NCBI GenBank assembly: GCA_947599835.1
Contig: CANQFQ010000003.1
Location: 62,001-126,000, forward strand
Direction of reading: 5' to 3'
DNA length: 64,000 nucleotides
Origin: an uncultured Bacilli bacterium
GTDB taxonomy: Bacteria; Bacillota_I; Bacilli_A; RFN20; CAG-631
This document shows positions 1 through 64,000 of this stretch, piece by piece. Made by a program: the position numbers and the translations under genes. Below the pieces are notes generated by a model. It searched no databases. It had not been told where the DNA came from and saw nothing but the letters and a program-made list of their open reading frames with translations. How positions within the stretch are numbered: position 1 is the first letter of the stretch; every line of letters starts with the position of its first letter.

Positions 1-1815
1 ATTTGGATTGTTTTCAGTTTCACCCGTTCCGTCTTGATAAGCATTCTTGACTGTGGTGGTTAATTTTGCTGTGTTGGCTTCTTCTTCTAATTTTACGGAT
101 TCAGCTTCCACATCACTAGCTATAAAATTTTCTAAAAAGAGCGCTACATCAAAAACATCTTTTGGTAATACTTGCAATAAGGTTTGATACGTCTTAACTA
201 AATTAAAATTATATACTTTACCAAAGGCTGAAAAATAAGTTTCCGTTGGAGTTACTTCAAGATAAAATGTATCTTCACCATATTGGACACTTGCTTGCAA
301 AACAATCGATTGTAATAAAGCTTCTACGGTTAGTTGATTACTTTCTTCAAGGGTTTGTTGATCTTTATATAATAACCGATTAAAAATATCACTATCCATT
401 TGAAATTTTAATTGTGTGGTGAGCGCAACTTGTCCTTCTAATGTTGCATTCATATAAACCTCACGATTGTTTCCTAACGCATCAGAAAGCATATGAATAA
501 TTTTATGATGTAATTTAGGTTGTCTAGTATATTGTGCTTTTATTTCAATATTTTCAGTTAATATCGTTAAATCGGAAGGATCCCATCCCACAAATGTATA
601 ATCAAATTCCTCATCATCATAAGTTGGATTTTCATCTGGATAGACAATTGCTGTTCCGTAATCTGCCGTAGTCGATGTAATGACACTATCATCGTAATTT
701 TTGAAAACATAAGTATATTTATTTGCAATAAATTTTGCATTTAAAGTAATATCACTTGTAAAAGTATAAGGAAGTAAACTTTCTCCATTTTGATTAGTAA
801 TGAGATCGCCATTGTAACACCAACCTTCAAAAGCATAGCCGGTTTGTCTAGCAATCGGAAGTTGATAGGTCGCATTATATTTTACAGTATATGTATTCTT
901 TTCTACGGTTGCATGGCCTCCTGGAATTAAGGTAATGGTATAAGCATTTGCTTCCCATTTTGCCTTTAAAGTAATAGTTTCTAATACAGCAAAACGATAA
1001 GAAGTTTCTGAAGACATTTGATTATCTCCATGATACCAACCTACAAAATGATAACCTGCATTGGCTGTGGCAGTAATTGTAACCATAGTTCCATATGCAT
1101 AATCTCCAGCTCCCAAAATTGAACCTGCAGATTCGTTTTCATTTTCTAAATACACTTGATATTGATTTGGCGTCCAAGTCGCATATAAATTTAAATTTTC
1201 TTCTACTTTGTCAAGTTCAAAATTCCAATAGTCAAAGCCATTATTTACTTTTGACCATTGATTCAAAGCATAACCCTCTCTATTCGGCTTTTTAATTGAA
1301 GCATAATCAATTTTTTCATTTTCATTAACTTCAATTTGATAGGTTTGTGCATTATTTTCATACATACCTCCATTGGCATGAAAAGTGACTGTATATTTTT
1401 CCACTGTAGGTGATTCAGAAGTGCTTGAAGAAGTACTACTTGAGCTACTACTTGAAGAACTGCTTGAACTACTGCTTGAAGAGCTACTTGAGCTACTACT
1501 TGAAGAGCTACTTGAGCTACTACTTGAAGAGCTACTTGAGCTACTACTTGAAGAATTGCTTGAGCTACTACTTGAAGAGCTGCTGCTTGAAGAGCTACTA
1601 CTTGAACTATTATTTAAACTACTACTAGAAGAACTATTTTCATCTAGAAAGCTAGAACTTGATGAAGAATGAATAGAACTACTATTTGATAAAACTGAAT
1701 TTGAACTTGTAGAAGCACTAGATTCATCTACTGTCGTACATCCTGCAATAGATAAGAAAAAACTAATTGAGAATAATAACCATGTTTTAGATTTTTTAAA
1801 ATTTACCGCCATCAT
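1..1815 (-). CDS. Surface lipoprotein with polyserine stalk and InlB-type repeats (3' end outside window)
   Basis: The reading frame is open from an ATG-ATG pair (1815/1812) to the window edge, giving 605 residues with no stop, so the C-terminus is missing. The start follows a GAGG site. The N-terminus is a lipoprotein signal with lipobox IAGC (Cys26). Residues about 29-137 are almost pure serine, a low-complexity stalk. Four modules of the InlB B-repeat (Listeria-Bacteroides repeat) type follow, with signatures such as VTFHANGG, GYHFVGWY, GYAFEGWC and YTFVGWDP. The last 160 or so residues form an unrecognised domain. The protein is probably anchored in the membrane lipid, with repeats held off the surface for adhesion or binding; that role is inference. 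The gene has its own sigma-A promoter. A smaller relative of the same design lies at 54931-55629. Confidence 0.85.
   Translation of the reverse strand, partial: MMAVNFKKSKTWLLFSISFFLSIAGCTTVDESSASTSSNSVLSNSSSIHSSSSSSFLDENSSSSSSLNNSSSSSSSSSSSSSSSSSNSSSSSSSSSSSSSSSSSSSSSSSSSSSSSSSSSSSSSSSSTSSSTSESPTVEKYTVTFHANGGMYENNAQTYQIEVNENEKIDYASIKKPNREGYALNQWSKVNNGFDYWNFELDKVEENLNLYATWTPNQYQVYLENENESAGSILGAGDYAYGTMVTITATANAGYHFVGWYHGDNQMSSETSYRFAVLETITLKAKWEANAYTITLIPGGHATVEKNTYTVKYNATYQLPIARQTGYAFEGWCYNGDLITNQNGESLLPYTFTSDITLNAKFIANKYTYVFKNYDDSVITSTTADYGTAIVYPDENPTYDDEEFDYTFVGWDPSDLTILTENIEIKAQYTRQPKLHHKIIHMLSDALGNNREVYMNATLEGQVALTTQLKFQMDSDIFNRLLYKDQQTLEESNQLTVEALLQSIVLQASVQYGEDTFYLEVTPTETYFSAFGKVYNFNLVKTYQTLLQVLPKDVFDVALFLENFIASDVEAESVKLEEEANTAKLTTTVKNAYQDGTGETENNPN
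1430..1606 (-). repeat. 24-bp tandem repeats encoding the polyserine stalk
   Basis: Units of 24 bp (eight serine codons) are repeated head to tail. Three identical copies start at 1481, 1505 and 1529. Variant copies lie at 1457 and 1553, and two 15-bp part-units at 1577 and 1592. Mixed AGT/AGC/TCA/TCT codons are used, but the unit itself is conserved, which points to recent duplication by slippage or unequal recombination. The array lies in frame, so copy change lengthens or shortens the stalk by eight residues. Confidence 0.9.
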
Positions 1816-1846
1816 ATAAACCTCACTTTTTTATAAAACCATGAGT

Positions 1847-1876
1847 ATTATAGAAAAGAAACGGCTATGATGTCAA
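1847..1876 (-). promoter_or_regulatory. Sigma-A promoter of the 1-1815 lipoprotein gene
   Basis: On the minus strand, TTGACA (1876-1871) and TATAAT (1852-1847) are separated by 18 bp. Both hexamers match consensus exactly. The start codon lies about 31 bp downstream of the -10. Confidence 0.8.
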
Positions 1877-1891
1877 GAAAAATTTAGAAAG

Positions 1892-1915
1892 TTTTGTTTT
1901 ATATATAAAACAAAA
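1892..1915. repeat. Perfect 24-bp AT palindrome
   Basis: Two 12-bp arms (TTTTGTTTTATA and its complement) meet without a loop. It sits just after the stop of the 1919-2692 gene and upstream of the -35 of the lipoprotein promoter. It could be a weak terminator for the former or a regulator site for the latter. The sequence does not decide. Confidence 0.5.
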
Positions 1916-1918
1916 AGT

Positions 1919-2692
1919 TCACGCTTTTGTTTGTTTATCGGGTTTTTGTTTCTTTTTTTTAGATGCTTTTGTTATCTCTACCTCATTTTCATTTTTTTCG
2001 ATAGAATCATCCTTTTGTGTTATTTCAAAGCCTTTAAAAATATTTTTTTCATGTTTTAACGCAAAATACCCAATCACGGCAAAAACAGTCGCACCAGCAG
2101 CATCGAGCATCAAATCTTTCATGGTATCCTTTAATGCTTCTCTTCCTTCAAAAGGAACCAATGTAATAGAATTCATATATCTTTGCATATTTGTTTTAAA
2201 CAATCCATCTGCGGTATATTCGATAATTTCCCATAAAACACCGATAGAAAGGGTAAAAAATACAGCAAAAAAGGCGACAAATAAAGGAGAAAGTTTTATT
2301 CCTTTAAGATTGTTGTTCATTAAATTTAAAATAGAAAATGATAATATAGATAAGGTTACACCAGTAAATGTATGTAAAACAGAATCCCAAAATTTAATAT
2401 GAATATAAAACTCACAAATTTCTCCCAAAATAAAATGACAAATACAAACAATTAAAAAGATAATTAATAATATGTTGGAAATATATATTTTAGCCGTCTT
2501 TTCGATAATTCTAGGGATAAATAAACAAACTAAAAATAATAAAGATTGGGTGGCAGTAAAAGCAAATCGACTGCGTTGACTATCATCTTTAGTCAAAATC
2601 ATCCCCAAGCAACTTAAAATTAAAGCGATACCAATAAATATTCTACTAAAATTATAAAAAAACCATGTTTTTTTGCGTTTTTTTGTCTTCAT
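1919..2692 (-). CDS. Multipass membrane protein, YjdF/DUF2238-like
   Basis: This is a 257-residue protein with about six hydrophobic segments (roughly residues 15-35, 45-62, 70-90, 104-125, 137-158 and 195-212) and a charged lysine/glutamate tail after residue 215. The segment WDSVLHTFTG, followed later by GVLWEIIEYTADG and KDLMLDAAGA, resembles the acidic/histidine pattern of YjdF (DUF2238) membrane proteins, whose function is unknown. The basic start MKTKKRKK suggests an inside N-terminus. It is divergent from the PAP2 gene at 2781, with 88 bp between them. I recognise the family pattern but cannot assign a role. Confidence 0.6.
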   Translation of the reverse strand: MKTKKRKKTWFFYNFSRIFIGIALILSCLGMILTKDDSQRSRFAFTATQSLLFLVCLFIPRIIEKTAKIYISNILLIIFLIVCICHFILGEICEFYIHIKFWDSVLHTFTGVTLSILSFSILNLMNNNLKGIKLSPLFVAFFAVFFTLSIGVLWEIIEYTADGLFKTNMQRYMNSITLVPFEGREALKDTMKDLMLDAAGATVFAVIGYFALKHEKNIFKGFEITQKDDSIEKNENEVEITKASKKKKQKPDKQTKA

Positions 2693-2780
2693 TTTACTTC
2701 ACCTATCGTTATTATATTATATTTTCTTTTTAAAAGTAACTATCAAATATGTTATACTTTAAAAAGGGAAGTGAAAACTT

Positions 2781-3320
2781 ATGGACAAAGCAATTTTAGA
2801 TTATATTGCCGATCATCTTCACGCAAGTTGGCTCAATGGAATCATGAAATTTTTCACTCTTTTTGGTGAACTTGGGATTTTTGGATTAACTTGTGGTATT
2901 CTCTGTTTAATTTTTAAAAAATATCGAAAAGTAGGATTTTCGATCTTAATTTGTATGGCCATCGGTTTTTTAGTAGGTAATTTATTTTTAAAAAACATCA
3001 TTGCTAGAGAACGACCATGCGTCACTTTTGATTATTTAACTTATTATATTAAATGCCCAAATGAATACTCTATGCCAAGTGGTCACACTTTACATAGTTT
3101 TATTCCGGTCTTTTTATTCTTTTACTTTAAAAAATGGAAAATTGGGATTCCAACGTTAATTATTGCTAGCTTAATTGCTTTTTCTAGAATGTATTTTGCT
3201 GTCCATTATCCAAGCGATATTTTGGTGGGTATCCTATTGGCTTTCTTTTTATCTACGATAGTTTGGCTTATTTTAACCAAAGTTCCTAAATTAAAGCAAA
3301 TATTTTTATATAAAGAATAA
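2781..3320 (+). CDS. PAP2-family membrane phosphatase
   Basis: At 179 residues this is a compact phosphatidic acid phosphatase type 2 protein. The three phosphatase signatures are visible: KNIIARERP (C1), PSGHTLH (C2) and SRMYFAVHYPSD (C3), which supply the phosphate-binding Lys/Arg and the two catalytic histidines. About five or six membrane helices surround them, so the active site should face outside. Members dephosphorylate undecaprenyl diphosphate or lipid phosphates. Which substrate applies here cannot be told, though a BcrC/PgpB-like role in recycling the wall lipid carrier is likely. A GGGAAGTG site lies ahead of the ATG. The VTT-domain gene at 3368 follows on the same strand, 47 bp on, so the two are probably co-transcribed. 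Confidence 0.88.
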   Translation: MDKAILDYIADHLHASWLNGIMKFFTLFGELGIFGLTCGILCLIFKKYRKVGFSILICMAIGFLVGNLFLKNIIARERPCVTFDYLTYYIKCPNEYSMPSGHTLHSFIPVFLFFYFKKWKIGIPTLIIASLIAFSRMYFAVHYPSDILVGILLAFFLSTIVWLILTKVPKLKQIFLYKE

Positions 3321-3367
3321 ATCATTTTACTTTCCCATATATTATTAGTGCAAATATGGGTGATAAG

Positions 3368-4057
3368 ATGAAAAAAATTTCTTTTAAAGATGGAATTAAA
3401 TTCTTTATTTTAATTATTTTTTTATTAGGAATGTTAATTTGTAGTTTAATTTTTGCACCAAAATTAAAATTTTTTTCTAATTTTTCAATGATTAGAGATT
3501 ATATAAAAAAATATAAAAATCTTAGTTTCTTAATTTTTGTTCTTTTACAAATTCTCCAAGTTGTCATTTTCGTTTTACCTGGTGATGCTATGAATATGAT
3601 TGGAGGCTTTGTATTTGGTATCTATATAGGTTCCTTTTTATCTATTTTAGGCGTTTTTTTAGGAACTATTATTGCCTTTTACATTTCTAGATGGTTAGGT
3701 TATGGCTTTATATCTAAATTTATTAAGCCGCAAAAATTAGAAAAAATCAATCATCTTTTAAATTCGAATGCCGGTGCTTTATCCTTATTTGTTATTTGTA
3801 ATTTACCTTTTGTTCCTAAGGATATCTTAATGTATTGTGCAGGGCTAACGCCAGTTAAACCAAGCCGCATTTTAACAATTTATTGTTTATCAAGAATTCC
3901 AGGAATTATCATTTGGACCTCTGTAGGTTCGCAAGTATATAATCAAAGTGTTTTGGGATTAGTCATTACTTTTTCAATCTTAGCCTTATTTTTAACGGCC
4001 ATTTTATTAATTCGCAAGAAAATGAATAAAAAGCAAAAAATAACTTGCAATGGATAA
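3368..4057 (+). CDS. VTT-domain (TVP38/TMEM64, DedA-like) membrane protein
   Basis: This is a 229-residue polytopic membrane protein. I place the start at the ATG at 3368 because GGGTGATAAG just ahead gives a ribosome site; the in-frame ATG at 3356 has none. The VTT/SNARE-associated pattern is clear: VFVLPGDAMNMIGGFVFG, then GTIIAFYISRWLG, and later FVPKDILMYCAGLT with SRIPGIIIWTSVGS. These correspond to the re-entrant hairpins of the DedA superfamily. DedA-like proteins are linked to lipid flipping and envelope homeostasis. Pairing with a PAP2 phosphatase immediately upstream fits a lipid-carrier or phospholipid role, which is inference. A hairpin terminator overlaps the stop codon region. 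Confidence 0.85.
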   Translation: MKKISFKDGIKFFILIIFLLGMLICSLIFAPKLKFFSNFSMIRDYIKKYKNLSFLIFVLLQILQVVIFVLPGDAMNMIGGFVFGIYIGSFLSILGVFLGTIIAFYISRWLGYGFISKFIKPQKLEKINHLLNSNAGALSLFVICNLPFVPKDILMYCAGLTPVKPSRILTIYCLSRIPGIIIWTSVGSQVYNQSVLGLVITFSILALFLTAILLIRKKMNKKQKITCNG

Positions 4058-4082
4058 CTATTTTATATAGTTATTTTTTTTC
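4054..4082 (+). terminator. Intrinsic terminator after the VTT gene
   Basis: Stem ATAACTA/TAGTTAT (4054-4060 with 4068-4074), 7-nt loop, then a run of T to 4081. Confidence 0.7.
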
Positions 4083-4153
4083 TTTGATTGTTTTTATCCA
4101 TTAAACTCATTATAATTAAATTAGATTTTAAATGAGAAAGGAAACTATATCAA

Positions 4154-5218
4154 ATGGAAAAACTTAGGATTGGTGTGATTGGTAATGGTGGCATTGCCAA
4201 AAGTGTCCATCTTCCCGCTTATAAAGGAATGAAAGACGTTGAAATTGTGGCAACTTGTGACATTATCCCTTCACGAATGATTGAAGCAGAAAATATCATA
4301 GGACATTCATTAAAAAAATATGAAAATTATGAAGATTTAATTGCCGATGCAGACATCGATGCAATTGATATTTGTACTCCAAATTATCTTCATTCCATTA
4401 TTGCTTGTAAGGCCTTAAAAGCAAATAAACATGTTTTTTGTGAAAAACCTGATGCTGTTTCTGTAGAAGAAGTTATGAAAATGAAAAAAGCTGCAGAAGC
4501 TAGCAATAAAGTTTTAATGGTAATGAGAAACAATCGCCATTTAATCACTTCTAAATTTGTTAAACAATACATTGCAGAAGGAAAAATGGGAGATATTTAT
4601 TGTGGTCGTTGTGGTTGGATTAGAAGAAGAGGAATTCCTGGTCGTGGCGGATGGTTTACAACTAAAGCACAATCTGGAGGTGGCCCTTTAATCGACTTAG
4701 GCGTTCACATGATTGACCTTGCGATTTATTTAATGGGTAATCCTAAACCAATTGCCGTTTCAGGCTCTGTTTATAATAAATTTGCTAATGATACAGCTTC
4801 GAGTGATTCTGTGCATTCTGTATTTGGCGATGCTAAAGAAGATGGCATTTTTGATGTTGAAGATTTAGCTATGGGTTTTATTAAATTTGATAATGGTGCT
4901 TGTTTGCAAATCGAATTTAGCTGGGCTTCTAATATTAAAGAAGAAAAATCGTTTGTTGAACTTAGAGGCACTAAAGGCGGTGTCAGTTGGCAACCATATG
5001 CTTATACCATTTTTAGCGAAGAAAATGGTCAATTGATTGATTTAGAACCTAAAGGAAATCTAATTTCTAATGGACATAGTGCCAATTTACAACATTTTGT
5101 TGATGTTGTAAATCAAAAAGCAAAACCTGACTATGTGATTGATCAAGGAGTCAACATGATTAAAATTCTCGAAGCGATTTATGAATCTGCAAAAACTGGA
5201 AAAGAGGTTATTTTATGA
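4154..5218 (+). CDS. Gfo/Idh/MocA-family NAD(P)-dependent sugar dehydrogenase
   Basis: This 354-residue protein has an N-terminal Rossmann fold (RIGVIGNGGIAKSVHLPAYK), CTPNYLH at about 78-84 and the family signature EKPDAVS with its active-site lysine near residue 98. The C-terminal alpha/beta domain has GGGPLIDLGVHMIDLAIYLMG, which carries the expected Asp/His catalytic pair. Such enzymes oxidise or epimerise a ring hydroxyl of sugars, cyclitols or glycosides. An AAAGGAAA site lies ahead of the ATG. The stop TGA overlaps the start of the ThuA-like gene (ATGA), indicating translational coupling. This pairing matches ThuB/ThuA of rhizobia, where ThuB makes 3-ketotrehalose. The actual substrate here is unknown. 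Confidence 0.9.
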   Translation: MEKLRIGVIGNGGIAKSVHLPAYKGMKDVEIVATCDIIPSRMIEAENIIGHSLKKYENYEDLIADADIDAIDICTPNYLHSIIACKALKANKHVFCEKPDAVSVEEVMKMKKAAEASNKVLMVMRNNRHLITSKFVKQYIAEGKMGDIYCGRCGWIRRRGIPGRGGWFTTKAQSGGGPLIDLGVHMIDLAIYLMGNPKPIAVSGSVYNKFANDTASSDSVHSVFGDAKEDGIFDVEDLAMGFIKFDNGACLQIEFSWASNIKEEKSFVELRGTKGGVSWQPYAYTIFSEENGQLIDLEPKGNLISNGHSANLQHFVDVVNQKAKPDYVIDQGVNMIKILEAIYESAKTGKEVIL

Positions 5219-5925
5219 AAATAACCATTTATAATGAGTTCAACGAACATCATAAAACTGGAAAAGTTCTCCAAGCTTATCCAAAGGGCATACATGGAGC
5301 ATTAAAAGACTTATTTGAATCTAAAAAACATGAAGTCAAAACATTTACTTTGGAAACCATTAATTCCATTACGCTAGATGTTTTAAAAGATACTGATGTC
5401 ATGATTTGGTGGGGACACATGAATCATCAAGATATTAAAGAAGAAGTGGCGGACATGATCGCCGAACAAGTTCGACTAGGAATGGGCTTTATTGCATTAC
5501 ATTCTTCTCACCTTGCAAAACCACTCAAAAAATTATTAGGTACACCATGTACCTTAAAATGGCGCGAAATTGATGAAAAAGAACGCTTATGGGTAGTAAA
5601 TCCTGCACATCCTATTGCTAAAGGATTACCAGAATACATTGAAATCCCACATGATGAAATGTATGGAGAACCCTTCGCTATTCCTACACCAGATGAATTA
5701 GTTTTTATTGGTTGGTTCCAAGGCGGAAATGTTTTTAGAAGTGGCTGTTGTTATCAAAGAGGCTATGGTAAAATTTTTTATTTCCAACCTGGTCATGAAA
5801 CAAATCCTGTTTATGAAATAAAAGAAATCCAACAAATTTTATTAAATGCCGTTGATTGGGCAAAGCCTGTCTTTCGGGCAAATGAATTTTCTTGTCCAAA
5901 CGTTGAATCTTTAGAAAAAATATAG
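5215..5925 (+). CDS. ThuA-like protein (class I glutamine amidotransferase fold)
   Basis: This 236-residue protein starts at the ATG that overlaps the previous stop. Recognisable ThuA features are the strand MIWWGHMNHQDI, the nucleophile-elbow region GMGFIALHSSH, and the later WVVNPAHPIAKGLP and GKIFYFQPGHE. The fold resembles glutamine amidotransferases, but the elbow residue is not cysteine, as is usual for ThuA. The ThuA family is tied to trehalose and related glycoside use with a Gfo/Idh partner and is thought to act on 3-keto sugar intermediates. Located between a Gfo/Idh dehydrogenase and a TIM-barrel isomerase, it most likely works in the same pathway. It is cytoplasmic, with no signal peptide. 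Confidence 0.85.
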   Translation: MKITIYNEFNEHHKTGKVLQAYPKGIHGALKDLFESKKHEVKTFTLETINSITLDVLKDTDVMIWWGHMNHQDIKEEVADMIAEQVRLGMGFIALHSSHLAKPLKKLLGTPCTLKWREIDEKERLWVVNPAHPIAKGLPEYIEIPHDEMYGEPFAIPTPDELVFIGWFQGGNVFRSGCCYQRGYGKIFYFQPGHETNPVYEIKEIQQILLNAVDWAKPVFRANEFSCPNVESLEKI

Positions 5926-5935
5926 GAGGAAATAT

Positions 5936-6904
5936 ATGAAACTTGCAGTATTTAGTCCTGCATTAGCAGATCGTTCTTTAGAAGATATGTTGATATTTTT
6001 AACAAATCACGGGGTAAATAGTGTAGAAATGGGTTGTGGGGGTTTTCCAGGAACTGCACATCTCAATGCAAAAGAACTTATCAAAGATCCAAAAAAAGTA
6101 GAAGAAGTCAAACAACTTTTTCAAAAATATCATTGTGAAATAACGGCTTTATCTTGCCATGGGAACCCTGTACATCCAAACAAGGAAATTGCCAAAGGAT
6201 TTCAAGAAGATTTCGAAGCAGCATGCATCCTTGCAAACATGTTAAATGTAGATAAAATTATCACTTTTTCAGGATGTCCTGGAGACAGTTTAACGAGCCA
6301 ATATCCGAATTGGGTTACTTGTCCTTGGCCAGATGATTATGCAAAAATTTTAGATTGGCAATGGAATGAAATCCTCATTCCTTATTGGAAAAAAGCCGTT
6401 TCTTTCGCCAAAAAATACAATGTAAAATATATTGCTTTAGAAATGCATCCTGGATTTTGTGTCTATAATCCAGAAACATTATTAAAATTACGAAATGCTG
6501 TAGATCCTATGATTGGTGCAAACTTTGATCCTTCTCATTTGATCTGGCAAGGAATTGATATGGTAAGTGCAATCAAATATCTCAAAGATGCAATTTATCA
6601 TTTCCATGCAAAAGATACCGCTTTAGATAAAGAAAATATCGCTAGAAACGGTGTTTTAGATACAAAACATTATGGTGATGAATTCCATCGCTCATGGATC
6701 TTTAGATCTGTTGGTTATGGAAATGATTATCATTATTGGAAAGATATTTTTTCTGCCTTAAATCTAGTCGGATATCAAGGAGCAGTTTCAATTGAGCATG
6801 AAGATTCAATTATGACGCCTATCGAAGGATTAACTAAAGCAATTACCTTTTTAAAAGAAACGATGATTTTTGAAAGTAAACCTAATTCCATGTGGTGGGC
6901 ATAA
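5936..6904 (+). CDS. Sugar phosphate isomerase/epimerase family TIM-barrel protein
   Basis: This 322-residue protein belongs to the xylose isomerase-like TIM-barrel (AP endonuclease 2) superfamily. Metal-binding landmarks are seen: KYIALEMHPGF (Glu on a barrel strand), ANFDPSHLIWQG (Asp/His), YHFHAKDTALD (His/Asp) and AVSIEHEDSI (Glu near the C-terminus). AGGAGGAAAT precedes the start, ten bases after the ThuA-like gene, so it is the third gene of the cluster. Relatives epimerise, isomerise or dehydrate sugars and, in recent work on related clusters, act on 3-keto sugars. No specific substrate can be read from the sequence. A strong hairpin follows the stop. Confidence 0.85.
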   Translation: MKLAVFSPALADRSLEDMLIFLTNHGVNSVEMGCGGFPGTAHLNAKELIKDPKKVEEVKQLFQKYHCEITALSCHGNPVHPNKEIAKGFQEDFEAACILANMLNVDKIITFSGCPGDSLTSQYPNWVTCPWPDDYAKILDWQWNEILIPYWKKAVSFAKKYNVKYIALEMHPGFCVYNPETLLKLRNAVDPMIGANFDPSHLIWQGIDMVSAIKYLKDAIYHFHAKDTALDKENIARNGVLDTKHYGDEFHRSWIFRSVGYGNDYHYWKDIFSALNLVGYQGAVSIEHEDSIMTPIEGLTKAITFLKETMIFESKPNSMWWA

Positions 6905-6917
6905 CGTTTAAATAAAC

Positions 6918-6948
6918 AAAAAAATTTCGATAAATTCGAAATTTTTTT
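6918..6948. terminator. Bidirectional terminator between the sugar cluster and rex
   Basis: Stem AAATTTCGA/TCGAAATTT (6922-6930 with 6936-6944), 5-nt loop, flanked by A-run and T-run that can lengthen the stem. It serves the convergent operons on both sides. Confidence 0.75.
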
Positions 6949-7579
6949 ATTTATTTTTAGATTTTGACATATAAATCGATTTAGCAATAATTTCAGATAA
7001 ATCGATGTTATAAACATCAATTTTTTTTCTTTTTCTAGGATACCCTGTTGTAAAATTGATCACAATTTCTATTTTTAAACTAATCAATTTATTGATGACC
7101 ATTTCTAAATGTTCTTTCGGTGTCGTCACAATAGCTATTCTAGTTTCTTTAGGAATTTTTTTGCTTAATTGTGCAAAATCATAAACAGGGATACTCCCAA
7201 TTTTAGTATTTACAAATTGTTGTGTAATATCAAATGCAGCAACAATTTTACCATATCGATTAGGATTAAAATTATAATTGGTAATAATAATATTTCCAAT
7301 AGCACCTACACCAATTAAAATCATTTTTTCGTTTTTATTAAATCCAATTTCTTTTTCTAAAACCTCAATTAAACGATCAACATCATATCCATATGCGGAT
7401 TTACCAACCGTCATTTGTAAAATAGACAAATCTTTTCGAACCGTAGCATCACTAATATCTAAAATATTTCCTATTTGATAAGAGCAAATATGATCACTAC
7501 CGCGTTCTTTAAACTCTTTTAAGATTCTTAAATACTGGGGGAGCCGGTTTCTCGTGGCAGTAGGTATACTACGATTCAT
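6947..7579 (-). CDS. rex: Redox-sensing transcriptional repressor Rex
   Basis: This 210-residue Rex protein has an N-terminal winged-helix domain (TRNRLPQYLRILKEF, then ISDATVRKDLSIL with the recognition helix, ending in GYDVDRLIEVL) and a Rossmann domain beginning LIGVGAIGN. VAAFDITQQ and IAIVTTPKEH are further family landmarks. Rex senses the NADH/NAD+ ratio and represses fermentation and electron-transfer genes when NADH is low. The length is normal. The ATG lies two bases after the ktrA stop, so the two genes form one operon. I did not find a convincing Rex operator (TTGTGA-N6-TCACAA type) in the window, so its targets presumably lie elsewhere. Confidence 0.93.
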   Translation of the reverse strand: MNRSIPTATRNRLPQYLRILKEFKERGSDHICSYQIGNILDISDATVRKDLSILQMTVGKSAYGYDVDRLIEVLEKEIGFNKNEKMILIGVGAIGNIIITNYNFNPNRYGKIVAAFDITQQFVNTKIGSIPVYDFAQLSKKIPKETRIAIVTTPKEHLEMVINKLISLKIEIVINFTTGYPRKRKKIDVYNIDLSEIIAKSIYMSKSKNK

Positions 7580-7581
7580 GT

Positions 7582-8250
7582 CTATTCACCAGAAACATAA
7601 TTCTCTATTGAAGATAAATAACGATTATGAACAATAATCGATAAAGAATCACCTTGTTGTAAAACTTCACTAGGAGTAGGAATAAAGATATTCTCTTCTC
7701 TTGTAATAGCTATAATGTTCGCTCCAAATTTTTCTCTGAATTCAGTGGAAGAAATTGGTTTACCGATAATTTTTGGATTAGTAACATCAATACGAATTAC
7801 AGATAACTCAGCACCTAGTTCAATAAAATCTTTAAATGATGTATGCGTTAATCTTTTAGCAACTTTATTTCCTGCTTCATATTCTGGAAATACAATATCT
7901 TGTATTCCTAAATGATGATACACTTTAGATTGCGTTTCACCACTGGATTTGACTGTTATATTTTTTACACCCATTTGTTGCAAAGTGACGGTGGTTAATA
8001 ATCCATTTTCAAAATCAGAACCAATTGCTACAATTACATGTTCGGCGTTTTTTATGCCTACTTCTTTTAAAGCACTTTCGTCAGTTGCATCTAATGCTGC
8101 CGCAAAAGCAACTTTATCACGAACTTTGTTAATTTTATCTAGATCTTTATCTAAAACCATCACACTTCTTTTTGCTTTAATTAATGCATTTGTCACACTC
8201 ATTCCAAAACGTCCCAATCCGATAATCGCAAAATCCGTTTTAAAAGCCAT
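7582..8250 (-). CDS. ktrA: Potassium uptake regulatory subunit KtrA (RCK domain)
   Basis: At 222 residues the length is the usual one for KtrA. The Rossmann RCK_N domain starts with FAIIGLGRFGMSV and has the acidic residue ending strand 2 (MVLDKD), indicating NAD(H)/ATP binding. DATDESALKEVGI and IVAIGSDFENGL are typical of the family. The RCK_C domain (residues about 135-220) is the site that binds cyclic di-AMP in relatives. It forms an octameric ring that gates the KtrB membrane subunit; a ktrB lies far away at 57869-59299. It is the first gene of a ktrA-rex operon with a good promoter at 8279-8307. Confidence 0.92.
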   Translation of the reverse strand: MAFKTDFAIIGLGRFGMSVTNALIKAKRSVMVLDKDLDKINKVRDKVAFAAALDATDESALKEVGIKNAEHVIVAIGSDFENGLLTTVTLQQMGVKNITVKSSGETQSKVYHHLGIQDIVFPEYEAGNKVAKRLTHTSFKDFIELGAELSVIRIDVTNPKIIGKPISSTEFREKFGANIIAITREENIFIPTPSEVLQQGDSLSIIVHNRYLSSIENYVSGE

Positions 8251-8278
8251 ATAAAATAACCTCTTTTCTAATATTCAT

Positions 8279-8307
8279 ATTATAATCAAAATTAAAAATA
8301 AAGTAAA
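8279..8307 (-). promoter_or_regulatory. Sigma-A promoter of ktrA-rex
   Basis: On the minus strand, TTTACT (8307-8302) and TATAAT (8284-8279) with 17-bp spacing. A GAGG site follows before the ktrA ATG. Confidence 0.75.
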
Positions 8308-8361
8308 CATATGTAAAAATCTTTTAACTCCAAAAATGAATAAATCACTGATTCTATCCAC

Positions 8362-8389
8362 AAAAAAAGCGCATCCTAAGATACGCTTT
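8362..8389 (-). terminator. Intrinsic terminator of the EF-G-like gene
   Basis: On the minus strand AAAGCG pairs with CGCTTT (8389-8384 with 8371-8366), with an inner ATC/GAT, followed by a T-run. It lies just after the stop of the EF-G-like gene. Confidence 0.75.
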
Positions 8390-8397
8390 ATTATTTA

Positions 8398-10374
8398 TTA
8401 TTCACTTTGATTTGCTTTATAAGCTGCAATTACTTTTTCGGCTGTTGCCAAAGGAACTTCAGCATAACGAGCAAAACTAGAAGTAAATGAAGCTTGAGCT
8501 TGGGTTAATGTTTTTAAATCAATAACACATTTAGAAAATTCAATTTGAGGAATAAATGCAGAGATGATTTGTTCATCATCCACACTTTCCATTTCACCGA
8601 CAGTTCCACGGAATTTCGAAATACTACTCATAACGTCACCTACATAATCACTTGGAACCGTGATAGTTACACTCAAAATAGGTTCAAGTAATACTGGTTT
8701 TGCTTTTTTACATCCTTCTTTAAAAGCCAAGTTTGCGGCAATTTTAAAAGAAAGTTCATTAGAATCGACTGGGTGATAACTTCCATCATATAAAGTAGCT
8801 TTTAATCCTACAACAGGATTGCCGGTTAAAACACCAGTTTTACAAGCTTCAATTAAGCCTTTTTCTACAGCAGGAATAAAGTTTGTAGGTACAGCACCAC
8901 CAAATACATCATTCACAAATTCAAAATCTTTATCGGTAGGTTCAAACTTAATTCTAACAACTCCAAATTGTCCTGCGCCACCTGATTGTTTTTTATGACG
9001 ACCTTCTACATCAGCAAAGCCTTTAATGGTTTCTTTATAAGGAACTTTGGCATCTTCAGTAAAGCAAGTTACGTTATAAGTGCTCTTGATTTTATCGATA
9101 ATGGTATCAATATGAAGTTGACCTTGGCATCCTACGACCAATTGTTTTGTTTCTGCATTTCTTTCTACCGAAATAGATAAATCTTCAGCGGCTGCCTTCT
9201 TTAAACCTTCGCCTACTTTTGCATCATCATTTTTGTTATTTACAGCAATGCCATAAAATACGATAGGTTGTGGAAAAGCAATCGGATCAAAGACGATTTC
9301 ACTATTCATATCACAAAAACTATCGTTAGTTTCTAAAGAAGAAACTTTGGTTACGATACCAATATCACCAGCAACTAATTCACTTGTTTCGATTTGATCT
9401 TTACCAAATGGAGTATAAATTAAACCTAATTTATCTTTAACTTGTTTTGAACTATTAAAAATCACTTGATCTCTTTTTAAAACGCCAGAATGTACAAGTA
9501 CATAACTGATTTTACCTACAAATGGATCCACGATGGTTTTAAATACTTGTGCACTAAATGGTGCGTTGACATCCACTTTAATATTATTTTCTACTTTAGT
9601 TTCTGCACTAGGAAGATATTGACAAATAAAATCTAAAATATTCGTAATGCCAATGTCTTGTCGAATAGAACAAGCAGCAACCGGAATCATATTTGCTCCA
9701 GCAATAGCAACTTTTAATCCTTTTTTAATTTCGTCTGGGGTAATTTCTTCTTCCATTAAAAACTTTTCCATTAATGCATCATCGTAATTAGAAACTTGTT
9801 CCACAATTTGTGCATAGGAATCATTTGTACTATCATCAAGAACATTTACTACACCATTAAAAGATGCGGCCATTCCTTGAGGTAAAATAACAGGAGCAAC
9901 TTTTGCACCCATAAGTTCTTTCAATTGTCCCATTACCTTATCAAAATTTGCATTTTCTTTTTCACATTTGTTGACTAAAATCATTGCAGGAAGATTTCTT
10001 TTTTTGATTTCTTTCCAAGCCTTTTTAGTACCCACTTCTACACCTTTAGTTGCATCAACTAAAATCAAAGCACAACTTGCAACCTTTAAAGCAGATTGCA
10101 CTTCACCAATATAGTCAAAAAATCCAGGAGTATCTAAAACATTAATTTTATAATCTTGATATTCAACAGGAACAACGGATGTGTAAATAGAAATATGGGC
10201 TTTCTTTTCTTCTTTGGTATAATCAGATACTGTCGTTCCTTCGGTTATATGGCCTTTTTTTGTTATTTTATTTGTTATAAATAATAAAGACTCAATAAGC
10301 GATGTTTTTCCAACACCTTGATGACCTAGTAAAACAACATTTCTTATATTACTAGGCAAATATGATTTTCCCAT
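8398..10374 (-). CDS. Elongation factor G-like GTPase
   Basis: This 658-residue protein has the EF-G domain order: GTPase domain with P-loop GHQGVGKTS (about residues 15-23), switch II DTPGFFDY and NKCEKE, then the beta-barrel domain II, and domains III-V with the loop QSGGAGQFGVVRIKFEP near residue 460-480. The start is placed at 10374 because AAAGGAGGAG lies directly upstream; the longer frame to 10425 has no ribosome site. It belongs to the EF-G-like group found beside true EF-G in many anaerobes rather than being the main translocase, since the sequence is divergent and there is no neighbouring str operon. Its role is not settled; a specialised ribosome function is likely. It is divergent from the SRP RNA gene. 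Confidence 0.88.
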   Translation of the reverse strand: MGKSYLPSNIRNVVLLGHQGVGKTSLIESLLFITNKITKKGHITEGTTVSDYTKEEKKAHISIYTSVVPVEYQDYKINVLDTPGFFDYIGEVQSALKVASCALILVDATKGVEVGTKKAWKEIKKRNLPAMILVNKCEKENANFDKVMGQLKELMGAKVAPVILPQGMAASFNGVVNVLDDSTNDSYAQIVEQVSNYDDALMEKFLMEEEITPDEIKKGLKVAIAGANMIPVAACSIRQDIGITNILDFICQYLPSAETKVENNIKVDVNAPFSAQVFKTIVDPFVGKISYVLVHSGVLKRDQVIFNSSKQVKDKLGLIYTPFGKDQIETSELVAGDIGIVTKVSSLETNDSFCDMNSEIVFDPIAFPQPIVFYGIAVNNKNDDAKVGEGLKKAAAEDLSISVERNAETKQLVVGCQGQLHIDTIIDKIKSTYNVTCFTEDAKVPYKETIKGFADVEGRHKKQSGGAGQFGVVRIKFEPTDKDFEFVNDVFGGAVPTNFIPAVEKGLIEACKTGVLTGNPVVGLKATLYDGSYHPVDSNELSFKIAANLAFKEGCKKAKPVLLEPILSVTITVPSDYVGDVMSSISKFRGTVGEMESVDDEQIISAFIPQIEFSKCVIDLKTLTQAQASFTSSFARYAEVPLATAEKVIAAYKANQSE

Positions 10375-10477
10375 AGGGACTCCTCCTTTAAAATATAAAA
10401 TTGCGTTGCAAATACATTGTAACATTCTTTAATTAAAAAATATAGTTTTTTTTATAATGTAGGACAAAATAATTTAG

Positions 10478-10506
10478 TTGTATTTTGTAAGCTAAACGTA
10501 TATAAT
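10478..10506 (+). promoter_or_regulatory. Sigma-A promoter of the SRP RNA gene
   Basis: TTGTAT (10478-10483) and TATAAT (10501-10506), 17 bp apart, place the transcript start around 10511-10514, at the 5' arm of the SRP RNA helix. Confidence 0.8.
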
Positions 10507-10510
10507 GTTA

Positions 10511-10597
10511 CTACCATCGTGATAGGTAGTTTCGAACCAGGTCAGAGTCGGAAGGCAGCATCCTTAAGGAATCAACTATGTGCGATGGCCTTTTTAT
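10511..10597 (+). ncRNA. ffs: Small signal recognition particle RNA (4.5S type)
   Basis: The core ACCAGGTCAGAGTCGGAAGG followed by CAGCA matches the conserved Ffh-binding hairpin of bacterial SRP RNA (symmetric loop with AGCA/CAGG and a GGAA tetraloop). The ends pair: CCATCG (10514-10519) with CGATGG (10583-10588), and the 5' ATAG with CTAT. A T-run after 10590 acts as terminator. The size of about 85 nt indicates the short form without an Alu domain. The RNA partners with Ffh to target membrane proteins. Confidence 0.9.
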
Positions 10598-10737
10598 TTT
10601 TTTGTCTTTTGAAATTATTTTTTAAATGCAAGCTTTAATTGTACTGAACCCCAAATGCTAAACAAAAAAGTTGAACAAGAAGGGTTCATTTTTGTTCATA
10701 CAAGATACCTGTCATTTGATTTTTTTAAAAAAATAAA

Positions 10738-10769
10738 AACCCCAATTGAACTTGAGTTCAACTAGGGTT
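10738..10769 (-). terminator. Intrinsic terminator of the 10783-11310 gene
   Basis: On the minus strand AACCC-TAG-TTGAAC pairs with GTTCAA-TT-GGGGTT across a 4-nt loop, followed by TTTATTTTTTT. The rest of 10600-10737 shows no gene. Confidence 0.75.
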
Positions 10770-10782
10770 AGAAAACTTATTT

Positions 10783-11310
10783 TTAGTTTTTTACATTATC
10801 CATTTTTGCTTCTAGGATTTTAGTTCCAAATATACATAACACAATAACAATCAGATTAAAAGGAACACTTAATCCTAATGAAAAATACATTGTTTTAGAA
10901 GCAATGATATAACCAACTAAAACTAGAATTTCGAAAAGTAAAAGAACAATCGATCCCCAATTTAAGCAAGATTTTAAAACAGTTTCTTTAATAAAAGTTT
11001 CTGGTTTCATGAGTCCAAACTTTTTAAAAATTCCTAGTAAACAAACTATAATTAATAAGCAAGTTGTTAAGATAAATAAAATTTGAAATATGCTTTGCAA
11101 AATCATGCCGCCATTTTTAAATGAAAAACTCGTAAAACCATTTCCTAAACTATGATAAATTTTTCGAGCATCAACCGTGGTTGAAGATGAATTATAATTA
11201 ATGATTTCATCTGTATTATAACCATAAGTCGAAATAAATAAGCCAAATAACATAGCGATACTCATAATTAATCCTAAAATATAATTCACGCTTGCTTTAA
11301 CTTTTTTCAT
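10783..11310 (-). CDS. Four-helix membrane protein of unknown function
   Basis: This 175-residue protein starts at the ATG at 11310, after a GGGGAG ribosome site; the longer frame upstream lacks one. Hydrophobic segments lie near residues 8-30, 62-90, 108-130 and 140-160. Between the first two, about 30 polar residues (rich in Asn, Ser, Thr and Tyr) would be outside. I do not recognise the family. It stands alone with its own terminator, between the SRP RNA and yaaA, and nothing around it suggests a role. Confidence 0.7.
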   Translation of the reverse strand: MKKVKASVNYILGLIMSIAMLFGLFISTYGYNTDEIINYNSSSTTVDARKIYHSLGNGFTSFSFKNGGMILQSIFQILFILTTCLLIIVCLLGIFKKFGLMKPETFIKETVLKSCLNWGSIVLLLFEILVLVGYIIASKTMYFSLGLSVPFNLIVIVLCIFGTKILEAKMDNVKN

Positions 11311-11442
11311 AATACTCCCCTTTTCCTTAACAACTACCATCTAAAGAATATCATTTTTCTTTTGTTTTTGCAATGATTATATACATCTCTTCCCTAATAA
11401 AACCATCTAAAAGTGGAATACTAATTTTAAAGGAGAACGATT

Positions 11443-12210
11443 ATGAAAATCATTATTTCACCTTCAAAAAACATGCGCATCAACGAAAACGTTTATGATT
11501 ATAGAAATCAACCTGCACTCATCGAAAAAAGTAAATATTTATATCAAAAAATTAAACAATTTCGTTTCGATGAGCTTAAAAAAATTTTAAATGCTAACGA
11601 TAAAATCGTACGTTATCATTATAACAATTATCAAAACTTTGATTTTGAACATCATTTAACACCTGCAATTTTATGTTTTACAGGCATCCAGTATACTTAT
11701 ATGCATCCTTTGACGTTTACGAAAGAACAACTTGATTATGTTTATCACCATGTTTTTATTTTGTCCGCTTTTTATGGTGTGGTTAATGCTTTAGATGGCA
11801 TCAAACCTTATCGTTTAGAGATGATTCATCCCATTACCATCGACACATTACATAATCTCTATGCTTTTTGGAAAGATGATTTTTATAGAGAATTATACAA
11901 AGATGATGATTTCATCGTTAATTTATGTTCTAATGAATATCGTAAAATGGTTGAGCCTTATGTCGGTCAAAACCAAAAATTTGTTACCGTTTCTTTTTAC
12001 GAACAAGAAAAGCAAAAATTAAGGCAAAAAACTGTTTATCTTAAAATGGCACGCGGAACTATGATTAATTACTTATCCAGTATTCATGCCAAAAATCTAA
12101 ATGATATCCTTTCATTTTCCCAATTGGGTTATCAATTTCATAAAGAACGATCAACTGATACACATTTGGTTTTTGTTCGAAATACGCACAGTAAAAACAT
12201 AGGTAAATAG
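11443..12210 (+). CDS. yaaA: Peroxide stress protein YaaA (UPF0246)
   Basis: This 255-residue protein of the YaaA/UPF0246 family begins MKIIISPSKNM, the family's typical start. Later landmarks are FILSAFYGVVNALDGIKPYR with the invariant RLEM, FVTVSFYEQ and KMARGTMINYL. In E. coli YaaA limits free iron and DNA damage under peroxide stress, and structural work shows a DNA-binding fold. AAAGGAGAACG precedes the ATG. The gene ends one base from the convergent FMN reductase gene, with no terminator between. In an anaerobe it would help survive transient oxygen exposure; that is inference. Confidence 0.9.
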   Translation: MKIIISPSKNMRINENVYDYRNQPALIEKSKYLYQKIKQFRFDELKKILNANDKIVRYHYNNYQNFDFEHHLTPAILCFTGIQYTYMHPLTFTKEQLDYVYHHVFILSAFYGVVNALDGIKPYRLEMIHPITIDTLHNLYAFWKDDFYRELYKDDDFIVNLCSNEYRKMVEPYVGQNQKFVTVSFYEQEKQKLRQKTVYLKMARGTMINYLSSIHAKNLNDILSFSQLGYQFHKERSTDTHLVFVRNTHSKNIGK

Positions 12211-12211
12211 C

Positions 12212-12793
12212 TTATTGTTTTTGATACCAATTTGTTTTGTTTAAATGATTTAAAAGTTTTTCCTTATTACTTTGATATTCTTTTAAGGTAATATAATCAC
12301 AATTATTCAAAGCTAGTTCTTCAAAATCATGAATTCCCCATAAAGAACAAAGGGCTTTTAATTCGGCAGCAGCACCATCTAACTCAGAATATGGTTTTAC
12401 ATTCATTCCTCGCGTTGTGATAAAAATCATTTTTCTAGCTTTGCAATTCCCTATACAAGTGTCTTTAACTGGTTTAAAAGTTATCTCAGGAATGGAAATA
12501 TTTTCAAAAAAGGTTTTTACCATGGCTGGAACACTCATTTCCCAAATGGGAGCAACAAGAACAATGAGATCAGCATTTTGAACTTTTTTGGCATATTTTA
12601 CAACTTTGGAATCACATTTGCCTACGGATCTTAAAATATAACTTTCATAATTTACCGGTTGAAAATTTAATTTTTGTAAATCAATCCATTCCATATTTAC
12701 ATTTTTAAAATGCGATAAGATTTCTTTTGCTAAAAGCAATGTTCTTGACATTTCTTTTCTAATACATCCGTTTAATACTATGATTTTGTCCAT
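12212..12793 (-). CDS. Flavodoxin-fold NAD(P)H-dependent FMN oxidoreductase (azoreductase-like)
   Basis: This 193-residue flavodoxin-like protein begins MDKIIVLNGCIRKEMSRT, the phosphate-binding loop of the NQO1/AzoR superfamily. LIVLVAPIWEMSVPAMVKTFFEN is the FMN ring-binding motif (P-x-W/M-x2-P-A-x-K-x-F), and IFITTRGMN supplies the second FMN loop. Members transfer two electrons from NAD(P)H to quinones, azo compounds or other flavin acceptors in the cytoplasm. The exact acceptor is unknown. The upstream region has an extended -10, TGC-TATAAT (12824-12816 on the minus strand). Confidence 0.85.
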   Translation of the reverse strand: MDKIIVLNGCIRKEMSRTLLLAKEILSHFKNVNMEWIDLQKLNFQPVNYESYILRSVGKCDSKVVKYAKKVQNADLIVLVAPIWEMSVPAMVKTFFENISIPEITFKPVKDTCIGNCKARKMIFITTRGMNVKPYSELDGAAAELKALCSLWGIHDFEELALNNCDYITLKEYQSNKEKLLNHLNKTNWYQKQ

Positions 12794-12838
12794 TGTTTCA
12801 CCTTATTTCGCTCATATTATAGCATATCATCAACAAAT

Positions 12839-12876
12839 AAAAAAGTGTATTTTTTTCGGTAAAAACACACTTTTTT
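12839..12876 (-). terminator. Intrinsic terminator of the DUF378 gene
   Basis: AAAAAGTGT and TTTTT on the left arm pair with AAAAA and ACACTTTTT on the right, giving a long A/T-flanked stem. On the minus strand a T-run follows. It lies between the DUF378 gene and the FMN reductase gene. Confidence 0.65.
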
Positions 12877-12897
12877 CTATTTATAAATAAGAATGAA

Positions 12898-13137
12898 TTA
12901 TTTTCTTTCTGTCGCATATACATTTTCTTTAATTTCACGAGAGTGATTTAAATCAATAAAGAAAATGCCAATATTAATTAATGCTGCTAATCCAATTAAT
13001 ACATAAAGAATTCTACTAAATACACTCATATTACCAAATAAAGCAGCTACTAAGTCAAATTTGAAGATTCCAACTAATCCCCAGTTGATTGCACCAATCA
13101 CTGTAAGTGATAAAGCTGTCTTTTGAACAATATTCAT
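12898..13137 (-). CDS. DUF378 family small membrane protein
   Basis: This 79-residue protein starts at the ATG at 13137, directly after AGGAGGAGAA. DUF378 landmarks are strong: GAINWGLVGIFKFDLVAALFG in the first half and SRILYVLIGLAALINIG in the second, making two membrane helices. The family is widespread in low-GC Gram-positives and its function is unknown. It is a single-gene unit with its own terminator. Confidence 0.85.
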   Translation of the reverse strand: MNIVQKTALSLTVIGAINWGLVGIFKFDLVAALFGNMSVFSRILYVLIGLAALINIGIFFIDLNHSREIKENVYATERK

Positions 13138-13256
13138 AATTTCTCCTCCTTTATCAATCCTATTTTTCACTTTTCATATTTTTTTATTCAAAATTGGTAT
13201 ATCTTGGAAAATAAAATCATACTTTGTGTTGAAAGAAAATTTTAGAGGTGAAAGAC

Positions 13257-14279
13257 ATGAAAAAGAAATGGATAAAGAGAATTGTATTATTAGTATTAGT
13301 AGCTGTATTAATTGGATTTGGTATTTTTAAACTTGTTTCATGCAAAAAAGATGGGATTAAATCTCAATTAAATGATGTCCAAAAGAATTTGACTGCTTAT
13401 CATATGGAAGCCAATATGGAATTTCATAATGGCGATGACATTCGAGATTACTTAGTTAAAGTATCCTATAAAAAAGATGGCGCTACCCCTTTATTTAGAG
13501 TGAGCTTATTAGACAAAGGGGTCAATCAAGAACAAATTATTATTCGTAATGGAACAGGTGTTTTTGTTTTAACTCCTGCCTTAAATCAAGTTTATAAATT
13601 TAAAGGCGATTGGCCATTGAATGGAGCTAAGCCTTATCTTTATCAATCCATGTTAGATGTTTTGAATGGCAAACATGAATTATCAAAATTAGAAGATGGA
13701 TATCTCATTACATCCACACCTAATTATAAAAATTCTCCAAATTGGACACGTCAAGAAATGAAAATGACAAAGCAACTCAAACCTGTTTGGGTACATATTT
13801 ATGATAAAAATAATGATGTTGCCGTCAAAGTAACATTTATTAAAGTAGAATTTGATCCATCTTTTGCTGATAATTATTTTGAAGTCAGTGATAACATGAC
13901 ACAAGCTCGAATTGAATTATCATCAACCACAACATCAACCATCAATGATTTACCACTTTATCCTACCAACGCCATTATTTCTGCAACACTTAAAGAACAA
14001 AGCGTGATTCAAGTTGGCGGTATCACACAACACATTTTGACTTATGAAGGAGAAGAAGCCTTCACTGTTGTGCAATATATTCTTGAAAGTTACGATGAAA
14101 TGGTTATTTCAGAAGTCAACGGCGAATTAATTGAAATTGCAGGTAATATGGGTATTTTAAGCAATCAACAATTAATTTATGAATATAATGGTGTTCGTTA
14201 TCATATTTATAGTGATAAATTATCTGCATCGAAACTAGTTGAATTAGCCCTTGGTATGGAAGTTGTTGCAGCCAAATAA
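13257..14279 (+). CDS. YdcC/LolA-like exported lipoprotein-type protein
   Basis: This 340-residue protein starts at the ATG at 13257 with GAGG eight bases ahead. It opens with a basic, hydrophobic signal anchor (residues 5-24) ending at LVSC, so it may be lipid-anchored at Cys26, although the lipobox is not perfect. The body resembles YdcC of Bacillus and other LolA-like proteins: GVFVLTPALNQVYKFKGDWP, followed by PYLYQSMLDVL, is the clearest match. LolA-like proteins use an open beta half-barrel to hold lipid or lipoprotein chains. YdcC and the related GerS have been linked to sporulation or germination, but no other spore gene is seen here. A strong terminator follows. Confidence 0.75.
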   Translation: MKKKWIKRIVLLVLVAVLIGFGIFKLVSCKKDGIKSQLNDVQKNLTAYHMEANMEFHNGDDIRDYLVKVSYKKDGATPLFRVSLLDKGVNQEQIIIRNGTGVFVLTPALNQVYKFKGDWPLNGAKPYLYQSMLDVLNGKHELSKLEDGYLITSTPNYKNSPNWTRQEMKMTKQLKPVWVHIYDKNNDVAVKVTFIKVEFDPSFADNYFEVSDNMTQARIELSSTTTSTINDLPLYPTNAIISATLKEQSVIQVGGITQHILTYEGEEAFTVVQYILESYDEMVISEVNGELIEIAGNMGILSNQQLIYEYNGVRYHIYSDKLSASKLVELALGMEVVAAK

Positions 14280-14308
14280 TTCAAAAAATTTCTTCTAGTA
14301 AAGATTTA

Positions 14309-14343
14309 GCCTCATTCCTAAATAACAGGATTGAGGCTTTTTT
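14309..14343 (+). terminator. Intrinsic terminator of the YdcC-like gene
   Basis: GCCTCA (14309-14314) pairs with TGAGGC (14332-14337), with inner CCT/AGG, followed by TTTTTT. This is one of the strongest hairpins in the window. Confidence 0.85.
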
Positions 14344-14484
14344 ATGATTGTACATCTAATAAAAATTTCAATTCATTCCACTCTTCGTTAATTTTTTATA
14401 TACTTTTGACTTCATTTTAAAATTGCTATGATTTCTACATAACTTTTAAAAGAACGTTGACTTAGTTTTCATGAATTGCCATAC

Positions 14485-14513
14485 AAAAATGGACAACTCA
14501 TAGAATTGTCCAT
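14485..14513 (-). terminator. Intrinsic terminator of the opp/ApbE-like operon
   Basis: Perfect stem ATGGACAA/TTGTCCAT (14489-14496 with 14506-14513), 9-nt loop, followed on the minus strand by TTTTTG. It closes the transcript that begins at oppA. Confidence 0.8.
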
Positions 14514-14533
14514 CAAATAAAAATGATTTTAAA

Positions 14534-15892
14534 TTAATTTAAATCTGTTGAAATAATTTCTTTAGCATAGGACTTAAAAGCTTCAGAAATCGAAAGATTA
14601 GTTATTTTTTGGTAATTGATTTCGAATTGATCATCGATAACATCATCATACAAACCATTATCTTGCAGATAAAGCAAAGACAATTCTGTTTGTTTCACTT
14701 TATCCAATAAACTTTCCGAATTTTCAACACAAACGACGAGACATTGATATCCTAAATCAACTAAATTTTGACTTTGATTATTAGAAAAAGCTCGAATATA
14801 TCGAAGAGAATTGATTGGATATCCTGTTAAAGCATCATAAACGGCATGCCGACGTACATTTTGATCTTCAATAATAATTTGATATTTCGAATGATCATCT
14901 AAGCTACTATAATAATTAGAAAAAGTAAAATAGCGAACAGCTCCATAATATCTTACAGAACCAAGATTGTATTTTTGATAAGTATCTTCTTTACTTGTTT
15001 TAGCAAAAATATTGATGCCAATGTCTACATAATGTTCATCTAACCAATAATCTTGCAAATGAAGATAGCATCCACTTTGGGATGTCAAGTATCCTTTTGT
15101 GAAGTCATGATCTAATAAATAATTCGCAATGGCATCGATCGTGTATGCATCCTTTAATTGATTAAAATCTAATTGAATTAATAATTGATTTTGATAATAA
15201 AGTAAACTTTCTGAAAGATCCACGATAAACGTAACATAATATTGATTCGTTGTTGTATTTGCATCAAATAATAAATCAAACTTTCTTTCAGTATTACTTT
15301 CATTATCCAAAGAAAGGGCTTTTAGAATCGCATCCAACAAATCTTTTTGCGACGAAACGTTATAAGGATCGTTTTGAATAGTAGAATTTTTCCAAAATTG
15401 AGCCAATCTACCGGAAAAAATGCTATAATGTCCCAAACTATCCTTGGTTTTTTGATAAGCATCTTTTAACATTACCCATAATTCTTTTGAAATCTCTATT
15501 TCTTGATTTGGGTGATGATTAATATAAGCTAAACTAATGATATCATCGTATTCATATGTCACATCTGTCATTTCATAAATTCGACCTGCAATTGCATTAT
15601 AAGCACGGGTAATTCGAGAATAATTTTCATCCACAGAATATTTTTTATCTTTATCTACATAATAATAAAACGATATTTCATTATCATAAGGAACAATAAC
15701 GTCTTGATTAGGTAATGTTAACTCTCCCATTTCAATTTTCGTTAGTCCTGCTTCTCTTTTTAATTGATTCGAACAGGAAACAATCCCATAAGTAAAACTA
15801 ATGACCGCAATTAAAGAAAAAACAACAAAAAGAACAATTTTACCGATGATTTTTTTTCTATTCGTATGCAGCGTAATCGTTTCTTCTTTCAT
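14534..15892 (-). CDS. Divergent ApbE-like protein (FAD:protein FMN transferase family)
   Basis: This 452-residue protein has an N-terminal membrane anchor (about residues 18-42, ending near a Cys) and an outside domain that follows the ApbE order. ISLAYINHHPNQEIEISKEL corresponds to the region usually reading S-x-x-N-x5-V-S. GHYSIFSGRLAQFWK stands for the usual F-D-x-T-x-x-P-L-x2-L-W. YDALTGYPIN stands for the C-terminal D-P-x-T-G-x-P metal site. The central loop usually reading G-x-x-A-K-G-Y is changed (QLKDAYTIDA). ApbE proteins attach FMN to threonines of exported proteins, but the altered loop raises doubt about catalysis. It lies 35 bp after oppF and is probably the last gene of the operon. 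No flavinylation target was seen nearby. Confidence 0.6.
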   Translation of the reverse strand: MKEETITLHTNRKKIIGKIVLFVVFSLIAVISFTYGIVSCSNQLKREAGLTKIEMGELTLPNQDVIVPYDNEISFYYYVDKDKKYSVDENYSRITRAYNAIAGRIYEMTDVTYEYDDIISLAYINHHPNQEIEISKELWVMLKDAYQKTKDSLGHYSIFSGRLAQFWKNSTIQNDPYNVSSQKDLLDAILKALSLDNESNTERKFDLLFDANTTTNQYYVTFIVDLSESLLYYQNQLLIQLDFNQLKDAYTIDAIANYLLDHDFTKGYLTSQSGCYLHLQDYWLDEHYVDIGINIFAKTSKEDTYQKYNLGSVRYYGAVRYFTFSNYYSSLDDHSKYQIIIEDQNVRRHAVYDALTGYPINSLRYIRAFSNNQSQNLVDLGYQCLVVCVENSESLLDKVKQTELSLLYLQDNGLYDDVIDDQFEINYQKITNLSISEAFKSYAKEIISTDLN

Positions 15893-15927
15893 TTTTTTAC
15901 TCCAATGTTACGTTCAATTGCAATTCC

Positions 15928-16875
15928 TTATTCTGCATTTCTAATTTTTATATATTCATTAATTTCTCGATTGTTACCCAAAATATAATGATCATATCCA
16001 ATATTGACCAGTTTTGGCTTTTCTTCAGAATAATCATGAATTGATTCATCATAAACATATAATTCTTTATTGTTTTCTAAAATAGGATCGGGGATTGGAA
16101 TCGCAGAAATCAAAGATTTCGTATAAGGATGCAATGGATATGCAAACAATTCTTCTGCCGGTGCGATTTCAACAATTCTACCTTGATAAATCACTCCAAT
16201 TCTATCGCTAATAAATTTAACTACCGATAAATCGTGAGCAATAAACAAATAAGTCAAGCCACGTTCAACTTGGAATTTTTTAAATAAATTTAAAACTTGA
16301 GCACGAATCGAAACATCTAATGCTGAGATAGGCTCGTCAGCAATAATCAATTCAGGTTCCATGACAATCGATCGAGCAATTCCAATTCTTTGTCTTTGTC
16401 CACCTGAAAATTCGTGTGGATATCGAGTTAAATGTTCAGGAAGCAATCCAACATCAGAAAGCGCTTGTTTAATTTTTCTGATGCGATCTTTTTCATTTTT
16501 ATATAAATGAAAGTTATACAACCCTTCACTAATGATATACTCTACGGTTGCTCTTTCATTTAACGAGGCGGCTGGATCTTGGAAAATCATTTGAATATTC
16601 CGGACAACTTCTCGATCTTCTTTATGTGATATTTTTCCAGAAATTCTTTTCCCCTTAAATAAGATTTCCCCATGACTTAATGGATTAATGCGCACAATGG
16701 CTCTACCAATCGTCGTTTTACCACTACCAGATTCTCCTACTAATGAAAACGTTTCACCTTTATAAATATCAAAGCTTACATCTTTAACGGCTTTGAAAAC
16801 ACGTTTACCTTTTTGAAATTCGATGTCTATATTGCGTATTGACAAGATGACTTCTTTGTTTGTTGTAGCGGACAT
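15928..16875 (-). CDS. oppF: Peptide ABC transporter ATPase OppF/AmiF
   Basis: This 315-residue ATPase carries Walker [11 protein letters not shown]-loop FQDP, signature FSGGQRQR, Walker B LIIADEP and switch His in FIAHDLSV, all intact. The C-terminal oligopeptide-transporter region includes [16 protein letters not shown] codons at 16881 and 16875 are both possible. AGGAGGA is only two bases from the first and eight from the second, so I chose 16875. The start lies inside the 3' end of oppD (71 bp overlap), so the two are translationally linked. It pairs with OppD as the two motor domains of the importer. The length is normal for AmiF, unlike its OppD partner. Confidence 0.93.
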
Positions 16876-19045
16876 AGGCATATTCCTCCTTATTCAATTG
16901 TGTTTGCGCCATTTCTAGCTTTTCATGTATGTTTTCAATTAGAGAAGGTTTGGATACTTTAGGAGCACGAGGATCTAACAACCATGTTTTTGCAAAATGG
17001 GTTTCACTCACATAAAAACATGGAGGTTCAAATTCTAAATCGACAGCCAAACAATAAGGATTTCTTTCAGCAAACGCATCTCCTTTAATTTTGTTATATA
17101 AAGAAGGTGGTGTTCCTTGAATTGAGAACAATTCTTGTCCTTTAACAGCGAGTTGAGGTAATGAAGATAATAATGCCCAAGTATATGGATGTTTAGGGTC
17201 ATAAAAGATTTCATTTACCAATCCGGCTTCTACAATTTGTCCGGCATATAAAACAGCTACACGATCAGCGACACTAGCCACAACACCTAAATCGTGTGTA
17301 ATATAAATGGTTGTGAATTTAAATTCCTTTTGCAAGTCTTTAATCAATTCTATAATTTGTGCTTGTATGGTAACATCCAAGGCTGTCGTTGGTTCATCAC
17401 AGATTAAAACTTTAGGTTGGCATGCTAGTGCAATCGCAATAACAATTCTTTGCCGCATGCCTCCTGAATATTGAAATGGATATTCTTTAAAACGTTTTTC
17501 GGCATCAGGAATACCCACTCTATTCATTAATTCAATTGCCCGTTTTTCTGCTTCTGCCATGCTACAATCTTGATGTTTAATAATCACTTCAGTAATTTGT
17601 TTACCAATCGTAACAATTGGGTTTAATGAGGTCATTGGATCTTGAAATACCATGGCAATTCTTGAACCACGAATTTTTTGCCATTCTGCATCCGTTTTAA
17701 TTTTCGTTAAATCAAGAATCGTATAGCCTTTTAAAATACTATTTTCACGCATCACTAATTGTTCATAAGTATCTTCTAAGACTTGGCCTATTTGTTCAAA
17801 TTGATTTTTTTCAAGTAAATTTTGAATCACTACTTGAATAAATTTTTCATTAGCTCCTTTTTGCTTTGCATAAGCTTGAATGTCATCATAATACTTTTTA
17901 TGATGGGCCACTTTTAAAAGTTGATAATTTTTTCTAGATAATTGTTTTTGTGTGTTTGAATCCAATTCAGTAAAATATTCATTTTCAACGCCTTTAAATA
18001 ATACTCTAAAAGTAATTAATTCATAAAGTTTTTCTAAAGTCTTATCATCGAATGTCAAATTACGTTTGAAAGCATTTTGAAAACGATCTTTTAAACTATG
18101 CAAATAAAAGAATTGTGTTAAAAAAGAATAACGACGAATGGATAATAAAATTTCTTTAGCAAGTTCTTTATTTTTTCTTAAAACGCTTTCTTCTACAACA
18201 TATTCATCCACAGCTTTTTGATAATCTCTTTGTAATTCTTTAATCGTTTTTTGATATTCTTGAACGACTTCTTTGTTTTTCTTAACACTTTGTAAGCGTT
18301 GCTTTTTAGCTATTTTTTCTTCTTTTTTTATTTGTTTGATTTGATTATCTAAATTTTTGATGAGTTGTGTATAATGTTTCTTTTCATTTTCGACAGAAGC
18401 GGTTTCCATTTTAACTAAAATGGCTTCTTTTTGTTCCACTAAGGAGGCAATTTCTTGCTCTATTTTTTCTTTGTCTGATTCTTTCAATAAACGCTTATTC
18501 AAATTGTTTATTTGTTTATCTAAGTTATTCACATCTTCTGCATATTGTTGCTTCTTACTTTTATTTACAGCAACAATTTTTTTGTTATAATATTCTACCC
18601 TTTGATAAAGTAGATCATCAATTTTTCTTTTATAATGTTCTAATTCTTCTGCAGTAAGTTGTTTGGATTGTTCAAATTGTTCTTTTAAAGCTTGTATCTT
18701 TAAATAAATTTCTTTTCCTCCAATGTATTTTGCATTTTTATCTAAAAAAGCAACTAACTTACGATATCGAATTAAATCAATTTTATTTAATTTAATTTTT
18801 AAAGAGGATAATTGATCATCTTGGAAAATAATATTTCCTTGGGTAATCACCCCGTTAGATTCTAACATTCCAGTAAATGTTTTTGTCAATACGGATTTCC
18901 CTGATCCAGATTCACCAACAATAGCAATCGATTCATCTTCATAAATATCAAAAGAAACATCACGAATGGCTGTCAATTGACGACCACGGACGTTAAATTT
19001 TACTTCTAGATTATTAATCGATAATAATACTTTTTCTTTGTTCAT
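16805..19045 (-). CDS. oppD: Peptide ABC transporter ATPase OppD/AmiE with large coiled-coil insertion
   Basis: At 746 residues it is about twice the usual OppD/AmiE length (about 355). Walker A GESGSGKS (44-51) and [13 protein letters not shown] (to 82) are followed by an insertion at about 84-447. Canonical sequence then resumes with [20 protein letters not shown] (455-474), signature YSGGMRQR (526-533), Walker B VLICDEP (546-552) and His584. The C-terminal region with QGTPPSLY and [12 protein letters not shown] closely resembles AmiE. The insertion is rich in Lys, Glu, Gln and Leu, with heptad patterns at about 112-300 and a further helical part to 440. All ATPase motifs are intact, so it is probably active. 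It starts after AGGAGGG and ends inside oppF. I cannot tell what the insert contacts. Confidence 0.92.
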
Positions 19046-19060
19046 ATTCTTTCCCTCCTA

Positions 19061-20056
19061 CTACATATGTGTTTTAGGGTCAGAAGCATCGGCAAGATTT
19101 TGACCTATCAAATATAAACTTACCGTAATTAATGAAGATAAAATTACTGGAATCCAAAACATATGCGGATGATTGGTCATATACGTTTGATTATCATTAA
19201 TTAATTTCCCTAACGAGTTTTTCGAACCCAAACCAATTTGTAAGTAAGACAAGAAAACTTCCGTTGAAATATAGGATGGAATTTCACTTGCTGTAATCGT
19301 AACAATAACTGAAGTTAAGAAAGGTAAAATATTTTTAGAAACCATTCTAAGAATAGGTGTTCCTAAACATTTAGAGGCCAAATTATATTCTCTATCACGA
19401 ATAATAATTACTTGTGTTCGAATAAAATAGGCAATGCCTATCCAACCTGTGACGGTCATGGCGGCTACAAAGGCCCAGAATCCCGTACCGACAATAGAAA
19501 CAAAAACTGTAATAAACATTAAAGAAGGAATATTTGAAATAACATTATAAACTTCTTGCATAATCTTATCAAAAGTTTTGGAATATCCCCAAAGTGCACC
19601 GACAATAATTCCTAAAGTCAAATTAATCACTGCACACACAAAAGCTAAAGCAAGGGAGGATTGTGCCCCCGCCCATAACGCATCAAATAAAGGTTCTCCA
19701 TAACTACCCGTTCCAAAAACCCAACGTAATTTAAATCCAAACTTTGCAATGGCTTGTTTTGGAGTTAAAAAACTGACATCGATTAAACTACCATATTGAA
19801 TTTCATTATATTGTTGCCAAGATGCACGATCATAATGTGCAAATAGAGGATACACAAAAGATAAAAATAAGATAATAACAACTAATCCTAAAATAATATA
19901 GTTCACTGGGTTGCTAAAAAAGCTTCTAAATACCGATTTCCAATAAGAATATCTAGGCGCGGTAATTTTTTCAGAATCCACCGAATTATTATCTACCCGC
20001 GTAAATAACTCTAATGGAATATTATCCGATCTTTTTTGAATTTGATTGTTATCCAT
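19061..20056 (-). CDS. oppC: Peptide ABC transporter permease OppC/AmiD
   Basis: This 331-residue permease has an N-terminal cytoplasmic stretch of about 45 residues, a first helix near 52-72, an outside loop, then five helices. The EAA loop is visible as YNLASKCLGTPILRMVSKNILP, here split between residues 220 and 245. FGTGSYGEPLFDALWAGAQ is the typical segment before the transport core (usually G-T-D-x-x-G-R-D). Length and layout are normal for AmiD. The start ATG shares one base with the oppB stop (TAATG), and AGGAGG lies just upstream within oppB. It forms the membrane channel together with OppB. Confidence 0.9.
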   Translation of the reverse strand: MDNNQIQKRSDNIPLELFTRVDNNSVDSEKITAPRYSYWKSVFRSFFSNPVNYIILGLVVIILFLSFVYPLFAHYDRASWQQYNEIQYGSLIDVSFLTPKQAIAKFGFKLRWVFGTGSYGEPLFDALWAGAQSSLALAFVCAVINLTLGIIVGALWGYSKTFDKIMQEVYNVISNIPSLMFITVFVSIVGTGFWAFVAAMTVTGWIGIAYFIRTQVIIIRDREYNLASKCLGTPILRMVSKNILPFLTSVIVTITASEIPSYISTEVFLSYLQIGLGSKNSLGKLINDNQTYMTNHPHMFWIPVILSSLITVSLYLIGQNLADASDPKTHM

Positions 20057-21816
20057 TATTTTCGACCTCCTTTTTCAGCAAATGAAATACGAGGATCGAC
20101 GATAGCCATCAAAACATCTCCTAAAATTAATGCCGCCATAGACAAAATTGCATAGAAGAAAGTTAAACCAATAAGCATACTATTATCGGTCATACTAATG
20201 GCATCCGTAAATAATTTACCCACACCAGGAATACCAAATACACGTTCAGTAATTAATGCACCGGTTAAACTACCTAAAAATCCTCCAGGAATGTTATGAA
20301 TAATTGGAATTGCTGCATTTTTAAAGATGTGACGATTAAAAATTTCTAATTCGCTTAAACCTTTAGCACGAGCAAATTTCACATAGTCACTATTCATTTG
20401 GTCAATCATATAACGCCGTATCCATGACATCAATCCACCAATTGATGGCAATGCCAAAGACACAATAGGTAAAATATAAGCCGTCCAAGCAGGACTATCT
20501 CCTATGACTCTTAAATTAATTGGAAGCCCCATATTTTGCCCAAGTCTTCTAAACATATAAATATAAGCAAGTGAAGGAACAGCCATCATAAAGACGATAT
20601 AACAAATACCAATTTTATCGGCCAACTTGCCTTTATGTCTTGCCATTAAAATACCAATCGGTACTCCAAACAAATAAGCAATCACGGTGGAAATAATACC
20701 AATTAAAAAAGAATATCCAATCATTGATTTACCTTGTTTGGCTTCGTTACAACTTGTGTAATATCCATCATACAAAACGACATCACTAGGCTTTTCATCA
20801 GCTTTTGGATTTAATTCACAAGAATAAAAATCCATTCTATGTCCTGGCATCGTCGTTCCATTAGGATAAGTCACATCTTCTTCATATGGTTTTCCTTGAG
20901 GATCTGTCATAACTAGCACCGTATCTTTTGAATAGTGATAAGAGCGTCCTAAATTAAATTCTATCCAATTTTGATGAATAAAAGGAAATTTTCCATCAAA
21001 ATATAATAAATATTTATTTTTACAGCCTACACATCTTAAAGAAAGAGTTCCTGTAAATGGATCTTTTCCAAATGTTAAGGAAGGAGTAAGTTCTATTGGA
21101 TCTTGTCCATTAGCAATTCTTTCTTTATTGATTTTTTTGTAATAATTTTTTCCATCAAAATAAAATATATTTTTAAAGAAATCCCACAAACGAACAAATG
21201 TAGATTTATTTTTGTAAGCAAATAACTTACCTACACCACCAGCTTTTAACCTGAGTGTTTCAACAACATCGGGTGTTGGTCCATCCGATACATTGCTTGG
21301 AAGTGGGGATTCTATCGTTTCATCATTCGGTTGATATGCATCTTCATATTTATCTTCAGGCATAGGATTAGCACGTACAATCGTATAACCCGCCTTTTCA
21401 TATTTTGAAATAAATTCTTGAATTTCAGGAATGTCACTATCTACTAAGTAAGTCCGATCTGCTGCTAAGCAAGCACTATAACCTAATCTTCCAGAAGTTA
21501 TTTCACAATATTTTTGCTTACTTTCAAAGACTTGAGCGATGTCAGAACATCGATTAAATTCTTCTGAGTTACGTTCATATTTAATTGCACAAAAATTTAC
21601 ATAATCGTAAGTTTCTAAATAACCATATTCTTCCCATATTTGATATTTTAAACGAGTTCTATCGTTATTTTGAATTGTTGGATGTTCTTCATGACAAATT
21701 TTACCTGCTAAAACTTCTCGATCCATCAAGGAATAAATTAGAACAATCGTAAAAATCATAATCGCAATTAAAGATAATATTGAACGCCCAATACGTTTTA
21801 ATATATACTTTCCCAT
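20056..21816 (-). CDS. oppB: Peptide ABC transporter permease OppB/AmiC with long cysteine-rich outer loop
   Basis: This 586-residue protein has TM1 at about residues 10-31, then an outside loop of about 330 residues, then the five-helix transport core from about 366. The EAA loop reads ARAKGLSELEIFNRHIFKNA, and VDPRISFAEKGG closes the protein. The pneumococcal AmiC also has a long loop, and the stretch KYLLYFDGKFPFIHQNWIEF matches it. Here the loop is longer and contains nine cysteines (in KIC, NFC, RCS, KYC, SAC, RCVGC, YSC and TSC contexts), unusual for an anaerobe's exposed domain. A hydrophobic patch RLWDFFKNIFYF may lie on the membrane surface. A terminator-like hairpin separates it from oppA. 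Confidence 0.9.
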   Translation of the reverse strand: MGKYILKRIGRSILSLIAIMIFTIVLIYSLMDREVLAGKICHEEHPTIQNNDRTRLKYQIWEEYGYLETYDYVNFCAIKYERNSEEFNRCSDIAQVFESKQKYCEITSGRLGYSACLAADRTYLVDSDIPEIQEFISKYEKAGYTIVRANPMPEDKYEDAYQPNDETIESPLPSNVSDGPTPDVVETLRLKAGGVGKLFAYKNKSTFVRLWDFFKNIFYFDGKNYYKKINKERIANGQDPIELTPSLTFGKDPFTGTLSLRCVGCKNKYLLYFDGKFPFIHQNWIEFNLGRSYHYSKDTVLVMTDPQGKPYEEDVTYPNGTTMPGHRMDFYSCELNPKADEKPSDVVLYDGYYTSCNEAKQGKSMIGYSFLIGIISTVIAYLFGVPIGILMARHKGKLADKIGICYIVFMMAVPSLAYIYMFRRLGQNMGLPINLRVIGDSPAWTAYILPIVSLALPSIGGLMSWIRRYMIDQMNSDYVKFARAKGLSELEIFNRHIFKNAAIPIIHNIPGGFLGSLTGALITERVFGIPGVGKLFTDAISMTDNSMLIGLTFFYAILSMAALILGDVLMAIVDPRISFAEKGGRK

Positions 21817-21844
21817 TTTCTATATTTCTCCTTCCTTTATAAGA

Positions 21845-21882
21845 GAAAAAAGAGGGCAAGGAAGGTCTATTCCTTAACCCTC
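21845..21882 (-). terminator. Terminator/attenuator between oppA and oppB
   Basis: On the minus strand GAGGG-TT-AAGGAA pairs with TTCCTT-G-CCCTC (6-nt loop), followed directly by TTTTTT. It lies between the oppA stop and the oppB ribosome site. Partial read-through would give more binding protein than permease, as is common for importers. Confidence 0.85.
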
Positions 21883-21909
21883 TACAACGATATCAATTTA
21901 ATTTTTAGA

Positions 21910-24126
21910 TTACCATAGACCGAGTGTTTTGGTTAAATAACCATTTCCACCTGGAACTAAAGTTTCTAAGAATGTAGCTGGATCTGCATAATCAGGAATC
22001 CATCCACTGCCGCAATAGAAATCATAATTTGCAGCTTCGCCTGAGGCAACCATATAGGTTGATGCAAGATATTCACTTTCAGTACCTGCTTCAACTGCAT
22101 TAATTTGAATGCCTTTGGTACCTAATGCTCTTTTAATTGAAGCTTGTAATGATGTTACTTGTTTATCATTACCCATGAGATATACGACATCAATTTGAAC
22201 AGGGAAAGCTTTTTCCATTGCTTCTCTACCGCCAAATTCGTCAGCCCATTCGTCTAATAATTCTTCTTTAGCTAAATTAAAGTAATATTCAGCAAGTTGT
22301 TCTTGATACCAACCATCCACACCATCAGAAAGATCGATTGCTTCAATTAATTGTTTGTCTGTTGGTTGGTTATTTTCATCTTTTTCTTTCCAATCCGTAT
22401 GTTGTTGATTATAAACAGCTAATCTAGCATTTAATTTTTCTTGAACAATTTCACCATAAGAAGTGTGTGCAGTGTATCCATCATAATCATTAGGAAGTGT
22501 TACAAATTCAGGATCGGTAAACATATTTCTTAAACTTGCAGTTCTTAATTCTCTACCTGCCGTAGTTTCATTATAATTTGCTTTATTGATTGCATAATAG
22601 AATGCTTTTCTAAAATTCTTATTGAGTAAAGCAACTCTTGTTAAATTCTTAGCAATGCCATCTTCAGCTTTTGGAGATTTAACACTTACTCTTCTTCCTG
22701 AATCAAGACTATAGGTTTTACGATTAAAATTGAAGGCTCCAATAAATGTACCTGCTGCAGTATCTTGACGATAAATGCAATTTTCATAGCCTTTATTTAC
22801 TGCTTGTGTATACGTTTCTTCGGTTAAAGAAGCGCCTGCATATTCACCTTCAATAACTTGGTCTAAATAAGTGGATGCATCTAAATCTGCAGTATAAATT
22901 AATTCAACAGAATTAAGTGTAATTGAACTAGCATCCCAATAAGAATTATTTTTGAGATAAGTAATACCACTCGTTGCGGTAATTTCAGTTAAACGATAAG
23001 CGCCATTATATAAAATGCTTGTTGGATCTAAACTACCATAAGTGTAATTTTTTCCACCTTTTGCGTTTCTAAATTCATCTATTCCAAAAGCCCCACCTTT
23101 ACTTAAAAAGAAGGAACGATTCAATGGTGCAAAAACTGAAAATGTAAATAAGGAATCTGCATAAGGAAGTTCTCTATTAAATGAAACTTCAAGGGTATAA
23201 TTATCAATGGCTTTGATACCTACTTGAGAAAAATCGGTAATTTTCTTGTCTGAATAATCTTGTGCGCCCACTAGAATACTATTCATAATATCTTCTGAAC
23301 CGCCTTTAGCATCTAGTAAGTGTTGCATACCAGCTACAAAGTCATCAGCCACAACTTCTCCTTGATCTTGACCAGCACTATTGACCCATCTCACATTTTG
23401 TCTTAAATGAATGGTGTAAACTTTTCCTGTTGCATCCACTTCTTTACTCAAAGCAAGTGCAGGAACAATGTCACCAAAACGATCGTGTTCAAATAAATTA
23501 TCAACCAAGTTGGTCGTAACATCAGAATCTTGAGCATGCGAAGAAGCAAGATAATCTAATGTTGTAGGCATAGAAGAAAATAATGTTGTGTAATCTGTAT
23601 AGAATGTGGTATAACCCCATTCATCCAATTTTTTCTTTTCGTTTGCTTCAAATTTTTCTTTTGTATTTTCTGCATTCCAACCTGTTTCAACGGCTGTTTT
23701 CCAGTCTTCTTTTAATTCATTCCGTTGTGCCGTTGGTAAGAGTTTGTTATCCTCTGTTTTAATGATTTTATAGCCTTTATATTTGCTAGAATCTGAACCA
23801 TATCTTGCATAAGGTCCTGTGTATGGAAGAACTCTTGATAAGCCCCATCTTCCTCCTTCGGTGTTAAATGGTAAGATAACCGCTTGATCCAATAAATATG
23901 CTTCAGCATCTGCAAATTTGACATATCTTTCAGCATTATCCATTGATTGGTGAGCAGTATTAAACAAAGAATTGTAGTCAGGTAAAATTGTTTTGTAAAC
24001 TTCTGTATCTGTAAATTTCAAATCCTCCATTTTACTTTTATGAGTTCCTTTGTCGCCACCACAACCAGTCAAACAAACTGCTAAAGCTGCAAAAGCTGAC
24101 AAAACTAAAAGTTTATTTTTTGCCAT
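21910..24126 (-). CDS. oppA: Peptide-binding lipoprotein OppA/AmiA, apparently circularly permuted
   Basis: This 738-residue lipoprotein starts at the ATG at 24126 (AAGGAGG eight bases ahead) and has lipobox LTGC (Cys22). Residues about 45-170 resemble the C-terminal end of AmiA/OppA proteins: YNSLFNTA, ERYVKFADAEAYLLDQAVIL, GLSRVLPYTGPYARYG, KYKGYKIIKTEDN and a charged helix. From about 180 the canonical N-terminal part begins (TTLDYLASSHAQDSDVTTNL, then VYTIHLRQNVRW) and runs in normal order to GWIPDYADPATFLETLVP. The protein stops at TKTLGLW, where relatives would continue into exactly the segment found at the N-terminus. No leftover C-terminal sequence lies in the 90 bp before oppB. Composition is uniform and the frame is open, so it looks functional. 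Confidence 0.9.
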   Translation of the reverse strand: MAKNKLLVLSAFAALAVCLTGCGGDKGTHKSKMEDLKFTDTEVYKTILPDYNSLFNTAHQSMDNAERYVKFADAEAYLLDQAVILPFNTEGGRWGLSRVLPYTGPYARYGSDSSKYKGYKIIKTEDNKLLPTAQRNELKEDWKTAVETGWNAENTKEKFEANEKKKLDEWGYTTFYTDYTTLFSSMPTTLDYLASSHAQDSDVTTNLVDNLFEHDRFGDIVPALALSKEVDATGKVYTIHLRQNVRWVNSAGQDQGEVVADDFVAGMQHLLDAKGGSEDIMNSILVGAQDYSDKKITDFSQVGIKAIDNYTLEVSFNRELPYADSLFTFSVFAPLNRSFFLSKGGAFGIDEFRNAKGGKNYTYGSLDPTSILYNGAYRLTEITATSGITYLKNNSYWDASSITLNSVELIYTADLDASTYLDQVIEGEYAGASLTEETYTQAVNKGYENCIYRQDTAAGTFIGAFNFNRKTYSLDSGRRVSVKSPKAEDGIAKNLTRVALLNKNFRKAFYYAINKANYNETTAGRELRTASLRNMFTDPEFVTLPNDYDGYTAHTSYGEIVQEKLNARLAVYNQQHTDWKEKDENNQPTDKQLIEAIDLSDGVDGWYQEQLAEYYFNLAKEELLDEWADEFGGREAMEKAFPVQIDVVYLMGNDKQVTSLQASIKRALGTKGIQINAVEAGTESEYLASTYMVASGEAANYDFYCGSGWIPDYADPATFLETLVPGGNGYLTKTLGLW

Positions 24127-24200
24127 AAATTTAGCCTCCTTAAAATTAAATTTATTCACGTTAATTTCAAAGGTTCATCCTCGCGTGAATAGTTTTAAAC

Positions 24201-24229
24201 ATTATATATTTTTTTGACATGATAGTCAA
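24201..24229 (-). promoter_or_regulatory. Sigma-A promoter of the opp operon
   Basis: On the minus strand TTGACT (24229-24224) and TATAAT (24206-24201), 17 bp apart. The leader carries a 7-bp inverted repeat, ATTCACG (24190-24184) with CGTGAAT (24160-24154), upstream of the oppA ribosome site. Confidence 0.85.
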
Positions 24230-24261
24230 TATATTTTTTTGTTTCCAAAAACAATGGAAAG

Positions 24262-24290
24262 AAAAAAAGAGTCCTTTGATCAACTCTTTT
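24262..24290 (-). terminator. Intrinsic terminator after the 24294-24698 gene
   Basis: On the minus strand AAAGAGT pairs with ACTCTTT (24289-24283 with 24272-24266), followed by a T-run. It separates the clp transcript from the opp promoter. Confidence 0.75.
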
Positions 24291-24293
24291 ATT

Positions 24294-24698
24294 CTAACGA
24301 AAAATTTCATCAATAAAATATTTTTTATTTAAAATATTTTTTTCACTTTCTTTTTCATATAAAATACCTTTCATGATTAATTGTTTCGTTGATATTTTTC
24401 CAAACGTTAATGCCAAATTGTTATCCTTAAATTGAACAAATTCAATACCATTAAAATAAAACCATTCTAAATGCATTTTAATTTGTTCTTTGGCTTGACT
24501 AAAATTATAAATCGGCAAAGTATTATAAACCTCTAAAATTTGTCTCTTGATTTCATTACATTGGATATAAATTTTAGCCTCGCTGATGGTTCCATAAATG
24601 CTATATGAAATGTTTTTTTCGTTAGGAATCGTCCCTTTAAGAGGAATAAATCCACCCAAAAATAATGCGGTCGCTAAAAATGCATTGCTTCTTTTCAC
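24294..24698 (-). CDS. Small exported protein of unknown function
   Basis: This gene of 134 codons lies downstream of the clpC-like gene. I prefer the GTG at 24698, because AGGGG lies seven bases ahead and the product then begins with a short basic/hydrophobic segment (KRSNAFLATALFLGGF), a likely signal peptide or anchor. An ATG at 24749 overlaps the clp stop (TAATG) and would add 17 residues, but it has no ribosome site. The mature part is mixed helix/strand with no cysteine pairs or known motif. I do not recognise it. Confidence 0.6.
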   Translation of the reverse strand: MKRSNAFLATALFLGGFIPLKGTIPNEKNISYSIYGTISEAKIYIQCNEIKRQILEVYNTLPIYNFSQAKEQIKMHLEWFYFNGIEFVQFKDNNLALTFGKISTKQLIMKGILYEKESEKNILNKKYFIDEIFR

Positions 24699-24748
24699 TG
24701 TATCACCCCTATATAAAAAAGTGTGTACGAGTAAAAAGAAATTAAACA

Positions 24749-26830
24749 TTAATTATTTTTTATTTTCATTTGACTCATGAGTTTTTTCTTAGCAAGTCTT
24801 CGTATTCCTCTCGCTCCATAATTTTTACTTTCTTGCTGCAAAGCAATTTCCTTGGCTAAATCATCCAATGTAGCAATTTCATAATGAACTTTTGAAGCAT
24901 ATTCTTGAAGATAATCTTTTGCTAATTGAATGCAAGTATCTTCACTCAAAACATCAAAATTAACGACACAATCGATTCTATTTAAAAACTCTGGTCGAAA
25001 ATGATTGGAAATTTCATTTTGAACATCTTCGTGATTGTATTGATTGTTAACATAACCCATTTTATTTTTATGAAATAGCGTTTCACTAAAACCTAAATTT
25101 GAGGTCATAATGATAATCGTATTTCGAAAGTCAATTTTCTTTTTAGTTGAATCATAAAAATACCCTTCATCAAAAACACTTAAGAAAATATCTAAAACAT
25201 CTCGATGGGCTTTTTCAACTTCATCTAAAACAACGACAGAATGAGGATTTTTTCGAATATGATCAACAAGCAAACTTTGCCGTTCAAAGCCAACATAACC
25301 AGGAGGTGAACCAATTAACTTGGTTACAGAACTAGGTTCACTATATTCGGACATATCTAGTTTTATATATTTATCTTTATTTCCAAAATATTTCATCGCA
25401 ATTTGTTTTGCCGTTTCTGTTTTACCAACGCCCGTTGGACCTACAAACAAAAATACGCCTAAAGGTCTGTTTTCATCATTAATTCCCATTTCAATATATT
25501 CAATTTGTTCTATAATGGTAGCAATGGCTTTTTGCTGTCCGATTAAAATTTGATTCAAACTTTGTTCTAAAGCTTTTGCTTTATTGCCTTTTTCAATTTT
25601 CACTTTGAATAAATCTTCGATAACTTCTATAATTTCTTTTTCTTCTAATGATTTTTGATGATGATTATGTGCACGCACACTTGCGATATCTAAAACATCG
25701 ATAGCCTTATCAGGAAAATATCGATCACTAACATACAAATTACAATAATTGACAATTTTTTTAATGATATCTTCACCAATCAAAATGCCATGAAATTGTT
25801 CAAATTGGGGTTTTATTTCTTGGAGAATATGTAAGGTTTGTGCAAGAGAAGGTTCTTCAATTTTTACAACTTGAAATCTTCTTTCTAACGCCTTTTCTTT
25901 TTCAAAAATTTTAACATATTCATCATAAGTCGTGGCTCCGATACAACCGATCTCTCCTCTAGATAAATAAGGCTTTAAAATATTACTTGCATCAATTGCA
26001 CCTTCTGCTCCTCCAGCGCCGATAATATTATGTATTTCATCAATGAAAAGAATGGCATTTTCGTCTTCTTTGACTTTTTTAATAATCTTTTTTAATTTAT
26101 CTTCAAACTCGCCTCGATATTTTGTTCCCGCAATAATGCCAGAAATATCTAATTCATAAATCGTTTTTTCTTTTAATTTTTCCGGTACTTTCCCTAAATT
26201 AATAAGATGTGCAAAATATTCTACGATTGCGGTTTTTCCAACACCGGGTTCTCCAATTAATATGGCATTGGGTTTTTGCTTTCTTAATAAGGCTTCAAAT
26301 AATAAATTTAATTCGTTATCTCTTTCAATCAATATTGGCTTTTGTTTTAATGCTTTATTATTTAAATTAATTAAATCTGGAATATTATCTAATTCACTAT
26401 GTTTTTTTGTTTGTCGTTTCAATTCTTCAATCACGTTTTTAATGGGTACATTGAGTTTTTTTAATATTTCTAAAGCAATGTTTTCTTCCATTTCCAACAA
26501 ACATATACTTAAAGTTTCTAAACTAATTCTTTCTTCTTGCTTCTTTTTAGCCACTAAAATTGCTTCTTCAATCAGATTTTTCATAGCGATGGTATATTCC
26601 ATATAAAAGGGTTGCGTTGGTTTTTGTCCAAATAACTCTATTAATTCTTCTTGATAAATATTTGCTGTGACATTGTACGTTTCTAAAATAACTTTTAATT
26701 TTGAATCTTTTATTTTTAATAACGCAAGTAATAAATGTTCAGTTCCCACACTATTATGGCCGAAATCAAAAGCTAAGCTTTCTGCCAAAGCAATGGCCCG
26801 CTGAGCTTTTTCATTAAATCTACTAAGCAT
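24749..26830 (-). CDS. clpC: Clp-family AAA+ unfoldase (ClpC/ClpA-like, no middle domain)
   Basis: This 693-residue protein has an N-terminal double Clp_N repeat (FNEKAQRAIALAESLA, GTEHLLLALLK), AAA+ module 1 with Walker A GEPGVGKTA and Walker B ILFIDEIHN, and AAA+ module 2 with GPTGVGKTE and VVVLDEVEKAH, then the D2 C-domain. The start at 26830 follows AAGGTGAT. ClpC normally has about 810 residues with a coiled M-domain carrying a UVR motif. Here only some 25 residues join the modules, so the layout is ClpA-like. The loop KNKMGYV occupies the ClpP-binding VGF position. It probably feeds proteins to ClpP in the cytoplasm. The small gene downstream may be co-transcribed. Confidence 0.88.
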   Translation of the reverse strand: MLSRFNEKAQRAIALAESLAFDFGHNSVGTEHLLLALLKIKDSKLKVILETYNVTANIYQEELIELFGQKPTQPFYMEYTIAMKNLIEEAILVAKKKQEERISLETLSICLLEMEENIALEILKKLNVPIKNVIEELKRQTKKHSELDNIPDLINLNNKALKQKPILIERDNELNLLFEALLRKQKPNAILIGEPGVGKTAIVEYFAHLINLGKVPEKLKEKTIYELDISGIIAGTKYRGEFEDKLKKIIKKVKEDENAILFIDEIHNIIGAGGAEGAIDASNILKPYLSRGEIGCIGATTYDEYVKIFEKEKALERRFQVVKIEEPSLAQTLHILQEIKPQFEQFHGILIGEDIIKKIVNYCNLYVSDRYFPDKAIDVLDIASVRAHNHHQKSLEEKEIIEVIEDLFKVKIEKGNKAKALEQSLNQILIGQQKAIATIIEQIEYIEMGINDENRPLGVFLFVGPTGVGKTETAKQIAMKYFGNKDKYIKLDMSEYSEPSSVTKLIGSPPGYVGFERQSLLVDHIRKNPHSVVVLDEVEKAHRDVLDIFLSVFDEGYFYDSTKKKIDFRNTIIIMTSNLGFSETLFHKNKMGYVNNQYNHEDVQNEISNHFRPEFLNRIDCVVNFDVLSEDTCIQLAKDYLQEYASKVHYEIATLDDLAKEIALQQESKNYGARGIRRLAKKKLMSQMKIKNN

Positions 26831-26944
26831 TTTGCTATCACCTTCCAATTCGTTACCACTACTCAATAATATTAATTTTTTACTATAAATATTATAGGTA
26901 TTTCTATTTTTTTTAATGATTTAATAATTGACATTTTTTGGAAA

Positions 26945-26970
26945 ATAAAAAAGTGTGACTCGCACACTTT
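26945..26970 (-). terminator. Intrinsic terminator of the GH36-TldD-mutarotase operon
   Basis: Perfect stem AAAGTGTG/CACACTTT (26950-26957 with 26963-26970), 5-nt loop, followed on the minus strand by TTTATTTT. It overlaps the mutarotase stop codon. Confidence 0.85.
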
Positions 26971-27835
26971 AATGGATTAATTCAATCCAATAGGAACAAT
27001 CAAATTGTTCTTTAGGATCTAATTCTAAAACGCCTTTTTCTTCGATAGGATCAACATATTTTTGCGAAATTCCATTCCATGGTTCAAAACAAACAAAAGG
27101 TGCATCAACCACTAATGGTGACCAAATGGCAAATTTTTTAAATTCCGAAAAATAGAAGCGAATTGCTTTGTTGTGATGCTTCGATTTTAAGTCAATATAA
27201 TGTGACTTTAACCCTTCCATCACATAAGCATCCGGATCAAACATTTTATATTTTAATGGAATGATTTTTTGGTTTTCTAAAAAAGGTTCTGTTTCACTAG
27301 ATAAATAACTACCATTTAATTTGGTCTTTTCTACCGTTTCAAACGTTTCAAATTCTAAATAATAATCTTCAAAATGTTCATTCGGATAAAGAGGTACCTT
27401 GAATGCTGGATGGCCACCGACCATAAAATACATTTTATTTGTTCCTGTATTGATGACCTTATAAGAAACTTTGATTTTTGCTCCAATTAAAGTAAAAGTA
27501 ACAAAAAATTGAAAATGAAACGGATAACAAACAAACGTTTCTTGATCGTCTATTAACAAATAAGTGACCGAATGGGTATCGCTTTCATATTCAATAAATT
27601 CTTTTTCTCTAGCAAAACCATGCGTATTGATAAAATATTCTTTGCCCTGATATGTATATTTTTTATTAACAAAACGACTAATGATAGGAAATAATACGGG
27701 AGACCGTCTTGCCCAGTATAGCGGATTTCCATCATGCATTCTAGAAACTCCATCGGAATCTATAATTTCTTGTAATTCTGCACCAAAAGAACTCGTTTTG
27801 ATGATCATATATTCATTTTTTAAAGTTTTAATCAT
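26969..27835 (-). CDS. Aldose 1-epimerase (galactose mutarotase) family, LacX-like
   Basis: This 288-residue protein has the beta-sandwich mutarotase pattern: GAELQEI near residue 14, WARRSPVLFPIISR, INTHGFAREKEF (His of the first pair), MVGGHPAFKVPL (second His) and CFEPWNGI with the base Glu region near residue 260. The LacX subgroup is common in galactoside operons of Firmicutes. It would interconvert alpha and beta anomers of galactose or glucose released by the GH36 enzyme encoded upstream in the same operon. AAGGGTGA precedes the ATG. It is the last gene of the operon. Confidence 0.85.
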   Translation of the reverse strand: MIKTLKNEYMIIKTSSFGAELQEIIDSDGVSRMHDGNPLYWARRSPVLFPIISRFVNKKYTYQGKEYFINTHGFAREKEFIEYESDTHSVTYLLIDDQETFVCYPFHFQFFVTFTLIGAKIKVSYKVINTGTNKMYFMVGGHPAFKVPLYPNEHFEDYYLEFETFETVEKTKLNGSYLSSETEPFLENQKIIPLKYKMFDPDAYVMEGLKSHYIDLKSKHHNKAIRFYFSEFKKFAIWSPLVVDAPFVCFEPWNGISQKYVDPIEEKGVLELDPKEQFDCSYWIELIH

Positions 27836-27847
27836 TTGTCTTCACCC

Positions 27848-28138
27848 TTAAACTAAAAAAATTAACATGATGATGCCTAAACCTAGCACCACAGCACTTA
27901 AAATAGGAATCGTAATGTAACGTTTTTTTTCTTTTCTTCTCATCAATGCATCGACATTAATAATTGCAATATATAAGATAATGACGGCAAAATATACAAA
28001 AGATAAAATGAGATTTAAACCTTCTTTTACAATAGTTAGACTTGGAACAAAAGAGACTAAAATTAAAAACAAATTTAAAGCGCAAAGAATCGACAAAACG
28101 ATAATATTTTTTATAAAATCTTTTTTAGTTTTTTCCAT
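27848..28138 (-). CDS. Small three-helix membrane protein, unknown
   Basis: This 96-residue protein has hydrophobic segments near residues 10-30, 35-60 and 75-95 and a basic stretch RRKEKKR between the last two. The ATG follows the GDPD stop by four bases and has no ribosome site of its own, so it is probably translated by re-initiation from the upstream gene. I do not recognise a family. Its position between a membrane-anchored phosphodiesterase and a mutarotase gives no clear clue. Confidence 0.6.
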   Translation of the reverse strand: MEKTKKDFIKNIIVLSILCALNLFLILVSFVPSLTIVKEGLNLILSFVYFAVIILYIAIINVDALMRRKEKKRYITIPILSAVVLGLGIIMLIFLV

Positions 28139-28142
28139 AATT

Positions 28143-29006
28143 TTATAAATCTAAGTTTTCAAAGATGACATTATCACAATGATCTTTGACTTTATCATAA
28201 ATTTCTTGATTCGTTACTGTCCATACCAAAAGTTTCGCGCCTAATTTTCTTAATACTCTATTTGTATATTGTTCAGCACCTGGCCAACAATAAGATGTAA
28301 AATGAGGTCGTCCAATAAAATTACTAAATAAATTCGTGTATAAAAATCGACGATGCCATTTCATTTTTTTATTTGACATATAGTTAAAACATAATTGTCC
28401 TCGAGGAATTTCAGGGGCATTTTTCTTGAACCATTTTAATGAAAATGGTGAAAAGGCTTGAATCACATATCTTCCTTTATATGCTCTTAGAATCGGTAAT
28501 GCAGCAGCTTCAAGTTTACCATTATAAGAATCTTTGATTTCAATTAATAAACCCACACGATCATCAACAAAATCGAGAAATTCTTGTAATTCCATAATTT
28601 GTTGTTCGCCATCCATCAATCGATATTGTTTTACTTCTTTAAGTGTTAAATCATTGATCACTACATTTTTTACACCACACATCCGATCTAATGTCCCATC
28701 GTGTATTACAACAACTTTATTATCTTTAGTAACATTTAAATCGATTTCAATATGATATCCTTTATCAATAGCTCTTTGAAAAGCAATTTTTGAATTTTCA
28801 GGGACTTCTTTATTTCCTAAATGATAACCTCGATGTGCGATAGGTTTTTCAAATAGCCAATCAAATTTTTTTAATTTTTTAGATTTTCTTCCGGGTAATA
28901 GCATTAAAAATAAGCTTAAAAACAAGAGCAAAACGAATCCGATACATACACCAAAAACAATTAATAAAATTTCAATGGTTTGATTTTCAATATATATTGC
29001 TAACAT
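28143..29006 (-). CDS. Membrane-anchored glycerophosphodiester phosphodiesterase (GDPD)
   Basis: This 287-residue protein has one N-terminal membrane helix (about residues 10-35) followed by a TIM-barrel GDPD domain. PIAHRGYHLGNKEVPENS contains the catalytic His-Arg and the Glu metal ligand. HIEIDLNVTKDNKVVVIHDG holds the E-x-D pair and the second catalytic His, and LLIEIKD has a further Glu. The C-terminal LLVWTVTNQE is typical. GDPD enzymes release glycerol 3-phosphate from glycerophosphodiesters, including lipid head groups and teichoic acid pieces. Whether the domain faces in or out is not certain. It lies inside the galactosidase operon. Confidence 0.9.
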   Translation of the reverse strand: MLAIYIENQTIEILLIVFGVCIGFVLLLFLSLFLMLLPGRKSKKLKKFDWLFEKPIAHRGYHLGNKEVPENSKIAFQRAIDKGYHIEIDLNVTKDNKVVVIHDGTLDRMCGVKNVVINDLTLKEVKQYRLMDGEQQIMELQEFLDFVDDRVGLLIEIKDSYNGKLEAAALPILRAYKGRYVIQAFSPFSLKWFKKNAPEIPRGQLCFNYMSNKKMKWHRRFLYTNLFSNFIGRPHFTSYCWPGAEQYTNRVLRKLGAKLLVWTVTNQEIYDKVKDHCDNVIFENLDL

Positions 29007-29025
29007 AAATACTCACTTTCCTTTT

Positions 29026-30345
29026 TTATTTTGATATATTTATTTTTTCTAAAATTGCAAATTTAGGCATTTTTATATTATTCATTTGACAACTTTCTTT
29101 ACTGAACGAAATGGTCTTAATGCTATTTAAAGCATTTCCCACGATGGATCCACCTGTAATTGGAATTACCTCACCTTTTTTGGTATGATAATATCCAAAC
29201 CGAATTTCACTTCCAAAATCACCTGTTAATAAATCTACATTCATATCGGATAAAGATATGATTTCAAGGTAAGCTTCTTTATTTAATTGTTCCATTGTCG
29301 CAGTTCCACATTCGACAACGATATTTTGGAATTGTCCATTATTCGGTAAATGCATATATTGCGCTTTTTGCATCGAGCCCCAAACATTAACTACCTTTCC
29401 TTGATCAATAATGCGTAGAGAACGGAGTGCAATTCCATCTTCATCATATAAAGTGTTTTTGGATGAACCCGGCAATAACGGTTCTAACGTTATCGTTAAT
29501 TTATCGCACGAATCGGAACTTTTTTGGATTTCATCGCCTACCTTATAATCAGAATAACGATCAAAAAGAGCGTCAATTTTTACTTTATCTACAAAGAAAG
29601 TTAAAAATGTTTTTAAAGCTTCGTTTTTCAAAATGACCTTCGCGTTCTTTTCGATTTCAATTTGTCGCGTTGCTTTAAATCTATTTTTCGCCTCTTCAAA
29701 TAAATTATTAACAACACCTTTAATATAATTATGATTTAACGTATCAAATTCAAAAAATTGATGTAATTCAACTTCTTCGGTATTTTCATCTTTAATATGT
29801 TCATACCAAGTCACAACAAGATCTAATTGAGCATAACTTTTTGCATAGATAAATTCGTGTTCTAAAGAATTGAGAAAATGTCTTTTTTCAAAATTAACAA
29901 AAATCTCACAAGAATTAATATATCCATTGGCATAAGTGTTTGCTTCAAAAACAATATCCGCTATTAAAAAGGCTGCTTCTTTAAGTGAATGCCCATAAAA
30001 AGAAACTTCTTTGTCATTTCCCCGTTCTTGTTGTTTATCGACTAAATTATAGGGTTGATTCAACGATAAATTCGTTAATTCTTCGGCTTCGTTTAGTTTA
30101 TCTTCCATTTCTTCTTGTGTCATATTCGGAGTTAAAGTGCAACAATATTCTCCTTGTTTCTTGTTACCTTTACTTGTGTATTCTTTATATAATGTCACTA
30201 AATACTCTTTCGTTTCTAAACTCCGATTCATGTCTAAATTTTGTTTAATAAAAAATAATTGATAACTATGAACGATTTTTTCTTCTATTTTCCATCCTTT
30301 GAGAGATTTTCGTTCGTTCAGTAAGGATTTTATTTTTTCAATCAT
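29026..30345 (-). CDS. TldE/PmbA-like metalloprotease partner subunit
   Basis: This 439-residue protein of the TldD/PmbA family overlaps the tldD stop by four bases (ATGA). It has the family's two-domain layout, with late conserved stretches such as RSLRIIDQGKVVNVWGSMQKAQYM, MNVDLLTGDFGSEIRFGYY and ITGGSIVGNALNSI. It has no HExxxH motif, so it is the non-catalytic TldE partner. TldD and TldE form a heterodimeric protease that threads and cuts unfolded peptides. It is more divergent than typical PmbA. The target here is unknown. Confidence 0.8.
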   Translation of the reverse strand: MIEKIKSLLNERKSLKGWKIEEKIVHSYQLFFIKQNLDMNRSLETKEYLVTLYKEYTSKGNKKQGEYCCTLTPNMTQEEMEDKLNEAEELTNLSLNQPYNLVDKQQERGNDKEVSFYGHSLKEAAFLIADIVFEANTYANGYINSCEIFVNFEKRHFLNSLEHEFIYAKSYAQLDLVVTWYEHIKDENTEEVELHQFFEFDTLNHNYIKGVVNNLFEEAKNRFKATRQIEIEKNAKVILKNEALKTFLTFFVDKVKIDALFDRYSDYKVGDEIQKSSDSCDKLTITLEPLLPGSSKNTLYDEDGIALRSLRIIDQGKVVNVWGSMQKAQYMHLPNNGQFQNIVVECGTATMEQLNKEAYLEIISLSDMNVDLLTGDFGSEIRFGYYHTKKGEVIPITGGSIVGNALNSIKTISFSKESCQMNNIKMPKFAILEKINISK

Positions 30346-31763
30346 CCAATGTTCACCTTTGCTTTCAAATAAGGTCCACCATCTGCTGTTTTAGATTTTT
30401 CTTTATCCCCTTTACAACAATATCCTGAACCAAATAATAGAAAATCTTGACTCGTCATAGAAATCGATTGTAGAATTTCCAAGACATTGCCGTTCATATA
30501 GATTGGTGAATAAATCTTACCCGTATATTTTCCATCAATAATTTCTCTTCCAATTAACGCTATAGCTTGTAATCCCCAGTTTTTAGGATCTTCCATTCCA
30601 CTATAGGCGTTGCATACCAACATTCCTTTTTTAGTTTGTGAAACCATATCATCTAAGATACTTGCTCCTCTTTCAAAATAAGTCGTTGTCATTCGAGTAT
30701 AGGCTTTCCGCTTATAAGATTCTCTTTTGCCATTTCCCGTAGGTAAAATATTTAATTTTAAAGCTGATAAAGTATCCGCAATTCCGGTTTGTAAAACTCC
30801 ATTTTTAATAATTATCGTATCTTGGGCTAAAACACCTTCATCATCAAAAAAATAAGAAGAACAATTTTCAAAAGGTTTAGCTCCATCATGCATTTGAATC
30901 ATTTCTGATGCCACCGGTTTTTGAATAAATTCTTTGGCCTTAGCACGATTTTTTACAAACATATCCATCTCTACACCATGACCAAAAGCTTCATGTGCAA
31001 TTAGACCCGTTACATCTGGTGATGTAATAATTTCATATTCTCCTGGAGCAGGTTTTGTACTATCAAGTAAAGCAATGGCATCTTGAATGACACGATGTTC
31101 TCTTTTTTCTAATTCCTTTAAGACGCCTGTAACCGTAATATTAGAAACTGCTTCAAAATTAGATTTTGTGGTATCATTTCTATTTACAATTACAGATAAA
31201 CGACCATTAACCCAAGGATAAACTTGTTCTAAATCTTTTTGTGAAGATAAAAACATTTTAGAAATGGTAAGGTATTCAATGCTGCTTTGTGCACTAATAA
31301 TATATTCACTTTCAATAAAAGCAGTTTCGACTAATTTTTTACAATAATTGATTAATTCTTTGATTGTATAATCTCGATCTTGAATGTCCTTTTGAAAGCT
31401 TTGTTGCATACTTTCTTCTTGAATTAACGGATATTCCGATTCTTTTAAATAAATCGATTTGGCAATTAATTCTTGTACATCTAATTCAGAAGAAATTTTG
31501 TCATAAATTTCTTTAATATTTTGCGAATCAATGCTATTGAAAGAATATTCACTATAAAATTTTCCGTTAAAAACGCGAACAACAAAACCTTTTTCTTGCA
31601 TAGGATGTTCTTTAATTTGAACGCCATTGGCATTCGCCTTAATCACTTTTCCATCACAATCATTTGCTAAAATGGAAACGTAAACATATTTTGCACTTAG
31701 CATTTGAATTAATCTTTTTAATAAAGGCTTAATTGTCGTAAGATACTTAGAAAATTCTTCCAT
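30342..31763 (-). CDS. tldD: TldD-like metalloprotease
   Basis: This 473-residue TldD-family protein has a zinc motif at about residue 255 (LIAHEAFGHGVEMD, the HExxxH form) and a late conserved cysteine region, QDFLLFGSGYCCKGDK. EYEIITSPDVTG precedes the motif as in E. coli TldD. It partners with the TldE-like product encoded immediately downstream. In enterobacteria the pair matures microcin B17 and degrades CcdA. In other bacteria it may process ribosomally made peptides. It starts after AGGAGG, 18 bases after the GH36 gene. No peptide precursor gene is visible in this operon. Confidence 0.88.
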   Translation of the reverse strand: MEEFSKYLTTIKPLLKRLIQMLSAKYVYVSILANDCDGKVIKANANGVQIKEHPMQEKGFVVRVFNGKFYSEYSFNSIDSQNIKEIYDKISSELDVQELIAKSIYLKESEYPLIQEESMQQSFQKDIQDRDYTIKELINYCKKLVETAFIESEYIISAQSSIEYLTISKMFLSSQKDLEQVYPWVNGRLSVIVNRNDTTKSNFEAVSNITVTGVLKELEKREHRVIQDAIALLDSTKPAPGEYEIITSPDVTGLIAHEAFGHGVEMDMFVKNRAKAKEFIQKPVASEMIQMHDGAKPFENCSSYFFDDEGVLAQDTIIIKNGVLQTGIADTLSALKLNILPTGNGKRESYKRKAYTRMTTTYFERGASILDDMVSQTKKGMLVCNAYSGMEDPKNWGLQAIALIGREIIDGKYTGKIYSPIYMNGNVLEILQSISMTSQDFLLFGSGYCCKGDKEKSKTADGGPYLKAKVNIG

Positions 31764-31780
31764 TGTATCTCTACCTCCTT

Positions 31781-33943
31781 TTATTTTACCATTTTAAATT
31801 CATATAAAATACCATGAAAATCATAAGGGTGTCTTGGAAGTAAAATTCCTACATTCATGAGTTCACTGCCAGTATAAATTTCTTTGGTATTTATGTCTTG
31901 ATAATGACGATGTGGTTCTAATCCTTTTAATTTTAACCAATCAAATTCATTGGTTGCTCCATTCAAAATTCTCACATACATCACATAACAATGTTTTTTA
32001 TCTTTGCTTACAAAACTCCAACAACAATCTTTATTAGATTCAAATGGATTACGTAAACGATAAAAATCACTTTGATATAAACATTTTCGTAAATTTTTAT
32101 ATGTTTTTGTTTGTGCTTTAACCATTTCACGTTCTTGTTTTGAAAGAACTTGTGGATTCAATTCATACCCAAAATTAGCTGACATTGCAACAATTCCTCG
32201 AGTATTAAAAGGAGTGACTCTACCCGTTTGATGATTTGGAGTGACTGAAACATGTCCCACCATGGTTGTTGGAGGATAAACCATTGAAGTTCCATATTGA
32301 ATAAATAATCTTTCAATGGCATCCGAATCATCACTCGTCCAAATTTGAGGAGTATAATATAAAACTCCTGGATCTACTCTTCCGCCGCCACCAGAGCAGC
32401 CTTCAATTAACAAATGAGGATATCGTGTAGTTAATCTCTCTAAAATGCTATATAAACCTAAAACATAACGATGACATAATTCTTGGTTCGGAGTTTCTGT
32501 AATATTTCGATTAAAATCCCACTTGATATAACTTAAATCAATTTCATCGACAATTTTTGAAATGCTATCCACGATATAATCACAAACTTTTGGATTGGAT
32601 AAATCTAGAACCAATTGACAACGAGAAACAGCATGTTCACGATCTGCAACTTTTATTGCGTATTCTGGATGAGCACGATATAAATCACTATCGATTGAGA
32701 TCATTTCGGGTTCAAACCAAAGTCCAAAATTTAATCCATTTTCTTTCGCTAATCGAGCAACTTCTTTTAATCCTCCTGGCAATTTATCAAGATTTACCTT
32801 CCAATCTCCTAAGGAAGATTCATCATTGTTTCGTTTGCCAAACCAACCATCGTCTAAAACAAAGGTTTCGATTCCTAAACCTTTTGCTGATTTTAATAAA
32901 GCTGCAAGTTTTTCTTGATTAAAATCAAAATAAGTGGCTTCCCAATTGTTGACTACAATTGGATGATGATAATGCCGTTTGATTAATCTTTCATTGTATA
33001 AATTATGAAATGTTTGGGACATACCATTTAATCCTGTACAAGAATAAACCATTACAACTTCTGGCGTTTCAAAAGTTTCGCCAGGTTTTAATGTCCAAGA
33101 AAAATCGAACGATCCAAGTCCCATTTGCACTCTAGCTGTATCTCTTTGATCTACTTCAACAGCGCCTTCATAATTACCACTATACACAAAATTAATACCA
33201 TAAACTTCCCCATAATCTTCTGTGGTATCTTTTTTTAATAACGCAAAGAAAGGATTTAACATATGACTTGAAGAACCTCTTCGACTTTCAATTTTTGTTA
33301 TTCCGTGACGAAGCGGTGTAATTTCAATATGTCTTTCTTTGCAATGTGTGCCATGTAATTGTAAAAATTGATAATCTTTGTCGTGTAAATCAAAACTACA
33401 AGAAACGACTTTTTTCAATTTTACTGTTTGTTTTCCTTGATTGATGACTTGTACATGACGCGTAATCACATCCCGATCATGATAGACATTATAAATCAAA
33501 CATACGATGATTTGTGTCACTGCGTCTTTTAAATAAACTTTTAATGTGTGGGTTTCGCCATCTTCGCTTCTTAAGGATGGCATTCCCGTAATCGCTGGCT
33601 TTTGATCGACAATTTCATGTTTTAAATAACGAAAATCAGTGATTCTTGATCCATTTTCTTGTTCTACGATAATGGCAGGAATACGAAAATCAGTATAGCC
33701 AAAAGAAGGATATTCTTGAGGCAAAGTATCTAAACTAACTTTACGATCCTTAAAAAATTCAAGAGGCGATGGTGAAAAACCAAGTTCTCGTGATACAATT
33801 CTTCTTGAAGGGTGTAACATTTCTACCTTTTTTCCATAATAAAGATGGGCTAAATAACGATCATAAGCCACACCTAAAATATAGGAACTATTTTTACATT
33901 CGAGATGAAATGTTTTTTCCTTTTCGTTATAAAATATAGGCAT
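31781..33943 (-). CDS. Alpha-galactosidase, glycoside hydrolase family 36
   Basis: This 720-residue GH36 enzyme has an N-terminal beta-sandwich (about residues 1-330), a TIM barrel (about 330-630) and a C-terminal beta domain. Active-site landmarks are FVLDDGWFGKRNND (about 360), LGDWKVN, LWFEPEMIS, YIKWDFNRN with the nucleophile Asp (about 476), and WTSDDSDAIER with the acid/base Asp (about 538). CSGGGGRVDPG is also typical. The length matches the AgaA/RafA-type tetrameric enzymes. There is no signal peptide, so it hydrolyses imported raffinose- or melibiose-type galactosides in the cytoplasm. It starts after GGGAGG. A transporter for its substrate is not in the operon. Confidence 0.93.
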   Translation of the reverse strand: MPIFYNEKEKTFHLECKNSSYILGVAYDRYLAHLYYGKKVEMLHPSRRIVSRELGFSPSPLEFFKDRKVSLDTLPQEYPSFGYTDFRIPAIIVEQENGSRITDFRYLKHEIVDQKPAITGMPSLRSEDGETHTLKVYLKDAVTQIIVCLIYNVYHDRDVITRHVQVINQGKQTVKLKKVVSCSFDLHDKDYQFLQLHGTHCKERHIEITPLRHGITKIESRRGSSSHMLNPFFALLKKDTTEDYGEVYGINFVYSGNYEGAVEVDQRDTARVQMGLGSFDFSWTLKPGETFETPEVVMVYSCTGLNGMSQTFHNLYNERLIKRHYHHPIVVNNWEATYFDFNQEKLAALLKSAKGLGIETFVLDDGWFGKRNNDESSLGDWKVNLDKLPGGLKEVARLAKENGLNFGLWFEPEMISIDSDLYRAHPEYAIKVADREHAVSRCQLVLDLSNPKVCDYIVDSISKIVDEIDLSYIKWDFNRNITETPNQELCHRYVLGLYSILERLTTRYPHLLIEGCSGGGGRVDPGVLYYTPQIWTSDDSDAIERLFIQYGTSMVYPPTTMVGHVSVTPNHQTGRVTPFNTRGIVAMSANFGYELNPQVLSKQEREMVKAQTKTYKNLRKCLYQSDFYRLRNPFESNKDCCWSFVSKDKKHCYVMYVRILNGATNEFDWLKLKGLEPHRHYQDINTKEIYTGSELMNVGILLPRHPYDFHGILYEFKMVK

Positions 33944-33961
33944 AAAATACCTCCCAATGAA

Positions 33962-34804
33962 CTAAAATTTCTTCAAAATGTTATTTAAATATTGAACCGT
34001 GTCAATGATATCTTTTTCTTGTTCAGCGCCTTCGATTTCTCTTTCAATAGTTAAAGGTCCACGATAATTTAAGGCATGTAACTTTTGAATAATGCATTCA
34101 AAATCAACACGACCTTGTCCCACTTTGGTTTCAACACCTAATTCATTACCATTTGTAGGATACATACCATCTTTTACATGTACACCTGTAATATATTTAC
34201 CAAAAATATCGATAGCATCTTGTGGATTTCCTTTGCCATACATTAATAAATTAGCTGGATCTAGATTGATACCGATGTTATCATATCCTCTAGCGTTTAA
34301 ATCATCTATAGCACGAAGAACAGCGATCGGTGTTTCTTCTCCTGTTTCAAAGCAAAACTTAATATTAAGTTTTTTACAATAATCAGCAACTTCACACAAA
34401 GCATCTAAGAAACTTAAATATTCTTCAGAGCCAGGAACTTCAGGCATAAAACCTACATGTGTTGTCATATTGTCTACGCCTAACATTGCACAAAAATCGG
34501 CTTCTTTTTTAAGGCAAGCAATTCTTTCTTTTCGCCATGTTTGAGGAACAATTCCAATCGTTGATGGACCTTTTGTAAAATTCCATTCCGTAGGGCCCAC
34601 ATTCCAGCCACCCCAAACGCCAGAGATGGTAACATCTCCTTTTTTCAATATTTCTTTTACTTTCGTAGCGTTTTCTGGAACACAAATATTGCAATCCCAA
34701 CAACTTAATTGAATTTCTTTTACTCCAATTTTTTCTAGTCTTTTTGTACCATTTGCCAAGATACTAGCAAGACTTTCAATGACACCAATTTTCAAATTAT
34801 ACAT
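33962..34804 (-). CDS. Sugar phosphate isomerase/epimerase family TIM-barrel protein
   Basis: This 280-residue protein belongs to the xylose isomerase-like TIM-barrel superfamily. Metal-ligand strands are visible: NIKFCFETGEET (Glu), IGINLDPANLLMYGKG (Asp), GVHVKDGMYPT (His/Asp) and PLTIEREIEG (Glu at the end). It is the first gene of the operon leading to GH36, just after a promoter overlapped by a palindrome. The substrate is unknown; a keto-sugar or sugar acid intermediate is plausible. It is a distant relative of the product of 5936-6904 and is shorter. Confidence 0.85.
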   Translation of the reverse strand: MYNLKIGVIESLASILANGTKRLEKIGVKEIQLSCWDCNICVPENATKVKEILKKGDVTISGVWGGWNVGPTEWNFTKGPSTIGIVPQTWRKERIACLKKEADFCAMLGVDNMTTHVGFMPEVPGSEEYLSFLDALCEVADYCKKLNIKFCFETGEETPIAVLRAIDDLNARGYDNIGINLDPANLLMYGKGNPQDAIDIFGKYITGVHVKDGMYPTNGNELGVETKVGQGRVDFECIIQKLHALNYRGPLTIEREIEGAEQEKDIIDTVQYLNNILKKF

Positions 34805-34833
34805 TTTTATTTTCTCCTTTTGTAATCAAGACT

Positions 34834-34862
34834 AGTTTAGCACATTTAATATTGTATAACAA
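34834..34862 (-). promoter_or_regulatory. Promoter of the isomerase-GH36-tldDE operon
   Basis: On the minus strand TTGTTA (34862-34857), a 17-bp spacer and TAACT-type -10 TAAACT (34839-34834), preceded by TGC as an extended -10. The palindrome at 34847-34867 overlaps the -35 and half the spacer. Confidence 0.7.
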
Positions 34863-34867
34863 TATTA
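34847..34867. promoter_or_regulatory. Palindromic operator candidate (GntR/FadR-like)
   Basis: A perfect inverted repeat, TAATATTGT-ATA-ACAATATTA, with 9-bp arms and a 3-bp centre. The core TTGT-ATA-ACAA fits the T-N-G-T-N3-A-C-N-A form of FadR-subfamily GntR operators. Its position over the -35 of the GH36 operon suits repression. No GntR gene is in the window. Confidence 0.6.
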
Positions 34868-34888
34868 TTTAATTTTTTCATCCGTGTA

Positions 34889-34917
34889 TTGTTTTTAATT
34901 TTAAAAATCGTTACAAT
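34889..34917 (+). promoter_or_regulatory. Promoter of the MBL hydrolase-acetyltransferase genes
   Basis: TTGTTT (34889-34894) and TACAAT (34912-34917) with 17-bp spacing, followed by AGAGGTGAT and the start codon. Confidence 0.65.
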
Positions 34918-34937
34918 ACTTTTTAGAGGTGATTAAC

Positions 34938-35759
34938 TTGAAAATTCGTTTTCTAGGAACCGCTGCTGCTGAAGGTTGGCCTGGTATTTTTTGTAGTTGT
35001 GATGCCTGTACTAGAGCAAGAAAATTAAAAGGAAAAAATATTCGCAGTCGTTTTTCAATTATGATAGATGAAGCTTATAAAATCGATTTTCCACCCGATA
35101 GTTATTATCATATGATTCGAGATGGATTAGATTATACTAAAGTAAAACATCTTTTTATCTCCCATCCTCATTTTGATCATTTATCCTGTGAAGAATTTGA
35201 TTTTCGCAGAAAATGGTTTACAAATTTAAAAAATGATCATAGTTTAAATATTTATGGTTGGTCAAAATCGATAAAAATGATTAAAAAAAGCATGGCCGAA
35301 GTTGATGAAAACGAACCCATCTTCCACTCCATTCGTGCTTTTCAAAAAATTGATACACCTGATTTTTTTGTTTATCCATTACCTGCTAATCATATGCAAC
35401 CAACGGATAAACCTTTTATCTATTTGTTTGTTCGTAAATGTGATGGTAAAACTTTTCTAGATGCGCATGATACCGGAATGTTTTTTGACTCAGTATTCGA
35501 TTTTTTAAAGAATTTTCATATTGACGTCATTTCTTTAGATTGTACGCACGGATCATTAAGTAGTCTGAATAATCATTTAGGTCATCAAGAGGTCTTATTG
35601 GTGAAAGAAAAATTAGAAAAATTACATATTTTTGATCAAGGTATTTTTATTGTGAATCATTTTTCTCATAACGGCAAATGGACACACGAAGAATTTGAAA
35701 GTTTCTTTAATCCGCATCATATTTTAGTTGCCTATGACGGCATGGAAATTGATTTTTAG
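34938..35759 (+). CDS. MBL-fold metal-dependent hydrolase (PhnP-like)
   Basis: This 273-residue protein starts most likely at the TTG at 34938, eight bases after AGAGG. A GTG at 34929 overlaps that ribosome site and is less likely. IRFLGTAAAEGWPG is followed by CSCDAC, a cysteine pattern seen in PhnP-like phosphodiesterases. The metal motif is HPHFDHL (H-x-H-x-D-H, first His). Other metal ligands lie in PLPANHMQP, FLDAHDTGMF and ISLDCTHGS. Likely it cleaves a cyclic or linear phosphodiester in the cytoplasm. The substrate is not evident. The acetyltransferase gene follows within 11 bases, with AGGAGG at the junction. Confidence 0.85.
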   Translation: MKIRFLGTAAAEGWPGIFCSCDACTRARKLKGKNIRSRFSIMIDEAYKIDFPPDSYYHMIRDGLDYTKVKHLFISHPHFDHLSCEEFDFRRKWFTNLKNDHSLNIYGWSKSIKMIKKSMAEVDENEPIFHSIRAFQKIDTPDFFVYPLPANHMQPTDKPFIYLFVRKCDGKTFLDAHDTGMFFDSVFDFLKNFHIDVISLDCTHGSLSSLNNHLGHQEVLLVKEKLEKLHIFDQGIFIVNHFSHNGKWTHEEFESFFNPHHILVAYDGMEIDF

Positions 35760-35770
35760 GAGGTTCATTT

Positions 35771-36940
35771 ATGGCAGTAAGAATCGCAAAACCAGAAGAT
35801 AAAAAAGCATATTATACGATTGAGGCCTATTGTTTTAATATGGGGCAAAATAGTATCGATGTGAATGTTTCTAACGACAATTTCAATTATAATGAAATCT
35901 TGGTAAATGAAGAAAATAACAAAATTATGCAATGCTTACACGTCGTTCCCTTTGAAATGAATTTTGATCATCATAAGTATTTAATGGGTGGTATTGCTGG
36001 CGTTGGAAGTCTTCCTGAATCACGGGATCAAGGAGGCATTCGTGATTTGTTAACTTATGCATTAACTTATATGAAAGAACATCATATGTTGTTCTCTGCC
36101 TTAGGTCCTTTTAGTTGTGAATTTTATCGTAAATATGGTTGGGAATGGGGATTTTCTTTTCAAAAATTAAAATTTAATATCCAACTCTTAGCCAAAACAC
36201 CCAAAGCATATGCCTATCGACAATTAACTGAAAAAGATGATGCACTCATTGAAAATTTTCGAGAAAAATTTATTTATTCTATTAATGGACCAATAACTCG
36301 TACCGACAAATTACGCCAAGAAAGATGGGAGAAATTTAAAAATCGTTTTGACCATTGTTATGGCGCTTTTGATGAAAACAATCAACTAGAAGCACTTGCT
36401 TTTTATTATCTTTCTAACCGTTGTTTAATTTGTGATGAATTATTTTATAGTAGTGAATCAGGTCGTCAAAAAATGCTTCATTTTTTCTATACGCACCGTT
36501 CACAAGTGGATCAAATAGAATTACAATTATTAAAAGATGATAATTTAAGACTTTTACTTCCTACTCCAAGAGTACAATATTGGGAATGGGCCAATATGAT
36601 GTTTCGTGTAGTTATCGTAAAAGATGCTTTAGAAGCGATGGAAATCGACCCTAAAATCAAAGGTTCTTTAACATTAAAAGTTTGTGATAACCAAGCCATA
36701 TGGAATCATAAAGTATTTAAAATTACCGCTAATAACGGAAAATTAAATGTTTTAGAAACCAATTTAAAAAAGGCAAATATTGAAATCGATATTCAACGTT
36801 TATCTCAACTCATTCTTGGTTTTATTGGAGGAAACGAAGCCTTACAATTAGAATTGGTCAAGATATTTAACGAGAAAAAGATCGCCTTATTCAAATCTAT
36901 TTTTCAAAAAAGACAAACCATGTTATGGCAAATGTTTTAA
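35771..36940 (+). CDS. Eis-like GNAT acetyltransferase with sterol-carrier-like C-domain
   Basis: This 389-residue protein has the tripartite Eis layout: an N-terminal GNAT domain with GGIAGVGSLPESRDQGGIRDL (acetyl-CoA loop, about residues 77-97) and GPFSCEFYRKYGWEWG, a second degenerate GNAT domain, and a C-terminal SCP2-like domain (about 295-389). Family members acetylate amines of drugs such as aminoglycosides or of unknown cell metabolites and form hexamers. There is no indication of a resistance context here. It shares an operon with the MBL hydrolase and ends at a bidirectional terminator. Confidence 0.88.
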   Translation: MAVRIAKPEDKKAYYTIEAYCFNMGQNSIDVNVSNDNFNYNEILVNEENNKIMQCLHVVPFEMNFDHHKYLMGGIAGVGSLPESRDQGGIRDLLTYALTYMKEHHMLFSALGPFSCEFYRKYGWEWGFSFQKLKFNIQLLAKTPKAYAYRQLTEKDDALIENFREKFIYSINGPITRTDKLRQERWEKFKNRFDHCYGAFDENNQLEALAFYYLSNRCLICDELFYSSESGRQKMLHFFYTHRSQVDQIELQLLKDDNLRLLLPTPRVQYWEWANMMFRVVIVKDALEAMEIDPKIKGSLTLKVCDNQAIWNHKVFKITANNGKLNVLETNLKKANIEIDIQRLSQLILGFIGGNEALQLELVKIFNEKKIALFKSIFQKRQTMLWQMF

Positions 36941-37023
36941 TTTTTTTTGACAAGCGATAGTTTCGTGGTAAATAAAATACAATACATCGATTTCTTTTGG
37001 TTAAATCATTAAAAACGAATAAT

Positions 37024-37073
37024 AAAAGGGCTGTATTAAAAACTTTTTAGTTTTTACTTTACAGTCCTTTTTT
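37024..37073. terminator. Bidirectional terminator between convergent genes
   Basis: AAAAGGG-CTGT and TAAAAACT on the left pair with AGTTTTTA and ACAG-TCCTTT on the right, with short bulges and T-runs on both sides. It closes both the acetyltransferase gene and the TGS-kinase gene. Confidence 0.8.
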
Positions 37074-37088
37074 ATTTTTGTTTACTGC

Positions 37089-38738
37089 TTAATCATTCAC
37101 TTCTTTAAAACAACTTCCTCCAATAAATTCTCTCAATAAAGAATTACATGGAACATAGGTATCATCAATATCCTTAAAATATTTTAGAAACTTAATTAAG
37201 CGGTTTGCTTGTATTGCATAAGCACTATCATCTGGAATTTCTCTCAGTGATGGCAAAGCATATTTTTTCATCACACATAATTCATAAGTTAATTCTGAAT
37301 TAAATACAAAATTAGCTCCTTCTTGATGAGGGTAAATCCATTTAAATTCTCCCTTACGAACGGAAGGCCACATTGCAATGGTTTTTTCTGCAGAGGTATT
37401 CCGATATTTTTTATCCCTAACAATACGCCTTAATAATCGAATTTCAGTAAGACTGATAGGGTTATGATTATCCAAATTAATTTGAATTTGTGGTGCAATA
37501 TAAATTTTAAACTTTTGGTGTTTAGGAATCGAAGACGTTAAAATGTCGTTTAAAGCATGAATTCCTTCAATAATAATGGGTTGCTTAGGCTCTATTTTAC
37601 ATCTTTCTCCTTGTTCTCTTTCTCCTGTTTTAAAATTGAATTTAGGTAATATAATTTCTTTTCCTTGAATCAATGAAAGCATATGATGATTAAACAATTC
37701 AATATCTAAGGCTTCAATATGTTCTAAATCTGGCATTCCATTTTCATCTAAAGGAGCAGCCGACTTTGATAAATAATAATCATCGATTGAAATTCTAACA
37801 GGATGAATTCCTCTAGACATTAACTCAACTCTTAAGCGATTAGAAAAAGTCGTTTTTCCGCTTGAAGATGGACCGGCAATCGCAATAAGACGAATATTTT
37901 CAATATCTTTTTCAATCGTTTCGCCTAATTCACACAACATATTATTATGTTTGGTTTCGCACATATTAATAAAATCAATGGTGGTATCCTCTTTCACATG
38001 GCGATTCATTTTAGCAACTGTATCCGCTTCACAAATTTTGGCCCAACCATGAGCTAATTTTAATGTTTTTCCAAACATTGAAGCTTCTTCAAATTCAGGA
38101 ATCGTTCCCCCCATTTCAGAACGTGGATATTGGATAATAAAACCAGGGTTATAATGTCTTAATTGAAATTGATTTAAATAACCTGTTGAAGGTACCATAT
38201 ATCCAAACATATAATTCATATATCCATCACATTCATACATATGCACATTTTTTTCCGGACGGAATTGTAAAATATCGATTTTATCTTGTGCATGTTGTTG
38301 CTTATAAATTTCTAAAGCTTCTTCTTTGGAAAGTATTTTTCTTGTTAATGGATAATCTTCTGCTACGATTTTTTTCATTTCGTTCGATAATTCCGTAACA
38401 AAATGACTGTCTAATGTTAAATTGGAATTTAACAATTGGCAAAAAATCGAACGAGAAACGTTATAGCTTAATCGTACATCATATTCTGGATGTAATCGAC
38501 TAATCGCCATCACAACCAAATAACGCAAACTTGTTTCATATACTTTTGTTGCATCCGAATTAGTTAAATCTAATAGTTCTACTTCACAATCATAACTTAA
38601 TTCATAGGTTAATTCTCTTAAACGATTATTGACCTTTGCTACATAATATTTTTTTTGTTCTTTTTCTGGAATTAACGACAAAATTGGCGTTTTATTCGTT
38701 AATTGAAATGTTTTGTTCAGCATTTTTACCGTAATCAT
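37089..38738 (-). CDS. TGS-domain nucleoside kinase (uridine kinase/phosphoribulokinase family)
   Basis: This 549-residue fusion has an N-terminal TGS-like domain (about 1-60), a region like the second N-terminal (editing-type) domain of threonyl-tRNA synthetase (about 65-265, with YPRSEMGGTIPEFE), and a C-terminal P-loop kinase domain. GPSSSGKTTFSNRL (about 291) is Walker A, followed by ISIDDYYLSK, PKFNFKTGER and PIIIEGIHALN, all typical of uridine kinase/phosphoribulokinase. Such TGS-kinase fusions are known in anaerobes such as Thermotoga and Clostridia. They probably phosphorylate a nucleoside in the cytoplasm. A TTG or ATG start elsewhere is not suggested. Confidence 0.88.
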   Translation of the reverse strand: MITVKMLNKTFQLTNKTPILSLIPEKEQKKYYVAKVNNRLRELTYELSYDCEVELLDLTNSDATKVYETSLRYLVVMAISRLHPEYDVRLSYNVSRSIFCQLLNSNLTLDSHFVTELSNEMKKIVAEDYPLTRKILSKEEALEIYKQQHAQDKIDILQFRPEKNVHMYECDGYMNYMFGYMVPSTGYLNQFQLRHYNPGFIIQYPRSEMGGTIPEFEEASMFGKTLKLAHGWAKICEADTVAKMNRHVKEDTTIDFINMCETKHNNMLCELGETIEKDIENIRLIAIAGPSSSGKTTFSNRLRVELMSRGIHPVRISIDDYYLSKSAAPLDENGMPDLEHIEALDIELFNHHMLSLIQGKEIILPKFNFKTGEREQGERCKIEPKQPIIIEGIHALNDILTSSIPKHQKFKIYIAPQIQINLDNHNPISLTEIRLLRRIVRDKKYRNTSAEKTIAMWPSVRKGEFKWIYPHQEGANFVFNSELTYELCVMKKYALPSLREIPDDSAYAIQANRLIKFLKYFKDIDDTYVPCNSLLREFIGGSCFKEVND

Positions 38739-38778
38739 AATCTATTTTCCTTTCAAAATATATAATATAATGTTGTAG

Positions 38779-38803
38779 ATAATTTTATTATAGATAAAAT
38801 TAT
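38779..38803. repeat. AT-rich inverted repeat in a divergent promoter region
   Basis: ATAATTTTAT and ATAAAATTAT with a 5-nt loop, then TTTTTT. It lies between the divergent TGS-kinase and DUF362 genes, so it may be an operator or an early terminator rather than a gene end. Confidence 0.45.
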
Positions 38804-38915
38804 TTTTTAAAGCAATAAATTTTTATGATTAAAATGGATTCTATTCCTTCTAAACTTTTTTGCTAAATTATCATACATAAAACACGGATTTAGAGTGAAT
38901 CACATTTTTGTTTTT

Positions 38916-38943
38916 TTTACTTTGTTTAATAAAAAAATATGAT
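38916..38943 (+). promoter_or_regulatory. Promoter of the DUF362-ECF-kinase operon
   Basis: TTTACT (38916-38921) and TATGAT (38938-38943), 16-bp spacing, followed by AAGGGGG and the ATG at 38972. No riboswitch fold was recognised in the short leader. Confidence 0.6.
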
Positions 38944-38971
38944 AAAATAAATTTTAAGGGGGAATCAAAAA

Positions 38972-39844
38972 ATGAAATCAAAAGTTTATTTTACTAGAAC
39001 CATATCACCTGAAGCTGTACTCAAGTTATATCAACATTTAAATGTTTGTTTAAAAGGAAATGTTGCCATTAAATTACATTCTGGCGAACCTGGAAATCAA
39101 AATTTCTTAGGTCCTGATTTCTTTAAACCTACAATTGATTTTGTAAAAGGAACCGTAGTGGAATGTAATACGGCTTATGATGGCGAAAGAAATACAACAG
39201 AAAAACATTTAAAAACATTTAAAAAACATCATTGGACAGATTATTTCACCGTTGATTTGATGGATGCAGAAGGTCCTGATATGATACTAGATATACCTAA
39301 TGGAAAAGTAATTAAGAAAAATTATGTTGGAAAAAATCTTCAAAAATATGATTCAATGCTCGTTTTATCTCATTTTAAAGGTCATCCTATGGGAGGTTAT
39401 GGCGGCGCTTTAAAACAATTATCTATTGGCGTAGCTTCTTCTTATGGCAAAGCTTTTATTCATGGTGCTGGAGAACCAGGAAAAATTTGGGATGCAGATC
39501 ATGATTTATTTTTAGAATCTATGGCTGATGCTGCAAGTAGTGTGGTTGACTACTTTAAAGGAAAAATGGCCTTTGTAAATGTAATGAAAAATATGTCCGT
39601 GGATTGCGATTGTTGTGCCACAGCAGAAGATCCTTGCATGGCCGATATTGGCATCTTAGCCTCACTTGATCCTGTTGCAATTGACAAAGCATGTTTGGAT
39701 TTAGTTTATCAATCTAAAGATAAAGGAAAAGATCATTTAATTGAAAGAATTGAAAGTAGACATGGCATTTTAACCATTGAAGCCGCTGCAAAATTGAATA
39801 TTGGCAGCATGGATTATGAATTGGAGGAAATAGAAGTTGACTAA
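38972..39844 (+). CDS. DUF362 family protein
   Basis: This 290-residue protein belongs to the DUF362 family: KVYFTRTISPEAVLKLY at the start, VAIKLHSGEPGNQNFL, ECNTAYDGERNTT, LVLSHFKGHPMGGYGGALKQL and a final DPVAIDKACLDLVY. The family often carries a ferredoxin domain. Here only the core is present, but it has DCDCCATAEDPC, a compact group of four cysteines that could bind a metal or iron-sulfur cluster. The function is unknown. It overlaps the next gene by eight bases and so is tightly tied to an ECF transporter S component and a kinase. Confidence 0.85.
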   Translation: MKSKVYFTRTISPEAVLKLYQHLNVCLKGNVAIKLHSGEPGNQNFLGPDFFKPTIDFVKGTVVECNTAYDGERNTTEKHLKTFKKHHWTDYFTVDLMDAEGPDMILDIPNGKVIKKNYVGKNLQKYDSMLVLSHFKGHPMGGYGGALKQLSIGVASSYGKAFIHGAGEPGKIWDADHDLFLESMADAASSVVDYFKGKMAFVNVMKNMSVDCDCCATAEDPCMADIGILASLDPVAIDKACLDLVYQSKDKGKDHLIERIESRHGILTIEAAAKLNIGSMDYELEEIEVD

Positions 39845-40439
39845 GCAATCTTTAACCATTAATAAAATTTGTTTGGCTGCTATGTTTTTATGCCTAGGTT
39901 GGTTACTTCCCTTCATCACTGCTCAAAATGTTCAGTTGGGAAATGCGATTTCTCCTATGCATATCGCTATTTATTTATGCGGCTTCATTTTAGGTCCTTT
40001 ATATGGCGCACTGATTGGTTTGATTACGCCTTTAACGCGTTTTTTAATTTTTGGTATGCCACCGATTTATCCAACAGCTGTTTGTATGATGTTTGAACTT
40101 GCTTGTTATGGTTTTGTCAGTGGTTTAGTCTTTCATCTTTTGTATAAAAAAACAAAATTAAATGAAATTTTAGTTATTTTTATAGCCATGCTTTCAGCAA
40201 TTTTGTTAGGACGTTGTGTAAATGGTATTGTGCATTGGCTCGTTGGCATTATTGATACCAAAAACGCTTTTACCTTTAAAATGTTTCTTTCCATTTCTTT
40301 TGTTGTTGCTTGGCCTGGAATTATTTTGCATTTAATTTTAGTTCCTTCTTTAATTATTTTATTAAAACGTTCTAATTTATTAGATAAATTCCTTCCTGTA
40401 AGAAATTACGAACTAAGAAAAAATGACCAAAACAGATGA
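39837..40439 (+). CDS. ECF transporter substrate-binding (S) component
   Basis: This 200-residue membrane protein has about six helices and the ECF S-component pattern: an N-terminal helix with small residues (CLAAMFLCLGWLLPF), GFILGPLYGALIGLITPLTR, FGMPPIYPTAVCMMFELACYGF and a long hydrophobic C-half. It starts with TTG, nine bases after GGAGG, inside the DUF362 gene. S components bind a vitamin or nucleobase and share a common EcfA/EcfA'/EcfT module, which is not in the window. The substrate cannot be assigned; the kinase encoded next may act on it. Confidence 0.82.
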   Translation: MTKQSLTINKICLAAMFLCLGWLLPFITAQNVQLGNAISPMHIAIYLCGFILGPLYGALIGLITPLTRFLIFGMPPIYPTAVCMMFELACYGFVSGLVFHLLYKKTKLNEILVIFIAMLSAILLGRCVNGIVHWLVGIIDTKNAFTFKMFLSISFVVAWPGIILHLILVPSLIILLKRSNLLDKFLPVRNYELRKNDQNR

Positions 40440-40992
40440 AATTATCGATAAAATCAATTGTTTATTACAAAAAAAGAATTTTGTAGTTGTTGCCATTGAT
40501 GGTAAATGCGGAAGTGGTAAAACCACTTTTGCAGAGCAATTAAAAAATCATTTTAACGCTTCTATTATCCATTGTGATGATTTTTATTTACCACTTGAGA
40601 AAAGAACATCTGCTAGATATCAAGAAGCAGGTGGAAATATAGATTATGAGCGTTTTAAAACAGAAATTATCGATCATTTACATTCGGATTCCGTCATTAT
40701 TTATCAACGATTAGATTGCCAAACAATGAAACTAAAAAAACCAACCAAATTACATAAGAAAAAAATGCTCATTATCGAAGGCTCATATGCGTTACATCCA
40801 TATTTTCAAAAATATTATGATTTATCTATTTTTATGGATATTGACGCTTCTTTACAATTAAAAAGACTTAAAAGTAGAGAATCGGAAAAAAATTTTGCAG
40901 CCTTTATTCAATTTTGGATACCATTAGAAAACCATTATTTTGAAAGCTATCAAATTAAAAATAAAGCAGATTACATTTTAACAATAACCTAA
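40423..40992 (+). CDS. Uridine kinase-like P-loop kinase
   Basis: This 189-residue protein has Walker A DGKCGSGKTT, the acidic substrate motif IIHCDDFYLP, NIDYERF, and LIIEGSYALHPYF before a lid-type region with Arg/Glu. This is the short uridine kinase/nicotinamide riboside kinase-like group common in Firmicutes. It overlaps the S-component gene by 17 bases, so its product is likely to phosphorylate and trap what that protein imports, such as a nucleoside or vitamin. That coupling is inference. A strong terminator follows. Confidence 0.85.
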   Translation: MTKTDEIIDKINCLLQKKNFVVVAIDGKCGSGKTTFAEQLKNHFNASIIHCDDFYLPLEKRTSARYQEAGGNIDYERFKTEIIDHLHSDSVIIYQRLDCQTMKLKKPTKLHKKKMLIIEGSYALHPYFQKYYDLSIFMDIDASLQLKRLKSRESEKNFAAFIQFWIPLENHYFESYQIKNKADYILTIT

Positions 40993-41020
40993 AAAAGGGA
41001 TTAAATTTATCCCTTTTTTT
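40992..41020. terminator. Bidirectional terminator
   Basis: AAAAAGGGAT (40992-41001) pairs with ATCCCTTTTT (41009-41018), 7-nt loop, with T-runs in both directions. It ends the kinase operon and probably the rsmG transcript. Confidence 0.85.
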
Positions 41021-41073
41021 CGTCTTTTTGTTTCCTTAGTGGAAATTTCATTTCCCGCTCCTAACTTATTATA

Positions 41074-41763
41074 TTATAAAGGTTTTTGCTTAATTTGAGC
41101 AAACCTTCTTGGATATTTCAAATTTGTTTCTTTCATCTTTTTAAAATAAAAATTAAGAATTTGATTTTCTTGATAGGTATGGATTAATGTAATATCCAAT
41201 TGGGCTATCGCATTTTTACTTTCTTCTAATTCTTTGTTTCCTTGCATTCCTTTCATAGCTATAAATTGCCCGTTGACTTTGACAATAGGAACACATAATT
41301 CTAATAAAATATTTAACCTTGCCACCGCTCTTGCCGTAACAAAATCAAACCGATTTCGATAAATAGAAGTGACATCTTCCACTCTTTTAGAAACGATGGT
41401 TGTCTTTTTTAAATTTAATTTTTTGATCACTTCATTTAAAAACAACATTCTTTTATTTAATGAATCTATAATAACAAGTTCCATCTCTGGAAAAACAATT
41501 TTTAAAGGAATAGCAGGAAATCCAGCACCAGAACCCACATCACATAATGTTTGATTGTTAAAATTTAAACCGGTAAAAGCAACACTTAACGAATCATAAA
41601 AATGGCGTTCATACACTTGTTCTTTTTCAATAACATTGGTTAAATCCATGATTTTATTATATTCACTTAACATTTGATAATATACATCAAATTGTGCAAG
41701 CATAGCATCCGTAATTTGAATATTTTTGTTTTCTAAAGCTTTCACAAATTCCTCTGGTGTCAT
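41074..41763 (-). CDS. rsmG: 16S rRNA (guanine-N7) methyltransferase RsmG
   Basis: This 229-residue Rossmann methyltransferase (formerly GidB) has the SAM-binding loop LCDVGSGAGFPAIPL, followed by VIIDSLNKRMLFLNEV and FVTARAVARL. YEFHFY-like YERHFYDSL is also typical. It methylates G527 (E. coli numbering) of 16S rRNA. The gene follows mnmG, the classic gidA-gidB order, and is the last gene of an eight-gene block from tmk. AAGGAGAC precedes the ATG. Length and motifs are normal. Confidence 0.94.
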   Translation of the reverse strand: MTPEEFVKALENKNIQITDAMLAQFDVYYQMLSEYNKIMDLTNVIEKEQVYERHFYDSLSVAFTGLNFNNQTLCDVGSGAGFPAIPLKIVFPEMELVIIDSLNKRMLFLNEVIKKLNLKKTTIVSKRVEDVTSIYRNRFDFVTARAVARLNILLELCVPIVKVNGQFIAMKGMQGNKELEESKNAIAQLDITLIHTYQENQILNFYFKKMKETNLKYPRRFAQIKQKPL

Positions 41764-41778
41764 GTTTTAGTCTCCTTT

Positions 41779-43641
41779 TTATCGAAGTTTTAAATAAATC
41801 ATTAACATTGTGATATCACTAGGATTAACCCCTGAAATACGACTTGCTTGTCCAATCGTTGCAGGTCGAATTTTATTTAATTTTTGTCTTGCTTCAATGG
41901 CTAAATGTTGGATGTCATCATAATTAATATTTTCTGGTATCATAAAATTTTCTAGTTTTTCTAATTCTTGTGCGTCTTTTTGTTGTTTTTTTAAATAGCC
42001 TTCATACTTAATTTGAATTTCAACCTGTTCAATCACTTCTTTGCTATATTGTTTTTCTAAATGAAGCAAAGGTACAACTTCCATTAATTTAATTTCAGGA
42101 CGTTTGATAAATTCGTTAATTGTGAGAGCACTCATATGATCAATACTTGTTTGTTGATTCAAAGCATAATCTTTAATTTCTGGATAATTTTTTACTTTTA
42201 ATTGTGTGATGATTGTTTTTAATTCTTCAATATCCTTTAATTTATTTAAAAATTGTTGGTATAGTTGTTGACTTACTAAACCGACTTCATAACCATATTT
42301 TCTTAAACGAATGTCTGCGTTATCATGTCTTAAAAGCAATCGATATTCAGATCTTGATGTTAATAAACGATAAGGTTCTTTTGTCCCTTTGGTCACTAAA
42401 TCATCAATCATCAATCCAATATAGGATTCATTTCTTTTTAAAATTAATGGCGCTTTATTTTGAATTTTTAAGCAAGCATTAATTCCGGCGATTAGTCCTT
42501 GACCCGCAGCTTCTTCATAGCCAGATGTTCCATTAATTTGACCCGCAGTAAATAAATTTTCTATAAGTTTCGTTTCTAACGACAATTTTAATTGCATTGG
42601 ATCAATAGCATCATATTCAATTGCATACGCATATTTTAAAAATTTAGCCTCTTTTAATCCGGGTAATGAATGTACCATTAATTCTTGAATGTGCGGTGGC
42701 ATAGAAGTTGAAAAGCCTTGTAAATAGATTGAATTATTCGATAAAGATTCGGGTTCTAAAAATAATTGATGTCTTTCTTTATCAGCAAATCGAACGATTT
42801 TATCTTCGATTGAAGGACAATAACGAGGACCTGTGCCTTTAATGTTACCACTATACATTGCAGATTCTTTGAGGTGTTCTTGAATGATTTGATGCGTTAA
42901 AGGACTTGTGTGTATCAAATAACAAGGAACTTGTTTATCCAACGCTAAAAAATCGGTCGTTTCATAACTAAATGCATATTCGCCTAAACTACCCAATTGA
43001 ATTTCACATTCATCAAAATCAATACTTTCTTTAGCAATCCTTGGGGGTGTACCCGTTTTTAAGCGCATAATATTAAATCCTAAATCACGCAATTGAACAG
43101 ATAATCCTGTTGCACTTCTTTGATGATCAGGACCTTCTTGTTTCATCTCATGACCGACTAAAATACTTGCTTCAAGATATGTTCCTGTCGTTAGAATCGT
43201 TGCCTTTGAATATATTTCTTCATTATTTTCATCAATAATGCCTAAGCATTGATGTTCTTTAACAATGAGTTTTTTGACCATCGTTTGCAAAATCGTTATA
43301 TTTGCATTGGATAGAATAACATCTTGCATATATTTAGGATATCTTAGTTTATCAATTTGTGCCCTTAAACATTGAACACCAGGACCTTTTGCAGTATTTA
43401 ACATTTTCATTTGCAAACAGGTGTGATCCGTTGTTTTTCCCATTTGACCGCCTAAAGCATCAATTTCTCGAACAACAACTCCTTTTGCTGGGCCACCAAT
43501 AGATGGATTGCATGGAGTTTGTGCAATGTTATTGATATCTAATGTAATTAGACAAACTTTATAAGAAAGTCTTGCTGCTGCTAATGCAGCTTCAACTCCT
43601 GCATGTCCGCCGCCAACTACAATTACATCAAATTCTTGCAT
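41779..43641 (-). CDS. mnmG: tRNA uridine-5-carboxymethylaminomethyl modification enzyme MnmG
   Basis: This 620-residue FAD protein (GidA) has the dinucleotide loop VVGGGHAGVEAALAAAR, NPSIGGPAKGVVVREIDALG, LRAQIDKLRYP and KGTGPRYCPSIEDKIVRF, all hallmark sequences. GQINGTSGYEEAAGQGL binds FAD further on, and ARISGVNPSDI-like QASRISGVNPSDI marks the tRNA-contacting C-terminus. With MnmE it modifies wobble uridines; mnmE is not in the window. I prefer the ATG at 43641; a TTG two codons upstream is possible. It lies between proS and rsmG. Confidence 0.95.
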   Translation of the reverse strand: MQEFDVIVVGGGHAGVEAALAAARLSYKVCLITLDINNIAQTPCNPSIGGPAKGVVVREIDALGGQMGKTTDHTCLQMKMLNTAKGPGVQCLRAQIDKLRYPKYMQDVILSNANITILQTMVKKLIVKEHQCLGIIDENNEEIYSKATILTTGTYLEASILVGHEMKQEGPDHQRSATGLSVQLRDLGFNIMRLKTGTPPRIAKESIDFDECEIQLGSLGEYAFSYETTDFLALDKQVPCYLIHTSPLTHQIIQEHLKESAMYSGNIKGTGPRYCPSIEDKIVRFADKERHQLFLEPESLSNNSIYLQGFSTSMPPHIQELMVHSLPGLKEAKFLKYAYAIEYDAIDPMQLKLSLETKLIENLFTAGQINGTSGYEEAAGQGLIAGINACLKIQNKAPLILKRNESYIGLMIDDLVTKGTKEPYRLLTSRSEYRLLLRHDNADIRLRKYGYEVGLVSQQLYQQFLNKLKDIEELKTIITQLKVKNYPEIKDYALNQQTSIDHMSALTINEFIKRPEIKLMEVVPLLHLEKQYSKEVIEQVEIQIKYEGYLKKQQKDAQELEKLENFMIPENINYDDIQHLAIEARQKLNKIRPATIGQASRISGVNPSDITMLMIYLKLR

Positions 43642-43657
43642 CTTCAAACACTTCTTT

Positions 43658-45361
43658 CTATCTACTCTCTTTATTCACTTTATCGACAATCAAATCAATG
43701 ACTTCATCAACCGTCAATTCTTGTTTTTGATTGTCACTTCTAAATTTAAATTCAACGATTCCTTCTGAAGCTCTTTTTCCTACAGTAATCGACATTGGAA
43801 TTCCAATTAAATCCCAATCTTTAAATTTAACTCCCGCTTGCACATTGCGATCATCCAATATCACTTCTACATGTTTTTCTTGTAATTGATGATAAATCGA
43901 ATCCGCCAATTCTTGTTGTTCGTTTTGATAACGAATAGGAATGATAACGACATGATAAGGAGCCACGTTTAAAGGCCAAATAATTCCTTGTTCATCGTGG
44001 TATTGCTCAACGATACTTGCTAAAGTTCTCGTAACACCAATGCCATAACAGCCCATAACCATTGGAATATTTTTTCCTTCTTCATTCAAATAAGTACAAC
44101 CCATACTATCGGAATATTTTGTTTTTAATTTAAAAATTTGACCGATTTCAATGCCTCTTTGACTTTTTAAAGGTTGCTTACAAATTGGACATAAATCATT
44201 TTCTTTACAATCTCTTAAAAAGAAGATTTCACCATTATAATCGCGATTGATATTAACATTAACGAAATGATAATCTTTTTGGTTTGCACCCACAATAATG
44301 TTTTTCATTTTAGCTACTTCTTGATCGACTAAAACTCTTATTTTCATATGACATGGACCTACAAAGCCATCTACACTACCTAATTTTTCAATTTCTTCTT
44401 TTGATGCTAATACAAGTTCATGTTCCGCAATTTGTAAAGCGTTGCAAACTTTAATCAAATTGACTTCACGATCTCCCCGCACTAACACGCAAACATATGC
44501 TTCATTGGCTTTATATACCATCGTTTTAACAACATCTTGTGTAGAAACATTTAAATAATGACTCACTTCTTCAATCGTTTTTTGGTTAGGGGTATACACT
44601 TTTTCAAGTGGTAATTCTGCTTCATTATTTTTATAATCGCTATCCCATGATTCTGCTTTTTCTTCATCTGCAGCATAATGACAATGATCACAATAAATAA
44701 TATTGCTTTCCCCCACTTCACTTAATGCCATAAATTGATGGGATTCACTCCCTCCAATTGCACCTGTATCTGCCAAAACGATTTTATATTTTAAATGTAA
44801 ACGAGTAAAAATTCTTTGATAGGTTTCATACATGTTTTGATAGGCTTCATTTAAACCTTTTTCATCCATATCAAAACTATATGCATCCTTCATAATAAAT
44901 TCTCTTCCCCGCATTAATCCAAAACGAGGGCGTAATTCATCTCGGTATTTTGTTTGAATTTGATAAATATTTAAAGGTAAATTTTTATACGATTTTACCT
45001 CATTTTTAATTAAATCAGTAAATATTTCTTCGTGCGTAGGGCCAAGACAAAACTCACGGTCATGACGATCTTTAAAGCGCATTAGTTCAGGTCCATATTT
45101 TTGCCACCGACCAGATAATTCCCATAATTCTTTAGGTTGAATAGCGCTTGACAAAATTTCTTGTGCGCCACTTTGATCCATTTCTTCACGAATAATATTT
45201 TCCACTTTATGAAGAACTCTAATTCCTAAAGGTAAAAAATTATACACCCCTGCTACTAACTTACGAATCATACCCGCTCTAATTAAATAAATATGGCTTG
45301 CTATGATGGCTTCATTAGGAGCTTCTTTTAATGTAGGAATGAGCATTTTGCTTGCTTTCAT
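43658..45361 (-). CDS. proS: Prolyl-tRNA synthetase, bacterial type
   Basis: This 567-residue class II synthetase of the bacterial type includes the inserted editing domain. GPTHEEIFTDLI and RDELRPRFGLMRGREFIMKD are class II motif 2 and its surroundings. The editing (INS) domain spans about 225-390 (with VKTMVYKA and CHMKIRVLVD). GCYGIGVTRTL marks motif 3. The C-terminal anticodon-binding domain has PYHVVIIPI. It charges tRNA-Pro and clears Ala-tRNA-Pro. AAGGAAG precedes the ATG. It lies between metG and mnmG on one transcript. Confidence 0.95.
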   Translation of the reverse strand: MKASKMLIPTLKEAPNEAIIASHIYLIRAGMIRKLVAGVYNFLPLGIRVLHKVENIIREEMDQSGAQEILSSAIQPKELWELSGRWQKYGPELMRFKDRHDREFCLGPTHEEIFTDLIKNEVKSYKNLPLNIYQIQTKYRDELRPRFGLMRGREFIMKDAYSFDMDEKGLNEAYQNMYETYQRIFTRLHLKYKIVLADTGAIGGSESHQFMALSEVGESNIIYCDHCHYAADEEKAESWDSDYKNNEAELPLEKVYTPNQKTIEEVSHYLNVSTQDVVKTMVYKANEAYVCVLVRGDREVNLIKVCNALQIAEHELVLASKEEIEKLGSVDGFVGPCHMKIRVLVDQEVAKMKNIIVGANQKDYHFVNVNINRDYNGEIFFLRDCKENDLCPICKQPLKSQRGIEIGQIFKLKTKYSDSMGCTYLNEEGKNIPMVMGCYGIGVTRTLASIVEQYHDEQGIIWPLNVAPYHVVIIPIRYQNEQQELADSIYHQLQEKHVEVILDDRNVQAGVKFKDWDLIGIPMSITVGKRASEGIVEFKFRSDNQKQELTVDEVIDLIVDKVNKESR

Positions 45362-45379
45362 AATATTAACTTCCTTTCG

Positions 45380-46975
45380 TTATTTAGGCTGATAAATACT
45401 TTCTTTTGTTTTTTCGATTTCAACTTGAGCATCTAAACGAACAAAAGCAGGCGTTGGTTTTTCTGAAACTTTAACTTTTGATAAAACGCCAAATTGGCTT
45501 GCGCTTTGATAATTTCTTAATGATGCATCAACATGGAGTAAATCTAAAATAAACGATGTCTTTTCAATCAATATCGGTTTTAAAAAAACGCAAACTTGAT
45601 AAATCACATTAGCTAAATGAACCATTACGGAGGCTAGTTCTTCTCGTTTATTTTCATCTTTAGCCAAGGCCCATGGTTTGCTTTCTTCAATATATTTGTT
45701 TGCTTTGGAAACATATACAAATAATTTTTCGATAGCTACGTTGATTTCAAATTGATCCATATGTTTAATAAAGGCAGCGATGGCTTTTTTTCCTGTTTCT
45801 TCTAAATCTTGATCTAAAGCATTGAAACATCCTTTATATTCAGGAATCATTCCATCAAAATATTTATTCATCATGGATAAACTACGATGAGATAAATTTC
45901 CTAAATCATTGGCCAAATCGTTATTATATCGTTCAATAAATTGTTCCATCGTAAATAAACCATCATTAAACATTGGAATTTCTCTTAATAAATAATAACG
46001 AACTGCATCAATACCATAAGCATGAATTAAAGGTAATGGATAGACCACATTTCCTTTAGATTTACTCATTTTTCCATCTTTCATAATCAACCACCCATGA
46101 CTATAAAACCGATCGGGCAAAGGAAGATTTAATGACATTAACATAATTGGCCAATAAATGACATGAAATCGAGTAATTTCTTTTCCTAAAACATGAACTT
46201 TTTCATCCCCATTTAACCAATATTTTTTAAATAAATGATCATCTTCACTTAAATATCCTAAGACACTCAAATAATTCATTAAAGCGTCAATCCAAACATA
46301 AACGACATGTTTCGGATTTTCTTTGATTTTAACACCCCAATCAAAAGAAGTTCTTGAAACACATAAATCTTCCAATCCGGGTTTAATAAAATTATTAATC
46401 ATTTCTGTTTTTCTTGCTTCAGGAATAATTGCGTTCGGATGTTCTTCATAATATTTTAACAATTGATCGGTATATTTTGACATTCTAAAGAAATAAGCTT
46501 CTTCTTTTTGTAAAACCACTTCTCTACCACAATCAGGACATTTTCCATTCACCAATTGCGTTTCTGTAAAAAATGATTCGCATTCTCTGCAATACCAACC
46601 TTGATATTCACTCAAATAAATATCCCCTTTATTTAAAAAATAGGTAAACACTTTTTCCACCACATCCGTATGTCGTTTTTGTGTTGTACGGATAAAATCA
46701 TCATTAGAAATTTTTAATTCTTTCCATAATTCTTGTACACTAGAAACGATTTCATCGACAAATTCGGTAGGAGTAATATTTTTTTCTTTGGCCTTGAATT
46801 CTATTTTTTGACCATGTTCATCTGTTCCTGTAACAAAATAAACATCATAACCGCATTCTTTTTTATAACGCGCATAAGCATCACATACAATGGTGGTATA
46901 GGAATTTCCTAAGGTCATATTTCCACTTGGATAATAAATTGGAGTGGTAATATAAAATGTTTTTTTCTTATTCAT
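45380..46975 (-). CDS. metG: Methionyl-tRNA synthetase with altered HIGH motif
   Basis: This 531-residue class I synthetase has a clear KMSKSKGNV signature (about residue 300), a zinc knuckle CRECES...CPDC (about 144-163) and a helical anticodon-binding domain. It lacks the C-terminal Trbp111-type dimer domain, as in many bacteria. The ATP-binding motif, normally H-I-G-H after PSG, reads NMTLGNSY: both histidines are replaced (Thr and Asn). I checked the codons on the minus strand (ATG ACC TTA GGA AAT). The rest is canonical, for example FVTGTDEHGQKIE. The start overlaps the rsmI end by eight bases, with GGGAGG upstream. Confidence 0.93.
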   Translation of the reverse strand: MNKKKTFYITTPIYYPSGNMTLGNSYTTIVCDAYARYKKECGYDVYFVTGTDEHGQKIEFKAKEKNITPTEFVDEIVSSVQELWKELKISNDDFIRTTQKRHTDVVEKVFTYFLNKGDIYLSEYQGWYCRECESFFTETQLVNGKCPDCGREVVLQKEEAYFFRMSKYTDQLLKYYEEHPNAIIPEARKTEMINNFIKPGLEDLCVSRTSFDWGVKIKENPKHVVYVWIDALMNYLSVLGYLSEDDHLFKKYWLNGDEKVHVLGKEITRFHVIYWPIMLMSLNLPLPDRFYSHGWLIMKDGKMSKSKGNVVYPLPLIHAYGIDAVRYYLLREIPMFNDGLFTMEQFIERYNNDLANDLGNLSHRSLSMMNKYFDGMIPEYKGCFNALDQDLEETGKKAIAAFIKHMDQFEINVAIEKLFVYVSKANKYIEESKPWALAKDENKREELASVMVHLANVIYQVCVFLKPILIEKTSFILDLLHVDASLRNYQSASQFGVLSKVKVSEKPTPAFVRLDAQVEIEKTKESIYQPK

Positions 46976-47825
46976 GTATTGATCCTCCCTTATGATAGAA
47001 ATGATATAATTCGTTTTTAGAAACGTTATACTCTTTTGCTACCGTTTTGATAGCTTCATTTTTGCTAAATCCATTTTGAATTTTATCATTGATTTCATCG
47101 ATCAATGATACATCAATGACATTTTTGTCTTTCTTTTTTCCCTCAACAACTAGTACCATTTCGCCTTTTAAAGTATCTGCAATTTCAAAGACTTCTTGAA
47201 TGGTTCCACGAATAAACTCTTCAAATTTTTTTGTTAATTCACGGCACAAACAAATTTTTCGATTATCAAAAATTTCAAGCAAGTCTTGCAATGTTTCTTT
47301 CAACTTATGTGGACTTTGATAAAAGACCATTGTGTGTTCAAAATTGCTGAGCGATTGCAATTCTTTTTTTCTTTTTGCACTTCTAGGATCTAAAAATCCA
47401 TAAAAATAAAAATGATCAGTATCCATTCCAGAAGCAACCACACTTTGAATAACTGCGCTAGGCCCATTAATCACGACGACAGGATAATTTGCTGCAATCA
47501 CTTTTTGAATGATTTTTTGACCCGGGTCAGATATTCCTGGATAACCTGCATCAGACATCAAAGCAATGGATTGTTGTTGATTTAAAAAAGATAAAATTTG
47601 CGTTGCTGCTTCATTTTCTTTGTTTTCATAAGCACTATATAGACTTTTTTTTATTCCTAGATAATTTAAAATTTTACAACTTACTCTTGTATCCTCACAA
47701 AAAACAGCTTCGACTTCTTTTAAAGTTTGTTCTATTCTAGGGCTAATTTCATTTAAATTTCCAATGGGTGTCGCTATAACATAAAGCGTAGCGCATCGTT
47801 CTACAAAACTTTGAATTCTTTGCAT
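46968..47825 (-). CDS. rsmI: 16S rRNA (cytidine-2'-O) methyltransferase RsmI
   Basis: This 285-residue tetrapyrrole-methylase-fold protein has LYVIATPIGNLNEISPR near the N-terminus, EDTRVSCKIL, SDAGYPGISDPG and GPSAVIQSVVASG, the SAM pocket landmarks of RsmI. It adds the 2'-O-methyl group at C1402 (E. coli numbering) in the ribosomal P site. The C-terminal 60 residues form the small helical domain. The start lies one base after the ricT stop. The order ricT-rsmI-metG is that of Bacillus, with yabA and yazA missing. Confidence 0.94.
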   Translation of the reverse strand: MQRIQSFVERCATLYVIATPIGNLNEISPRIEQTLKEVEAVFCEDTRVSCKILNYLGIKKSLYSAYENKENEAATQILSFLNQQQSIALMSDAGYPGISDPGQKIIQKVIAANYPVVVINGPSAVIQSVVASGMDTDHFYFYGFLDPRSAKRKKELQSLSNFEHTMVFYQSPHKLKETLQDLLEIFDNRKICLCRELTKKFEEFIRGTIQEVFEIADTLKGEMVLVVEGKKKDKNVIDVSLIDEINDKIQNGFSKNEAIKTVAKEYNVSKNELYHFYHKGGSIHE

Positions 47826-47826
47826 A

Positions 47827-48696
47827 TTAAGCCTTTTTATTTTGATTTAAAAAATCATCTAATGATAAAAATAAACTTTCTTCTTTATTATCCAATTTGA
47901 TCGTTCTAGATAAAACATTTAAAGAAGTAACCTTATATTCTTGATCATTATACATCACTCGTTGTCCTAGTTTTGGCAAACCTTCTTTTAATTTCGTATA
48001 ATAGTCATCTTCATACTTTAAACAACAAACTAATTTTCCACATTGACCCGAAAGTTTTTGAATATTTAAAGCAAGAAGTTGATTTTTCGCCATGTTAATG
48101 CTAATTCCTTCAAAATCAGATAAAAATGTATGACAACATAATGGCAAACCACAGGGACCTAATCCACCTATCGATTTAGAACGATCTCTGGCACCAATTT
48201 GACGAAGTTCGATTCGGCAATGTAATTTTTGAGCAAGAACTTTTAATAATTCACGAAAATCAACACGATCATCCGATACATAAGTAAAAATCACTTTCGT
48301 GGTATCTAAAATATATTCGCTACTTATTAAATTCATCGGTAAATTCAATTGTTGTATGCTTTCTTGACAAATCACTGCCGCTTTTTTTGCAAGTTGTTCA
48401 TTGTCCGCATATTTCTTTTTATCTTCTTCCGTTGCTTTACGAATGACAGGCTTTAGTTCTAATTCTAAGGATATTTCATTAACTTGTTTTAAATCGGTGT
48501 TAATAAAGCCCATTTCTTGTCCACGAGTGGTTTCAACAACGACATTTTCCCCTTTTTTTAAAGTGTCATCATTCGTACCAAAATAATACATATGTAATGC
48601 ATTTTGAAACCCTACCCCAACAACATATTTAAACGTGTTTTGTGGCATTGCTTGTTCGTTTGCAGTTTTTAATATTTTCTTATTTTCGTTTTCCAC
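47827..48696 (-). CDS. ricT: PSP1-domain protein RicT (YaaT)
   Basis: This 289-residue PSP1-domain protein starts with GTG (48696), eight bases after AGGAGG. Cysteine motifs GPCGLPLCCHTFL and SGQCGKLVCCLKYEDDYY are the RicT signature; in Bacillus these cysteines help bind [4Fe-4S] clusters of the RicA-RicF-RicT complex. RELLKVLAQKLHCRIELRQIGARDRSK is also conserved. The complex aids RNase Y-dependent mRNA processing. ricA and ricF are not in the window. It overlaps holB by 17 bases. Confidence 0.92.
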   Translation of the reverse strand: MENENKKILKTANEQAMPQNTFKYVVGVGFQNALHMYYFGTNDDTLKKGENVVVETTRGQEMGFINTDLKQVNEISLELELKPVIRKATEEDKKKYADNEQLAKKAAVICQESIQQLNLPMNLISSEYILDTTKVIFTYVSDDRVDFRELLKVLAQKLHCRIELRQIGARDRSKSIGGLGPCGLPLCCHTFLSDFEGISINMAKNQLLALNIQKLSGQCGKLVCCLKYEDDYYTKLKEGLPKLGQRVMYNDQEYKVTSLNVLSRTIKLDNKEESLFLSLDDFLNQNKKA

Positions 48697-49678
48697 AAAT
48701 ATCGCCTCCTGCGATTAAAATAAATAATTTATCTAAAACTAAATTTTTATTTGCATTAGATATCATTTCTTGCTTTGCTGTCATAATTGCCATAATTTTA
48801 TCATATAAATCCATATGCGCATCTGCTAATTGTTGAATTTCTTCTTTGAAGAACAAACTTTCATTGTTCCCAACATGATAATAAATAGCCGCAAAAAAGC
48901 AAGCTTGCAACATATCTAAAAATAACTCAATTTGATTCATTGCATCCAATTGCGGTACTCCTTGATTGAGCATATAAAAAATTAAATAATCAGGATTCGT
49001 TATCAAATAATTTAAACAATTTTTCGTAATTGCTTTTACCTTTTTAAAATCGTCTGATAAGACAAATTCAACATTCTTATTTAAATCATTTGAAATTAAA
49101 GCTAACAAGTGTGCATCTTCTAAGTCTGCATTGACATCAAGCATTCCTTGAATTAATTCTTTTTGACTAAATTGCTTTAAATTAATTAATTGACATCTTG
49201 AGACAATTGTTGGTAATACGGACATTAATGAATAAGTTGTAAAAATAGCTACAATATCCGATGTCGGTTCTTCAAGAAATTTTAACAATTTATTTAAAGA
49301 AGAAATCGGCGCTTTTTCTATAAGATGAATGACATAAATTTTAACATTGGCCTTTTCTACGGCAGATTTATTGAATTCTTTTTGTAAATGATCCACAGAA
49401 TCTCTTTTTAAATCTTCACCTTTATAAAAAATATAGTCAATATACTTCTGATTTTTAATTTTTTGACACGCATCACAACTTTCACACGCTAAATGATCTG
49501 AACTCTTATTTTCACAAATTAAACTTTGCGCAATAAATTCAGCGATTCCTAATACGGGCGCCCCAACAGTGCCATTAATTAAATAAGCATGGGTTGTCTT
49601 TTTCTTAGAGAAAGCATTGATTAAAGTTTGATATACAATCGGTTGTGTTGCTTTTAAATATTCTTTGAATTGTTGCAT
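48680..49678 (-). CDS. holB: DNA polymerase III delta' subunit HolB
   Basis: This 332-residue clamp-loader subunit has a zinc module, CENKSSDHLACESCDACQKI, with four cysteines, the region LNKLLKFLEEPTSDI, and the SRC motif in TIVSRCQLINL. The position of Walker A reads NGTVGAPVLGI, lacking the GKT lysine, so it does not bind ATP, as expected for delta'. It works with DnaX and delta to load the sliding clamp. The start lies within tmk (25-bp overlap) and the end within ricT. The order tmk-holB-ricT is that of many Firmicutes. Confidence 0.92.
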   Translation of the reverse strand: MQQFKEYLKATQPIVYQTLINAFSKKKTTHAYLINGTVGAPVLGIAEFIAQSLICENKSSDHLACESCDACQKIKNQKYIDYIFYKGEDLKRDSVDHLQKEFNKSAVEKANVKIYVIHLIEKAPISSLNKLLKFLEEPTSDIVAIFTTYSLMSVLPTIVSRCQLINLKQFSQKELIQGMLDVNADLEDAHLLALISNDLNKNVEFVLSDDFKKVKAITKNCLNYLITNPDYLIFYMLNQGVPQLDAMNQIELFLDMLQACFFAAIYYHVGNNESLFFKEEIQQLADAHMDLYDKIMAIMTAKQEMISNANKNLVLDKLFILIAGGDICGKRK

Positions 49679-50310
49679 AGTTGATATTCCTTACATTTTT
49701 TAATGATAATGTCATAAACAGCATTGAATACTTTTTCTGGTGTTTGATTTGCATCAACGATAACAAATCGATTGGCATATTTCTTTTTTAAAATTTCATA
49801 TCCTTCATGTACTTTTAAATGAAAAGATAATTGTTCTAAATCTAAACGATTCATTTCAAAACCGCGATGTTTATTGATTCTTTTTAAACCTTCTTCTGGA
49901 GGAATATCTAAAAGAATTGTGGCATCAGGTAAGCGATGATTAATTGCAAACATATTAATTTCATAAACTTCATCGATACCAATTCCTCGAGCATATCCTT
50001 GATAAGCTAAAGAACTATCGATAAATCTATCACAAATGATAATGTAACCTTCTTTTAAGGCTGGCTCAATTTTTTCAACCAAATGTTGTCTTCGACTAGC
50101 GGCATATAATAAAGCCTCGCTACGAGCATCTAATTCGGTATTTTTTACATCTAAAATGATATCACGAATTTGTTCTGCAATTTTAACTCCGCCAGGTTCT
50201 CGTGTGTATAACACCTTATACCCCTCTTGGTTTAATTTATCGGTCACCTTTTTGCAAACGGTTGTTTTTCCACTACCCTCTGCACCTTCAATTGTAATAA
50301 ATAATCCCAT
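49654..50310 (-). CDS. tmk: Thymidylate kinase
   Basis: This 218-residue kinase has P-loop FITIEGAEGSGKTT, TREPGGVKIAEQIR, the CDRFIDSSLAYQGYARGIG motif and ILLDIPPEEGLKRI. It phosphorylates dTMP to dTDP. I place the start at the ATG at 50310, eight bases after GAGG; ATG 50313 and GTG 50319 are in frame but too close to it. It is the first gene of the eight-gene block running to rsmG. The upstream region has a TATAAT and a large inverted repeat. Confidence 0.95.
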   Translation of the reverse strand: MGLFITIEGAEGSGKTTVCKKVTDKLNQEGYKVLYTREPGGVKIAEQIRDIILDVKNTELDARSEALLYAASRRQHLVEKIEPALKEGYIIICDRFIDSSLAYQGYARGIGIDEVYEINMFAINHRLPDATILLDIPPEEGLKRINKHRGFEMNRLDLEQLSFHLKVHEGYEILKKKYANRFVIVDANQTPEKVFNAVYDIIIKKCKEYQLCNNSKNI

Positions 50311-50332
50311 CATCAACACCTCAGTTAATTAT

Positions 50333-50366
50333 TATACACTATCTTTTTTTTAAAAGATAGAGTATA
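50333..50366. repeat. 14-bp inverted repeat upstream of tmk
   Basis: TATAC-A-CTATCTTTT on the left pairs with AAAAGATAG-A-GTATA on the right, interrupted by one A:A mismatch and a short T loop. It lies between the divergent tmk and 50446 genes. The tmk -10 TATAAT (minus strand) is within its left arm, so folding or protein binding there would affect tmk transcription. Confidence 0.6.
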
Positions 50367-50445
50367 ACCATTCAAAATCCGTGTTTTATTTTTATTGTGT
50401 TGTGCAATAAATAAAAAAAGAATACAATAATATTGGGTGATACGA

Positions 50446-51354
50446 ATGCCTTTATCAATTTTAGATTTATTTTTTCAAGAAAATAATTTCCAATTAAAAA
50501 ATGGAATATCCTATGGCTTTTATCGAAATCGATTTTTTGCTTTAAACAACGTTTCTGGCTTAATTAAAATATCAACTACCCTTTCTAAGCTCATTGAGGA
50601 ATCCAAATTACAACAAATAAGTAATGAAATCAATCGAGTAATTCAGTCAAATCAAGCTTATGCTTATTATGAATTTGGCACTTTTACTTTAAGTTGTTTT
50701 TTAAACCCTGTTAAAACCAACGATAATTTAATTATAGATACTATGAGCCAAATGACGGATATTTTAGATATGAATGACATTCCAAACCGCGATACCTGTC
50801 CCATCTGTAATCGCACTTTAACACCTTCGGATCCTATTTATAATTTTGACAACGAATTGTTTCAAAGCCATGAAGCTTGTGCAACGCCTTTAATTCAAAT
50901 GGTTGATAATGCATTAACTTCACGTTTTGGAGACACAAAAAAGCAACATTATTTTACGGGTATTTTAGGTGTCCTTTTATCTGGAATTTTATTTATTGGC
51001 ATTTATTTACTATTAGAATCTGCCAAATATTTTGCTTGTATTGCAAGTATCATTAGTGTTTGTTTAGCACACTTCCTATATAAAAAATTTAACGGTAAAA
51101 TGGTCAAAAATCGATTAATTTTGATTTCTGTAATTATGGAATTATTTGTCATTTTGGGTGAATATTTTTTATTAGCTTATACGTCTTTTAAAAGTGGAAC
51201 AACCTTAGCGTTTGCGTTAACGCATCCTTTCCGTAATTTTGATGTCTTACAATGTGTGGTACATTTATTGTTAAATACATTTTTTATTTATGGTTCTTTT
51301 TTATTCTTATGGAAAGCAGAAAAGAAAATTCCTAATGGAATTAAAAAATTTTAA
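50446..51354 (+). CDS. Zinc-finger membrane protein of unknown function
   Basis: This 302-residue protein starts at the ATG at 50446 after GGGTGAT. The soluble N-terminal half (about 1-110) is of unknown fold. It is followed by CPICNRTLTPSDP and SHEACATP (C-x2-C ... H-x3-C), a treble-clef or LIM-like zinc site at about residues 116-145. The C-terminal half has four hydrophobic helices (about 170-190, 195-212, 223-245 and 265-290). I do not recognise a family. It has a likely promoter, TTGTGC-17-TACAAT, and stands alone, so no function can be read from neighbours. Confidence 0.65.
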   Translation: MPLSILDLFFQENNFQLKNGISYGFYRNRFFALNNVSGLIKISTTLSKLIEESKLQQISNEINRVIQSNQAYAYYEFGTFTLSCFLNPVKTNDNLIIDTMSQMTDILDMNDIPNRDTCPICNRTLTPSDPIYNFDNELFQSHEACATPLIQMVDNALTSRFGDTKKQHYFTGILGVLLSGILFIGIYLLLESAKYFACIASIISVCLAHFLYKKFNGKMVKNRLILISVIMELFVILGEYFLLAYTSFKSGTTLAFALTHPFRNFDVLQCVVHLLLNTFFIYGSFLFLWKAEKKIPNGIKKF

Positions 51355-51489
51355 ATTTCTATTGATTGTATTGAATGACACAGCCAATTTTTTCCATAAA
51401 TAATATTGCATATTATTTCTTTTCTTTTTAACATCGTTGGTTTATAATGATATCAACCACATATAGATAAATTTAAAGGAGAATCGTTT

Positions 51490-52815
51490 ATGAAAATTAC
51501 TTTTATGGGCGCTGGAAGCACCGTTTTTGCTAAAAACGTCATCGGTGATAGCATGCTCACTCCCGCTTTAAGAGAAAGTGAGTTTGCTTTGTATGATATT
51601 TTAGAAGATCGGTTGGAAGAAAGTTATTTAATGGTTACGGCTTTAAATAAAAATATTAATGAAGGAAAGGCTAAAATTACGAAATATCTGGGGGTTGAAA
51701 ACCGTAAAGAAGCACTCAGAGGCGCAGATTTTGTAATTAATGCTATTCAAGTAGGATTTTATGAACCTTGTACTGTTTTAGATTTCGAAATTCCTAAAAA
51801 GTATGGCCTTAGACAAACGATTGGTGATACATTAGGAATTGGTGGTATTATGAGAGGTCTTAGAACCATTCATGTATTACAAGATTTCGCTAAAGATATG
51901 GAAGAAGTTTGTCCTAATGCTTGGTTTTTAAATTATACGAATCCAATGGCGATTTTAACCGGCTTTATGTTGCGTTATACGAAAATTAAAACGGTAGGTT
52001 TATGTCATAGTGTTCAAGTTTGCTCAAGTACATTATTAAGTGAACTTGGCATGGAAGATAAACTCGAAGGTCGAAAAGAATTAATTGCTGGAATTAATCA
52101 TATGGCTTGGTTATTGGATATTAGAGATAAAGATGGAAATGATTTATATCCTGAAATCCGTAAAAAAGCCGCTCAAAAGTTAGAAAACACTAAAGATTTT
52201 TATGATTGTGTGCGCCTGGATTATATCCGTCGTTTAGGCTATTATTGTACTGAATCTAGCGAACATAATGCAGAATATAATATGTTTTATATCAAGGATA
52301 AATATCCTGAACAAATTAAAAATTTCAACATTCCTTTAGATGAATATCCTAGACGTTGTGTCAACCAAATCGCTGCTTGGCAAAATCAAAAAAAGGATTT
52401 ATTAGATGGTAATAAACTCACACATGTTAGAACCCATGAATATGCTTCTTATATCATGGAAGCCATTGTTACGAACAAACCATTTTATATTGGTGGCAAT
52501 GTTTTAAACACGAATGGTTTAATTGCAAACTTACCTTTTGATGCATGTGTTGAAGTCCCTTGTATGGTAAATAGTAATGGTATAATGCCTGTAAGAGTAG
52601 GAAGATTACCTGTTCAACTTGCTGCAATGAATCAAACAAACATCAACGTTCAGTTAATTACGATTGAAGCTGCCGTTAATAGAAGTAGACAATTAGTTTA
52701 TAATGCTGCAATGTTAGATCCTCATACTGGAAGCGAATTATCCTTAGATAAAATTACTGAAATGGTTGATGAATTATTAGAAGCAGAAAAAGAATATTTA
52801 GGCGAATACAAATAA
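51490..52815 (+). CDS. melA: Alpha-galactosidase, glycoside hydrolase family 4 (MelA-like)
   Basis: This 441-residue GH4 enzyme has the NAD-binding start KITFMGAGSTVFAKNVIGD, GDTLGIGGIMRGLRTI, NYTNPMAILTG and the metal-site residues Cys in GLCHSVQ (about 171) and His in GINHMAW (about 202). These match MelA, which uses NAD+ and Mn2+ to cleave alpha-galactosides by a redox-elimination route. The CHSV signature supports alpha-galactosidase over the 6-phospho-glycosidases. AAAGGAGAATC precedes the ATG. A TATAAT at 51443-51448 lies within TGGTT...AACCA half-sites (51438-51459), a possible operator. The GH36 enzyme at 31781 covers the same bond by another mechanism. Confidence 0.92.
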   Translation: MKITFMGAGSTVFAKNVIGDSMLTPALRESEFALYDILEDRLEESYLMVTALNKNINEGKAKITKYLGVENRKEALRGADFVINAIQVGFYEPCTVLDFEIPKKYGLRQTIGDTLGIGGIMRGLRTIHVLQDFAKDMEEVCPNAWFLNYTNPMAILTGFMLRYTKIKTVGLCHSVQVCSSTLLSELGMEDKLEGRKELIAGINHMAWLLDIRDKDGNDLYPEIRKKAAQKLENTKDFYDCVRLDYIRRLGYYCTESSEHNAEYNMFYIKDKYPEQIKNFNIPLDEYPRRCVNQIAAWQNQKKDLLDGNKLTHVRTHEYASYIMEAIVTNKPFYIGGNVLNTNGLIANLPFDACVEVPCMVNSNGIMPVRVGRLPVQLAAMNQTNINVQLITIEAAVNRSRQLVYNAAMLDPHTGSELSLDKITEMVDELLEAEKEYLGEYK

Positions 52816-52841
52816 TTTAAAAAGTAAAGGAGTCTTGCTTT

Positions 52842-54914
52842 ATGAAAAAATGTTTACGCTTAATCATTTCTAGTTTCATCATTTTGCTTGCCTTTTGTGG
52901 TTTTGTAAAATCAACACCAAAATCACTTTTAGCAGCCGATTCTATCGATAGTTATTATGCAGGCATTAATGCAAATAGTTCTAGTTTATTAAGCGATTTA
53001 CAAAGACTAAATCAAAGTAAAAAGAAAAAAAATGTCGGATATTCTAATTTCGGTTCTTATTATAAAAGAACTGATGGTGATCCAAACAATCCAAACAATT
53101 TGATTGTTTTCTATTCTGGTACTAGCCATAGTTTTAGTGGAAGTTTCAGCAGTGGTATCAACCGTGAACATGTTTGGCCAAATTCTCGAGGCGGAAACTA
53201 CGTTGAAGGTGATATTCATATGCCTCGTCCAACGTTAAATAGTGAAAATGGTTCTAGAGGCAATTCTTTCTATGTTGAAGGAAAAAAATCATCGAGTGGT
53301 GGTTGGGATCCAGCAATGGAAAGTTTTGGCTTAGAAAAATATCGCGGTATTGCTGCAAGAATTATCTTTTATTGTGTCGTTGCGGATAGCAGATTATCTC
53401 TTGTAGATAAAGATAACGATGATACCGGGAACCATACCATGGGTAAACTTTCCGATTTACTTAAATGGAACTTAGCTTATGATATCGATGAAACCGAAAC
53501 AAGAAGAAACGATGCTGCTGAAGATATTCAAGGAAATCGAAATCCATTCATTGACCACCCTGAATACGCTTGTCAAATTTGGGGCAAAACAAATGCAACA
53601 ACGCAATCCATTTGTGCTAATGGTGGCGGTCAAGATGATTCCAAATCTGATAAAGAAGCGGTTGAAGCCGATGCATTAGAACTTCAACAAACCTATAATG
53701 AAACCTTTAAAAATCCTATTACAGAACTTGGTTTTCTAAAAGCAAAAGGAACAAAAGGTTCTAACATTAGTTGGGTATCATCCAATACTGAGGCATTCAA
53801 AATTGAATCTTCCAATGGAGTAACCATTCATCAATCTGATAAAAACGTGACACTAAAATTAACTGCAACCCTTTCAAAGGGAGACGAAAGTAAAACGATT
53901 GATTTCAATGTCACAATTAAACATAACATTGCGGAACCACAATTAAAGCCAATCTTGAAAGAAAATCAAGAAGTAGCTGATACTACAGAAAAAACTTATG
54001 AAGCAACTTTAGAGTCAAAAATTGAATCTAGTAAACTCGAATTAAATGGTTTGAATTGGACATTCACAAGCCAAAAAAGTGATCAATATATGGGAAGTGG
54101 TGGCTCTAAAGGTACCCAATTAGGCTCGTCAGGCAACCCTGGTGGTGGAACATTTGTAACTTCTGATTTAGCTAACAAAAGCATTAAGTCTATAGGTTTT
54201 GAAGGATGTACCGCAAGCAGCGGAAATACTACTGCAAAAATTTATATCGGTAATCAAGAAATTTTTTCACAAAAACTAACCACAACTAGTACCTATTATG
54301 AAGCAACTAACCCAAACAATTATACTGGTGATATCAAAATTGAATATGTTGTTACATCCAAAGCTTCATATATAAAATCTATTAAAATTGTTTATTCTGA
54401 TAGTGGTCTTGTTGATGCTAATGAAACAACATATGCATCTATATCGTTACAAAATCCAAGTATTAGATTTGGTATAACATTATCAAAACAAGCCATTTTA
54501 AAAACATTATCTTTGGATGCTGTTGATATGAAGGAAGTCGAATTGGGCGTTTATGCGGTTACGGATACAATCTTAAAAGAATATGGTTATGAAAGTTTAG
54601 CTATTTTAAATGTTTCACCTTATTCTTCTAGATTATTTAGTCAACCTTTATTTACTTATCAAGAAACTCCAGAAAGCACTTCCACATCCTTGCTACTCTA
54701 TAATGTGGATATTCAACAAAAATATTATGCTGTGTGCTACTTAAAATTTCAAAATCAATATTACTTTGCAAAAGAAATTTGTGTTTCTTATTTTGAAATT
54801 GCACAAGCAAATTATGATAAATTAAATCAATTAAAGGAAGATTTAATTTCTAAAGCTCAATACAATAACGAATATGAAAAACAATTGCAATTGTTAAAAA
54901 CCATATTAGAATAA
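52842..54914 (+). CDS. Secreted endonuclease I-family nuclease with Ig-like domain
   Basis: This 690-residue protein has a signal peptide (about 1-30), then an endonuclease I (EndA/NucM, beta-beta-alpha-metal) domain to about residue 265. Landmarks are GINREHVWPNSRGG (catalytic His region), EGDIHMPRPTLNSENGSRGN and IQGNRNPFIDHPEYACQIW. About 285-370 form a bacterial Ig-like domain (ISWVSSNTEAF...LTATLSKG). About 400-520 look like a beta-sandwich with a serine/glycine-rich loop, and the rest is helical at the end. It probably degrades extracellular DNA or RNA for nutrients. AAAGGAG precedes the ATG; the gene begins 26 bases after melA. No cell-wall anchor was seen. Confidence 0.9.
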   Translation: MKKCLRLIISSFIILLAFCGFVKSTPKSLLAADSIDSYYAGINANSSSLLSDLQRLNQSKKKKNVGYSNFGSYYKRTDGDPNNPNNLIVFYSGTSHSFSGSFSSGINREHVWPNSRGGNYVEGDIHMPRPTLNSENGSRGNSFYVEGKKSSSGGWDPAMESFGLEKYRGIAARIIFYCVVADSRLSLVDKDNDDTGNHTMGKLSDLLKWNLAYDIDETETRRNDAAEDIQGNRNPFIDHPEYACQIWGKTNATTQSICANGGGQDDSKSDKEAVEADALELQQTYNETFKNPITELGFLKAKGTKGSNISWVSSNTEAFKIESSNGVTIHQSDKNVTLKLTATLSKGDESKTIDFNVTIKHNIAEPQLKPILKENQEVADTTEKTYEATLESKIESSKLELNGLNWTFTSQKSDQYMGSGGSKGTQLGSSGNPGGGTFVTSDLANKSIKSIGFEGCTASSGNTTAKIYIGNQEIFSQKLTTTSTYYEATNPNNYTGDIKIEYVVTSKASYIKSIKIVYSDSGLVDANETTYASISLQNPSIRFGITLSKQAILKTLSLDAVDMKEVELGVYAVTDTILKEYGYESLAILNVSPYSSRLFSQPLFTYQETPESTSTSLLLYNVDIQQKYYAVCYLKFQNQYYFAKEICVSYFEIAQANYDKLNQLKEDLISKAQYNNEYEKQLQLLKTILE

Positions 54915-54930
54915 AGGAGGCAAATAAGAA

Positions 54931-55629
54931 ATGAAAAAAAGAATGAATTTATTTAAAATATTTGTGAGTTTGCTCTTCCTTGCAAGTTGCTCTCAAACAA
55001 ATACAATTTCTTCTAGTTCTAGTAATTCAAACATTTCCTCAACTGCCCTCTCTAGTTCTACGTTAAGTAGTTCATCTAGTTCTTCCTCGAGTACATCATC
55101 TAGTTCATCCAGTTCATCCTCTAGTTCATCGACAACGAAAAACTATCAAATCACTGTGACGAACGGAACGATTCAAGGATATACCTCAACTACCGAAACA
55201 TTTGCTGAAAACACAACAATCACGATTGTGGCAAATGCTCCTCAAGAAAATCAAGAATTTGTTTCATGGACTTTAGAAAATGGTAACATTTTATCCATTC
55301 TTTCTACCTATACTTTCCAAGTTGTAACAGACATGCATATCATTGCTAATTTTAAAAACAAACAACAAGAAGAAGGATATGTCATCTATTTTTCTGCAGG
55401 ATTTGCAAACGATGTTACAAATTCTGTTGATCCTATTATAAATGCTGAAAATAATTTTACTTTTCCGAATGGTTATACCCGACTTAGTGATTGTGCTTTT
55501 CTAGGTTGGTCTCTCACTCCATTAGACAAAGAAAATCTTTATCTTGCTGGTCAACATTATGATAAGGAATTAAGTAGTAATTTATTATTTTATGCTGTTT
55601 GGGATGAAGATTGGACCGAATGGATGTAA
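54931..55629 (+). CDS. Lipoprotein with polyserine stalk and InlB-type repeat
   Basis: This 232-residue lipoprotein has lipobox LASC (Cys20 region), a serine-rich stalk (about residues 27-68), then a beta-rich repeat region. NGTIQGYTSTTETFAENTTI with VANAPQENQEFVSW resembles the second type of repeat in the 1-1815 protein. DCAFLGWSLTP and LLFYAVWDEDW match the end of an InlB B-repeat. AAAGGAGGC precedes the ATG, and it follows the nuclease gene by 16 bases, so they are co-transcribed. It is probably a surface-attached partner of unknown binding function. A strong terminator follows. Confidence 0.82.
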   Translation: MKKRMNLFKIFVSLLFLASCSQTNTISSSSSNSNISSTALSSSTLSSSSSSSSSTSSSSSSSSSSSSTTKNYQITVTNGTIQGYTSTTETFAENTTITIVANAPQENQEFVSWTLENGNILSILSTYTFQVVTDMHIIANFKNKQQEEGYVIYFSAGFANDVTNSVDPIINAENNFTFPNGYTRLSDCAFLGWSLTPLDKENLYLAGQHYDKELSSNLLFYAVWDEDWTEWM

Positions 55630-55652
55630 GTTAGGGTTTCATTTTTATATTT

Positions 55653-55688
55653 AAGATTGTTTCTATTTTTGTAGGAACAATCTTTTTT
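55653..55688 (+). terminator. Intrinsic terminator after the polyserine lipoprotein gene
   Basis: AAGATTGTT (55653-55661) pairs with AACAATCTT (55676-55684), with inner CTA/TAG, followed by a T-run. Confidence 0.85.
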
Positions 55689-55761
55689 TAACAAAAAAAT
55701 TAAGTTTTTTTGTCTTGGTATTAGAGCCAAGAAAATGCCTACACTAATGATGGTGATAAAA

Positions 55762-57366
55762 ATGAAAAAAAGAATCATAATTGCCTTAACTTTTTTTGTT
55801 GGTATTATCATTACTTTAGTTTTATTATCTAAACCGAAAGATCCAATTCAAATCAGAAAAACCAGCGAAAAAGACATTTTAAATTACGTCAAAACGCATC
55901 AGCAAAATGATTATCCAATTTTAGTAACATCTCCACTCAATCCAAACAAACAGCAAGATGATGTAGATGAAGGAGATTTATTTTATTATGATGACCTTTT
56001 TCTATATGTGATTGACTATCAAAAATTATCTATTATAGATATCCAAAACAAAACCATTTTTAAAGAACTTGTTTTTGAAAATTTTACACCTACCGAGTTA
56101 TTATTAACACAAGAGCAAATTATCCTTTTAGGTATTAAACAAACATCCCTTTCAATTGAAATCACATTCGGTAAAAATTTTCCTTATACGAATACCGAAT
56201 GTGTGATTTATATTTTAAATAAAAACGATTATTCTATTGAACGTTATTTATCGTTTGATGAAAGCTATTATGTATGTTCTTATAAAAATGAAAAGGGACT
56301 TTACTTTATTGTTTCAAGCAACGATTTTATCGATAAAAAGAATAAAAAAATCATCTATCCTTCTTATTTTGATTCCAAATATGGTATTCAGCAATTAAAT
56401 AAAGAAGAACTATATCTATCCAATTCTGGGAACCCTATTTACAGTCTTAAAATGCTATGTTATTTAAATTTAATGGAAACGAAGCCATTAAAAAGGTATG
56501 GCTTTTTAGGCGTTGAAGGGATTACCAAAATGAACCACGATTTTTTTATGATGACAAGCACCCTTTATTACCAAGACGATGTGACAGTCGTTCATATTTT
56601 TTCATTAAACACATTGAAATATCAAGGCTATGTTTCCGTAAAAGGATATCTCATTAATTCATACGCATTCGACACTTATCAAAATTATTTAAGAATTGCC
56701 ACCAGTTATTTTGAACACAATCAGCCAATCAATCAAATTTACAATATTGATCTAATTCACTTAACCATTATTTCGAAAAAAAATATTGCCCCTTCAGAAA
56801 CCATTTATGCCCTACGTTTTCATGAAAATCATGCGTATTTATCGACATATTTATATATTGATCCGCTCTTTGTTTTAGATTTTTCAAATCCACACGAAAT
56901 TCAAATCAAAGCACAAAAAGAAATAGATTATTTATGTGAATATTTATCTTTAAAAAATGATTCTATTTTTTCTATAGGAAGAGTTTTAGATGATAAAAAT
57001 CTTTCTACAGGAATTCGCTTATCATTATTTAACCCAACCACATTACAAAGCGTCGACGAGTATACGATAAATCAATTATATGCTGATATTGAGGTCCGAT
57101 TTCAACAAAAAGGGTTAATTCAATCTGATTCGCTCGTAATTTTTTCTATGTCGAGTCAACAAGCATCCAGCGTTGAAGTCTTTAATGTTCAACAAACCAT
57201 TCAACCCATTTGCAGTATACTTTATAACGACGATTACATCATCCGAATATCGGTTGTTCATCATGAACTGATTTGTTTAAGTTATGATAATCTCTACTTT
57301 TATGATTTATCTTCTTATCAATTATTAAAAATTTTACCTTATCATTCAATCGAAACGAAAGTTTAA
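55762..57366 (+). CDS. Membrane-anchored beta-propeller protein (PF09826-like)
   Basis: This 534-residue protein starts at the ATG at 55762 with GGTGAT ahead; an upstream in-frame ATG at 55735 lacks a ribosome site. One N-terminal helix (about 4-24) anchors a large outside domain that follows the C-terminal beta-propeller family: GDLFYYDDLFLYVIDYQKLSI early, then VKGYLINSYAFDTYQNYLRI, SETIYALRFHENHAYLSTYL, DPLFVLDFSNPHEI and GIRLSLFNPTT. The canonical family has the same order (N-Q-F-S-M, R-V-A-T, I-Y-S-V-R-F, D-P-L-F-V-I-D-L). Function is unknown; peptidase-like or binding roles have been proposed. It is transcribed separately from the lipoprotein gene. Confidence 0.8.
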   Translation: MKKRIIIALTFFVGIIITLVLLSKPKDPIQIRKTSEKDILNYVKTHQQNDYPILVTSPLNPNKQQDDVDEGDLFYYDDLFLYVIDYQKLSIIDIQNKTIFKELVFENFTPTELLLTQEQIILLGIKQTSLSIEITFGKNFPYTNTECVIYILNKNDYSIERYLSFDESYYVCSYKNEKGLYFIVSSNDFIDKKNKKIIYPSYFDSKYGIQQLNKEELYLSNSGNPIYSLKMLCYLNLMETKPLKRYGFLGVEGITKMNHDFFMMTSTLYYQDDVTVVHIFSLNTLKYQGYVSVKGYLINSYAFDTYQNYLRIATSYFEHNQPINQIYNIDLIHLTIISKKNIAPSETIYALRFHENHAYLSTYLYIDPLFVLDFSNPHEIQIKAQKEIDYLCEYLSLKNDSIFSIGRVLDDKNLSTGIRLSLFNPTTLQSVDEYTINQLYADIEVRFQQKGLIQSDSLVIFSMSSQQASSVEVFNVQQTIQPICSILYNDDYIIRISVVHHELICLSYDNLYFYDLSSYQLLKILPYHSIETKV

Positions 57367-57392
57367 AAAAAGCGAGAAATCCCGCTTTTTTT
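57365..57392. terminator. Bidirectional terminator between convergent genes
   Basis: AAAAAGCG pairs with CGCTTTTT (57367-57374 with 57383-57390), 8-nt loop with inner pairing, T-runs in both directions. Confidence 0.8.
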
Positions 57393-57876
57393 ATTTTAAT
57401 AATAATCCGTTTTTACACGTTACGGATTGAAGTTGATTTCCTTGATAAACCAAATGATAATGTACATTTTTTATTTTCTTTTGATAAATCTCTGATAAAA
57501 AAATTTGAATATCAGCTATAATTCCCGTATTTTTAGGATGGTTTATCCAAGCAATAGATTTAAAATCTAACACTCCTTCATCTGTTTTTTGAGGATAATT
57601 AGAAATATCATAATCTTTGGGTAAATCTGCAACGTATATAAAGCCAAGCCCATCATCATAATTCCAAGTAAATGTTGCTATTAACTCAACCTTATCAATT
57701 CTAATTTTTGTTTCTTCAAATATTTCTCTTTTTGCACATTCCTCCATGGTTTCACCCATAATTTGATGTCCACCCACCGCATTCCATTGTCCCATAAACG
57801 GTGGTTTATTACGATTAATTAATAAAAATGAATCTTCTTTTTTTAAAAAGCATAATGATAAATGTTCTCTATCCAA
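57391..57876 (-). CDS. NUDIX hydrolase (MutT/8-oxo-dGTPase-like)
   Basis: This 161-residue protein has the Nudix box GGHQIMGETMEECAKREI followed by FEET (G-x5-E-x7-REUxEE form), preceded by KPPFMGQWNAVG, typical of the MutT/YtkD-type 8-oxo-dGTP diphosphatases. It starts with TTG at 57876, nine bases after AGGAGG and eight bases inside the ktrB end, so it is co-translated with ktrB. Likely it cleans oxidised nucleotides, although the substrate is not certain. The C-terminal 40 residues are an extension of unknown role. Confidence 0.87.
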   Translation of the reverse strand: MDREHLSLCFLKKEDSFLLINRNKPPFMGQWNAVGGHQIMGETMEECAKREIFEETKIRIDKVELIATFTWNYDDGLGFIYVADLPKDYDISNYPQKTDEGVLDFKSIAWINHPKNTGIIADIQIFLSEIYQKKIKNVHYHLVYQGNQLQSVTCKNGLLLK

Positions 57877-59299
57877 CGGTAATATCCTCCTCAGGAAGTG
57901 TTCTTAAATTTTTAGCCACTTTCTTATCTGACCAAATCAATAGGGATGTGGCAATACCCACATAACCAATAAACATAATAAAAATTAAAATAATTTTGGA
58001 CAAAACGTTTAAATTTGCGGTAATGCCTAAAGATAATCCCGTCGTACCAAAGGCACTACAAACTTCAAACAATACTGCATCTAAAGAAAAAGATGTATTA
58101 TTAATAAATAACAAAGCTACCGTTCCTATAATAATCATACTAATACCTGTGATAAAAACACTAATTGCTTTTTCTACTGTTTTCTTAGGAATTGTTCGTT
58201 GACATACTTCGATACGATCCGTTCCTGTAGCCGTACTTTTTAGCAAATAAATCACTAACAAAAAGGTGGTACATCTTAGTCCTCCGCCCGTTGAAGCAGG
58301 AGCCGCACCAATAAACATCAATATAATAAATAAAAAGTTTGTAGATGGTGCAAAAACATTTAAATCAACTGTGGCAAACCCGGCATTTCTCGTAGATACC
58401 GTTTGAAAAATTAAAGCAAAAATTTTATCTGCTGTGTTATAGCCATTATTTCCAAATAAAAATCCCGTTTTTCCCGCTAATAATTCAGATGCAAAGACTA
58501 ATATGAGCCCAATACTACCGATTAAAAAATAAGACTTTAAACTAAATTTTGTAAACAATGATAAATGATAAAGTTCCTTTTTTCTTTTCGCTTTAATATA
58601 ATTTTTAATATCATAAAAAATTGGAAAGCCTAGTCCACCAATAATCAAACTTATCATGGTAACAATTTGAATAAAATAATCTGATTTAAACACCATCAAC
58701 GAGGATTGACCATTAACGACTGGAAAAATATCGAATCCTGCATTATTCACTGAAGAGACACCATGAAATAACGAAGCCCATATTAATTGTGGAATGGAAG
58801 AAAACATATTTCGATATTCACTAACACAAATTAATCTTAAAAAAACAGCAAAAGCGGCGACAATTTCAGTAATGAAAATCACAGATAAAGAAGTTTTGAT
58901 TAAATCAATACTTCCACCCAATTTACCATTTCCTCTTTCGCTTGATGAGAATAATCTTTCTTTTAAACGTATTTTTTTACCTAAAAATAATAAAAATATA
59001 ATTTTTAACGACAGAATGCCAATACCACCAATTTGAATTAATAGCAAAATAATGAGTTGCCCAAAAAATGTAAATTGTTGACTTAAAATGACAGTAGATA
59101 ACCCTGTATCACTACAAGCAGATGCAGAAACAAATAATGCATCAATAAATTTTATTTTAGGTGCACCATGAATACTCGCAAAAGGCAATAATAATAACAA
59201 AGAGCCGATGACTAAAGTAATCAAATAGCCTTGAAATAATCTTTGAGCAATTGAGTTGCCAAAAAAGATGTTTTTAATTTTATAAAAGAATGCCTTCAT
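57869..59299 (-). CDS. ktrB: Potassium uptake channel subunit KtrB (TrkH family)
   Basis: This 476-residue membrane protein has four pore-loop repeats, each with its selectivity-filter glycine: ACSDTGLSTV, SVNNAGFDI, STRNAGFATV and AFGTTGLSLG. This is the TrkH/KtrB pattern with about eight helices plus re-entrant loops. It forms the K+ channel gated by the KtrA ring, encoded at 7582-8250. AAGGAGAG precedes the ATG. The -35 TTGACG lies at 59364-59359 (minus strand), and an AT palindrome covers the -10 region. A small tail (TLPEEDITVG) overlaps the NUDIX gene. Confidence 0.93.
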   Translation of the reverse strand: MKAFFYKIKNIFFGNSIAQRLFQGYLITLVIGSLLLLLPFASIHGAPKIKFIDALFVSASACSDTGLSTVILSQQFTFFGQLIILLLIQIGGIGILSLKIIFLLFLGKKIRLKERLFSSSERGNGKLGGSIDLIKTSLSVIFITEIVAAFAVFLRLICVSEYRNMFSSIPQLIWASLFHGVSSVNNAGFDIFPVVNGQSSLMVFKSDYFIQIVTMISLIIGGLGFPIFYDIKNYIKAKRKKELYHLSLFTKFSLKSYFLIGSIGLILVFASELLAGKTGFLFGNNGYNTADKIFALIFQTVSTRNAGFATVDLNVFAPSTNFLFIILMFIGAAPASTGGGLRCTTFLLVIYLLKSTATGTDRIEVCQRTIPKKTVEKAISVFITGISMIIIGTVALLFINNTSFSLDAVLFEVCSAFGTTGLSLGITANLNVLSKIILIFIMFIGYVGIATSLLIWSDKKVAKNLRTLPEEDITVG

Positions 59300-59319
59300 T
59301 CTCTTTTTGCTCTCCTTTT

Positions 59320-59342
59320 AATTATATATATTATATATAATT
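59320..59342. repeat. Perfect AT palindrome at the ktrB promoter
   Basis: Arms AATTATATATA and its complement around a central T. It covers the probable -10 region, downstream of TTGACG at 59364-59359. It may be an operator or just an AT-rich -10. Confidence 0.5.
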
Positions 59343-59370
59343 CAAAATTTTTTTACAACGTCAATACAAT

Positions 59371-59396
59371 ATAAAAAGCAACACTAAGTGCTGCTT
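59371..59396 (-). terminator. Intrinsic terminator of the 59409-60236 gene
   Basis: On the minus strand AAGCA-GC-ACT pairs with AGT-GT-TGCTT, then TTTAT. The stem is short but the T-run is good. Confidence 0.55.
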
Positions 59397-59408
59397 CATT
59401 GGTCTTTT

Positions 59409-60236
59409 TTATGCAGGTTTATTGTTATTTGAATCGTTTTTCATTTCATCTAGCAATTTTTTATAAGCATCTCGCCACTTATTTTCATAAGTTCTTATGG
59501 CTTGTGAAATACGATATAAGGCTCTATCTTTCGCTAGTTTTATTTCTTCATCTGAAGACACTTTAATTGAGCCATCTAACTTTTGAAAAACGCTAAAAAC
59601 TTCGTCAAATAAATCCTTAATTTCTTTTTCATCATAGCGATATCTTTCTTTATTAAAATGATATGCCCCCATATATCCTCTTAATAGATTAAGAATATAT
59701 TTATTTTCATAAGATTCTGGATTTCTTGTTTGTTGCAAAGTGGTTTTATAATTTTGATCTTCTTTAACAATTTCATTAAAAAGAATTAAAGTAAAAATAA
59801 CTCTAAAGAAATTTTCGTTACTAACGATACATTCATAAACCGAATCATTTAATACATTATTTTTCTTATTCATTTCAACAAAACCATTCATAATATCATT
59901 TACAACTTGAAAGTTCTTTACTGTTTCTTCTAAAAATTCAAGCTTTTTATCAGGTTCAACTTTATGATTGTGATAAAGAACATAAAATTCTTTATCATAT
60001 ATATTTTCAAAATATTTTAATAAATCATCATAGTATTTTTTGCCGTTTTCATTAGGATTATTAACAAGAAATTTGGCAATAAAATGTTCTTTTTCTAATA
60101 AATTTTTATAAAATTTTGTTCTTTGTTCAAACGCATTTTCTTTAATTTCTAATGGATCGTGACAATATTCGAGAGAATCACGAATGATAAAGCTTAAATG
60201 TAATAAATCAACTAATGCATAATTTTCTTTTTGCAT
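59409..60236 (-). CDS. Hypothetical helical protein, unknown
   Basis: This 275-residue soluble protein is rich in Asn, Lys, Glu, Phe and Tyr, almost entirely helical by residue pattern, with no signal peptide or membrane segment. The first part (MQKENYALVDLLHLSFIIRD) and the late stretch RALYRISQAIRTYENKWRDAYK are its most regular amphipathic helices. I do not recognise a family. CGTGGAGGCGA lies ahead of the ATG, a strong ribosome site. It is a single gene between ktrB and a decayed locus, which suggests an accessory gene. Function unknown. Confidence 0.7.
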   Translation of the reverse strand: MQKENYALVDLLHLSFIIRDSLEYCHDPLEIKENAFEQRTKFYKNLLEKEHFIAKFLVNNPNENGKKYYDDLLKYFENIYDKEFYVLYHNHKVEPDKKLEFLEETVKNFQVVNDIMNGFVEMNKKNNVLNDSVYECIVSNENFFRVIFTLILFNEIVKEDQNYKTTLQQTRNPESYENKYILNLLRGYMGAYHFNKERYRYDEKEIKDLFDEVFSVFQKLDGSIKVSSDEEIKLAKDRALYRISQAIRTYENKWRDAYKKLLDEMKNDSNNNKPA

Positions 60237-60380
60237 GAAAAATCGCCTCCACGACTTAAGTAAACATTGCTATTATACTATTTTTTTATTAAAAAATGAA
60301 TAGCATAATGAAAAGAATTCAATTCCAAATTGAACGAGAAATCTACATACGACAGCGCACCTTCGTATGTTTCAATATGA

Positions 60381-60789
60381 CTACTTCTTTTTACTCTTTG
60401 CTAATATGTAATACTCTATCGTAGATATGGTTTCTAAAAGAAAAGCATATTGTCTAATATACATGAAAACTTCCGAAGAATCTCCTTTAGCAAAATAGCC
60501 TAAAGTTACATTTTTATTTTCTTTGATTGTACCATTAAAAAGTTTGATAAAATGAGGATTTTCACGGTTTATTCGATCTAAATACGCTTGCGCTTTTTTT
60601 ATCATTTCCTTGCTTATAGTAAAGTATAAATAGAAGAAATCACATCTCTAAGTTTTCTTCAGAATATTGTCTATATAGTTTAAGCATATCATTTTCTTCT
60701 TCAAAAAAAGCATAGATGGCCATAAGTAAATATCTAGCATCTAGGTTATCCTTGTGGTTTAATCGAATCAATTCCATCACAAGATAAAT
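60381..60789 (-). pseudogene. Decayed TPR-type gene (ST7-like LNPNDN family)
   Basis: Two pieces in different frames line up with one family. Piece one (60777-60643) has ELIRLNHKDNLDARYLLMAI, matching the LNPNDNQG-R-Y-L signature of ST7-like TPR proteins. Piece two (60605-60381, 74 codons) has ENPHFIKLFNG and ETISTIEYYIL, matching the C-terminal part where relatives read NPY and the final ALEWL-like helix. Between them are an in-frame TGA (60642-60640), where relatives usually have Trp, and a one-base shift in a run of seven A near 60600. A TAG also closes the frame upstream at 60792. Three lesions point to a dead gene. The second piece alone might still be expressed, with AAGGAA ahead of its ATG. 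Confidence 0.65.
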
Positions 60790-61267
60790 CTATTTTTTAA
60801 GAAAAATTACATTTTTGCTGTTTCAAATTTTCTTTCAATGGCACAATCATTTTCTATCCAACACAACTTTTAAATTTTAGATTATTCGTTTTTTTGAGAT
60901 TTTTTTACATCAATTGCCAATATTGACTTCATGTTTTTGAAACATCACTTAAAATCCTCAATTCTATTATTTTTAATTTGATTTTTTAGGTATTGATATA
61001 ATTCAATCGTTTTCAAACGCAATATAAAAAATTGAGTTTTTAACAACCCTACTTTCTTAACGACTACAAATCAACTTGTTATCTATATAACTTTTAAAAT
61101 AATAACAATTTAGCACTATTCATTTTTAATTCTTTTTTTGTTGCCGGCGATCCTATGAATGATAGAGAAAACAAACATACTTACAGGATATCCATTGTGA
61201 AGTTGAAAATATTCCAACAAAACGATATGTTAACATATATTTGGCAAGCAATGATTAGCATTTTTCA
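60790..61267. other. Intergenic stretch without recognised gene
   Basis: About 480 bp, very AT-rich, with stops in all frames except for a 42-codon plus-strand frame at 61154-61282 with no ribosome site. It may include eroded upstream parts of the decayed TPR gene, but no recognisable motif remains. No RNA gene or repeat was seen. Confidence 0.6.
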
Positions 61268-61312
61268 TAAAAAAAGATGATGTTACAATTTTAGCTAATT
61301 GAACTCATCTTT
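61268..61312 (-). terminator. Intrinsic terminator of the nrdDG operon
   Basis: On the minus strand AAAGATGA pairs with TCATCTTT (61312-61305 with 61280-61273), with inner GTT/AAC and AATT pairs, followed by a T-run. Confidence 0.8.
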
Positions 61313-61320
61313 ATTTTCTA

Positions 61321-61836
61321 TTACATTTCAAATTGGGTAATAATGGTTTGTTTTTCTTTCAATGATTTTTTCGTATCAATAATTCTTTGATTTCGGCTTC
61401 CCATAAAATCGAGATCTAAATCACGTTGTTCTAAGATAAAAGGACCATCAATCAAAAAATCAATTTGTTGAAGCAATTGAATAATCAGTGGGTTTTTCTT
61501 TGCTTTTTCGAGTAAATTTTCATAAGTATAACCCGTATAGCAAATCACATCAAACGTAGGATGTTTTTCTTTTGTAAGTAAAACTAAGGTCAAACAAGCC
61601 TCCACTTGTTCAAAAGGATCGCCACCCGATAAAGTGATTCCATCCAGCAAAGGATTATTCGCCATTTTATCGACTAAATATTGAATTTCAACTTCTTTTC
61701 CGCCATTGAAATCATGTGTTTGTGGATTATGACACCCTTTGCAATGATGCAAACATCCTTGACAAAAGATAGTAAATCGTATGCCGGGACCATCGACATA
61801 CGATTCACTAATATAATCATTAATTCGAATCAACAT
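61321..61836 (-). CDS. nrdG: Anaerobic ribonucleoside-triphosphate reductase activating protein NrdG
   Basis: This 171-residue radical SAM activase has cluster-binding cysteines in CLHHCKGCHNP (C-x3-C-x2-C), preceded by YVDGPGIRFTIFCQG, and GITLSGGDPFEQ for SAM binding. It generates the glycyl radical on NrdD using reduced flavodoxin and SAM, and works only without oxygen. It starts inside the 3' end of nrdD (17-bp overlap), so the two are co-translated. Length is normal. A terminator follows. Confidence 0.95.
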   Translation of the reverse strand: MLIRINDYISESYVDGPGIRFTIFCQGCLHHCKGCHNPQTHDFNGGKEVEIQYLVDKMANNPLLDGITLSGGDPFEQVEACLTLVLLTKEKHPTFDVICYTGYTYENLLEKAKKNPLIIQLLQQIDFLIDGPFILEQRDLDLDFMGSRNQRIIDTKKSLKEKQTIITQFEM

Positions 61837-64000
61837 TTTCTAAACCAGAATGTTTAACACGGTATTCGACTTCTTGTCGTTTTGCATTGTTAAAACGATC
61901 TAACGTTCCTACTAAATACCCTGTAATTCGACGAATCCTTTCAAATTTAACATCGCCTTCTTGACGATGACATTTTGGACATTCGTTATTAATAATTCCA
62001 TTAAAACCACAAATAGGATCTCGATCTACTGGATGATTTACACTACCATAACCAATTCCTTTTTCTTTCATGTGGCGAATAATTTTTTCAAAAGCTTTTG
62101 GATTTTTAGCAATATCTCCATCCACTTCAACATAAGAAATGTGACCTGCATTCGTTAAAGCGTGATATGGCGCTTCACGATTAATTTTTTCAAAAGCAGA
62201 AATATTGTAATATACAGGAATATGGAAAGAGTTCGTATAGAAATCTTTATCTGTAACGCCTTCAATAATACCAAATTTTTGTTTGTCTATTTTTACAAAC
62301 CGACCGGATAACCCTTCTGCTGGTGTAGCTAATAGAGAGAAATTCAAACCATATTTTTCAGCCGCTTGATCACATCTTTCACGCATGTGGGTAATAATTT
62401 TAATGCCCATTTCTTGTGCTTCATCACTTTCGCCATGGTGATGTCCTGTTAAAACTTTTAAAGCTTCAGCCAGACCAATAAAACCAATGGATAAAGTACC
62501 ATGTTTGATGACTTCTGATATTTCATCATCAAATTTTAATTTTTCACTATCAATCCAAACACCTTGACCCATCAAAAATGGAAAATTATACACTCTTTTT
62601 TTAGATTGAATATAAAATCTTTCTAATAATTGATCAATTACTAAATCGATTAAACGATCAATTTCTTTAATAAAAGCATTGTATTTTCTCGTTTTCAAAG
62701 CCGCTCTTGGAAGATTAATCGAAGTAAAACTAAGATTGCCTCTTCCCGTTACTATTTGTTTGGATGGATCATACACATTTCCAATGACCCGTGTACGACA
62801 ACCCATATAAGCAATTTCAGTATTATAATCTCCTGGTTTATAATATTGTAAATTAAATGGTGCATCAATAAAAGAATAATTAGGGAATAATCTCTTTCCA
62901 GATACAACTAAAGATTTTTTAAATAAATCATAGTTTTTATCTTGTGGATTATAGTTGATGCCTTCTTTTATCTTAAAAATTTGAATTGGAAAAATTGGTG
63001 TTTCGCCACCGCCAAGACCATCTGAAGTAGCATCCAACAAACAATCCATTGCCATTCTTCCTTCTTCACTCGTATCCGTTCCATAATTTAATGAAGAAAA
63101 AGGAACTTGAGCTCCAGCTCTAGAATGCATTGTATTTAAGTTACACAATAAAGCTTCCATCGCTTGATAAGTTGCTTTTCTTGTTTCATTGTAACTATTT
63201 TTGGTCGTTTCTTCAATTATTTTATCCACACTTTTTTCTTCTAGATTAAATTTGTTTTTAATAGCCTCTTTAACTAAAGCATCAACGCTAGGATTTAACA
63301 TTGCTACTTTAACATTATTTTTTTCTTCCACATCCATCACTAATTCTTTGACTGCATCTTCACATTCATTACCGGTCATAAATTCAATGTATTTTGCTAA
63401 ATTCGCGATGAATAATTTATGATACGTTTTTCGAACACCTAAAGCCATTGCATAATCAAAGTTAGGTACACTTTGTCCACCGTGTTGATCGTTTTGATTG
63501 GCTTGAATGGCAATACATGCTAAAGCACTATAACTACGAATGTCATTGGGTTCACGAAGATAACCATTTCCTGTTGAAAAACCATCCTTAAACAACTTAA
63601 TCAAATCAATTTGACAGCAAGTCATAGTTAAAGAATAGAAATCTAAATCATGAATATGAATTTCGCCTTCTTGATGCGCTTTAGAAAAACGAGGTTCAAT
63701 TAAATAGTTCAAATAAAAACTTTTAGCTGATTCGCTGCCATATTTTAACATCGTTCCCATGGCAGTATCACCATTAATATTTGCGTTTTCTCTTTTTGCG
63801 TCATTGTCTTTCGAAGATTTAAAAGTGATTTCTTTGAGGGTTTGCATTAAACGACTATTGGTTTCTCTAATTCTAGTTCTTTCTGCACGATATAAAATAT
63901 AAGATTTTGCAATTTCGCTACAGCCTTGACGAATTAAAGTTTTTTCAACTATATCTTGAATTTCCTCTACTGAAGGAATCGATTTTTTATATGTTTTATT
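61820..64000 (-). CDS. nrdD: Anaerobic ribonucleoside-triphosphate reductase NrdD (5' end outside window)
   Basis: The frame stays open to the window edge, so the start is missing; 726 residues are visible. The N-terminal visible part (KTYKKSIPSVEEIQDIVEKT...GCSEIAKSYILYRAERTR) is the end of an ATP-cone regulatory domain, so translation does not begin at the internal ATG at 63847. The catalytic domain has INGDTAMGTMLKYGSESAKS and the active-site Cys region MTCCQIDL. ICGFNG...NECPKC is the zinc site, and RRITGYLVGTLDRFN the glycyl-radical loop near the C-terminus. It makes dNTPs under anaerobiosis with formate as reductant. nrdG overlaps its end. Confidence 0.95.
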   Translation of the reverse strand, partial: NKTYKKSIPSVEEIQDIVEKTLIRQGCSEIAKSYILYRAERTRIRETNSRLMQTLKEITFKSSKDNDAKRENANINGDTAMGTMLKYGSESAKSFYLNYLIEPRFSKAHQEGEIHIHDLDFYSLTMTCCQIDLIKLFKDGFSTGNGYLREPNDIRSYSALACIAIQANQNDQHGGQSVPNFDYAMALGVRKTYHKLFIANLAKYIEFMTGNECEDAVKELVMDVEEKNNVKVAMLNPSVDALVKEAIKNKFNLEEKSVDKIIEETTKNSYNETRKATYQAMEALLCNLNTMHSRAGAQVPFSSLNYGTDTSEEGRMAMDCLLDATSDGLGGGETPIFPIQIFKIKEGINYNPQDKNYDLFKKSLVVSGKRLFPNYSFIDAPFNLQYYKPGDYNTEIAYMGCRTRVIGNVYDPSKQIVTGRGNLSFTSINLPRAALKTRKYNAFIKEIDRLIDLVIDQLLERFYIQSKKRVYNFPFLMGQGVWIDSEKLKFDDEISEVIKHGTLSIGFIGLAEALKVLTGHHHGESDEAQEMGIKIITHMRERCDQAAEKYGLNFSLLATPAEGLSGRFVKIDKQKFGIIEGVTDKDFYTNSFHIPVYYNISAFEKINREAPYHALTNAGHISYVEVDGDIAKNPKAFEKIIRHMKEKGIGYGSVNHPVDRDPICGFNGIINNECPKCHRQEGDVKFERIRRITGYLVGTLDRFNNAKRQEVEYRVKHSGLENVDSN

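Follow-up and report, generated by a model that had tools for sequence, protein, structure and literature searches.

The 64,000-nt window analyzed here (the whole stretch of DNA, from which all unprefixed coordinates are counted) encodes what is very probably a circularly permuted substrate-binding lipoprotein of an AmiACDEF/OppABCDF-type oligopeptide importer. The chain order that is usual in the SBP_bac_5 family, here called canonical although it lies outside the family's formal definition, has its C-terminal part last (segments N-C-F). In the window protein this order is rotated to F-N-C, so that the stretch closing a canonical chain (the last part of Domain III, the return into Domain I, and helix α19) comes first, right behind the signal peptide. 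At the level of sequence comparison and predicted structure, circular permutation of this ABC-importer binding protein is confirmed, and the permuted arrangement is common in gut bacteria.

Rotated order of the chain

Comparison of the window protein with PDB sequences by phmmer broke it into three pieces: residues 177–547 matched AliB 7–352 (5.5e-53), residues 595–736 AliB 370–500 (2.1e-8), and residues 48–147 AliB 515–611 (2.8e-9), the last piece also matching AmiA 520–620 and AliD 514–610. AmiA, AliC and AliD gave the same rotated three-piece match as AliB. A first-pass annotation made from the letters had placed C-terminal AmiA/OppA motifs at residues ~45–170 after the lipobox and the start of the canonical N-terminal segment at about 180, and both were located where it had put them. 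Its further proposal, that joining the present C-terminus to the front segment restores the normal order, was borne out by a rotation scan, in which a canonical protein was rotated stepwise and its local alignment score against the window protein was recorded. For L036 (genome G009), the closest canonical relative, the score rose from 902 without rotation to 1088 when the chain was cut at residues 562–572; for two more distant canonical proteins it rose from 682 to 823 and from 663 to 856, with the cut at the equivalent place, while control pairs (canonical–canonical and permuted–permuted) scored best without rotation. A doubled L036 sequence produced a single alignment spanning query residues 34–728, versus scores of at most 73 for its shuffled counterparts. 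A single continuous diagonal, as for an unpermuted chain, did not appear in the comparison with canonical proteins, which was rotated and in pieces, and self-comparison of the window protein found no internal repeat. Finally, a profile built exclusively from canonical sequences matched 98 of 98 permuted proteins in rotated order, their chains breaking off at model position 552–553 and resuming at position 559 (median).

The main body of the protein comprises the N-terminal ~500 residues of a canonical chain (Domain I, Domain II, and most of Domain III), and its last residues read TKTLGLW (Table 1). Between this body and the front segment lies a new linker that connects the old C-terminus, α19, with the old N-terminus; a related linker with the consensus YDPAxYLxxKGYTL is common to most permuted homologues. 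The gene starts at an ATG at 24126 and stops at 21910–21912 on the minus strand. A longer version starting at the GTG at 24159 is unlikely, since a ribosome site, AAGGAGG at 24135–24141, precedes the ATG by 8 nt. The lipobox cysteine is invariant in 10 aligned homologues, and a same-genus genome (G001) carries a 75%-identical protein with identical segment order.

Table 1. Features of the permuted oppA gene and its operon (window coordinates).
Feature	Position	Strand	Details
OppF ATPase	15928..16881	(-)	317 aa
OppD ATPase	16805..19045	(-)	746 aa, long charged insert
OppC permease	19061..20056	(-)	331 aa
OppB/AmiC-type permease	20056..21816	(-)	586 aa, large extracellular insert
Permuted oppA/amiA-type gene	21910..24126	(-)	738 aa plus stop, uninterrupted frame
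Segments N and C	21913..23595	(-)	residues 178–738; phmmer, Pfam SBP_bac_5, Foldseek
Clamp for peptide N-terminus	21991..22002	(-)	W709-I710-P711-D712; phmmer alignment with AliD W498/D501 and AliB W500/D503
New linker	23596..23682	(-)	residues 149–177; extra helix 156–169 in model
Segment F	23683..24009	(-)	residues 40–148; phmmer, AlphaFold model elements
Signal peptide and lipobox	24061..24126	(-)	residues 1–22, LTGC; putative lipidated Cys22, from sequence
Promoter-like TTGACT-17 nt-TATAAT upstream of oppA	24201..24229	(-)	candidate, read by eye

Predicted fold and side of attachment

An AlphaFold model calculated from an alignment of 91 permuted sequences had a mean pLDDT of 92.6 and a pTM of 0.91, with values of about 95 in segment F. 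The window protein is thereby predicted to form a complete Cluster C fold of the three-domain, two-lobed AmiA/AliD type, and the model does not show the Cluster B sugar-binding fold. Its best PDB structural matches in Foldseek were the peptide-binding Cluster C proteins AliB, AmiA, AliD, and AliC. Foldseek aligns sequentially, so that the TM(target) of 0.75 over 566 columns against AliB refers to the sequential part only; the model of canonical L036 reached 0.92 over 654 columns against AliD. The order of secondary-structure elements is a rotation of that in L036: the front elements of the window model (H40-47, H51-60, H64-80, E85-89, E94-97, H132-148) correspond to the last ones of L036 (H578-588, H591-600, H605-622, E625-632, E635-638, H669-690), and the present C-terminus (H717-723, H730-734) reaches just to the start of the canonical loop. 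Segment F is accordingly predicted to pack in the fold as its counterpart does in canonical proteins, on the grounds of the confidence values, the rotated secondary structure, and the sequence homology.

Lobe 1 of AliD consists of Domain I (residues 29–63, 191–296, and 583–617) and Domain II (64–190), Lobe 2 of Domain III (297–582), and helix α19 spans residues 622–652 (PMC11192437). From the alignment of window residues 709 and 712 with AliD W498 and D501, the break falls at about AliD 524–539, within Domain III, and the new termini thus lie in Lobe 2, the old ones in Lobe 1. The new ends are located in a flexible Domain III loop, 26 residues past the clamp aspartate, and α19 is now internal, followed by the one-helix linker. 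In the L036 model this loop (block 571–580) is of reduced confidence, with a mean pLDDT of 72; canonical L036 and L039 have a loop of ~15 residues where permuted proteins start and stop. The clamp tryptophan and aspartate, which hold the amino end of the peptide (PMC11192437), are invariant in the 91 permuted proteins. The first-pass annotation had suspected that new termini would shift the anchor to the other end of the binding cleft, and the mapping supports a move of the lipid anchor from Lobe 1 to Lobe 2. Given the position of the lipobox, the membrane tether of the receptor would attach to Lobe 2 rather than Lobe 1, which may affect how it docks on the permease.

The window protein most likely works as a normal receptor for oligopeptides, its fold and mode of binding unchanged; it would capture peptides by Venus-fly-trap closure and deliver them to OppBC as in AmiA.

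Distribution, origins, and rival readings

When the fetched loci were classified by how profiles of the three segments (F, N, and C) succeed one another, 98 distinct proteins proved to be permuted (F-N-C) and 45 to be canonical (N-C-F). Permuted members were found in Bacilli, Clostridia, and Spirochaetota: in several families of the window's order, in other Bacilli, and, according to the depositors' labels, in Lachnospiraceae, Roseburia, Oscillospiraceae, Erysipelotrichaceae, Sphaerochaeta, and Treponemataceae. Many relatives at 30–40% identity to the window protein keep the permuted order, and on contigs of sufficient extent permuted oppA is usually followed by oppB, oppC, oppD, and oppF. A 200-genome sample of the family of the Roseburia-labelled bin (cut-off E ≤ 1e-60, arrangement read from match spans) contained about nine genomes with permuted relatives and four with canonical-looking ones. 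A plasmid search returned distant matches only, none covering 80% of the query. Two permuted oppA genes (L138, L132) are apparently split by frameshifts in their assemblies, giving either an N-C frame lacking F or an F-N frame followed by N-C. In clostridial and spirochaetal bins, some permuted OppA proteins (L092, L093, L098, L099, L100, L105, L109, L115, L135, L156; L090, L110, L112) have a signal peptide without lipobox cysteine, for example VGASAEAV, and may not be lipid-anchored.

In trees built from rotated sequences, most permuted proteins form one clade, whose nearest relatives are the canonical L036 and L039 (G016). A second permuted group (L040, L076, L077; genomes G043, G177, G068) lies inside a distant, otherwise canonical clade; its linker differs from that of the main clade, its break position is identical. 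A single clade of all permuted proteins was rejected (log-likelihood difference 437, p-AU 3e-21), and the tree test was compatible with the second group being one clade (p-AU 0.59). We take the canonical order as ancestral because OppA-fold proteins with solved structures have it; together with the rejection of a single origin, this implies at least two forward permutations at one and the same loop. The placement of the window pair (G000, G001) in the main clade has a modest support value of 74, and its linker resembles that of the main clade in the GYT motif; the pair may also have had a separate origin.

One lineage, G164, apparently underwent permutation a second time, back to a near-canonical order. 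Its protein L074 (G164:C9:10490-12571, minus strand) carries FITSKERAEMLEQWEAAFKDSSKSYNPAKYLTDKGYTL right after the lipobox, corresponding to α19 plus the linker that was otherwise seen here in permuted proteins only, and the chain ends before α19. The stretch GTYGREADVDVYERNLG at its C-F junction resembles the start of permuted proteins. L074 nests within the permuted clade; its exclusion lowered the likelihood by 51 with a p-AU of 0.09, which is unrejected at the 5% level. L074 sits in an intact operon like those of the main clade. It comes from a single bin, 74% complete, and no other genome of the genus yielded it.

As to the route, the last ~110 residues of an ancestral canonical oppA would have been placed behind the signal peptide, with the new helical linker joining the old C-terminus to the old N-terminus. 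A plausible if less certain way to this end is that oppA was duplicated in tandem or fused and then lost its outer parts, and repeated gain as well as the second permutation would suit it. Remnants of a second copy were seen neither downstream of the window gene nor up- or downstream of the G164 gene, and the fetched loci contained no double-length N-C-F-N-C-F reading frame.

Two readings would do away with the permutation altogether. Residues 45–170 might be an added N-terminal domain on a normal or C-terminally truncated OppA, and the Pfam result invites this: PF00496 (SBP_bac_5) matches residues 220–728 (108.6 bits versus a gathering cut-off of 32.4) and taken alone leaves the front unassigned. 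The front, however, shows homology with the canonical C-terminus, the chain now ends precisely where the canonical C-terminal part would start, and residues 45–170 supply just those C-terminal secondary-structure elements that are missing from the present end, so that the added-domain reading is refuted by the sequence and we attach next to no probability to it. An assembly artefact or a mis-join of two genes in a metagenome bin could be suspected since most relatives come from genomes assembled from metagenomes. Speaking against it are 98 distinct reading frames from many assemblies, on contigs of up to about 295 kb, every one of them (98/98) broken at the one shared loop of Domain III (Lobe 2) and most accompanied by an intact oppBCDF operon; for the family, the artefact is refuted by this concordance, and for the window protein it is scarcely conceivable.

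Why a rotated receptor should have been kept is a different matter. We regard the chances as evenly balanced that the permutation is neutral, a permissive surface loop having allowed duplication-truncation products to survive and the anchor to move without benefit. The reduced model confidence of the break loop, the permuted proteins devoid of a lipobox, and the apparent return of the G164 lineage to near-canonical order are in line with such neutrality. Two independent origins at one position and long maintenance across several classes rather suggest a constraint or an advantage, although both could also result from nothing more than a permissive loop. Adaptive relocation of the anchor, with a tether on Lobe 2 (the OppC side) instead of Lobe 1 (the OppB side) improving delivery or avoiding strain, is possible, if on the doubtful side. 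Consistent with it are the mapping of the break to Lobe 2, the lipobox present in most permuted proteins, and the precedent of TpMglB-2 among tethered proteins (PMC4990184). The tether ahead of the fold has a median of 42 residues in permuted versus 18.5 in canonical proteins, values that depend on the profile boundaries, and a need of permuted proteins for longer lipid tethers is weakly supported; the tether of the window protein itself is short (~18 residues). Since some distant permuted members lack a lipobox, anchoring cannot explain every case. Rather unlikely, to our mind, is the more far-reaching notion that permutation at the Domain III loop is a recurrent, reversible switch which moves the anchor between lobes, changes docking and handover at the permease, and has been repeatedly selected in gut and rumen bacteria.

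Precedents and operon context

In nature, whole receptors are seldom circularly permuted; to our knowledge, a case that can be mapped onto a tree, recurred at one position and then underwent another permutation is rarer still. The nearest precedent, and the one described natural case that we found among ABC binding proteins, is TpMglB-2 (Tp0684) of Treponema pallidum, a tethered ABC-importer binding protein that is permuted and has kept ligand binding, with homologues in treponemes and Gram-positive bacteria and a proposed class of its own, ‘Type Ic/Cluster Bc’ (PMC4990184). The idea that permutation relates to anchoring was put forward for TpMglB-2 by the authors of its structure (PMC4990184). 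The two proteins are alike in being permuted binding proteins of ABC importers from a similar range of organisms. They are unrelated at the family level, TpMglB-2 having a Cluster B sugar-binding fold, and its break differs from that of the window protein and adds a fourth hinge crossing. The moved segment of TpMglB-2 also lacks clear sequence homology, with a reported identity of 13% (PMC4990184). In the literature covered, which included few subscription journals, no permuted OppA/SBP_bac_5 (Cluster C) protein was found; permutation in this class of Cluster C proteins seems previously undescribed.

The pneumococcal proteins AmiA, AliA, AliB, AliC, and AliD (SBP_bac_5, Cluster C; PMC11192437) are homologous to the window protein over essentially its whole length, including α19 and the clamp tryptophan and aspartate. 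Relative to them, the window protein is rotated, has its termini in Domain III, contains a helical linker, and carries the anchor on Lobe 2. Its closest canonical relatives, L036 and L039 from the same taxonomic order, share about 40% identity in the main segment and keep the usual N-C-F order, L039 being truncated at the end of its contig; L036 heads an operon of the window's type. Canonical, permuted, and re-permuted proteins provide a natural experiment on whether the side of anchoring matters for ABC import. There is also a consequence for annotation, since with Pfam reporting the middle and end only, domain surveys will treat the front as an unrelated extension.

Directly downstream of the window's oppA lie the genes for two permeases and two ATPases (oppBCDF) of an Opp/Ami-type operon; the pneumococcal Ami operon is of the same type and likewise has an AmiC-like permease with an extracellular insert. 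The insert of the window OppB is cysteine-rich (e.g., CVGCKNK), and disulphides or metal binding are conceivable. The charged insert of OppD sits between the Walker A region and the Q-loop, and the protein resembles mycoplasma-type OppD (NF043079). OppD usually has ~580–630 aa in main-clade permuted operons and 353 aa in the canonical L036 operon. A strict link between permutation and a long OppD insert was rejected: OppD proteins of main-clade operons mostly measure ~580–750 aa, and in the second group L208 and L040 have 367–373 aa, L207 has 629 aa. By eye, a hairpin followed by a T run (GAGGGTTAAGGAA..TTCCTTGCCCTCTTTTTT) can be recognized between oppA and oppB (21817–21909, minus strand); possibly, it is a partial terminator that raises expression of oppA over that of the remaining genes. 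At L206, a hairpin similar to that of the window is also found 3’ of oppA.

Follow-up and report, generated by a model that had tools for sequence, protein, structure and literature searches.

What do an uptake component, a small kinase and a protein of unknown function do together in a single, tightly overlapping operon? The question arose from a 64,000-nucleotide stretch of DNA (positions 62,001 to 126,000 of contig CANQFQ010000003.1, assembly GCA_947599835.1; the window from here on) of an uncultured Bacilli-like bacterium, whose genome assembly comprises 1.40 Mb in 27 contigs and is 93% complete. An earlier note, made from the sequence alone, had pointed out three genes overlapping by 8 and 17 bp, and had inferred obligate co-expression, the import and trapping of a nucleoside or vitamin by the uptake component and the kinase, and perhaps a redox or metal-dependent step for the third partner, a DUF362 protein with a CDCC...C cluster. 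The arrangement it described proved to be real. The DUF362 gene spans 38972-39844 (+ strand, 290 aa, ATG start), the ECF transporter S component 39837-40439 (+, 200 aa, with a TTG start preceded by GGAGG at a fitting distance) and the P-loop kinase 40423-40992 (+, 189 aa, ATG start), the overlaps being 8 and 17 bp, as the note had it. Pfam searches assigned the three products to DUF362 (PF04015, whole model, 162.7 bits with a gathering score of 24), to the ECF S components (PF12822, 53.8 bits, 30.7) and to the phosphoribulokinase (PRK)/uridine kinase family (PF00485, 35.3 bits, 22). A terminator-like hairpin (40991-41019, 11 pairs plus a T run), usable from both sides, marks the end of the transcription unit. 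A weak promoter-like match precedes DUF362 (38916-38943, +), but promoter-like sites were no more frequent than expected by chance (14 against a mean of 13.1). Control by a riboswitch was also considered and dropped, since no Rfam element was found at E <= 1. The neighbouring genes, named by eye as a divergent TGS-type nucleoside kinase, rsmG, mnmG and proS, are housekeeping or unrelated, and a second PRK-family kinase, with an N-terminal threonyl-tRNA-synthetase-like part (37089-38738), lies divergently just upstream of the operon.

The first question to answer was whether this arrangement is more than chance. In a sister species (loci L006/L003; loci, genomes, genera and families of the comparison set are denoted L, G, g and f, respectively) the three proteins are about 91, 81 and 66% identical and the genes keep the same order and the same two overlaps. 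Among 196 genomes of the order, 32 contain this type of S component, which is adjacent or fused to the kinase in 18 of them and adjacent to DUF362 in 6 (G000, G003, G026, G090, G132 and G148, although in the last three the S component is of a divergent type and the kinase is missing). Among 395 genomes of the class, 80 contain the S component, and of the 65 outside the order, 19 have a kinase within 1.5 kb (15 on the same strand) and 10 have DUF362 within 1.5 kb, all 10 on the same strand. Gene order, however, varies: DUF362-S-kinase (the window, L031, L104 and L108), DUF362 followed by an S-kinase fusion (L116), S-kinase-DUF362 (L118), DUF362 followed by a kinase fused to an additional domain and then S (L186), S-DUF362-aldo/keto reductase (L187), DUF362-S alone (L112, L114 and L120) and DUF362-CMD-like-S (L117). 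In genus g35 (L041-L043), DUF362, a divergent S component, a nitroreductase and a DegV-like gene stand in a row, without the kinase. S and kinase are fused into one protein twice (L029 and L116). Shuffled orders and fusions argue for a functional link rather than for inherited synteny. In these scans, ORFs lying mostly inside longer ones were not displayed.

The second question concerned the cargo. The predicted fold of the 200-residue protein agrees with its Pfam assignment, the top 22 rows of the structural comparison being S or related ECF membrane components (Z 11.2-16.7). However, top rows for pantothenate, riboflavin, biotin, HmpT-type, folate and thiamine components tie, so that the fold does not discriminate between substrates. 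By profile, the protein is nearest to RibU/FolT-type components, yet no family of known substrate passes its cut-off (the folate family, TIGR04518, reaches 28.5 of 60 bits). Therefore, the condition that the note had set for its own refutation, an S component clearly belonging to a family whose known substrate needs no phosphorylation, was not fulfilled. As for the kinase, profile searches matched uridine kinase (2e-12) and nicotinamide riboside kinase (1.8e-9), although it scores only 43.7 bits against the Udk model (TIGR00235, cut-off 220.3); a nucleoside-type ligand thus fits the kinase. The interpretation offered in the note was supported in part: co-expression and a single system for uptake and phosphorylation are upheld, whereas the redox or metal role argued from the CDCC...C cluster (39605-39637, +; C212, C214, C215 and C222) is not supported. 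Among 64 distinct DUF362 proteins (one copy of each, restricted to those of at least 230 aa, that is, 64 of 65), C212 is present in 64 and C214 in 63, but C215 only in 42 and C222 only in 41, and the motif is thus not a conserved cluster.

A clue to the third partner came from its apparent distant relationship to the nickel-dependent lactate racemase LarA, which carries a nickel-pincer nucleotide (NPN) made by LarB, LarC and LarE. DUF362 and LarA share the Pfam clan CL0471 (PMC11770544), so that the DUF362 protein is less unexplained than the note had thought. In L. plantarum LarA (chain 8ezf), the catalytic histidine, the NPN lysine and the nickel histidine fall at H174, K184 and H200 (their roles are in part described in PMC11770544), and in the window protein H138 (codon 39383-39385), K148 (39413-39415) and H164 (39461-39463) show the same spacing of 10 and 16 residues. 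H138 and K148 are found in 64 of the 64 DUF362 proteins and H164 in 63. The direct comparison is, however, marginal. The best PDB sequences hit by the window protein are LarA-like NPN enzymes, but only at E 0.11 (0.04 with a profile), and hhalign places K148 on the NPN lysine with E 3e-4 and a probability of only 40%; the same low-scoring alignment places a non-His column opposite the second catalytic histidine of LarA, H108, and no equivalent of it is evident. A template-free model built from 4 sequences is poor (pLDDT 60) and Foldseek found nothing at E <= 0.001 (E above 0.06), while a second structural alignment put LarA-family entries in all of its first eight rows, with weak scores (Z 4.6-5.7). 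In addition, the protein is shorter than LarA (about 290 against about 430 aa) and has no match to Lar_N (PF09861), nor does any other protein of its genome.

The strongest evidence from genomic context was the finding, in two other families, of DUF362 as the first gene of DUF362-larC-larB-larE operons, which contain the NPN biosynthesis genes. These operons occur in genus g6 of family f5 (G054, L046; G124, L196; with a broken DUF362 remnant at the same place in G007, L045) and in genus g152 of family f27 (G335, L126; G487, L128), and their LarB, LarC and LarE proteins score over the NCBIfam cut-offs. Together they represent 5 of the 21 LarC-positive genomes found, and in two more (G485 and G520) DUF362 lies about 4.2 kb from larC. 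A phylum-wide LarC search for DUF362 operons outside the class returned only genomes already seen. None of the 7 LarC genomes of the order has LarA over cut-off, so that DUF362 is the LarA-clan protein beside larCBE. In 14 named control genomes, DUF362 is present in 5, LarC in 6 and LarA in 2; Synechococcus elongatus and Haloferax volcanii have LarC and DUF362 without LarA, while Corynebacterium glutamicum and Methanocaldococcus jannaschii have LarC with neither, and Bacteroides ihuae has DUF362 without LarC. These observations bear on the statement, made in mBio in 2024 (PMC11796402), that about 15% of the genomes analysed, many of them cyanobacteria, have larB, larE and larC but no larA and must hold unknown NPN-binding proteins; a similar remark has been made for Haloferax (PMC8305020). 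DUF362, as first gene of a larCBE operon and with the NPN-binding residues, is a concrete and testable candidate.

However, the window genome shows no LarC and no LarE over cut-off, which raised the question of where such a cofactor would come from. All 16 LarA genomes of the order likewise lack LarC and over-cut-off LarE, and in 12 of the 14 that belong to genus g25 the S component and kinase lie 1.5-1.8 kb upstream of LarA, on the same strand. At L009 (7402-12306) and relatives, in genomes that lack LarC and LarE, the LarA-like gene is part of an operon with triosephosphate-isomerase-like, NagB-like and ABC transporter genes. In a tree of S components (53 rows, restricted to segments of at least 140 aa, with identical ones kept once), the LarA-linked S proteins (98/99) and the DUF362-linked S of the window group in one 22-row clade (92/91). 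One S lineage serving two different LarA-clan enzymes is better explained by a common cofactor than by a common substrate. A relative of the kinase overlaps an aldo/keto reductase gene that, in turn, overlaps a LarC gene (L185). A DUF3842 gene stands next to larE in G485 and next to S in G434 and G375 (L184, 6607-7014; L195, 3520-3936; L110). A domain of about 155 aa without a Pfam match is fused to the kinase (L186, 2452-3444; L151), fused to DUF362 (L056) or encoded on its own just 5' of DUF362 (L057, 983-1489). Finally, DUF362 is present in 30 of 32 S-bearing against 51 of 164 S-negative genomes of the order (p 1.6e-11; 24/32 against 47/164, p 1.3e-6, when 10 genomes with weak, long-type or broken matches are left out), although these tests are not corrected for kinship.

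All these observations could be integrated in a model, the best reading of the evidence although tentative as a whole, with an NPN-type nucleoside as the most likely cargo, in which the three genes form a salvage-and-use module for an NPN-type cofactor. In this model, the S component, with a presumed shared ECF energising module of the cell, would take up the dephosphorylated NPN nucleoside, or a close derivative, released by other microbes; the kinase would put the 5'-phosphate back on and trap it, its kinship with uridine and nicotinamide riboside kinases fitting a pyridinium nucleoside; and the nucleotide would then be held by the DUF362 protein through K148 and H164, with H138 as acid/base, to catalyze a hydride-transfer isomerisation or redox step on some substrate. 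What the analysis establishes is the gene linkage, the fusions, the shared residues, the DUF362-larCBE operons of other genomes and the absence of LarC and of over-cut-off LarE from this 93% complete genome. In contrast, uptake, phosphorylation, NPN binding and catalysis are all inferred: that DUF362 binds NPN is considered somewhat more likely than not, whereas that NPN nucleoside is what S and the kinase handle is rather less than an even chance. A number of facts stand against the model. Of the 81 DUF362 genomes of the order, 48 have neither this S type nor LarC, so that either another source exists or the cofactor is not NPN. In genus g152, the S-bearing genomes G394, G423 and G512 have neither DUF362 nor the kinase, which indicates that S can serve something else and ruled out a clean swap of larCBE for S and kinase within that genus, which had initially looked likely. 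S and LarC are not anticorrelated in the order (1/32 against 6/164, p 1), G332 has larBCE and also the kinase relative, and four LarA genomes (G086, G155, G139 and G145) lack S; since S and kinase also stand without LarA, the idea of LarA as a necessary partner of S was abandoned. Moreover, in genus g29 eight S proteins (L033-L040) are fused not to a kinase but to a class I SAM methyltransferase, in a protein of roughly 385 aa usually encoded beside an rpsD-like gene (L032 is cut off inside the same region). As the relation of DUF362 to LarA rests on clan membership, a short motif and marginal profile scores, what is proposed is that the protein works like a LarA-clan NPN enzyme fed by salvage, and not that it is a LarA.

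In its boldest form, the proposal would be that DUF362 proteins are the non-LarA NPN enzymes predicted in genomes with larB, larC and larE but no larA, and that the S component and PRK-family kinase allow bacteria without LarB, LarC and LarE to acquire a ready-made organometallic nickel cofactor from their neighbours. This is possible, though less likely than not. If right, it would turn a Pfam domain of unknown function into an enzyme family and show that an organometallic cofactor is shared between microbes like a vitamin. The clan relationship was already known, and NCBIfam holds a model for a long DUF362 type named only after a locus tag (NF052623); however, no paper in the literature searched, which included few subscription papers, was seen to link DUF362 to NPN beyond clan membership or to describe NPN salvage, and four papers on NPN examined for the word salvage gave no such route. 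A transporter plus kinase that take up and phosphorylate a cofactor precursor nucleoside are described for alpha-ribazole in Firmicutes (CblT-CblS, PMC6461909), for a different cofactor. Queuosine salvage (QrtT, QueK and QueL), which also uses a PF12822 S component in a nucleoside-type pathway (PMC11130926), was the first identity considered, on the basis of an ECF S component, a kinase and a supposed Fe-S protein. It was discarded because QueK is described there as a nucleoside hydrolase, QueL is a radical SAM enzyme, and neither domain was found in the trio.

Among the alternatives, the one that survives best, although unlikely, is that of the note: ordinary nucleoside or vitamin salvage, in which S and kinase import and trap, for example, nicotinamide or nicotinate riboside or another B-vitamin form, DUF362 being an accessory step. 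The profile hits of the kinase and of S described above are compatible with it, but it explains neither the DUF362-larCBE operons nor the position of S and kinase beside LarA, and no family of known substrate was recognized for S. Somewhat less likely is the import of a substrate, a small hydroxy-acid or sugar-like compound that would be phosphorylated by the kinase and isomerised by DUF362, with NPN obtained some other way or replaced. In its favor, PRK-family kinases also include sugar- and glycerate-type kinases (fructokinase was hit at 1.8e-5 and glycerate kinase at E 0.0024), LarA relatives act on hydroxy acids (PMC7583248) and aldo/keto reductases recur near DUF362 and the kinase; against it, the same S lineage sits with DUF362 or with a LarA-like gene of a different operon, LarC and over-cut-off LarE are missing from the window genome, and ECF S components mostly carry micronutrients. 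Least likely is that DUF362 kept a LarA-like scaffold but binds another group, such as an Fe-S cluster held by C65, C212 and C241 (present in 61, 64 and 59 of 64 proteins), with S and kinase supplying an unrelated cofactor, for although many DUF362 genomes lack LarC and longer DUF362 proteins carry ferredoxin domains, the near-invariance of H138, K148 and H164 and the larCBE operons in two families speak against it.

One of these long DUF362 proteins with ferredoxin domains (L188, 3777-5565) stands divergently next to a relative of the kinase, and in another protein (L145, 1489-2547) the kinase domain is preceded by a region that reads, by eye, like a 2H phosphoesterase (LigT-like). A search of viral contigs gave two DUF362 loci and one S locus, which were used only for a structure alignment, in the residue count and as one row of the S tree; a DUF362-type gene (L199, 4142-4861) lies on a 274-kb viral contig of IMG/VR.
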